Translations under genes and position numbers: made by a program
Part shown: positions 1 to 26,024 of the stretch, piece by piece
Layout of the letters: every line of letters starts with the position of its first letter
How positions within the stretch are numbered: the first letter of the stretch is position 1
IMG/VR virus record: IMGVR_UViG_3300032271_000825
Location: 1 to 26,024 of that record
Length of the DNA: 26,024 bases
Direction: 5' to 3' (one strand)
From: a virus
The notes under the pieces: generated by a model
Seen by the model: only the letters and a program-made list of their open reading frames with translations
Databases searched by the model: none
Told to the model about the DNA's origin: nothing

Positions 1-378
1 AACTACACCCCCGAACAATTCGCTCAAGCCGTTCTTGTCGCTCTTGAACAACTTAACGGTCCCGATCTTAGCAAACTTTCTTACGATGAAAAGAAAGAAC
101 TTGCTCAAAACTCCAACACACCACCAGAAACTCTAATCATTCTTGCAAAAGATAAGCATCTGAGTGTTCGCTATAGGGTTGCCGAAAACTCCAACACACC
201 ACAGAAAACTCTAATCCTTCTTGCAAAAGATGAGTATTCTGGTGTTCGCAATGCAGTTAAAAACAATCCCAATTATGTCCAAAATAAAGAGGTCACTCTA
301 ACCGTTCAACAAATTGAGGCCCTTAAGAATCTAATTGCCTCAAGTCAAGACGAGAATCTTAAGAGTATTAAACTCTGA
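1..378 (+). CDS. Leucine-rich-repeat-variant-like repeat protein, 5' end outside window
   Basis: The frame is open from the first base, so the N-terminus lies upstream. It encodes 125 visible residues. From about residue 37 there are two 26-residue repeats of the form NSNTPPETLIILAKD followed by a variable pair and VRYRVAE. This matches the leucine-rich repeat variant (LRV) pattern, in which short helices stack into a solenoid. The C-terminus (from about residue 89) leaves the repeat pattern and is polar. Close relatives occur at 14068-14400 and 25857 onward. LRV-type repeats usually mediate protein contacts; the partner here is unknown. A HEAT-like solenoid is an alternative description. Confidence 0.75.
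   Translation, partial: NYTPEQFAQAVLVALEQLNGPDLSKLSYDEKKELAQNSNTPPETLIILAKDKHLSVRYRVAENSNTPQKTLILLAKDEYSGVRNAVKNNPNYVQNKEVTLTVQQIEALKNLIASSQDENLKSIKL
109..264 (+). repeat. Two 78-bp coding repeats (LRV-like units)
   Basis: Two in-frame 78-base units start at 109 and 187. Each begins with AACTCCAACACACC and encodes one 26-residue repeat. The same units recur with little change at 14227-14382 and from 25914 to the window end, so they form dispersed direct repeats. Confidence 0.8.
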
Positions 379-465
379 AGTCTTTTATTACGAACAGATT
401 ATAATTAATTGTTAAAACCTCAAACCAAAACTGTCCTTTACTTTAAAAACAACAAAAAGCTACAT

Positions 466-690
466 ATGTACGAACAATCTTTTGCTGAAAAGTTTCGTAA
501 AGAAAAATTCACGCTACAAAGAGCACTTGACCGAGAGGTTATTCTCCCTATTGATAAACCTAAACTTTGGAAGAAAATCATCAAATTTTTTGAAGATCGT
601 AATGTTTTATTTTATGGTGAAATTGAGGCCGATTATATTATGATTTTAAATCTTATTTCTGAAGAACTTGGTATTGAGGTAATGGTCTGA
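466..690 (+). CDS. Hypothetical protein, about 74 aa
   Basis: I do not recognise this protein. From the ATG at 466 it is a 74-residue soluble protein with a basic N-terminal half (KFRKEKFTLQRALDRE) and a helical, acidic C-terminus ending in EELGIEVMV. A longer reading from a TTG at 409 would add 19 residues. I prefer the ATG because no ribosome site is evident at either codon. It is followed one base later by the next gene, so the two are probably cotranscribed. Confidence 0.6.
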   Translation: MYEQSFAEKFRKEKFTLQRALDREVILPIDKPKLWKKIIKFFEDRNVLFYGEIEADYIMILNLISEELGIEVMV

Positions 691-691
691 A

Positions 692-925
692 ATGAGTAAC
701 CAACCAAAGATTCTTCTCGAAACCGATGGAATGCGTTTTATAATTAAGGGTGAAATCTTTCATAATGGAAAGCCAGATTACCGTATGCAAACACGGCATC
801 CAATCTACAATACCTGGAAAGATTCTGTTCTTTTTGATAATGAGGTTCAATGTTCCTATGCAATGGAAGACCAGGAATATGCAAAACTTCTTATAGGAAA
901 ACCAGCATATCTTAAGGATGCCTAA
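692..925 (+). CDS. Hypothetical protein, 77 aa
   Basis: A small soluble protein of unknown function. The N-terminal half alternates hydrophobic and polar residues as in beta strands (ILLETDGMRFIIKGE), and the middle is rich in aromatic and basic residues. Its last eight bases overlap the start of the next gene (918), which indicates translational coupling. No catalytic motif is visible. Confidence 0.65.
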   Translation: MSNQPKILLETDGMRFIIKGEIFHNGKPDYRMQTRHPIYNTWKDSVLFDNEVQCSYAMEDQEYAKLLIGKPAYLKDA

Positions 926-1145
926 TACAACATTCCTACGTTGGATTGGTAATGGTTTTCTAATAATTGGTTATGGGGTCCTGCTTTATTTTAATGTAAA
1001 ATTGGGCCTAATGCTAAAGCTTATTGGAGGAGCACTATTGTTTCCTTCGTTTTATCGGCTAAAAATGTGGGACACCATTGCCATTAGTGTCTTTTTTGCA
1101 GTTCTAGAAGGAAGCAAACTTATTCAACTCTTATCAACAAAATGA
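918..1145 (+). CDS. Small integral membrane protein, 75 aa
   Basis: The protein is strongly hydrophobic, with probable membrane segments at about residues 10-25 (NGFLIIGYGVLLYF), 29-46 and 52-68. Short basic stretches lie between them. It probably sits in the host cytoplasmic or thylakoid membrane. Small membrane proteins like this are common in T4-like cyanophages, but I cannot assign a role. The start overlaps the preceding gene by eight bases and the end overlaps the next gene by four (ATGA). Confidence 0.7.
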   Translation: MPNTTFLRWIGNGFLIIGYGVLLYFNVKLGLMLKLIGGALLFPSFYRLKMWDTIAISVFFAVLEGSKLIQLLSTK

Positions 1146-1495
1146 ATTACATTTCAGGCCGACACCAAGAAATAGCCAGTTGGATTTGTGAACCTGAGGT
1201 TTTAACTAATCCAGAGAATTACTTCGGGCCAAATTATAAGACCATTCTCAATTTTTGGATTTATTGGTGGGGTTTAACCAAAGAACAACGATATGAGTGT
1301 TGGCTAAATTATTTAAATACTGATTTTTCCTTTAGAACTAGCTCTGAGCATTATTCTGAACTTTTAGCTCGCCAAGTTGCAGATAGGCGCATTGTTGATC
1401 ATTTGAGAGGCTATGAATGTGAAATACTGGTTGCTCATAAAATTCTAGAATCCGGTAAGTCTTTAGTCTTTCTACCCTTACTTGAAAACTTATGA
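1142..1495 (+). CDS. Hypothetical protein, 117 aa
   Basis: An unrecognised soluble protein, rich in aromatic residues in the first half (NFWIYWWGLTKEQRYECW) and helical toward the C-terminus. ATGA overlaps at both ends place it in the same transcription unit as the membrane protein before it and the fucosyltransferase after it. It might therefore serve the glycan cassette, but nothing in its sequence shows that. Confidence 0.65.
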   Translation: MNYISGRHQEIASWICEPEVLTNPENYFGPNYKTILNFWIYWWGLTKEQRYECWLNYLNTDFSFRTSSEHYSELLARQVADRRIVDHLRGYECEILVAHKILESGKSLVFLPLLENL

Positions 1496-2280
1496 TTTCT
1501 TTTAATAATTTAACGAATCTTGGCAGACTCGGAAATCAGATGTTTCAGTTTGCATCTTTAAAGGGAATTGCGAAAAACCGTGGATTTGACTTTTGTATTC
1601 CACCTCCAAATGTTTCCGGGCAAATTGATCTTAATGTGAGACAATCTGATGCCAATATTCATAACACATTTCAGTTAGAAAATGTAGTATATGGAATGAT
1701 GAACTATAATACTATAACAGAATCAACATTTAACTTTGACGAAAATCTATTTAACAATTGTCCAGACAATACTAATCTTTTAGGTTATTTTCAGAACGAA
1801 AGATATTTCCAAGATATTGAAGACGAGATACGAAGAGATTTTACTTTTAATGACGAAACTTTGAATCTCTGCCGAGAACAATTGAAGGACAAAGAATATA
1901 TTTCACTTCATATCAGAAGAGGAGATTATGTTAGTAATCCAAATCATCCGCTTATTGGACTTTCTTATTATGAAGAAGCCCTGAGTCATTTTGATTCCGA
2001 ATTATCAGTTATGGTATTTTCTGATGATCACAAGTGGTGTCAGGAGCAGAAGTTGTTTGATAATGATAGATTTTTAATTTCTGAGAATAATACAACGGCA
2101 ATAGATTTATGCTTACAGACTCTCTGTTCTTATCATATAATTTGTAATTCCTCTTTCTCTTGGTGGGGTAGTTATCTAGCTAGAAGTAAACTAACGGTTG
2201 CTCCTAAAATATGGTTCGGTTCGACTATGTTAGACAAGGATCATTCGGGAATATATAGAGAGTCTTGGCTGACACTGTAA
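1492..2280 (+). CDS. Glycosyltransferase family 11 (alpha-1,2-fucosyltransferase-like)
   Basis: A probable GDP-fucose-dependent transferase adding fucose in alpha-1,2 linkage to a galactoside. Motifs seen are GRLGNQMFQFASLKG at residues 11-25, the donor-binding HIRRGDY near residue 140, VFSDD near 175, and NSSFSWWGSYLA near 220. These are the diagnostic blocks of GT11, and 262 residues is close to the usual bacterial length. There is no signal peptide, so it should act in the cytoplasm on lipid-linked or protein-linked glycans. It overlaps the preceding gene by ATGA and is the first recognisable gene of the glycan cassette. Family assignment is secure; exact acceptor and linkage are inferred. 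Confidence 0.9.
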   Translation: MISFNNLTNLGRLGNQMFQFASLKGIAKNRGFDFCIPPPNVSGQIDLNVRQSDANIHNTFQLENVVYGMMNYNTITESTFNFDENLFNNCPDNTNLLGYFQNERYFQDIEDEIRRDFTFNDETLNLCREQLKDKEYISLHIRRGDYVSNPNHPLIGLSYYEEALSHFDSELSVMVFSDDHKWCQEQKLFDNDRFLISENNTTAIDLCLQTLCSYHIICNSSFSWWGSYLARSKLTVAPKIWFGSTMLDKDHSGIYRESWLTL

Positions 2281-2301
2281 AATAAACACTAATTTTTTAT
2301 A

Positions 2302-2913
2302 ATGCTAATAAATTTTTCAAATCTGTATAAGAAATATAATATGAGCATAACTGGCATCATTCATATTGGTGCCCATTATGGAGAAGAGTTAGAGGAATAT
2401 AAAACAAACAATATTTCAAATGTAGTTTTATTTGAGCCGCTATCTGCAAACTTTGAAGTATTAGAGCAAAGAGCGGCTAAGTTCAATATGAATATAATTG
2501 GCCATCAAGTTGCATTAGGAAATGATAATGGAACTGTTGAAATGTTTTTGAGCAGCAATCAACAGGAAAGTAGCTCTATATTGAAACCAAAACGTCATTT
2601 AGAACAATACCCACATATAACTTTTACTGAAACTGAAACTGTAATATTGTCTAAGTTAGATGACTATAAATATAAAACTTACAACTTTATCAATATGGAT
2701 GTTCAAGGTTACGAACTTGAGGTTTTGAAAGGCTCAACTGAAACTTTAAAATTTGTTGATTATGTTTATTGTGAAGTGAACAGAGATGAAGTATATGAAA
2801 ATAATGCTTTCGTTGAGCAACTTGATGATTTTTTAAAGGCATATAATTTGGAAAGGGTTCAAACTGAATGGTCGGGGGAAACTTGGGGAGATGCTCTGTA
2901 TATTAAAGAATAA
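2302..2913 (+). CDS. FkbM family methyltransferase
   Basis: A class I SAM-dependent methyltransferase. The SAM-binding motif I is IIHIGAHYGEE (residues 19-29), followed by the acidic strand end VVLFEP near residue 41. The family hallmark FINMDVQGYELEVLKG lies near residue 130. FkbM enzymes O-methylate sugars or small molecules and are frequent in glycan loci, where a methyl group can cap a terminal sugar. It lies between the GT11 and SDR genes, with a gap of only three bases to the next start. Substrate unknown. Confidence 0.88.
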   Translation: MLINFSNLYKKYNMSITGIIHIGAHYGEELEEYKTNNISNVVLFEPLSANFEVLEQRAAKFNMNIIGHQVALGNDNGTVEMFLSSNQQESSSILKPKRHLEQYPHITFTETETVILSKLDDYKYKTYNFINMDVQGYELEVLKGSTETLKFVDYVYCEVNRDEVYENNAFVEQLDDFLKAYNLERVQTEWSGETWGDALYIKE

Positions 2914-2916
2914 ACA

Positions 2917-3780
2917 ATGAAAATACTTATAACTGGGCATAAAGGTTTTGTCGGAAATTACTTTATGAGAAAATATTCCGAGCATGAAATTTTTGGAATT
3001 GATATAAAAGAAGGAAATGACTGTAGAGATTTTTTCAAGACCGATAAAGATACTTATTACGATTTGGTGATTCATCTTGCGGCTATAGTAGGGGGTAGAG
3101 AGACTATTGATAATAATCCATTATCTGTTGCCACAGACCTCTCTATTGATTCTGAGTTATGTCAGTGGGCATTGCGAGCTAAACCAGATGCTATAGTTTA
3201 TTTTTCTTCATCTGCCGCTTATCCAATACATCTACAAAGGAATAAATATCAACTAAAAGAAAATGATATTGACTTAAATAATGTCAGTAATCCTGATATG
3301 ACTTATGGGTGGGCCAAGTTGACAGGTGAATACCTTCTACAATTTCTTAAAGCGGAAGGAATAAGAACTTATATCTTTAGACCTTTTTCTGGATATGGAA
3401 CAGATCAATCACTAGATTATCCTTTTCCTTCTTATATTAAGAGAGCTAATGAATATTCTAATCCATTTGAAATCTGGGGAGATGGGAGTCAGGTTAGAGA
3501 TTTTATTCATATGAGTGATATTGTAGATGCTGTGGATATGGCACTAAGAAATGATATACAAGAACCAATTAATCTTGGAAGTGGAACTGCAACATCATTC
3601 AATCAATTATTTCAAATAGTTACGAAAATAAAAGGATATTGTGCCGAACCTAAACACATTTTAACCGCACCCATCGGAGTCCAATACAGAGTTTGTGATC
3701 CAACAAAAATGCTAACATTTTATACTCCAAAGGTTACATTAGAAGAAGGAATTGAAAGAGCCTTAGGGGGGCAGATATGA
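2917..3780 (+). CDS. NAD-dependent sugar epimerase/dehydratase (extended SDR)
   Basis: An extended short-chain dehydrogenase/reductase acting on a nucleotide sugar. It has a Rossmann glycine motif GHKGFVG (residues 7-13), HLAAIVGG near residue 52, the catalytic serine region YFSSSAAYP near 94, and the YGWAK (YxxxK) catalytic pair near 130. RPFSGYG and the WGDGSQVRDFIH block near residue 190 are typical of sugar-nucleotide epimerases. It could make or modify the donor for neighbouring transferases, for example a GDP- or UDP-sugar, but the sequence does not define the substrate. It ends with an ATGA overlap with the next gene. Confidence 0.88.
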   Translation: MKILITGHKGFVGNYFMRKYSEHEIFGIDIKEGNDCRDFFKTDKDTYYDLVIHLAAIVGGRETIDNNPLSVATDLSIDSELCQWALRAKPDAIVYFSSSAAYPIHLQRNKYQLKENDIDLNNVSNPDMTYGWAKLTGEYLLQFLKAEGIRTYIFRPFSGYGTDQSLDYPFPSYIKRANEYSNPFEIWGDGSQVRDFIHMSDIVDAVDMALRNDIQEPINLGSGTATSFNQLFQIVTKIKGYCAEPKHILTAPIGVQYRVCDPTKMLTFYTPKVTLEEGIERALGGQI

Positions 3781-4712
3781 AAAAAGTTATTATTTGGGGA
3801 TATAAGCTGGGAACACATACTCACTCCTATGTTCATAATGGTTATTATCGTGCGGCAGGGTTTCTTGGCTATGAAACTCATTGGTTTGATGATAATGATG
3901 ATTTAACATCTTTTAATTTTTCGGATAGTATTTTTATTACAGCCAATGGTGCTTGTAATAATATGCCAGTAAGGGAAGACTGTGTATATTTTAATCATTA
4001 TTGTGATGTTGTTTTTGGTAATACTGATAGAGTTACAAAAAGATTGAATCACCCAAATTATTATAACTTTGTATTTTTTGCAGACAAATGGCCAGATGGC
4101 GTTGCTAATATGTGGCCAAATAAGAATGAATTGGTAGAACTTTCATCTTTTCATTATCTTCATCAAAAAACTAATACTTTAACGACTATTTGGGCAACGG
4201 ATTTACTTCCAAATGAAATAGAGCAAATTGAGCCACAACTTCATAATGAATCTATTCCAAACATTTATTTTGTTGGAACTCCGCAGGGTCCAAATATAAC
4301 AGAATTTGAGCATTTTGCAAATATTAACGGAAAGCAATTACATAAAGTTGGGGGATGGTTGGGAATTGATTCTGGAACATCTCCGTCAATTTTTGACAAT
4401 GCAAATATAATAAGAAGTTCTTATGTATCGGTTGATATTAGGGAGCAAATTCACTTAAATCACGGTAGGTATTATCCCTGTCGTTTGTTTAAAAATATTA
4501 GTTATGGAAAATGGACTGGCTCAAATCATCCCGAGATTGCGGACCTTTTTGGTGAGTATTTTACGGTAGATTCTAATAATGAAAGTTTATACTATAAACT
4601 AGTGGAAGATTCTAGAAATTGCACTTATGAAAAAATGAAGGAGGCTATGACTTTCGTAAAGGATAAACATACATATGTAAATAGGCTTCAGGATATGTTT
4701 AAGTTACTATGA
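3777..4712 (+). CDS. Probable glycosyltransferase of the glycan cassette
   Basis: The 311-residue protein opens with a strand-rich segment (KKVIIWGYKLGTHTHSY). It contains central acidic and aromatic stretches and ends in a segment (RYYPCRLFKNISYGKW, then DLFGEYF) resembling the C-terminal donor-binding half of GT-B transferases. I cannot name a family. The evidence is position (ATGA overlaps on both sides within a row of sugar enzymes), length, and the general look of the C-terminal third. An unrelated carbohydrate-active protein is possible. Confidence 0.5.
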   Translation: MKKVIIWGYKLGTHTHSYVHNGYYRAAGFLGYETHWFDDNDDLTSFNFSDSIFITANGACNNMPVREDCVYFNHYCDVVFGNTDRVTKRLNHPNYYNFVFFADKWPDGVANMWPNKNELVELSSFHYLHQKTNTLTTIWATDLLPNEIEQIEPQLHNESIPNIYFVGTPQGPNITEFEHFANINGKQLHKVGGWLGIDSGTSPSIFDNANIIRSSYVSVDIREQIHLNHGRYYPCRLFKNISYGKWTGSNHPEIADLFGEYFTVDSNNESLYYKLVEDSRNCTYEKMKEAMTFVKDKHTYVNRLQDMFKLL

Positions 4713-5365
4713 AAATTGATTTAAGGCAAATACCAGCAGTTTATATGAATCTGGAGAAACATATAGAAAAAAATGAAAGGATGTATTCAATGCTTTCTAC
4801 TATGGGATTTAATGCTATTGAAAGAATTGAAGGAGTTTTAGATTCAGAAAATTCCGTTGCAGGATGTTCTAAGGCACATCATAAAGCTCTTTCGATGTTT
4901 GATGCACCTTTCATTCTTTTTGAGGATGATTGTGTTTTATATGAAGAGAATTTTCAGCCAATCGTTGAACTCCCCGATGATGCTGATGCTCTCTATTTGG
5001 GTGTATCCTCTTGGGGTAGAATGAATGGACACGATGGGGAATATGTTCAATATGATGAATTTGAAGATCACCCCAATCTACTAAGAATATACAATATGTT
5101 GGGTGGCCATTCGGTTGTTTATCTAAATGATTTTTATAGAAAAATGTGCGCTAAAGTTGCATATCATGCGGGATATGTCATTAAAAATTATCAGGATATT
5201 GGATTTGCTGAGATACAAAGGTTTTTTAATGTCTATAGCTTAAATAATCCAATATTTTATCAAACCAGTAATGAACTTGGAACTAAACAAAGTCTTACCT
5301 CATTTAATCATACGGAATGTATGAACATAGATTCCCTTCAATTTTACCCATATTCAATAAAATGA
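4709..5365 (+). CDS. GT25-like glycosyltransferase (first of a tandem paralogous pair)
   Basis: A 218-residue protein with the layout of LPS-type GT25 beta-galactosyltransferases: AVYMNLEKHIEKNERM near residue 10, GCSKAHHKAL near 52, and the metal-binding FILFEDDCVL near 69. ALYLGVSSWGR and RIYNMLGGHSVVY follow. It clearly aligns over its whole length with the gene at 6063, and the two flank the GT6 gene, suggesting duplication around it. The sugar and acceptor are not predictable. Overlaps are ATGA at both ends. Confidence 0.8.
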   Translation: MKIDLRQIPAVYMNLEKHIEKNERMYSMLSTMGFNAIERIEGVLDSENSVAGCSKAHHKALSMFDAPFILFEDDCVLYEENFQPIVELPDDADALYLGVSSWGRMNGHDGEYVQYDEFEDHPNLLRIYNMLGGHSVVYLNDFYRKMCAKVAYHAGYVIKNYQDIGFAEIQRFFNVYSLNNPIFYQTSNELGTKQSLTSFNHTECMNIDSLQFYPYSIK

Positions 5366-6066
5366 AAATCTGTATTCTCAATATTGCAACAAACAAGTAT
5401 ATTCACTTCGTTAAGCCTCTTTTAGATTCAATTGAATCTAATTTTTTAGTTGACCACGATATTTCGGCTTTGGTATTTACTAATCACGAAATTGAAGAGT
5501 GCTCAGACAATGTGAAAATCTCTCAAATTGAACACGAACCTTGGCCAATTCCAACTCTAAAAAGATACCATTATTTTTTAAAAGAAAGAGAATATATTTC
5601 AAGGTTTGACTACTGTTTTTATATGGATGTAGATATGAGGATTGAAAAAAAAGTTGGGGACGAAATTTTGGGCGATTTGGTTGCAACGCAACATCCTGGT
5701 TTTTGGTTTAAAGATAATACTCAGTTTTCTTATGAGCGCACTCAAAAATCAACTGCATACGTTCCTTTCGGCGACGGTAAAATGTATTATGCCGGAGGTT
5801 TTAATGGAGGTAAACCTGGACATTTTTTAAAAATGTCAGAGTCCATTGTTAATAATATTGAGAGAGATTTTAATAATAATATCATTGCTGAGTGGCACGA
5901 TGAATCTCATATGAATCGTTATCTTATAGATAATCCCCCAACTATTGAACTCAACCCATCTTATTGTTTTCCAGAGGCTGCATTTTACAATCCACAAGGT
6001 TGGCACGTACCCTTTGAGCCAAAGATCCTGGCTCTAGAGAAAAATCATAGTGAAGTTCGTCAATGA
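5362..6066 (+). CDS. Glycosyltransferase family 6 (ABO / alpha-1,3-Gal(NAc) transferase family)
   Basis: The start is the ATG at 5362, which overlaps the upstream stop as ATGA; an in-frame ATG at 5317 lies deep in the upstream gene. The 234-residue protein carries the GT6 signature blocks: YCFYMDVDMRI (metal-binding DVD), LGDLVATQHPGFWF, YERTQKSTAYVPF, YYAGGFNGG, and EWHDESHMNRYL followed by ELNPSYCFPE. The C-terminus KNHSEVR also matches the end of vertebrate ABO enzymes. GT6 enzymes transfer Gal or GalNAc in alpha-1,3 linkage from UDP donors with retention. It lacks the vertebrate stem and membrane anchor, as expected for a soluble microbial form. Confidence 0.92.
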   Translation: MKICILNIATNKYIHFVKPLLDSIESNFLVDHDISALVFTNHEIEECSDNVKISQIEHEPWPIPTLKRYHYFLKEREYISRFDYCFYMDVDMRIEKKVGDEILGDLVATQHPGFWFKDNTQFSYERTQKSTAYVPFGDGKMYYAGGFNGGKPGHFLKMSESIVNNIERDFNNNIIAEWHDESHMNRYLIDNPPTIELNPSYCFPEAAFYNPQGWHVPFEPKILALEKNHSEVRQ

Positions 6067-6815
6067 AAATTGATTTAAGAAATATTCCGGTTTATTACAT
6101 CAATCTTGAAGAAGAGACTGAGAAACGTAAAAGAACCGAATTATTGTTGAATGAAATGGGATTTGATAATGTTATTCGTGTTGAGGCTATTAAACACGAT
6201 GCTGGCAGGATTGTTGGTTGTGCTCGTTCTCATCACAAGATTCTATCATCTCTTAATAAACCTGCAATCATTATTGAAGACGATTGTTCTCTCAACAAAG
6301 AATTTGACGGAACAATAGATATTCCTGAAAATGCAGATGCAGTTTATCTTGGAATTTCACATTGGGGTAGATATTTAAATCATTCTGGCCCATTTGTTCA
6401 CACCGCAAAGACCGACACAGAATGTGTGAGAGTTTATAATATGTTAGCAACTCACGCCATTCTTTATAATTCACTTGATTATATTGCAATGTGTGCAAAA
6501 ATTGCACATTACTATGGGTATGAGGTGGAAAATCATATTGATATTGGATTTGCCGAGAACCAAAAATACTTCAATGTTTATGCTCTTGATGAGCCCTTAT
6601 TCCGGCAATATGAATGGTCAGCAGTGACAACCGGGAGATTATCAGAAAATTCAATAGATGTTGAAAATTCTGAAAAATTTTATCAATCAGTTATAATGGA
6701 TGACCAAAATTTCTATAAAATTAATGAAGAGTTTAAATCTCCATTTCGTCCTCTAATAAGCCGAAGAGATGTTAATGGTATTCCTGGTTATTTTGTCCCT
6801 ACGAGAATAGTTTAA
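6063..6815 (+). CDS. GT25-like glycosyltransferase (second of a tandem paralogous pair)
   Basis: Paralogous with the gene at 4709: both start MKIDLR and share the INLE/MNLE strand, a GC(A/S)(R/K)(S/A)HHK block, the EDDC metal site and the YLG(I/V)S.WGR block. This copy has 250 residues, with a C-terminal extension of about 40 residues (PFRPLISRRDVNGIPGYF) absent from the other. It probably adds a hexose in the cytoplasm to the same glycan as its neighbours. The stop overlaps the next start as TAATG. Confidence 0.82.
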   Translation: MKIDLRNIPVYYINLEEETEKRKRTELLLNEMGFDNVIRVEAIKHDAGRIVGCARSHHKILSSLNKPAIIIEDDCSLNKEFDGTIDIPENADAVYLGISHWGRYLNHSGPFVHTAKTDTECVRVYNMLATHAILYNSLDYIAMCAKIAHYYGYEVENHIDIGFAENQKYFNVYALDEPLFRQYEWSAVTTGRLSENSIDVENSEKFYQSVIMDDQNFYKINEEFKSPFRPLISRRDVNGIPGYFVPTRIV

Positions 6816-7708
6816 TGAAAAGTATTGTTACAGGTGGTTGTGGTTTTATTGGTTCTCATCTTGTAGATGAATTGGTTGAACTTGGCCACGAAGTTGTTGT
6901 CATTGATAATCAATGTTCATCAACAAGAACTGAATATTTCTTTAATGATAAAGCAACGTATATTAGAGCAAATTTAGTTTACTATAATCAATTTGAAGAA
7001 CATTTTGAAAATGCAACAAATGTATTTCATCTTGCCTCTGAAATTTCAATTCCTTTTTGTGTTGAAAATCCAAGAGAGTCAATGCAAAACAATATTATGT
7101 CAACTCTAAATGTTCTAGATGCCGCAAGGAAATATGGCATTGAAAAATTTGTTTTCTCATCAACTTCTGCTGTCTATGGAAATGATGCATTTCTTCCTAA
7201 TAGTGAAGACTTAGAAGTTGATTGCCTGAATACTTATTCAATATCAAAGTATTCTGGTGAACAGTTATGTCAAATGTACTATAACCTCTATGGCCTAAAG
7301 ACTGTAATTCTTAGATACTTCAATGTTTTCGGTGAAAGACAGCCAGAGACTGGAAGCTATGCTCCGGTTATTGGAATTTTTCTAAGGCAACGAGAAAATA
7401 ATGAACCGCTTACTCTTATTGGCAATGGATTACAGCGGCGAGATTTTGTTAATGTTAAAGATGTAGTTAATGCTAATATCTTAGCAACAACTCAACAACT
7501 TGATGAATATGGAGATGTTTTTAATGTTGGAACTGGACAAGCTTTAACTATTGCGAGTATTGCTTCTTTTATTTCTGATAACCAAATTTATTTGCCGGAA
7601 AGAGAAGGGGAGATATTATATTCTTATGCGAATAATGAAAAGATTAAATCTGCATTAGGTTGGAGGTCAACTGTTGATGTATTGGACTGGATTAAAGAGC
7701 AATTATGA
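6815..7708 (+). CDS. UDP-glucose/GlcNAc 4-epimerase-like SDR (GalE-like)
   Basis: An extended SDR of 297 residues: TGGCGFIGSHLVDEL (residues 6-20) binds NAD, VFHLASEISIPF lies near 70, VFSSTSAVYG near 111 holds the catalytic serine/threonine, and YSISKYSGEQL near 143 contains YxxxK. RYFNVFGERQ and the LIGNGLQRRDFVNVKDV block follow the UDP-hexose 4-epimerase pattern. GalE-type enzymes interconvert UDP-Glc/UDP-Gal or the N-acetyl forms, so it could supply the donor for the GT6 and GT25-like enzymes. Substrate choice is inferred from context only. Confidence 0.88.
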   Translation: MKSIVTGGCGFIGSHLVDELVELGHEVVVIDNQCSSTRTEYFFNDKATYIRANLVYYNQFEEHFENATNVFHLASEISIPFCVENPRESMQNNIMSTLNVLDAARKYGIEKFVFSSTSAVYGNDAFLPNSEDLEVDCLNTYSISKYSGEQLCQMYYNLYGLKTVILRYFNVFGERQPETGSYAPVIGIFLRQRENNEPLTLIGNGLQRRDFVNVKDVVNANILATTQQLDEYGDVFNVGTGQALTIASIASFISDNQIYLPEREGEILYSYANNEKIKSALGWRSTVDVLDWIKEQL

Positions 7709-8463
7709 CAATAGAAATATTTACATTTGTATTCAATAGACCTGATTTATTGGAACGGCAGGTAGATTGCCTTAAAAAATTTTTAATAGATGATTTTAAT
7801 TTAAATATAATTCACGACACTAGGAATGATAATTTTGTTCGGGAATTTGAAGAATCTAGTTTAAAAATAATTCAAAAATATAATGAAATTTGCGTGAATT
7901 ATATTAAACATAATTCTCCAGAGGGTATGCAATCATCAGAGTATCATTCAGATGCTCTTCAGTGGACTTACGATAATATCGTTAAATTACTAGAGGATAA
8001 GATTGTTTTATTTTTAGATCACGATATTTTTCTTACAGAAGAATTGAATCTCGCTGAAGAGATGAATAAATATGATATTCTAGGTTTACTACAAGAAAGG
8101 GGACATATTAAGTATATCTGGCCAGGTCTCGTTGCATTTAAGAGTAATTCTTTTGATGAAATAAATTGGAAATGTGGAATTGTTGAGGGTGAGAGTGTGG
8201 ATAGCGGTGGTGGAACCTATGCAATTCTTAGGAGAGATGGAGTAAGATTTAAAAATACAGGGGCAACATATCCAGAGGTCTACAAAGGTATTGATTTAAC
8301 AGATGAAAGTGTAACACTGGGATACAAATTTGAACTCCATTTTGATGAAAAGTTCTTACATTCTAGAAATGCCTGTAATTGGGATACACTTTATACTGTA
8401 AAGGATATAGATAAGACAAATCTGTTGTTATATATTCTGGATGATATATTATCAACAAGTTAA
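7705..8463 (+). CDS. Probable GT-A type glycosyltransferase
   Basis: The N-terminus IEIFTFVFNRPDLLERQ looks like the first strand and helix of GT2/GT-A transferases. IVLFLDHDIFL near residue 95 resembles the DxD-bearing strand with the form DHD. The rest is less typical, although GTYAILRRDG is compatible with a donor-binding loop. It overlaps the epimerase by ATGA and ends 19 bases before the last GT gene. Role inferred from fold-like features and location; the precise family is not identified. Confidence 0.6.
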   Translation: MTIEIFTFVFNRPDLLERQVDCLKKFLIDDFNLNIIHDTRNDNFVREFEESSLKIIQKYNEICVNYIKHNSPEGMQSSEYHSDALQWTYDNIVKLLEDKIVLFLDHDIFLTEELNLAEEMNKYDILGLLQERGHIKYIWPGLVAFKSNSFDEINWKCGIVEGESVDSGGGTYAILRRDGVRFKNTGATYPEVYKGIDLTDESVTLGYKFELHFDEKFLHSRNACNWDTLYTVKDIDKTNLLLYILDDILSTS

Positions 8464-8482
8464 AAAGAAATAAACAAATTAA

Positions 8483-9277
8483 ATGATGGACAAGAACAAA
8501 TCATTATATAAACTCAAAAATATTCCTCCAATCTATTACATCAATCTTGACGACCAAGAAAATCGTCGTAGATGTATGGAGGAACAATTTGATTATTGGG
8601 AAATCAAAAATTACACAAGAATTTCAGCATATGATGGTAGAACATCAGACCTTAGTGAGATTCTAAGAGGAACATATCCAGAAAAGATGACAAGTGGTGA
8701 GATTGGCTGTACTTGCAGTCATCTAAGGGCTATTAAAGAATGGTATGAAAATTCGGATACTCCTTATGCCCTGTTTATGGAAGATGATGTAGACATTAAT
8801 ATAGCTAGGTTTTGGAATTTTACATTCTCCGAGTTTCTTGCAAGAATACCATATGCCTGGGATTGTGTTCAATTAGCTATTATATCAACAGGTGATATTA
8901 CTGTTCCAATTCATACTAGATTTGTTAATAGTTTTTCAACTGCCTGCTATATGATAACCAGGAGATACGCAGAAAAGCTAATTGAACTACACGTAAGAGA
9001 TTCACAATATAAGCTAGACAATGATGTAAGACCGAGAGCTACGGCAGACGACTTAATTTATAATGCTGGATTGACTTATGCCTGTCCACTTTTTCTCTAT
9101 AAAATGGATCTGGGTTCAACAATTCACCCAGAACATTTAGATGCCTTTCATAAAAATTCTTATGATGGAGTTTATAATTTTTGGTCTCAAATGGGTTCTC
9201 AAGTATCCATTGAACAAATCACAGATTTTAATCCATATCTAGGGCGAGTTGCAGAGCCATCTGGACAAGTGCCTTGA
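8483..9277 (+). CDS. GT25 family glycosyltransferase
   Basis: A 264-residue protein with GT25 blocks: PPIYYINLDDQENRR near residue 12, then a GEIGCTCSHLRAIKEW block near 70, and YALFMEDDVDI near 92 for metal and donor binding. FSTACYMITRRYAEKL near 151 is the typical acceptor-side segment. It is a more canonical GT25 than the genes at 4709 and 6063. Two adjacent ATG codons (8483 and 8486) are both possible starts. It ends the glycan cassette; a late-promoter-like motif follows immediately. Confidence 0.85.
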   Translation: MMDKNKSLYKLKNIPPIYYINLDDQENRRRCMEEQFDYWEIKNYTRISAYDGRTSDLSEILRGTYPEKMTSGEIGCTCSHLRAIKEWYENSDTPYALFMEDDVDINIARFWNFTFSEFLARIPYAWDCVQLAIISTGDITVPIHTRFVNSFSTACYMITRRYAEKLIELHVRDSQYKLDNDVRPRATADDLIYNAGLTYACPLFLYKMDLGSTIHPEHLDAFHKNSYDGVYNFWSQMGSQVSIEQITDFNPYLGRVAEPSGQVP

Positions 9278-9278
9278 G

Positions 9279-9287
9279 AATAAATAG
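9279..9287 (+). promoter_or_regulatory. T4-type late promoter motif (AATAAATAG)
   Basis: AATAAATAG matches the TATAAATA late-promoter octamer of T4-like phages in seven of eight positions. It lies 18 bases before the gene at 9306, at the boundary after the glycan cassette. This is a sequence match only. Confidence 0.45.
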
Positions 9288-9305
9288 GTTAAACTCATAC
9301 CAATT

Positions 9306-9500
9306 ATGGAATACAGAATTGTTGAAGAGAATGATAAGTTTACTCCTCAAATTAAATCACTTATTTGGTGGATTTCTTTCGGATTCACTTATTCTAGTAA
9401 GGAAAATGCTCTTAAAGAAATTGAGAAGCATTACAGAAGGGTGAAGAGTAGAAGAGAGCCAGTTTATCATTCCGTCAACACTGATGATATTCAACTATGA
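9306..9500 (+). CDS. Hypothetical protein, 64 aa
   Basis: A small basic protein of unknown role. Its opening MEYRIVEENDKFTPQ resembles that of the gene at 12586 (MNYRIKETTD...FVPQ), and both have an aromatic central segment (LIWWISFGF here) and a basic end, so the two may be paralogues. It overlaps the nuclease gene by ATGA. Confidence 0.65.
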   Translation: MEYRIVEENDKFTPQIKSLIWWISFGFTYSSKENALKEIEKHYRRVKSRREPVYHSVNTDDIQL

Positions 9501-9898
9501 AGCTATCTTCTTTTCTATTTCTAATACCACTTTCTGTGATTTCCGTCACGAATGTTCCAATTTTACAAACGGATATTGTGACAAAAGTTCACGACGGAGA
9601 TACGGTTACAACTTCCTCTGGAGTTCACATTAGACTTGCCTGTATTGATTCTCCAGAAATTTCTAACAATAAGCACGGAAAGAAAGATGCAATTAATGGT
9701 CCAATTTCAAGAGATTGGCTTAAGACCATTGTTTTGAATAAGCAGGTAAATTATCAAAAAATAACAACAGATTTATACGGAAGAACTGTTGCTCGCATCT
9801 ATCTTACGGATGGAACTGAAGTTAATTATCTTTCGGTTAAAACTGGCCATTCGGTGCCTTATATGTATAAGTCCTGTCCTTGGGCTATCGTTAAATAG
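9497..9898 (+). CDS. Secreted thermonuclease-like protein (SNase fold)
   Basis: A staphylococcal-nuclease homologue of 133 residues. The first ~18 residues (MKLSSFLFLIPLSVISV) look like a signal peptide. VTKVHDGDTV near residue 29, RLACIDSPE near 46 and YGRTVARIYL near 94 supply the calcium-binding aspartates and the catalytic Arg/Glu/Arg set of the family. It should cut DNA or RNA outside the cytoplasm, for example in the periplasm. The domain is near the minimum size, with a short C-terminus. It converges with the reverse-strand gene, overlapping it by eight bases. Confidence 0.88.
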   Translation: MKLSSFLFLIPLSVISVTNVPILQTDIVTKVHDGDTVTTSSGVHIRLACIDSPEISNNKHGKKDAINGPISRDWLKTIVLNKQVNYQKITTDLYGRTVARIYLTDGTEVNYLSVKTGHSVPYMYKSCPWAIVK

Positions 9899-10082
9899 TT
9901 TCGTTATCCTTAATCCAATTCTTTAGACTATAGACATAATTTCTTAAATATTCAGCCTGATCTTTATGAAATACGTCTCCAGTTTTGATATAAAATTCGC
10001 TATGTAAGTCTATAGTCTTAAGAATCTGGGCAATTTTTGGACACCAAGGATTTCTAATTTCTGTGCCCCATTCTCTTGACAT
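9891..10082 (-). CDS. Hypothetical protein, 63 aa, reverse strand
   Basis: The only convincing reverse-strand gene in the window. It fills a stretch that is otherwise empty between the nuclease and the promoter at 10125. The protein (MSREWGTEIRNPWCP, then HKDQAEYLRNYVYSLK) has normal composition with a helical C-terminal half, unlike the shadow frames elsewhere. A GATAAATAG late-promoter-like motif lies about 20 bases upstream of its ATG on the same strand. Function unknown. Confidence 0.65.
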   Translation of the reverse strand: MSREWGTEIRNPWCPKIAQILKTIDLHSEFYIKTGDVFHKDQAEYLRNYVYSLKNWIKDNETI

Positions 10083-10102
10083 TATACGAAAAAAAGTTTT
10101 AA

Positions 10103-10111
10103 CTATTTATC
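10103..10111 (-). promoter_or_regulatory. Late promoter-like motif on the reverse strand (GATAAATAG)
   Basis: Read on the minus strand, the sequence is GATAAATAG, seven of eight matches to TATAAATA. It lies 20 bases before the ATG of the reverse-strand gene, a spacing that would give a short leader. Confidence 0.5.
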
Positions 10112-10124
10112 AGACCACTTTCTA

Positions 10125-10168
10125 AACTGTCCACAAAAGTCACCAAACGCCTAAAAATATACTATACT
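10125..10168 (+). promoter_or_regulatory. Candidate host-type promoter with AACTGTCCAC box
   Basis: AACTGTCCAC (10125-10134) is followed by TCACCA (10140-10145) and overlapping TATACT hexamers at 10158-10163 and 10163-10168. The gene at 10198 begins 29 bases later. The same box, a TCGCCA and a TATGAT at nearly the same spacing occur at 12802-12844, which supports a shared promoter class, probably early or middle. Confidence 0.55.
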
Positions 10169-10197
10169 GTTTACAGACATCACTCATTGAGAAAGTT

Positions 10198-10362
10198 ATG
10201 CAGCTCAATTCAACTGATTTGAAAAATCTTGATTATGCTCTATCGGTTGCCCTTAAAACCATCAAAAAGCACAATAACTTTGATGATTACGACGTATCCA
10301 CTACAGAATTAAAAGAACTTCAAGTTCGTATTCAAGAAGCAATTACTGAAGATGATAACTAA
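10198..10362 (+). CDS. Hypothetical protein, 54 aa
   Basis: A short acidic helical protein starting MQLNSTDLKNLDYALSVA and ending in EAITEDDN. It is the first gene after the promoter at 10125-10168, and its stop overlaps the start of the metallophosphoesterase by eleven bases, so the two are probably coexpressed. Function unknown. Confidence 0.6.
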   Translation: MQLNSTDLKNLDYALSVALKTIKKHNNFDDYDVSTTELKELQVRIQEAITEDDN

Positions 10363-11128
10363 ACAACTCAGCGATTTACATCTTGAGCACAGCCATCCCG
10401 GCGAGTATTTCAATCCAGGTAAAGGTGAAATACTCATCTTGTCCGGGGACATTCTATGTGCAAGACATTTTAAAAAGGAAGGTTTTCTTAAAGATATATA
10501 CACAAAATTCATAGACGACTGCTCAAGAAATTTTGAAAAAGTAATTTATGTGGCGGGAAATCACGAATTTTACGGCTACAACTATGAGGGAACATATAAA
10601 ACATTAAGAGAAACCCTTCCAGATAACTTTCATCTTCTTGAAAATGAAACTGTAAAGATCAATGATGTAAACTTCATTGGTTTTACGCTATGGACTAACT
10701 TCTTCAATGAAAATCCATTTGAAATGATGGATGCAAAGGGTTATATGGCCGATTATAGTACAATTCGGATTTCTAATAATTATAGAAAATTGAATCCAGA
10801 AGATACTTTAAAGTTTCATAAGACTAGCATTGAGTATCTTAAGAGTGAACTTGAAAGATTGAAGAATGAACGAGTATTTGTGGTTAGTCATCACGCACCA
10901 TCTCTTCAATGTATTACTCCAGAATTCAAAAATGGAAAATGTAATGGTTCCTTCTGCTCTGACCTGGATGAATTAATTTTGTCCAGTCCTCAAATTAAAA
11001 ATTGGGCTTTCGGTCACGTTCACAGTCAACACGATTTTTACATCGGTGAATGTAGAGTGACTGGTAATCCTCGCGGGTATCCTCACGAAAAAAATCAGTT
11101 TAATCCTAATTTTGAGATAGAGGTATGA
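10352..11128 (+). CDS. Calcineurin-like metallophosphoesterase
   Basis: A 258-residue phosphoesterase with the metal-binding motifs in order: SDLHLEH (residues 7-13), ILILSGDI near 29, YVAGNHEFYG near 68, VVSHHAPS near 178, and FGHVHSQHDF near 215. These form the binuclear metal site of the calcineurin-like superfamily. Substrates in this group range from nucleotides to nucleic acids and phosphoproteins, and nothing here selects one. The C-terminal GNPRGYPHE motif is often seen in phage and bacterial members of this type. It is second in its unit and overlaps the following start. Confidence 0.88.
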   Translation: MITKQLSDLHLEHSHPGEYFNPGKGEILILSGDILCARHFKKEGFLKDIYTKFIDDCSRNFEKVIYVAGNHEFYGYNYEGTYKTLRETLPDNFHLLENETVKINDVNFIGFTLWTNFFNENPFEMMDAKGYMADYSTIRISNNYRKLNPEDTLKFHKTSIEYLKSELERLKNERVFVVSHHAPSLQCITPEFKNGKCNGSFCSDLDELILSSPQIKNWAFGHVHSQHDFYIGECRVTGNPRGYPHEKNQFNPNFEIEV

Positions 11129-11286
11129 TGAAAAATAAAAAAGAGCTTTCTCTAGAGAATGTTAATACTCAATTGATGGCATTAATTAAAGCCTATACCC
11201 TTCAAGACATTACTATTCAACAATTAAAGAATAAGGTATCAAAGATGGAGAATACAATAATTAGCCTACAAGCTAGAAAAAGCTAA
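11125..11286 (+). CDS. Small coiled-coil protein, 53 aa
   Basis: Begins with two ATG codons (11125 and 11128) overlapping the phosphoesterase stop. The second half (TIQQLKNKVSKMENTIISLQ) has hydrophobic heptads typical of a coiled coil, so it may oligomerise. Its stop overlaps the next start as TAATG. Function unknown. Confidence 0.6.
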   Translation: MMKNKKELSLENVNTQLMALIKAYTLQDITIQQLKNKVSKMENTIISLQARKS

Positions 11287-11444
11287 TGTCATTATTTCTA
11301 GTTGCCGTTATCAGTTGTGCTCAATTGCAAGAGATCGCCACCAGAGTTTCAAATTGTGTTACTCTAACGGCCATACAGCGGAATGAAATTTTTAATGAAC
11401 TGTTTCAGCTAAATAAAAAATGTATCATAAAGGACAATGATTGA
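11286..11444 (+). CDS. Small hypothetical protein, 52 aa, possibly exported
   Basis: Starts at a TAATG junction and ends overlapping the next gene by eight bases, so it sits in a tight row of genes. The N-terminus MSLFLVAVISCAQ is hydrophobic and ends in a lipobox-like VISC, but it lacks the positive charge expected of a signal peptide. A lipoprotein is possible but not established. Confidence 0.5.
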   Translation: MSLFLVAVISCAQLQEIATRVSNCVTLTAIQRNEIFNELFQLNKKCIIKDND

Positions 11445-12027
11445 AGAATTTGATTTTAAAAAACTCAATACTATGACTGCCTTTCTTAAGGCCGAGAGTG
11501 AATCATTTTCTGAAGATACAACTAGATATATTGAATGTCTTATTCTTAGATATGATTTAGTTGCGGCTATTCCCGATGAAATTAAGATTGAGGAGATTCC
11601 AGACGAAATTATTGATATTATTAGAAATGGTTTCATTCCAACGAAAGAAGATTTGCTGCCATTAGATAAAAATGGACAGGCATATTTAATTACTCAACTT
11701 GTCTGGTTGTGTGGAATGCACCGAATAATTTACTATTCCAGTTTGAACACTCAAGATGAAGAGGAAGATTATAGCAAAGCTGAAGAGCTTGTTAAAATGC
11801 AAGAAAGTTCTGGATCACACTTTTTCGCTAGTTACATCTATGCCGCTCTTGCTCTTTTGAATTGTAGAATTGCATCTGATGAATATATTGCAACATTGAC
11901 TAACAATTTTGATAATAGCGAAGAAAATATAATTAAACTAAACCGAATTTTTGTTGAGTTGTGTGAAAGCATTTATCTAAGATACCACGAAGATTTTCAT
12001 TATTATGAGTTTGTTGGAAATGAGTGA
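11437..12027 (+). CDS. Hypothetical protein, 196 aa
   Basis: An acidic, mostly helical protein with no recognised motif. Noticeable segments are EFDFKKLNTMTAFLK at the start, ITQLVWLCGMHRIIYY near residue 87, and a C-terminus rich in Glu, Tyr and His. The length and composition suggest a stable globular helical domain. It overlaps both neighbours by eight bases. I do not recognise a family. Confidence 0.65.
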   Translation: MIEEFDFKKLNTMTAFLKAESESFSEDTTRYIECLILRYDLVAAIPDEIKIEEIPDEIIDIIRNGFIPTKEDLLPLDKNGQAYLITQLVWLCGMHRIIYYSSLNTQDEEEDYSKAEELVKMQESSGSHFFASYIYAALALLNCRIASDEYIATLTNNFDNSEENIIKLNRIFVELCESIYLRYHEDFHYYEFVGNE

Positions 12028-12178
12028 CTTTGACCCAACTGCACCTTGGTATGAGTTTCTTAGCTATAAATTCTGTTGTGAGAGTTTAGGAGTAGAACCA
12101 ACTATTCGTAGATTTTTAAGATACCAAAACTATTTAAAAACCGTATTTGATGAAAATGGAAAAAAGAAAAACATTTGA
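12020..12178 (+). CDS. Hypothetical protein, 52 aa
   Basis: A short frame starting at 12020 within the end of the previous gene. It encodes an acidic and aromatic start (MSDFDPTAPWYEFLSY), a CC pair and a basic tail ending KKKNI. The eight-base overlap with the preceding gene fits this phage's usual gene packing. Unknown function. Confidence 0.5.
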   Translation: MSDFDPTAPWYEFLSYKFCCESLGVEPTIRRFLRYQNYLKTVFDENGKKKNI

Positions 12179-12344
12179 GGATTGGTTTCACCAATTGGAA
12201 GCATTTAGTCTAAAAAGTGAGAGATTTTTTGACGATTGTGAGCATTATTCAAATTGTGTTGATGATTTTGAACAAAAAGAAGCCCAGACTATCTTTCTTT
12301 CTTGGCTAAGAGCTGCATTTGAGGCCGGAAAAGAAAGTGGCTAA
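12150..12344 (+). CDS. Hypothetical protein, 64 aa
   Basis: Starts at ATG 12150 (MKMEKRKTFEDWF); ATG 12156 is another option. A helical, acidic protein with aromatic pairs (FEDWFHQLEAF) and two cysteines near the middle, ending FEAGKESG. It overlaps the previous gene by 29 bases in another frame. No family recognised. Confidence 0.55.
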   Translation: MKMEKRKTFEDWFHQLEAFSLKSERFFDDCEHYSNCVDDFEQKEAQTIFLSWLRAAFEAGKESG

Positions 12345-12585
12345 AAAACGTAGAAATCTTAATGCAACAACAAAAGTTAATCCACCCACACATAGTAATC
12401 AGGCAGTAGATCCAACGATTAAAGAAACTTTTCATTTAAAGTTTCCATTTGAACTTCATCATATTGATAGAGGAGAAAAGAAATTATGTTGGTTCAAAGA
12501 TAAAATTGATATGCAAAAGTACATCAAGAAATATGATCTTAAAGCAAAAGATTACACTCTTTTAAAAACGAAACCCAGAACTTAA
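12337..12585 (+). CDS. Hypothetical protein, 82 aa
   Basis: The GTG at 12337 overlaps the upstream stop region and follows a GGAAAAGAAA purine run, so I prefer it over the in-frame TTG at 12319. The N-terminus is very basic (AKKRRNLNATTK). The C-terminal half has a compact KLCWFKDKIDMQKYIKKY segment that looks like a small alpha/beta domain. Function unknown. Confidence 0.55.
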   Translation: MAKKRRNLNATTKVNPPTHSNQAVDPTIKETFHLKFPFELHHIDRGEKKLCWFKDKIDMQKYIKKYDLKAKDYTLLKTKPRT

Positions 12586-12786
12586 ATGAATTATAGAATA
12601 AAAGAAACAACTGACCTAGAGGGTGGTTTAATTTTTGTTCCGCAGTATAGCAAATTTTTTATATTTTGGGATTTCTGGGACACTAGCTTTCCTCCACATA
12701 AAATCTTCTTTCGGTCTCATCAACTGGCTAAAAATTTTATAGAACTTCAGAGAAATAAGCCAAGAGAAAAATATTATGAAGTCTAA
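12586..12786 (+). CDS. Hypothetical protein, 66 aa
   Basis: Directly abuts the previous stop. It opens MNYRIKETTDLEGG and has an aromatic centre (FFIFWDFWDTSFPP) and a basic tail. The layout resembles the gene at 9306, so the pair may be diverged paralogues. It ends just before the promoter at 12802. Confidence 0.6.
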   Translation: MNYRIKETTDLEGGLIFVPQYSKFFIFWDFWDTSFPPHKIFFRSHQLAKNFIELQRNKPREKYYEV

Positions 12787-12801
12787 GGCAACCAGTCCAG
12801 T

Positions 12802-12844
12802 AACTGTCCACTAAATCGCCACAATTCCAAAAATGTTGTATGAT
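12802..12844 (+). promoter_or_regulatory. Candidate host-type promoter with AACTGTCCAC box
   Basis: AACTGTCCAC (12802-12811), TCGCCA (12816-12821) and TATGAT (12839-12844) repeat the layout seen at 10125-10168, and the two align without gaps across the box and the -35-like element. Because the -10 hexamer covers an ATG at 12840, that ATG is unlikely to be the start of the following gene. Confidence 0.55.
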
Positions 12845-12884
12845 ACATACAAGCCAAAAGGCTTTCCACGACGCCAATTTAATT

Positions 12885-13148
12885 ATGCTTGACCCGAACT
12901 ATAGCGCAGCTTTTGATAGTCTAAGTGAACTTGAATGCACTTCTATCAGTCTTTTGCATCTAAAGGACTTTCTAACTTTTATTTCTGAAAAGGCTGAAAC
13001 AGGAGAAAATGTTGAAGATTATATCTTCACTGCCATAGGACTTCTTGAATTTTCTATTGAAAAATTTGATAGGCAGTTTCCCCAAGTGTGGAAAGATGTT
13101 ATTGTTAATCATCCATCACGTAATCAAACCTCAACCAATAACGCTTGA
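12885..13148 (+). CDS. Hypothetical protein, 87 aa
   Basis: I chose ATG 12885 rather than the in-frame ATG 12840, because the latter lies inside the -10 hexamer of the promoter just upstream. The protein is helical and acidic (LLHLKDFLTFISEKAE, then FTAIGLLEFSIEKFDRQ), with a polar Thr/Asn-rich tail. It heads a row of four small unknown genes. Confidence 0.6.
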   Translation: MLDPNYSAAFDSLSELECTSISLLHLKDFLTFISEKAETGENVEDYIFTAIGLLEFSIEKFDRQFPQVWKDVIVNHPSRNQTSTNNA

Positions 13149-13153
13149 ATAAA

Positions 13154-13399
13154 ATGGCAAAAACTGACAGAGACCCAAATTATATGAAAGAAGTTTTTGG
13201 AACCACTTCTCTCATCACCGATTATGTTTCACCAGAACCCTCAGCAACAGTTGAAAGTGTTCTTAAAGATCTGAAATCTGAATATGATTTGACTATGGAG
13301 CCAGGTGTATACTATGATACATATGAATACAATAGAGGTTTTATTGACGGTATAAAAATGGTAATTGATAAACTAGAACAACTTGGAGAACAAAAATGA
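13154..13399 (+). CDS. Hypothetical protein, 81 aa
   Basis: The ATG at 13154 is preferred to the TTG at 13145. The protein reads MAKTDRDPNYMKEVFG and ends in a helix with RGFIDGIKMVIDKLEQL. The C-terminal helix and small size suggest a binding protein, but no family is recognised. It overlaps the next gene by ATGA. Confidence 0.6.
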   Translation: MAKTDRDPNYMKEVFGTTSLITDYVSPEPSATVESVLKDLKSEYDLTMEPGVYYDTYEYNRGFIDGIKMVIDKLEQLGEQK

Positions 13400-13632
13400 G
13401 TCAAATTTCACCCCGAGTAATGGAAGAGCTTGAAACTGCTGCTTCTCACGTTAGAAATGCTCTTTCCTTTGCTTCTAGAGCCGAAAGGCCAGCAACAATC
13501 AAGCACCTAGGTTCAATTCTTGAATCTATTGAGAGTGTTAAAGATGTTGACCGAGCTTATGAAGCAGTAGAGCGTACCCGAGCAATGCTATACAATCGGC
13601 TGGAGAGCAATGGAGAGACCCCAAATTTTTGA
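13396..13632 (+). CDS. Hypothetical helical protein, 78 aa
   Basis: An almost fully helical protein (ISPRVMEELETAASHVRN, then AYEAVERTRAMLYNRLE). It resembles a conserved small protein I associate with T4-like cyanophages, though I cannot name a function. It overlaps both neighbours, by 4 and 23 bases. Confidence 0.6.
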   Translation: MSQISPRVMEELETAASHVRNALSFASRAERPATIKHLGSILESIESVKDVDRAYEAVERTRAMLYNRLESNGETPNF

Positions 13633-13861
13633 GGGATATTTTGAGATTGCTAAACACATCTCAACTAAAATTCTAGAATCTGCGGAAGAGCAGCCAAGTT
13701 TTACGATTTGGTTCTTTCGCAGAGAAACCGAAAACTTTACTCAGGAAGAATTTCTGAATAACATAGAACCCAACAACTTTGGTTGGGATAATGTAACAAG
13801 TCAATTATTCTACAAATCTAAACAAAACGAAACCTATTCTGTAAATTTTACTAAAATTTAA
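13610..13861 (+). CDS. Hypothetical protein, 83 aa
   Basis: The start is supported by GGAGAG just upstream of the ATG. The protein has a helical first half (YFEIAKHISTKILESAEE) and a strand-rich aromatic second half (FTIWFFRRETENFTQEE). Unknown function, part of the same row of small genes. Confidence 0.6.
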   Translation: MERPQIFEGYFEIAKHISTKILESAEEQPSFTIWFFRRETENFTQEEFLNNIEPNNFGWDNVTSQLFYKSKQNETYSVNFTKI

Positions 13862-13867
13862 ACAATT

Positions 13868-14068
13868 ATGTCTAATCTATTTCCATTAACAGTTGAAGAC
13901 TGGCACGAAATGAATAGTCTTAGAAAGGCTATTAGTCATTACCCGGCAACAGTAGCTCCCGAAAAAATGGAAAGGTTCGCCAAATTATTTGTAAAATCTT
14001 TACAGGGTGCCGACGATTCTCCACCAATTAAACAAGATGAAATTATTTGTGAACCGGAACCGACCTGA
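13868..14068 (+). CDS. Hypothetical protein, 66 aa
   Basis: A small protein with the segment PATVAPEKMERFAKLFVKSL near residue 20-39, which I associate with a conserved small protein of T4-like cyanophages, and an acidic, proline-containing tail. Its TGA overlaps the next ATG. Role unknown. Confidence 0.6.
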   Translation: MSNLFPLTVEDWHEMNSLRKAISHYPATVAPEKMERFAKLFVKSLQGADDSPPIKQDEIICEPEPT

Positions 14069-14400
14069 TGAAATACTTATCTTGGCTATTTTTCTGGCGA
14101 AAGAATGAAAAGCTAGAAGAAAATTGGAGGGATCGTTATAAAATTTCTAAAGATTTGGAAACTCCAACATATGTGTTAGATATTTTTTCGCGTGATGTAG
14201 ACTGGTTTGTTCGCGTTGTTTCTAGTAACTCCAATACGAGACCAGAAACTCTAACAATTCTTGCAAAAGATAAGGATTCTGGTGTTCGCTATAGGGTTGC
14301 TCAAAACTCCAACACACCACTAGAAGCCCTAATCATTCTAGCAAAAGATGAGAATTTTTATGTTCGTAATGCAGTTGAAAATAACCCCCAATTCAACTAG
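14068..14400 (+). CDS. LRV-type repeat protein, 110 aa
   Basis: A complete member of the repeat family also seen at both window ends. A unique N-terminal part of about 53 residues contains WLFFWRKNEKLEENW and ends VDWFVRVVSS. Two 26-residue repeats follow, each starting NSNT and containing LAKD and VR(Y/N). The end is NPQFN. Likely a small right-handed solenoid for protein binding. The DNA of its repeats is very close to that of the other two loci, pointing to recent duplication or gene conversion. Confidence 0.75.
   Translation: MKYLSWLFFWRKNEKLEENWRDRYKISKDLETPTYVLDIFSRDVDWFVRVVSSNSNTRPETLTILAKDKDSGVRYRVAQNSNTPLEALIILAKDENFYVRNAVENNPQFN
14227..14382 (+). repeat. Two 78-bp coding repeats (LRV-like units)
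   Basis: Two in-frame 78-base units starting at 14227 and 14305. They share long identical stretches (for example ATTCTTGCAAAAGAT and GTTCGCTATAGGGTTGC) with the units at 109-264. Confidence 0.8.
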
Positions 14401-14444
14401 AGAAATCATTCAAACTAAGAGGGCATTTGAGTTTCTGAAAGATT

Positions 14445-14594
14445 ATGTCTAAATCATCAAAAAGAAGCATTAATGTTATTACAGATAGAGAAGAACACGA
14501 AATTTTTCCCTCCAATAGACCAATTATCCAGAAATTAAAATGTTTAACATCTTTTCAAGAAAAACAACCGAACAAATTTCAATACCTTTGGTAG
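14445..14594 (+). CDS. Hypothetical protein, 49 aa
   Basis: A short basic protein (MSKSSKRSINVITDREE, then NRPIIQKLK) in the interval after the repeat protein. It overlaps the next small frame by 55 bases, which is unusual even here, so one of the two may be spurious. Function unknown. Confidence 0.35.
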   Translation: MSKSSKRSINVITDREEHEIFPSNRPIIQKLKCLTSFQEKQPNKFQYLW

Positions 14595-14686
14595 AATATG
14601 AGAAGCGTCTAAAAGAATTCAAGAAGAATAAAGAAGAATTAGAACTACTTAAACAAGAATCATCTGGACGCATCTTTGATCTATAA
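14540..14686 (+). CDS. Hypothetical protein, 48 aa
   Basis: A short charged helical protein (VEYEKRLKEFKKNKEELE) starting at ATG 14540 and ending just at the late-promoter motif. Its composition is coding-like and coiled-coil-compatible. The large overlap with the previous frame lowers confidence in the pair. Confidence 0.45.
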   Translation: MFNIFSRKTTEQISIPLVEYEKRLKEFKKNKEELELLKQESSGRIFDL

Positions 14687-14689
14687 ATA
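14682..14689 (+). promoter_or_regulatory. T4 late promoter, exact TATAAATA
   Basis: A perfect TATAAATA octamer 22 bases before the gene at 14712. In T4-like phages this is recognised by the phage sigma factor gp55 with gp33 and the sliding clamp. It suggests that the candidate internal head protein and glutaredoxin genes are expressed late. Confidence 0.7.
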
Positions 14690-14711
14690 ATTTATAATTT
14701 AGCATAAGAAA

Positions 14712-14936
14712 ATGAAAACGTTTCAACAGTTTTATGAAGATGTTACGCAAAACAGACAAAATTTAGCTCAACAAACTCAAGAACGTTTAGCTCAACAGAA
14801 ACAAGAGGCTGAGGATCGCCGCAAACAACAACAAGATGAATCGGAAGCCCGCGCAGCCGAAGCTGAAAAACAGAGAATTGAGGCGGAGAAAGAAAGCAGA
14901 ATAAAAGCATTAGAACAGGGGCTCAACAGACAATGA
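14712..14936 (+). CDS. Candidate capsid-targeted internal head protein, coiled coil
   Basis: The N-terminus MKTFQQFYEDV closely resembles the capsid-targeting sequence of T4 internal proteins (MKTYQEFIAEA), which sends proteins into the prohead before cleavage by gp21. The rest, about residues 12-74, is a highly charged helical coiled coil with no cysteine, rich in Gln, Glu, Ala, Arg and Lys. It is the first gene after an exact late-promoter octamer, fitting a structural role. No clear (L/I)xE cleavage site follows the peptide, so maturation is uncertain. It overlaps the glutaredoxin gene by ATGA. Confidence 0.65.
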   Translation: MKTFQQFYEDVTQNRQNLAQQTQERLAQQKQEAEDRRKQQQDESEARAAEAEKQRIEAEKESRIKALEQGLNRQ

Positions 14937-15169
14937 ATTATTTAATTTATTCAAAGGAAAATTGTCCATACTGCGAGCAGATTAAGCAGGTAATGAATCT
15001 TCTTAATTTGAATCACGAGATTCTCAGTCTTGATGAAAATTTTTCAAAGAAAGAATTCTATGAAATTTTTGGTGAAAGTTCAACTTTTCCTCAAGTTATT
15101 GTGGACGGAACACAACTAGGTGGTTGTAAAGACACAATCCTATTTCTAAAGGAGCAAAAAGTTCTCTAA
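14933..15169 (+). CDS. Glutaredoxin
   Basis: A 78-residue thiol-disulfide oxidoreductase. ENCPYCEQIK (residues 9-18) holds the CPYC active site, STFPQVIVDG near 49 the cis-proline loop, and LGGCKD near 61 the GG turn that binds glutathione. It probably uses glutathione to reduce ribonucleotide reductase or other phage and host targets; glutaredoxins are standard in T4-like phages. It sits between a candidate head protein and an unknown gene, overlapping by 4 bases on the left and 1 on the right. Confidence 0.92.
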   Translation: MNYLIYSKENCPYCEQIKQVMNLLNLNHEILSLDENFSKKEFYEIFGESSTFPQVIVDGTQLGGCKDTILFLKEQKVL

Positions 15170-15522
15170 TGGAAGAAGTTCATATTGATATTGAGAAGGC
15201 AATTGATTTTGCATTTGTAGAAAGTAAGTTCATTCTTAATTTTTATACCTATTTGCAGCAAAAAGAGTTCAAACGCATTGATGCTCAGGAGTTTCTTGAA
15301 AGTCACACCGCTCTCAATTTATTGGCTATTATTCAAGAATTGTCCGAATACCTTGAGGGTGGTCAAGATCCTCAGCACAACTACCTTAGAGAGGCATATG
15401 GGCACCTCTCAAAGCCTTTTGCAAGAAAGATTAAAACTTATTTAGAGTCGTTTATTAAAGACACAGAGAAATACATTTATGACAAAAGGCCCGGTAGACG
15501 TGCAAAGCCCAAAACTAAATAG
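15169..15522 (+). CDS. Hypothetical protein, 117 aa
   Basis: A helical protein starting MEEVHIDIEKAIDFAFVES, with a long central helix and a very basic C-terminus (DKRPGRRAKPKTK) that could contact nucleic acid. A TAATG junction joins it to the glutaredoxin gene. No family recognised. Confidence 0.65.
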   Translation: MEEVHIDIEKAIDFAFVESKFILNFYTYLQQKEFKRIDAQEFLESHTALNLLAIIQELSEYLEGGQDPQHNYLREAYGHLSKPFARKIKTYLESFIKDTEKYIYDKRPGRRAKPKTK

Positions 15523-15526
15523 GGGT

Positions 15527-15667
15527 ATGGAGTATATTCTCCGTAAAAGACAAGAAGATAATTTTCTCTTCAGTATTGTTAAGAAAGTCTCTCTTTTCTC
15601 AAGAGAAATTAATCTTAAGATTGAGCTGAAAATAAACAAAAAAATCCCGGAGAAACACCCGCTATGA
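15527..15667 (+). CDS. Hypothetical basic protein, 46 aa
   Basis: I place the start at ATG 15527, just after the upstream stop. An in-frame ATG at 15479 would add 16 residues inside the previous gene. A CTAAATAG late-promoter-like string lies at 15515-15522, too close to give a normal leader. The protein is basic and strand-rich (FSREINLKIELKINKK). It overlaps the membrane-protein gene by ATGA. Confidence 0.55.
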   Translation: MEYILRKRQEDNFLFSIVKKVSLFSREINLKIELKINKKIPEKHPL

Positions 15668-15894
15668 TTAGTTTATTAGGAACTCTAATTATTTTAATTG
15701 TTTTTTGCTTTTTAATGCTAGGTGGTGTTATTGGCTTTATTGTCACTAGATTTTATCCTCCAGCCCCGAGGCTTCATCCCGAGATGTATAATCCCGATGG
15801 AAGCATCAAACCAGATATTCTATACGCAGTAACTTTTGACGGAGATTATGACTACACAGACGAAGACGACCACGAAGAAACAAGCGACACCTGA
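15664..15894 (+). CDS. Small single-pass membrane protein, 76 aa
   Basis: Residues 3-28 form one strong membrane helix (LIILIVFCFLMLGGVIGFIV), followed by a proline-rich link (FYPPAPRLHPEMYNPDG) and a very acidic tail (DYDYTDEDDHEE). Most of it should face one side of the membrane. I associate this layout with small proteins of T4-like cyanophages, but the function is unknown. The tail codons overlap the next gene by 47 bases in another frame. Confidence 0.7.
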   Translation: MISLLGTLIILIVFCFLMLGGVIGFIVTRFYPPAPRLHPEMYNPDGSIKPDILYAVTFDGDYDYTDEDDHEETSDT

Positions 15895-16417
15895 AAAGCT
15901 GCCGAGTAATCCATTTCTATTTGAAGTTTTAGACTTGGTAGTAAAGCAGCGAACCAATGCCAAAAAGGTAGAGATTCTACAAGAATACAAAGACCCATCC
16001 CTGATGGCAGTATTCATTTGGAACTATGACGAAAGTATAAAATCTGCTCTTCCGGTTGGCGATGTTCCCTTTGCTGAGGCCAAAGAAATTGGTGTTGTTG
16101 GTAATGATACAAGTTTTTCTGATAGTATGAACAAGCAGATTGTATCTACTGAAATGATTGACAGTTACGGGAGTAACAATCGCACATCAATCCGAAAAGA
16201 ATATAAAAATTTCTTTAACTTTCTTGTTGGAGGAAATGATGGATTAGCCAATATTCGTAGAGAAACAATGTTCATCAATATGCTCCAGGGTCTTCATCCC
16301 CTTGAGGCAGAAATCATCTGTCTTGTGAAAGATAAGAAACTACAGTCAAAGTATAATATCTCTTTTGATGTAGTTAAAGAAGCATTTCCAGAAATTCAAT
16401 GGAGTAATAGAGTATGA
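15848..16417 (+). CDS. Conserved T4-like phage protein of unknown function
   Basis: The ATG at 15848 is chosen over a TTG at 15836. The N-terminus is Thr/Lys-rich and probably disordered (MTTQTKTTTKKQATPEK). A globular domain follows (NPFLFEVLDLVVKQR, PSLMAVFIWNYDE) and ends with RRETMFINMLQGLHPLEA and a lysine-rich KDKKLQSKYNI stretch. The conserved-looking blocks and length suggest a family common in T4-like cyanophages, perhaps the one catalogued as DUF6433, though I cannot confirm that. It may work in replication, given its location, but this is only context. Confidence 0.7.
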   Translation: MTTQTKTTTKKQATPEKLPSNPFLFEVLDLVVKQRTNAKKVEILQEYKDPSLMAVFIWNYDESIKSALPVGDVPFAEAKEIGVVGNDTSFSDSMNKQIVSTEMIDSYGSNNRTSIRKEYKNFFNFLVGGNDGLANIRRETMFINMLQGLHPLEAEIICLVKDKKLQSKYNISFDVVKEAFPEIQWSNRV

Positions 16418-16707
16418 GTGATAAGTCAGAACCGTGGACCACAGGAGAGGTAAATACTTTACCATCTGAATACCGATGTGAAATTCTATTTCGCAATGTA
16501 GAGAGAAAGGATATAAATTGCAAAGAGCTACCATCCGATTCTTATATTGTTGAGTATAATGATACTGAAGGAAAACAGATTGATATTTGCCGATCTCAAA
16601 AAATGTCAACGGTTTTTGACTTATATTATGACAAGTTTGGAAATTTTATCAATAAAATTGAACATTCTAATGGTAGAATTCTTCCGAGAAATTGGAAACG
16701 AAAGTAA
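16414..16707 (+). CDS. Hypothetical protein, 97 aa
   Basis: A soluble, mixed-charge protein (SEPWTTGEVNTLPSEYRC, then FDLYYDKFGNFINKIEH) with a basic C-terminus. The ATGA overlap ties it to the preceding gene. No motif recognised. Confidence 0.6.
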   Translation: MSDKSEPWTTGEVNTLPSEYRCEILFRNVERKDINCKELPSDSYIVEYNDTEGKQIDICRSQKMSTVFDLYYDKFGNFINKIEHSNGRILPRNWKRK

Positions 16708-16729
16708 ATTAACAACAGGAATTAAATAA

Positions 16730-16897
16730 ATGAGTGGTTTCGCTAAGGCAATTATCAATGAAAAGGAGTTGGATAAACTTCTCAAGAAGTATAAGCGGAT
16801 TAAGCGTTATATGCGAAGCCGACTTTATGAGTTGAAAAATCTTGACGGAACCGAACAGATTGTGTCTAAACTGTTGGAGGACACTCCTGATGAATAG
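16730..16897 (+). CDS. Hypothetical basic protein, 55 aa
   Basis: A short, very basic helical protein (LDKLLKKYKRIKRYMRSR) with an acidic tail. Its final codons contain the GGAGG ribosome site (16876-16880) and overlap the start of speD by eight bases, so the two are translationally coupled. Function unknown. Confidence 0.6.
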   Translation: MSGFAKAIINEKELDKLLKKYKRIKRYMRSRLYELKNLDGTEQIVSKLLEDTPDE

Positions 16898-17225
16898 TAT
16901 GGGGCATCACTGTTTGCTAAATGTTTACGGTTGTGATTTTGATATTCTCAATAATGAGCAATTTCTTATTGAGATATTGAAAATTTCCGCCGAAAAATGT
17001 GGAGCAACAGTTCTTGATTGTGTGTCTCATAAATTTGAACCACAAGGAGTTACAGCTATTCTTTTGCTATCAGAATCTCATATATCCGTACATACATTTC
17101 CAGAAAAAGGAAAGGCGGCTTTTGATATTTTCACTTGTGGAAGAGCAGATTCTAATCTTGGAGTTCAATGTATTTTACAGAATATAGAATGTCAGAACCA
17201 TACCGTAACAGATATTACCCGCTAA
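16890..17225 (+). CDS. speD: S-adenosylmethionine decarboxylase proenzyme (SpeD)
   Basis: The pyruvoyl-dependent enzyme that decarboxylates S-adenosylmethionine for spermidine synthesis. The start is ATG 16890, backed by GGAGG at 16876-16880. At 111 residues it fits the small prokaryotic class 1B form. LLSESHISVHTFPEKG (about residues 59-74) has the Glu-Ser self-cleavage site that yields the pyruvoyl group and the catalytic His; AAFDIFTCG near 76 has the conserved cysteine. speD is a known auxiliary metabolic gene of T4-like cyanophages, where it may shift host polyamine pools during infection. Confidence 0.92.
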   Translation: MNSMGHHCLLNVYGCDFDILNNEQFLIEILKISAEKCGATVLDCVSHKFEPQGVTAILLLSESHISVHTFPEKGKAAFDIFTCGRADSNLGVQCILQNIECQNHTVTDITR

Positions 17226-17234
17226 TATATTATA

Positions 17235-17951
17235 ATGATTTACGATTCAATTTTTATCTCAGATCTGCATCTAGGGACAAAACGTTGCAACATTGATGCT
17301 CTATTGGAATTTATTTCAACAATACAAACTAAAAAAATAGTTTTGGTTGGAGACGTTATAGATCTTATGTGTTTAGAACGCGGTTCCAAATGGAATAGAA
17401 AACATACGTTAGCAATTCATAAAATTTTAGATAAAAGACTTGATAATTGTGAAATTATCTATATCTATGGCAATCACGAAAAAGATCTTTCCAGATATAC
17501 TGGATTTATAAACGACATCACAATATGCCGTGAATATGTTCACATTGATGTAAAAGAGAACAAATATCTTTGCATTCATGGTGATAAGTTGTCTAAACAT
17601 TCATCTGGTGATTGGAAGCAATTTTTTCAACATAAAGGTTACGAGTTTATTACACCTTTGAATTATGTTTTACGTCAGATTTTTAATTTTTCTCTTGTCA
17701 ATTTTCTTAAAAGGACAATAAGAGGACGAGAATATATTGAATCATATGAACGGGACATCATTGAAGGTCTTAAAGTAAAGGAAAAACTTCATAATTGTAA
17801 ATATACTGGGGCAATTGTTGGTCACATTCATCATCTCAATCATAGAATGATTGATGGTTATGAATATTATTGTTGCGGCGATTGGGTTGATACCTGTAGT
17901 GCAATACTAGAAAAAGACGGGAATTATGAAACATACACATTTGGGGCTTGA
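17235..17951 (+). CDS. LpxH-like metallophosphoesterase
   Basis: A 238-residue phosphoesterase with the motif order of UDP-2,3-diacylglucosamine pyrophosphatases (COG2908 type): FISDLHLGTKRCN near residue 7, KIVLVGDVIDL near 34, IYGNHEKD near 76, CIHGDKLS near 112, and IVGHIHHLNH near 195, followed by YYCCGDWVDTCSA. The central insertion (TPLNYVLRQIFNFSLVNFL) is hydrophobic and could meet a membrane or lipid. LpxH removes UMP in lipid A synthesis. Whether the phage protein acts on lipid A or a related pyrophosphate is inference. Confidence 0.8.
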   Translation: MIYDSIFISDLHLGTKRCNIDALLEFISTIQTKKIVLVGDVIDLMCLERGSKWNRKHTLAIHKILDKRLDNCEIIYIYGNHEKDLSRYTGFINDITICREYVHIDVKENKYLCIHGDKLSKHSSGDWKQFFQHKGYEFITPLNYVLRQIFNFSLVNFLKRTIRGREYIESYERDIIEGLKVKEKLHNCKYTGAIVGHIHHLNHRMIDGYEYYCCGDWVDTCSAILEKDGNYETYTFGA

Positions 17952-17966
17952 CAAACAGGAGAACCT

Positions 17967-18173
17967 ATGCTAGGATACTATCGCTCACCAGAGCCGGAGA
18001 AAGTCAACAATAAAAAAATCAAACTTCTAATTCAAAATTTAGAAAATATTGTTGAACTGATTAAAGAAGAACTCATCATTGAAGACGAACAGAATAATGT
18101 TCTTCGTCTTGAAGATATGATGCAAGATATACAACAAGAATTTGATGAACCCAACTATCACGAGGAAGATTAA
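17967..18173 (+). CDS. Hypothetical acidic protein, 68 aa
   Basis: A good ribosome site (AGGAGA) lies just before ATG 17967. The protein is acidic and helical (NLENIVELIKEELIIEDEQ), ends in NYHEED, and overlaps the next gene as TAATG. Unknown function. Confidence 0.62.
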   Translation: MLGYYRSPEPEKVNNKKIKLLIQNLENIVELIKEELIIEDEQNNVLRLEDMMQDIQQEFDEPNYHEED

Positions 18174-18364
18174 TGGCTTATAACTTAACACCGTTTGAAA
18201 AAGACCTTGCTGCATTTGCAGATAGAATTGAAATTATTGTAGGTCTTGAAATTGGAGATAAAATGACAGCAGATGAGGCATATAAAGAAATTAAACTTTT
18301 AATGAAAGACCTGAAGAAATCCCGTAAGTTGAATAAAGGAGAAGAGAATGAGCAGGCCAGTTAA
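18173..18364 (+). CDS. Hypothetical protein, 63 aa
   Basis: A small helical protein (FEKDLAAFADRIEIIVGLE, then EIKLLMKDLKKSRKL) in the same unit as thyX, which starts 17 bases before this gene ends. The purine-rich end (AAAGGAGAAGAGA) acts as the thyX ribosome site. Unknown function. Confidence 0.62.
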   Translation: MAYNLTPFEKDLAAFADRIEIIVGLEIGDKMTADEAYKEIKLLMKDLKKSRKLNKGEENEQAS

Positions 18365-19103
18365 TGCTAGTCAATTACTAGAACTTGATCCAAGATTAGA
18401 GGTTGCGGTACTTCAATGTTATCCGATTCCCGAACAAGTTGTTTGGCAAGCAGGAAAAAATGATTATTCTGAAGAGCCTATTCATCATCTTAAAGTTCCA
18501 ACCAACCAGGAGTGTGGAGAATGGATTGTAGAACAGCTACTCGCTAATGAAAGGGCCCACTGGGGACCTGCCGAGCATCCACAAATTACATTTTCTTGCT
18601 CTGGATTTGTTCACAATGTAATGGTTCAGGGCAGAACTCATCGTATTGGAACATCTTGGGATGTGCAATCCCAAAGATACACTGGTAAAAGAGTCCTGAA
18701 AGTTGCAAGCGGAGAACTAGATGTAGAAGACGTTTTTTATGTTAGACCCGTTGGATTCTATACCAACCGCAAGGGCAAAAAATATGAATGGACCGAAGAA
18801 GACCGACAGGAAGATTTTTATCATTTCACTGAAAGTTGTAAGCGTTATGCAGTAAGATACGAAAGAGGAATGAGTGAGGAGCATATTAGAGATTCTCTAG
18901 TACAGGCAATCCGTCAAAACTTTGTAGTCTCATTCAATCTTCGTTCTGTTCTACATTTCCTAGACTTAAGAGCAAAACTTGATGCACAACTTGAAATACA
19001 GGCACTGTGTATGGCAATTGCTCCCAATCTACAAAAATGGGCTCCTAATGTCTGGGGTTACTATGAGGAGAAGAGATTTCATAAAGCTAGGCTCAGTCCA
19101 TAA
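18348..19103 (+). CDS. thyX: FAD-dependent thymidylate synthase (ThyX)
   Basis: Makes dTMP from dUMP using methylene-tetrahydrofolate, FAD and NADPH. The signature region reads RTHRIGTSWDVQSQRYTGKR (about residues 94-113), a variant of the usual RHRxxSxNxxSxRY. NLRSVLHFLDLR near 199 and EIQALCMAI near 218 are the C-terminal ThyX blocks. The 251-residue length is normal. A purine-rich ribosome site precedes the ATG. ThyX is common in T4-like cyanophages and supports DNA synthesis. Confidence 0.93.
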   Translation: MSRPVNASQLLELDPRLEVAVLQCYPIPEQVVWQAGKNDYSEEPIHHLKVPTNQECGEWIVEQLLANERAHWGPAEHPQITFSCSGFVHNVMVQGRTHRIGTSWDVQSQRYTGKRVLKVASGELDVEDVFYVRPVGFYTNRKGKKYEWTEEDRQEDFYHFTESCKRYAVRYERGMSEEHIRDSLVQAIRQNFVVSFNLRSVLHFLDLRAKLDAQLEIQALCMAIAPNLQKWAPNVWGYYEEKRFHKARLSP

Positions 19104-19106
19104 AAA

Positions 19107-19115
19107 GATAAATAC
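19107..19115 (+). promoter_or_regulatory. T4-type late promoter motif (GATAAATAC)
   Basis: GATAAATAC, seven of eight matches to TATAAATA, 19 bases before the gene at 19135. The GATAAATA form also occurs on the reverse strand at 10103-10111. Confidence 0.5.
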
Positions 19116-19134
19116 TTAAGAACTACGAACAAAA

Positions 19135-19383
19135 ATGGCAATTTATCCGATTATTAATAAAGAAACAGGCGAAACTAAAGTTATTGAGATGAGTGTCCAC
19201 GATATTATGGATTGGTATAAAAATAACGATGAGTGGGTCCGTGATTGGTCTCAGGGTGCATCTACCGCTGTCGAGCTAGGAGAATGGCGGGACAAGCTCC
19301 TCCAAAAAAATCCATCCTGGAATGAAGTTCTAAAGAAAGCCAGCAAATCAGCAGGCTCTCAGAGTAAGATTAGCAAAATCTAA
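19135..19383 (+). CDS. Conserved hypothetical protein, 82 aa
   Basis: The protein combines a strand-rich opening (IYPIINKETGETKVIEMS) with a Trp-rich middle (DWYKNNDEWVRDWSQGAS) and a helical, Lys/Ser-rich end. I associate this pattern with a small protein found near replication genes in T4-like cyanophages. It follows a late-promoter-like motif and precedes phoH. Function unknown. Confidence 0.68.
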   Translation: MAIYPIINKETGETKVIEMSVHDIMDWYKNNDEWVRDWSQGASTAVELGEWRDKLLQKNPSWNEVLKKASKSAGSQSKISKI

Positions 19384-19410
19384 CAAAACTAAAAAGCAAC
19401 TCAAAAACCT

Positions 19411-20196
19411 ATGACTCGTAAAAGAAGGGCTACACCTACAGAACGAACTTCTTCAAACTACGGTAAAAATCAAAATCAAAAACGGAGCGGTAGGTCAATT
19501 AATTCGGAGTTGTTGCATAAAATGCACCCTCTTACTGATAATCAGGCTCGTGTTTTTGATTCTTACGAACGAGGACAAAATATTTTAGCTTATGGTTCAC
19601 CTGGAACAGGCAAAACGCACGTTCTTCTTTACAATGCACTTAAAGAAGTTCTCAGCGAAAGAACTCCATACGACAAGATTTTAATTGTAAGGTCTACAGT
19701 ACAATCTCTTGAAATTGGGTTTGTTCCGGGTAATGTGGCTGAAAAGATTGCACCATTTGAGTCTCCTTACAAGCATATGGTTCAATCAATGTTTGACTTG
19801 TCAACCGATGAAGAATTTGAGATGTTATATGGACTTCTTAAGAGTGAAAAGCTAATTGACTTTATGTGTGTTTCCTTTCTTAGAGGAACTACCTTTGACA
19901 ACTGCCTAATAATTGTAGATGAATGTCAAAACCTTAATTATCATCATCTTTCTACTATTATTACCCGCGTTGGGCAAGATAGTAAGATTTTCTTTGCTGG
20001 AGATTCTAGGCAGTCCGATTTAGTGAAGCAAAGTGAACGTAAAGGATTTCTTGATTTTGTTGATGTCTTAAATGAAATGGAATCTTTTGATCTTATTAAG
20101 TTCGGTATTGAAGATGTTGTCAGAAGCGGCATCGTTAAACAGTTCCTAGAAGCCGAGCATAAAATTGACACAATGAAAACATTAACCGTTAAATGA
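19411..20196 (+). CDS. phoH: PhoH-like ATPase
   Basis: A 261-residue P-loop NTPase. The basic, probably disordered N-terminus (about 35 residues) is followed by LTDNQARVFDSY, the Walker A motif ILAYGSPGTGKTHV near residue 60, ILIVRSTVQSLEIGFVPG near 90, and the Walker B motif NCLIIVDECQNL near 167. FFAGDSRQSDL near 192 completes the PhoH pattern. PhoH is widespread in cyanophages; its biochemical job is unsettled, with RNA-helicase/RNase-linked or phosphate-stress roles proposed. It overlaps the exonuclease gene by ATGA. Confidence 0.93.
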   Translation: MTRKRRATPTERTSSNYGKNQNQKRSGRSINSELLHKMHPLTDNQARVFDSYERGQNILAYGSPGTGKTHVLLYNALKEVLSERTPYDKILIVRSTVQSLEIGFVPGNVAEKIAPFESPYKHMVQSMFDLSTDEEFEMLYGLLKSEKLIDFMCVSFLRGTTFDNCLIIVDECQNLNYHHLSTIITRVGQDSKIFFAGDSRQSDLVKQSERKGFLDFVDVLNEMESFDLIKFGIEDVVRSGIVKQFLEAEHKIDTMKTLTVK

Positions 20197-20903
20197 ATTT
20201 AAAAGAAAAATTAAACGTAATTCAACGTCCTATTTTTGAACAAGCGAACCTACAGATTCCAAAATTAGAAAGAATAACAATTGATGGTGTCAGGTACTAC
20301 AAAGTTCCCGACATCGGGAAAGAACTAGCATTTATTTCTGTCACTTCAGTTACATCAAACTACAGCAAAGAGAAAATTGCGGTATGGAGAAAGAAAGTTG
20401 GTGATGATGAGGCAAATAGAATAACTAAATTTGCAACTAATCTGGGAACACAATATCACGCACTATCTGAGGCGTTTTTTAAAAACGAAGAAATTCCAGA
20501 GAAGTCTTCTTTAGCCAAGACACTTTTTAAAAATTCTATCTCAACATTCAAACGAGTCGGCAAGATTCATACATTAGAGAACCCTCTTTATTCATTAGAC
20601 TGGGAACTAGCTGGAACTCCAGATATGATTGCCGAATTTGATGGAGTCTTGAGTGTTATAGATCATAAGACATCAAAAGAGCCAAAACCAGTAGAATGGA
20701 TTGAAGGTTACTTTGTTCAATGTTTTTCTTATGCCTATATGTATGCCGAGCTATTTGGTGTTATGCCAAAACAGCTAGTGATCATTATGTCCTGTCAAAA
20801 CGGTGAAGTAAAAGTTTACATTGAAAAAGACCTACAAAAATACGTCAAGATTTTGAGAAAGTATATCAACAAATTTATAGAAGACAAAAATGAAAGCAAC
20901 TGA
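20193..20903 (+). CDS. PD-(D/E)XK exonuclease
   Basis: A 236-residue nuclease of the RecB/MGME1-like class. NLGTQYHALSEAFF near residue 86 gives the conserved helix with histidine. WELAGTPDMIAEFDG near 143 holds the metal-binding aspartate, LSVIDHKTSK near 160 gives the DxK pair, and VQCFSYAYMYAEL near 177 is the QxxxY helix. It probably trims single-stranded or end DNA in replication or recombination. Such exonucleases lie beside gp33/gp59 in cyanophages. ATGA overlap with phoH. Confidence 0.85.
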   Translation: MNLKEKLNVIQRPIFEQANLQIPKLERITIDGVRYYKVPDIGKELAFISVTSVTSNYSKEKIAVWRKKVGDDEANRITKFATNLGTQYHALSEAFFKNEEIPEKSSLAKTLFKNSISTFKRVGKIHTLENPLYSLDWELAGTPDMIAEFDGVLSVIDHKTSKEPKPVEWIEGYFVQCFSYAYMYAELFGVMPKQLVIIMSCQNGEVKVYIEKDLQKYVKILRKYINKFIEDKNESN

Positions 20904-21153
20904 TGAATTGAAGCAGGAATTTGAAAAGAAGTTTAGTAGTCCAGATAAATTTGCGGCTGAAATTGAGAAAATGGTATCGGAAAGAGAAGATCTAAATTAT
21001 ATCTCCGCAATTACCGAATACTGTGATGCTAACAATATTGATATTGAATCTGCTCCAAAGCTAATAACAAAAACACTCAAAGAAAAGATTCAAGGTGATG
21101 CAACAAGACTCAATTTTCTAAAGGGAGGTTCTAAGGCAAGACTACCTCTATGA
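20890..21153 (+). CDS. 33: gp33-like late transcription coactivator
   Basis: An 87-residue homologue of T4 gp33, which links RNA polymerase to the sliding clamp so that late promoters fire. FAAEIEKMVSE (residues 21-31), NYISAITEYCDANNI near 37 and LKEKIQGDATRLNFL near 64 match the T4 protein's pattern (IEKMV, then YLEA, then EKIQSEA). The short end ARLPL could be the clamp-binding tail. Position directly before gp59, as in T4, supports the call. It overlaps the exonuclease by 14 bases and gp59 by 4. Confidence 0.83.
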   Translation: MKATDELKQEFEKKFSSPDKFAAEIEKMVSEREDLNYISAITEYCDANNIDIESAPKLITKTLKEKIQGDATRLNFLKGGSKARLPL

Positions 21154-21740
21154 ACCCGTTTGAGGTTTACGTCACCTTTTTAGCATTGAAACGGCATTTT
21201 TCTACTCCATCATATGACTACTTTAAATATCACGGAAAGATTAAATGTTCGCAGGAAACATTCAAGAAATCAAAAGACCGTCTATTTTTTGAACGCCTAA
21301 GTAGAAAGAAAAAGCCCAAAGAAATTATAGACTTTTTTGTTTCCAATTTTGTTGCATCGGATAATCCATCATCATTATGGATTGGTGATATTATTAAAAA
21401 CGGCGAAGGAATATACACCGAAAGTATTAGAATTAGAGAGTCTCTATCTTATATTTTTGAACAAGACTTAAGAACTCTTACGGATACTCAACATCTGTTT
21501 GAAGCCATAAAGGTAGATGGCTCAAAGCATCCAAAGATTCTAAAATTGTATCTCAATAAGACAATTAAAGTTGAGACTCTTCTTATTATGCTAAGAGTTT
21601 TAAAATTGAAGAATAAATATGATGAGTTTTTACAAGATCCAATATGGAGTATTATCAGCAATAAGATTGAAAAGTATTCACCTTTTCTTGAGATTGATCA
21701 GAATAAATACAGTGGAATAATACGAAAATATATTCAATGA
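21150..21740 (+). CDS. 59: gp59 helicase loader
   Basis: The T4 gp59 loads the gp41 helicase onto gp32-covered forks. The 196-residue protein has the family blocks EVYVTFLALKRHFSTPSYDYFKYHGK at residues 5-30 (written here by key residues YVTFLALKRHF and YDYFKYHG), then DRLFFERLSRK near 43 and FVSNFVASDNPSSLWIGD near 63. The C-terminal half is helical. T4 gp59 is 217 residues, so the length fits. The order gp33-gp59 is conserved; in T4 gp32 follows at once, whereas here about 3.1 kb of extra genes intervene. Confidence 0.9.
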   Translation: MNPFEVYVTFLALKRHFSTPSYDYFKYHGKIKCSQETFKKSKDRLFFERLSRKKKPKEIIDFFVSNFVASDNPSSLWIGDIIKNGEGIYTESIRIRESLSYIFEQDLRTLTDTQHLFEAIKVDGSKHPKILKLYLNKTIKVETLLIMLRVLKLKNKYDEFLQDPIWSIISNKIEKYSPFLEIDQNKYSGIIRKYIQ

Positions 21741-22060
21741 GCTTCTTTGATTCAGAGTTTGTTCAACAGGAAATTTCGGAAGTAAATAAACTTAGAGATA
21801 AAATAACCGAAAATATTGAAAGTTTCTCAGAACTTTCTATTTCAGATAAGAAAAAAAGAATTGATTTTCTTAGTGAGTTATTGAATAGGCAGAGATTAAT
21901 TTACACTAGAGTTAGCTTATCGCAAGAGCCAGAGGCTATTCAATTGAAAGAAGAATTAAATAGAGCTGCGATAAAACTAGGCGATGAAACTGCATTTCAT
22001 TGTTTTGAACGAGTTCAGTACATCATAGACCAATTGAGACTACAAATAAATGATAAGTAA
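21737..22060 (+). CDS. DUF1825-like protein, 107 aa
   Basis: The N-terminus SFFDSEFVQQEISEV and the block RIDFLSELLNRQRLIYTRVS near residue 43 resemble the cyanobacterial DUF1825 family (start xFFDSEIVQ, then a helix and an FxxRxxLS segment). It is helical with no catalytic motif. Cyanobacterial DUF1825 proteins are uncharacterised, so the role is unknown, but it points to a cyanobacterial host. It overlaps gp59 by ATGA and the next gene by 11 bases. Confidence 0.65.
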   Translation: MSFFDSEFVQQEISEVNKLRDKITENIESFSELSISDKKKRIDFLSELLNRQRLIYTRVSLSQEPEAIQLKEELNRAAIKLGDETAFHCFERVQYIIDQLRLQINDK

Positions 22061-22637
22061 AACAATAAAAAGAGCGATTGAAAGAAGAATAAAACGACAC
22101 CATAAACTATACGATTTACCAGTAATTGCAGAATATTGGGAAGAGGTATTTGCCAAATCTATTGAAGATGGAGAAGGTTACAGTGACTGGAAACCCGACA
22201 AATCACATTGTATAGGAAAGGACCAGATATGTACTATTAATGGTGAAACTTTCAAAATATCAAATAAGAGTGGAAAATACGATAAAAGAAATGAGACTCT
22301 TGTTATTAGTGGCTCCAGAAGTGGAGAGTATGAAACTCTAGAGGAAAAGTTAAAATTCTTCTCAGATAAGAAAGAAGATGTCTATGTGTGTTGCGCAACT
22401 GATGCCAAAAAGGCATCAAATAAGAATTACTATATCTTCTCTTTTGATAGTAAATTGCTAAATTATTCTGAGGCAAATTGGCTACCGAAATATGGTAAAA
22501 ATCAAAACCAGACTGGATGGTACTGTGACACCGATAATTATAAGGCCGAGATAAGACACTCTTTAAGCGGTCAAATCTGGACAACCATAAAGTTAATTCC
22601 TTCTAATATAAGACCAGAGGTTATTTCAATTGATTGA
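22050..22637 (+). CDS. Unknown protein beside DNA methyltransferase, possible restriction endonuclease
   Basis: The 195-residue basic protein is unlike its gp59-region neighbours. Notable stretches are IKRAIERRIKRHHKLYD at the start, GETFKISNKSGKYDKRNE near residue 64, and LVISGSRSGEYETLEEKL near 84. Strands with conserved-looking K, E and S/R residues are compatible with a nuclease core, but no complete PD-(D/E)XK set is certain. Its last eight bases overlap the methyltransferase start, the tight coupling seen in restriction-modification pairs. Assignment as a restriction enzyme is inference from context. Confidence 0.4.
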   Translation: MISKTIKRAIERRIKRHHKLYDLPVIAEYWEEVFAKSIEDGEGYSDWKPDKSHCIGKDQICTINGETFKISNKSGKYDKRNETLVISGSRSGEYETLEEKLKFFSDKKEDVYVCCATDAKKASNKNYYIFSFDSKLLNYSEANWLPKYGKNQNQTGWYCDTDNYKAEIRHSLSGQIWTTIKLIPSNIRPEVISID

Positions 22638-23373
22638 TTTATATCAAGGGGATTGTTTAGAGATTATGTCTGACATTCCTGATAATTCTGTTGATATGAT
22701 TCTGGCTGATTTACCCTACGAAATAACCGCCGCTTCCTTTGATGTTCTAATACCATTTGAACCATTATGGAATCAATATAATAGAATCGCAAAAGAAAAT
22801 GCAGCAATGGTTTTTACTGCATCACAGCCTTTTACTACAGCTCTAATATCATCTAATATTCAAAATTTTAGATATGAATGGATATGGGAAAAACCACAAG
22901 GAACTAATCCAATGGTCGCCAAATATCAACCCCTTAAGTCTCACGAGAATATAGTAGTATTTTATAGAAAGAGACCAACATACAATCCACAAATGGATAT
23001 TTCCACACCTTATGGTGGATTTAAATCCAATCAAAAGAAGTTGGGTGAAGTGTATGGAGATCTTAAATCTCAACATCGCGATAATCCAGAAGGAACACGT
23101 TACCCAAAAACAGTTCTAAAATTTAAACAAGAGAAAGGATTACATCCTACTCAAAAACCTTTAACCCTTATGGAATACCTTATTAAGACTTATACCAATG
23201 AAAATGATGTAGTTCTTGATAATTGTTTTGGAAGTGGAACAACTGGAGTTGCAGCAAAGAAAACTGGAAGAGGATTTATTGGTATTGAACTTGATAAAGA
23301 CTATTTTAAAATTGGCTCGGAAAGAATAAACAAAACTCCCGTTCCAAATGCCCTAGATGCACTCTTTGGCTGA
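22630..23373 (+). CDS. Site-specific DNA methyltransferase, beta class (N6-adenine or N4-cytosine)
   Basis: Starts at TTG 22630 (AGAGG ends 10 bases before it), because the family N-terminus LYQGDCLEIMSDIPDNSVD begins at once and no ATG precedes it. Motif IV is ILADLPYE near residue 24, a DLPY variant of DPPY. LHPTQKPLTLMEYL near 171 is motif X, and DNCFGSGTTGVAA near 195 is motif I. Motif IV before I marks the beta class. The 247-residue length is normal. It methylates DNA at an unknown short site, for protection or regulation. Confidence 0.9.
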   Translation: MIDLYQGDCLEIMSDIPDNSVDMILADLPYEITAASFDVLIPFEPLWNQYNRIAKENAAMVFTASQPFTTALISSNIQNFRYEWIWEKPQGTNPMVAKYQPLKSHENIVVFYRKRPTYNPQMDISTPYGGFKSNQKKLGEVYGDLKSQHRDNPEGTRYPKTVLKFKQEKGLHPTQKPLTLMEYLIKTYTNENDVVLDNCFGSGTTGVAAKKTGRGFIGIELDKDYFKIGSERINKTPVPNALDALFG

Positions 23374-23376
23374 GGT

Positions 23377-23386
23377 CTAAATAAAC
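23377..23386 (+). promoter_or_regulatory. Late-promoter-like CTAAATAAAC leader
   Basis: CTAAATAAAC just after the methyltransferase stop. The same decamer opens the leaders at 24164 and 24754. The following bases (GGGCTAGTAACC) resemble their hairpin region only loosely. It lies 37 bases before the homing-endonuclease gene. Confidence 0.45.
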
Positions 23387-23423
23387 GGGCTAGTAACCAT
23401 TAACCAAAATTTCCAGATAATTT

Positions 23424-23846
23424 ATGCAACCACGAATTTACGTCTACAAAATTACCTTTCAAGAAGTCCCCTTTTATTACATTGGTGTTCATAAGGAAAA
23501 AATCTTTAATGAAGAGTATATGGGGAGTCCGATAACTCATAAAGCAAAGTGGCAAATCTACACACCACAAAAAGAAATTCTTGAAGAATTTGATTATACT
23601 GATGATGGATGGTTACAGGCTCAAGAATTTGAAAAAGAACTTATTCGCCCCGTTTATAATACAGACAACAACTGTCTTAATGAACATTGCGGTGGTAGAA
23701 TTAGTTTAGCCGTATGTCGGGAAAGTGGTAAAAAACAATGGGAAAATATGACTCCCCAACAAAGAAGTGATCGGGTAAGAAGAAGGGCAGCAAATAAAAC
23801 CCCACAACAAAGAAGTGCAATAGCAAAAAAAAAGAAATGCAAGTAA
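23424..23846 (+). CDS. GIY-YIG-type homing endonuclease, N-terminal part (frameshifted gene)
   Basis: The first 85 residues look like a GIY-YIG domain: IYVYKITF near 5, FYYIGVHKE near 17, YMGSPITHKAKWQIY near 32, and the conserved end EFEKELIRPVYNTDNN, then CLNEHCGG. From about residue 110 a repeated TPQQRS segment begins. Within the second repeat the frame runs into a stop after the 9-A run at 23825-23833; a +1 shift there continues into the frame at 23893. Either a real frameshift, slippage at the A-run, or a sequencing indel. Confidence 0.75.
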   Translation: MQPRIYVYKITFQEVPFYYIGVHKEKIFNEEYMGSPITHKAKWQIYTPQKEILEEFDYTDDGWLQAQEFEKELIRPVYNTDNNCLNEHCGGRISLAVCRESGKKQWENMTPQQRSDRVRRRAANKTPQQRSAIAKKKKCK

Positions 23847-24050
23847 AACCCCACAACAAAGAAGTGCAGCAGCAAAAAAAGGAAGAGAAAATATGACTCC
23901 ACAACAAAGAAGTGCAGCAGCAAAAAAAGCGAGTGTAAAACGATTGGCAAATACAACCCCACAACAAAGAAGTGCAGCAGTAAAAAAAGGAAGAGCAAAT
24001 ATGACTCCTGTTCAAAGAATTGCAATAGCAAAAAAAGCAAGTGCAACTAG
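23751..24050 (+). repeat. Tandem TPQQRS coding repeats (48-60 bp units)
   Basis: Six successive copies of a unit encoding TPQQRS plus an Ala/Lys/Arg stretch. Most units are 16 residues long, one is 20, and the last copy is degenerate (TPVQRI). The DNA carries runs such as CCACAACAAAGAAGTGCAGC and A-runs of 7-9. Confidence 0.85.
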
Positions 24051-24159
24051 ATTTCAATGTACTGTAACTGGATATATTTGTAACGCAGGAGCATTGACCA
24101 ATTATCAACGGGCAAGAGGAATTGATACCTCTAAAAGAGTAAAAGTTATTCCATCTTGA
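23893..24159 (+). CDS. C-terminal part of the frameshifted homing endonuclease
   Basis: Continues the TPQQRS repeats (TPQQRSAAAKKASVKR, then TPQQRSAAVKKGRANM) in the frame shifted by +1 from 23424-23846. It ends with a segment (FQCTVTGYICNAGALTNYQRA, given here as key residues TVTGY, CNAG and NYQRARGID) of the kind found at the end of phage homing-endonuclease-like proteins. It is probably not an independent gene: its ATG at 23893 is inside a repeat, and the open frame extends further upstream. Confidence 0.6.
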   Translation: MTPQQRSAAAKKASVKRLANTTPQQRSAAVKKGRANMTPVQRIAIAKKASATRFQCTVTGYICNAGALTNYQRARGIDTSKRVKVIPS

Positions 24160-24163
24160 TTTT

Positions 24164-24220
24164 CTAAATAAACCCGGTTAGCAAACCGTTGATTTTCAAA
24201 AAGTTTTCAAAACAAACAAT
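24164..24220 (+). promoter_or_regulatory. Duplicated late leader, copy 1 (CTAAATAAAC plus hairpin)
   Basis: CTAAATAAAC (24164-24173) is followed by a small hairpin, CGGTT-AGCA-AACCG, at about 24175-24188, and an A-rich tail up to ATG 24236. The first 30 bases are nearly identical to the leader of gp32 at 24754. Probably a late promoter plus an RNA element. Confidence 0.6.
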
Positions 24221-24235
24221 TATTTTTACATAATT

Positions 24236-24757
24236 ATGACAGCAGTTTATGTTCTAAGTTTATATAATGTGTATGGTGATCCAGAAGGACACCCCATAGT
24301 TGGTGTATATTCTGACAAAAATAAAGCCGAAAAAATTAAGAAATTTTACCCATCTTCACAAATTAATGAAGTTGAACTAGACAAATCCGCAGACTACCCA
24401 ATTGGTTACAGTTATTGGATTGTTAGATGGGTAGAAAAAAATGGTGCATTGTTTGAAGCAACAGCCGAAAAAGATACAGATAATTATCACGGACCCCACT
24501 CTTCTTTAATAAATGAACATCGCTTTGCCGATATTGCAAATGGCCGCCTTTATTCTAATATTTGGGCAACTGATGGGGAACATATTAAAAGTATTCTATT
24601 AGAGTATGTCTCATCACCACAATATATCGCTGATAAAATTAGGGCAATCGAATGTAAGCTTTCACAACAACCAAACTCGGTTCCATCTCCCAATTTTGAA
24701 GAGCAACTACAAGAATTAAAATTAAAGTTAAATAATTTTAACCCAGTCTCAATCTAA
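24236..24757 (+). CDS. Hypothetical protein, 173 aa, with gp32-type leader
   Basis: The N-terminal ~80 residues look like a small alpha/beta domain (AVYVLSLYNVYGDPEGHP, then VGVYSDKNKAEKIKKFYP), a form I associate with short phage domains of unknown function. A polar middle (EKDTDNYHGPHSS) and a helical C-terminus (EEQLQELKLKLNNF) follow. Its leader duplicates that of gp32, so it may be expressed or regulated like gp32. It lies between the homing endonuclease and gp32, so it may have moved with either. Confidence 0.62.
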   Translation: MTAVYVLSLYNVYGDPEGHPIVGVYSDKNKAEKIKKFYPSSQINEVELDKSADYPIGYSYWIVRWVEKNGALFEATAEKDTDNYHGPHSSLINEHRFADIANGRLYSNIWATDGEHIKSILLEYVSSPQYIADKIRAIECKLSQQPNSVPSPNFEEQLQELKLKLNNFNPVSI

Positions 24758-24831
24758 ATAAACCTGGTTGGCAAACCGTTGATCTCAAAAAGCTTCCAAA
24801 AACACAAACATCTAACGCAATTCAACGTACT
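24754..24831 (+). promoter_or_regulatory. gp32 leader: late-promoter motif, hairpin and A-rich tail
   Basis: CTAAATAAAC (24754-24763) precedes TGGTT-GGCA-AACCG, which pairs with one T-G wobble where copy 1 has C-G, so the stem is kept. An A-rich unpaired stretch runs to the ATG at 24832. T4 gp32 represses its own mRNA through an upstream pseudoknot followed by an unstructured leader, and the spacing here (stem about 50-70 bases before the start) is similar. Confidence 0.55.
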
Positions 24832-25767
24832 ATGGATTTCAAACAACTTAAAAAGCAAAGCAAGTCAGGAATCGGTGCTCTCACCGAAAAGCTCCTGAAG
24901 GATGCTGAAAAACTGAATAGTAGCTCTTATACCGAAGACAAAAATATTTTCAAATTAGAAACCGATAAGAGTGGTAATGGGCGAGCTATTCTACGCTTTC
25001 TTCCTGCACCATCTGGTGAAGATGCAGCCTTTGTTAGGCTATATAATCACGGTTTTCAGGTAAATGGTAAGTGGCTCATTGAGAATTGTCCAACGACTCA
25101 TAATGATCCTTGTGTAATTTGCGCCAGTAACAGCACACTATGGAACAGTGGAATTGATTCCGATAAGGCTATTGCCCGTGATAGAAAGCGCAAGCTATCT
25201 TACTATGCTAATGTCTATGTCGTCAGTAACCCCGCAGATCCTTCACTTGAGGGTACTGTAAAGGTCTTCCGATTCGGTCAAAAGATTTTTGATAAGGTTC
25301 TGTCCGCAGCAAAGCCAGAATTTGATACAGATCCAGTAATTCACGCTTTTGATTTCTGGGAAGGTGCAAATTTCCGACTTATCTCTAAGACCGTTATGAC
25401 CGAAATTGGTGGTAAGCAACGGAAGATGCCCAATTATGATGATAGTAAATTTGAGTCTAAGAGTGAATTTCTAAATGGTGATGACGATAGGCTAGAAACA
25501 GTCTATGAGCAACTACATTCTCTTCAAGAGATTGTCGCACCTAGTAAATTTAAGACTTATGAAGATCTAGAAAAGCGCCTCTATGCTGTTACAAATTCTC
25601 GTCCTACTCCTAGTGTAGAAGAACAAGAAAAGGAATTGGAAGAAATTCTAAATCCTCAACAAGATATTCTAGCCGAGCTTGAGGAGTCTTATTCTAAATC
25701 TAAGGCTTCTGTAGCTGATGATGAAGATGAAGACCTACAGCGGTTTATGGCACTAGCAGACGGTTGA
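24832..25767 (+). CDS. 32: gp32 single-stranded DNA-binding protein
   Basis: A 311-residue homologue of T4 gp32, which coats single strands in replication, repair and recombination. Basic residues in FKQLKKQSKSG (residues 3-13) form the LAST-like self-association region. GNGRAILRFLPAP near 49 begins the DNA-binding core, and ENCPTTHNDPCVICAS near 84 gives the Cys-His-Cys-Cys zinc site. RDRKRKLSYYANVYVV near 117 lines the DNA cleft. The C-terminal tail (SVADDEDEDLQRF) is acidic, as needed for partner contacts with gp59 and others. A strong terminator follows. Confidence 0.95.
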   Translation: MDFKQLKKQSKSGIGALTEKLLKDAEKLNSSSYTEDKNIFKLETDKSGNGRAILRFLPAPSGEDAAFVRLYNHGFQVNGKWLIENCPTTHNDPCVICASNSTLWNSGIDSDKAIARDRKRKLSYYANVYVVSNPADPSLEGTVKVFRFGQKIFDKVLSAAKPEFDTDPVIHAFDFWEGANFRLISKTVMTEIGGKQRKMPNYDDSKFESKSEFLNGDDDRLETVYEQLHSLQEIVAPSKFKTYEDLEKRLYAVTNSRPTPSVEEQEKELEEILNPQQDILAELEESYSKSKASVADDEDEDLQRFMALADG

Positions 25768-25773
25768 TTTAAT

Positions 25774-25804
25774 AGTGGGACACTTTACGGGGTGTCCCAC
25801 TTTT
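25774..25804 (+). terminator. Rho-independent terminator after gp32
   Basis: A perfect 10-bp stem, AGTGGGACAC (25774-25783) with GTGTCCCACT (25792-25801), an eight-base loop, and then TTTT. It lies seven bases after the gp32 stop. Confidence 0.93.
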
Positions 25805-25805
25805 C

Positions 25806-25834
25806 CTTTGTGTGCAGAAAATTTGTGCTATTAT
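25806..25834 (+). promoter_or_regulatory. Weak candidate promoter before third repeat protein
   Basis: TATTAT (25829-25834) could be a -10 box, but the -35 region is poor. Two TTTGTG hexamers (25807-25812 and 25822-25827) lie around it. The position right after the gp32 terminator and before the ATG at 25857 is the main support. Confidence 0.3.
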
Positions 25835-25856
25835 GACTTCAGTTAAATGAAAACCT

Positions 25857-26024
25857 ATGCTTGACAAGAATCTTCGTAATCTTACTGTATCTGAAAAGAA
25901 AAGTCTTGCCCGAAACTCCAACACACCACCAGAAGCTCTAATCATTCTTGCAAAAGATGAGGATTGGACTGTTCGCTATTGTGTTGCCAATAATTCCAAC
26001 ACCCCACCAGAAACTCTAATCATT
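25857..26024 (+). CDS. LRV-type repeat protein, 3' end outside window
   Basis: Starts MLDKNLRNLTVSEKKSLAR and enters the same 26-residue repeats as the loci at 1 and 14068 (NSNTPPEALIILAKDED, then VRYCVAN, then NSNTPPETLII). The frame stays open to the last base. It is the third member of the repeat family within 26 kb, and lies just after the gp32 terminator. Function unknown; protein-binding solenoid inferred. Confidence 0.75.
   Translation, partial: MLDKNLRNLTVSEKKSLARNSNTPPEALIILAKDEDWTVRYCVANNSNTPPETLII
25914..26024 (+). repeat. 78-bp coding repeats (LRV-like units), incomplete at window end
   Basis: One full 78-base unit (25914-25991) and the first 33 bases of a second. Shares AACTCCAACACACCACCAGA with the unit starting at 109. 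Confidence 0.8.

Follow-up and report, generated by a model that had tools for sequence, protein, structure and literature searches.

A glycan gene cassette encoding GT11 and GT6 glycosyltransferases in a fragment of a T4-like, cyanophage-related virus

The pairing of a GT11 with a GT6 glycosyltransferase is already known in public cyanophage genomes (P-SSM2, Bellamy, B23 and ACG-2014f), with P-SSM2 and dozens of Synechococcus phages carrying both. Such cyanophage clusters have long been named LPS clusters. Cyanophages are known to use LPS as a receptor (PMC4390846), and a surface change that blocks superinfection is a published hypothesis for these clusters (PMC2984593, PMC9602691). The same two families occur in the human blood-group system, where the ABO enzyme belongs to GT6 and FUT1 and FUT2 to GT11. 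In bacteria, the GT6 enzyme BoGT6a of Bacteroides ovatus makes the A antigen from 2'-fucosyl-lactose by transferring GalNAc, and is metal-independent, with an NAN motif (PMC3961637).

We analysed a 26,024-nucleotide stretch of viral DNA (the window), part of the genome of a T4-like virus related to cyanophages. Isolate-phage matches to its GT6, GT11 and GT25 proteins were nearly all to Synechococcus or Prochlorococcus phages, and its gp32-like SSB was nearest to that of Synechococcus phage B23. A megablast search of positions 1–10500 against phages gave no matches. The host was inferred from relatives; the host marker psbA was missing from one of two close, large relatives and matched the other only weakly and with breaks, so that a cyanobacterial host rests on other relatives. 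Ten adjacent genes on the + strand fill positions 1492–9277, and all ten reading frames are intact. Six of the junctions overlap by 4 bp and one by 1 bp, and the others are 3–21 bp apart; a promoter and terminator scan gave a signal near the shuffled background. The initial annotation had described this cassette as a GT11, an FkbM methyltransferase, two SDRs, three GT25-type transferases, a GT6 and two further transferases, and all of these assignments were confirmed by Pfam, PHROG, HMM-HMM and AlphaFold comparisons. As a multi-gene cluster of glycosyltransferases and epimerases in a T4-like, cyanophage-related genome, the cassette has the make-up of a cyanophage LPS or glycan cluster. None of the ten proteins has a hydrophobic segment (maximum KD19 1.36), as would be expected of cytosolic transferases.

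The GT6 gene, a member of the ABO synthase family, lies at 5362–6066 (+), with its start at 5362 and not at 5317, where the longest ORF opens. The whole catalytic domain was covered by PF03414 (150.9 bits, cut-off 25; E = 4.7e-44), and the matches among solved structures were BoGT6a (5e-49) and human GTA (6e-35). Its score with NF041524, 205.7 bits, is under the subfamily cut-off of 250 despite an E-value of 7e-61. The HDES, the metal-binding DXD (or NXN) and the acceptor-loop histidine that make up the CAZy motif set for GT6 are all present. Alignments placed a DVD metal-binding motif at 5626–5634, an HPGF acceptor loop at 5692–5703, an AGG donor loop at 5788–5796 and the catalytic HDES at 5896–5907, all on the + strand; every motif required for activity is there. 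BoGT6a has the same AGG, HPGF and HDES but NAN in place of DVD (PMC3961637), and since the window GT6 has DVD it is probably metal-dependent. Human GTA shares DVD, HPGF and HDES, whereas its donor loop is LGG and, unlike the window GT6, it has a Golgi stem and membrane anchor; a3GT has QAWW and HAA at the two loops. The HPGF loop is only suggestive of a Fuc-alpha-1,2-Gal acceptor, while the AGG loop, equal to that of BoGT6a, suggests by analogy a GalNAc donor, Gal being less likely. As a membrane-free and probably metal-dependent protein, the window GT6 is a candidate tool enzyme.

The first gene of the cassette, at 1492–2280 (+), encodes a GT11 of the alpha-1,2-fucosyltransferase family. Its product matched PF01531 (108.7 bits, cut-off 23.9; E = 4.3e-31) and phrog_2644 (7e-105), and it carries HIRRGD at 1909–1926 (+), an instance of the HxRRxD motif conserved in five phage GT11s, so that it shows both the profile match and the motif by which CAZy recognises this family. 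No match to it was found among solved structures. The profile searches thus bear out the GT11 and GT6 calls that had been made from the sequence alone. Next come an FkbM-family methyltransferase at 2302–2913 (+; PF05050, 3.7e-17; TIGR01444), an SDR nucleotide-sugar epimerase or reductase at 2917–3780 (+; PF01370, 1e-31) and, at 3777–4712 (+), a protein with no Pfam, PHROG or NCBIfam match, whose AF2 model (pLDDT 91) has a GT-B fold resembling PimA (Z 16.7) and other GT4 and GT-B enzymes (Z about 16). The GT6 gene is flanked by two paralogues of phrog_24091, at 4709–5365 (+), which has no Pfam match, and at 6063–6815 (+), which matches PF01755 (5e-4) below the Pfam cut-off. In HMM-HMM comparison phrog_24091 matched the GT25 profile at 97% over about 99 N-terminal columns, so the term GT25-like is fair for both. 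The SDR at 6815–7708 (+) resembles a GalE-type UDP-sugar 4-epimerase (epimerase family Pfam, 4.7e-57; TIGR01179, 4.6e-49), with a TIGR01179 score of 167 bits that is below the equivalog cut-off of 262; its closest solved structures are GalE, then WbpP and WbgU, so that both types are matched. The protein encoded at 7705–8463 (+) has no family match, and its AF2 model (pLDDT 94) has a GT-A fold like those of GT6, SpsA and COLGALT1. Given these GT-B and GT-A models, the description of 3777 and 7705 as two more probable transferases was right. The last gene, at 8483–9277 (+), is a GT25 glycosyltransferase (PF01755, 1.2e-13; phrog_2835, 3.6e-113).

Gene content in such clusters is highly variable and modular. 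In blastn, window positions 1421–2929 and 4709–7748 align to abutting stretches of the closest relative (L086), and the intervening pair of SDR and GT-B genes (2917–4712, +) is a clean two-gene indel. The LPS cluster of P-SSM2 (PSSM2_257-271) has nearly the same gene order as the window, with GT11, two uncharacterised genes, GT6, another uncharacterised gene, an epimerase and GT25; the GT6 proteins are 62% and the GT11 proteins 51% identical. However, P-SSM2 also has Gmd and an Fcl-like gene upstream, together with GT2, GT1 and PhyH genes that the window lacks, while FkbM and the GT-B and GT-A enzymes are found in the window and not in P-SSM2. Synechococcus phages Bellamy, B23 and ACG-2014f likewise carry a glycan cluster in which GT11 is followed directly or almost directly by GT6, but their GT6 belongs to another clade, with DAD, a QGC donor loop and 32–34% identity to that of the window.

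An ABO-like pathway, complete in itself, had been proposed for the cassette. Part of this proposal stands, in that a genuine GT11 and a genuine GT6 lie together, the catalytic motifs of the latter are intact and an epimerase of GalE type is present; the pathway is not complete, however, as it lacks a GDP-fucose supply. A profile search found neither Gmd nor Fcl in the window, and neither was over cut-off in two relatives of about 245 kb, whereas in other phages the GT11 gene is closely preceded by Gmd and an Fcl-like gene. The SDR at 2917 was rejected as a GDP-fucose synthase, scoring 77.8 bits with NF047922 against a cut-off of 500, a model with which the Fcl-like proteins of other phages score 462–483. 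Gmd is present in 345 of 390 cyanobacterial genomes, and GDP-fucose for the GT11 is probably supplied by the host. Since GT6 is nearly absent from cyanobacteria (2 of 390 genomes) and GT11 is rare (5 of 96), the phage would add a capability.

Our preferred reading, held at slightly below even confidence, is that a T4-like cyanophage carries here a modular cassette for surface glycans, which caps a host glycan and so masks or changes phage receptors. We infer the acceptor, the order of steps, the donor sugar and the biological role as follows. During infection, cytosolic enzymes would lengthen a glycan intermediate of the host and cap it, drawing mainly on host nucleotide sugars; the most likely target is the outer region of the LPS or capsule. 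The GT25-type enzymes would add hexose (beta-Gal-like) units and the GT11 alpha-1,2-fucose from host GDP-fucose; the GT6, probably metal-dependent, would add alpha-1,3-linked GalNAc (less likely Gal), with UDP-sugar supplied by the GalE-like SDR, and FkbM would O-methylate. Receptors on the infected cell would thereby be masked or changed. An A-antigen-like cap is a plausible product on the sequence evidence. The bolder proposal is unlikely: that cyanophages make a true A-antigen-type cap, GalNAc-alpha-1,3-(Fuc-alpha-1,2)-Gal, on infected cyanobacteria with host GDP-fucose and metal-dependent GT6s of virus-only clades, blocking competing phages or grazers. Should the GT6 act on what the GT11 makes, marine viruses would possess ABO-like glycan capping, which is almost wholly missing from their hosts, and the long-standing proposal of host-surface remodelling by cyanophage LPS clusters would gain a concrete product detectable with antibodies or lectins.

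The alternative that survives best, though a doubtful one, is that the GT11 and the GT6 work on separate branches or acceptors, the GT6 adding GalNAc or Gal to an unfucosylated sugar so that no ABO-like motif arises. Some vertebrate GT6 enzymes, a3GT among them, act on acceptors that carry no fucose. Co-occurrence was uninformative as proof of a pathway, because GT11 is present in 41 of 42 comparable GT25-anchored phage clusters with or without GT6. GT6 and GT11 were adjacent more often than chance predicts in bacteria (28 of 49 against 8.1 expected) and at GT25-anchored phage loci (9 of 12 against 1.7), but only as often as by chance in the window's own phage clade (9 against 8.9), where GT11 did lie within 2 kb of GT6 more often than expected (35 versus 25, p 0.0055); the null model drew on every long ORF of either strand and the loci are phylogenetically related, so that these p-values are optimistic. 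With GT11 so general and adjacency at chance, the functional link between GT11 and GT6 is weak in this clade. The nearest bacterial branch to the window's GT6 clade, from Dependentiae and Chlamydiae, mostly has no neighbouring GT11, and 11 of 80 viral GT6 loci have none in the available DNA. Against separate acceptors stand the same-strand GT11 at the other 69 of these 80 loci and the acceptor loop, which is that of the fucosyl-acceptor enzymes and not QAWW.

It is also unlikely that the phage uses the cassette to glycosylate proteins of its own virion (those of the capsid or tail fibre, or hoc-like ones), with cytosolic transferases building a fucosylated chain directly on protein. This would agree with the cytosolic appearance of all the enzymes, with the tail-fibre genes several kb or less downstream in ACG-2014f and P-SSM2, and with the protein-linked glycans known in mycobacteriophages (cited in PMC12619734). 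No Wzx flippase (PF01943) was found in eight long relatives (137–248 kb records, possibly fragments), so that either export would fall to host functions or something other than a surface glycan is the target. However, no initiating enzyme for protein glycosylation is recognisable and the cassette's neighbours in the window are replication genes, not virion genes. GT25, GT11 and FkbM are, moreover, typical of LPS and O-antigen outer chains.

Hypermodification of phage DNA with sugars against restriction, a use to which phages do put transferases, is very improbable: the structural resemblance of 3777 to T4 AGT is one among many GT-B enzymes and shows no function, the thymidylate synthase found is ThyX (PF02511) and not a hydroxymethylase, and a review states that evidence for modification or glycosylation of cyanomyovirus DNA is lacking (PMC2984593). 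We give equally little credence to non-functional stuffer DNA filling the head of large cyanophages, a possibility raised in PMC3037559 with which variable, modular gene content would agree, because the ten intact frames and the motifs kept across two virus-only GT6 clades (DXD in 112 of 112 proteins, HDES in 111 of 112) imply selection.

In the tree, viral GT6s fall into these two virus-only sets, which together with the scarcity of GT6 in cyanobacteria makes a recent capture from the host unlikely; a host-derived GT6 was accordingly rejected. One viral collection gave 550 GT6 matches, all sampled ones being DXD-type, a diversity far beyond the "two cyanophages" mentioned in the accessible part of the GT6 literature.

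The ten sugar-processing genes lie on the + strand between positions 1492 and 9277 of the window, and an ORF map gave four-base overlaps at most of their junctions. Family searches identified a GT11 gene at 1492 (1492–2280), an FkbM gene at 2302 (2302–2913), two epimerase-family SDR genes at 2917 (2917–3780) and 6815 (6815–7708), a GT6 gene at 5362 (5362–6066) and a GT25 gene at 8483 (8483–9277), all well above the curated cut-offs. The ten-gene cassette with GT11 and GT6 proposed in the initial annotation was thus borne out by the ORF map and the family searches. Two further genes, at 4709 (4709–5365) and 6063 (6063–6815), are paralogues of each other, both belonging to phrog_24091, and profile comparison related the pair to GT25 (97% probability); together with 8483, found by family search, these account for the three GT25-like transferases claimed previously. 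The genes at 3777 and 7705 matched no family among the Pfam, PHROG and NCBIfam models. Their predicted structures showed a GT-B fold for 3777–4712 (pLDDT 91, PimA Z 16.7) and a GT-A fold for 7705–8463 (pLDDT 94), models that agree with the earlier suggestion of two more probable transferases. The families of these two glycosyltransferases are conserved in many phage clusters, yet have no Pfam, PHROG or NCBIfam model. No membrane-like segment was found in any of the ten cassette proteins.

The same set of GT11, GT6, epimerase and GT25 genes is present in the Prochlorococcus phage P-SSM2 and in many Synechococcus phages. Large LPS clusters in cyanophages, together with the idea of surface remodelling or superinfection, have already been published (PMC3037559, PMC2984593, PMC9602691), and GT6 has been reported from 'two cyanophages' (PMC3961637). 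The cassette is a further example of a known cyanophage gene set, and the combination of GT11 and GT6 is itself already known. No proposal of an ABO-like pathway in a phage was found in the literature searched, which took in a minority of subscription papers. The hypothesis that the cassette makes an ABO-like product is a good one and can be put to the test, although we consider it rather unlikely to be correct.

When the window GT6 was compared with solved structures, the best match was BoGT6a, the Bacteroides ovatus enzyme that makes an A-type antigen (E 5e-49), followed by human blood group A synthase, GTA (6e-35). The acceptor loop HPGF is common to the window GT6, GTA and BoGT6a, while the donor loop AGG is shared with BoGT6a; HDES is also present. 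The bovine alpha-1,3-galactosyltransferase a3GT, for which the PDB entry confirmed the sequence used, differs from the window enzyme in having QAWW at the acceptor loop and HAA at the donor loop. The acceptors of a3GT are unfucosylated. At the metal site, the window GT6 has DVD whereas BoGT6a has NAN. BoGT6a transfers GalNAc to 2'-fucosyl-lactose, and metal dependence in GT6 is tracked by DXD versus NXN (PMC3961637). From these motifs, the window GT6 is predicted to be metal-dependent and probably GalNAc-transferring; it would fit a fucosylated acceptor, the identity of which sequence cannot prove.

GT6 relatives are encoded in 550 IMG/VR stretches. Among 112 viral GT6s examined, DXD occurred in all 112 and HDES in 111, with donor loops of AGG (85), QGC (25) or QGS (2). 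In the GT6 tree, viral members were separate from bacteria and fell into two sets made up of viruses only, one of 28 rows (local support 97) and one of 12 (local support 100). Only 2/390 cyanobacterial genomes carried GT6 and 5/96 carried GT11. Because of these virus-only sets and the rarity of both families in cyanobacteria, phage GT6 and GT11 are a viral possession, extending the host's capability rather than copying it. Dependentiae and Chlamydiae GT6 genes, in genome contigs (loci L170–L187), mostly lacked a nearby GT11, and their branch adjoins the window's phage GT6 clade in the tree.

A same-strand GT11 was found at 69 of 80 viral GT6 loci, upstream of GT6 in 67 of those, with a median gap of 1.4 kb. 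As a control, phage clusters picked by their GT25 gene were scored irrespective of GT6, and 41/42 contained GT11. Adjacency was then assessed by permutation within each locus. In the window's clade, 9 adjacent GT6–GT11 pairs were observed against 8.9 expected, compared with 9/12 in GT25-anchored phage loci (1.7 expected) and 28/49 in bacteria (8.1 expected). Given the GT25-anchored control and the permutation outcomes, the pairing is a real genomic association in general, but is weak in the window's clade.

The claim of a complete short pathway did not hold up: neither Gmd nor Fcl, the enzymes for GDP-fucose supply, scored over cut-off in the window fragment or in two related virus records of ~245 kb. 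Gmd lies upstream of GT11 in P-SSM2, in the Synechococcus phage ACG-2014f and in several contigs, and an Fcl-like gene adjoins it in those phage loci checked. Since Gmd is present in 345/390 cyanobacterial genomes, it is plausible that GDP-fucose comes from the host.

Relative to its closest relative, L086, the window carries a clean, exact two-gene insert at 2917–4712, consisting of the SDR and GT-B genes, and its 7705 gene has diverged, indicating that these cassettes are reshuffled. The inserted pair is possibly a mobile donor/transferase module. Relatives of the 2917 and 3777 genes also occur in further phage clusters, such as L056 and L035, where their positions differ.

Downstream of the cassette, this virus record of 26,024 bases encodes ThyX, PhoH, an exonuclease, a helicase loader, a DNA methyltransferase and a gp32-like SSB, a gene set that marks it as a T4-like phage. 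Its SSB is nearest to that of Synechococcus phage B23 (54.7%), and its DUF6433 protein and GT25 matched almost exclusively cyanophages, so the host, judged from these relatives, is probably a cyanobacterium. Directly 3' of the cassette, 9497–9898 encodes a small protein that has a staphylococcal-nuclease domain and whose N-terminus is hydrophobic. Copies of a repeat with similarity to the LRV (leucine-rich repeat variant) family lie at 1–375, about 14216–14442 and 25905–26024, and all three sites match one repeat family in L086 and another related locus, L033, at 70–82% DNA identity. In the record of related locus L038 (G006), a psbA-like match at 79757–82223 falls in three pieces with gaps between them, which suggests a phage psbA-like gene interrupted by an intron or insertion.
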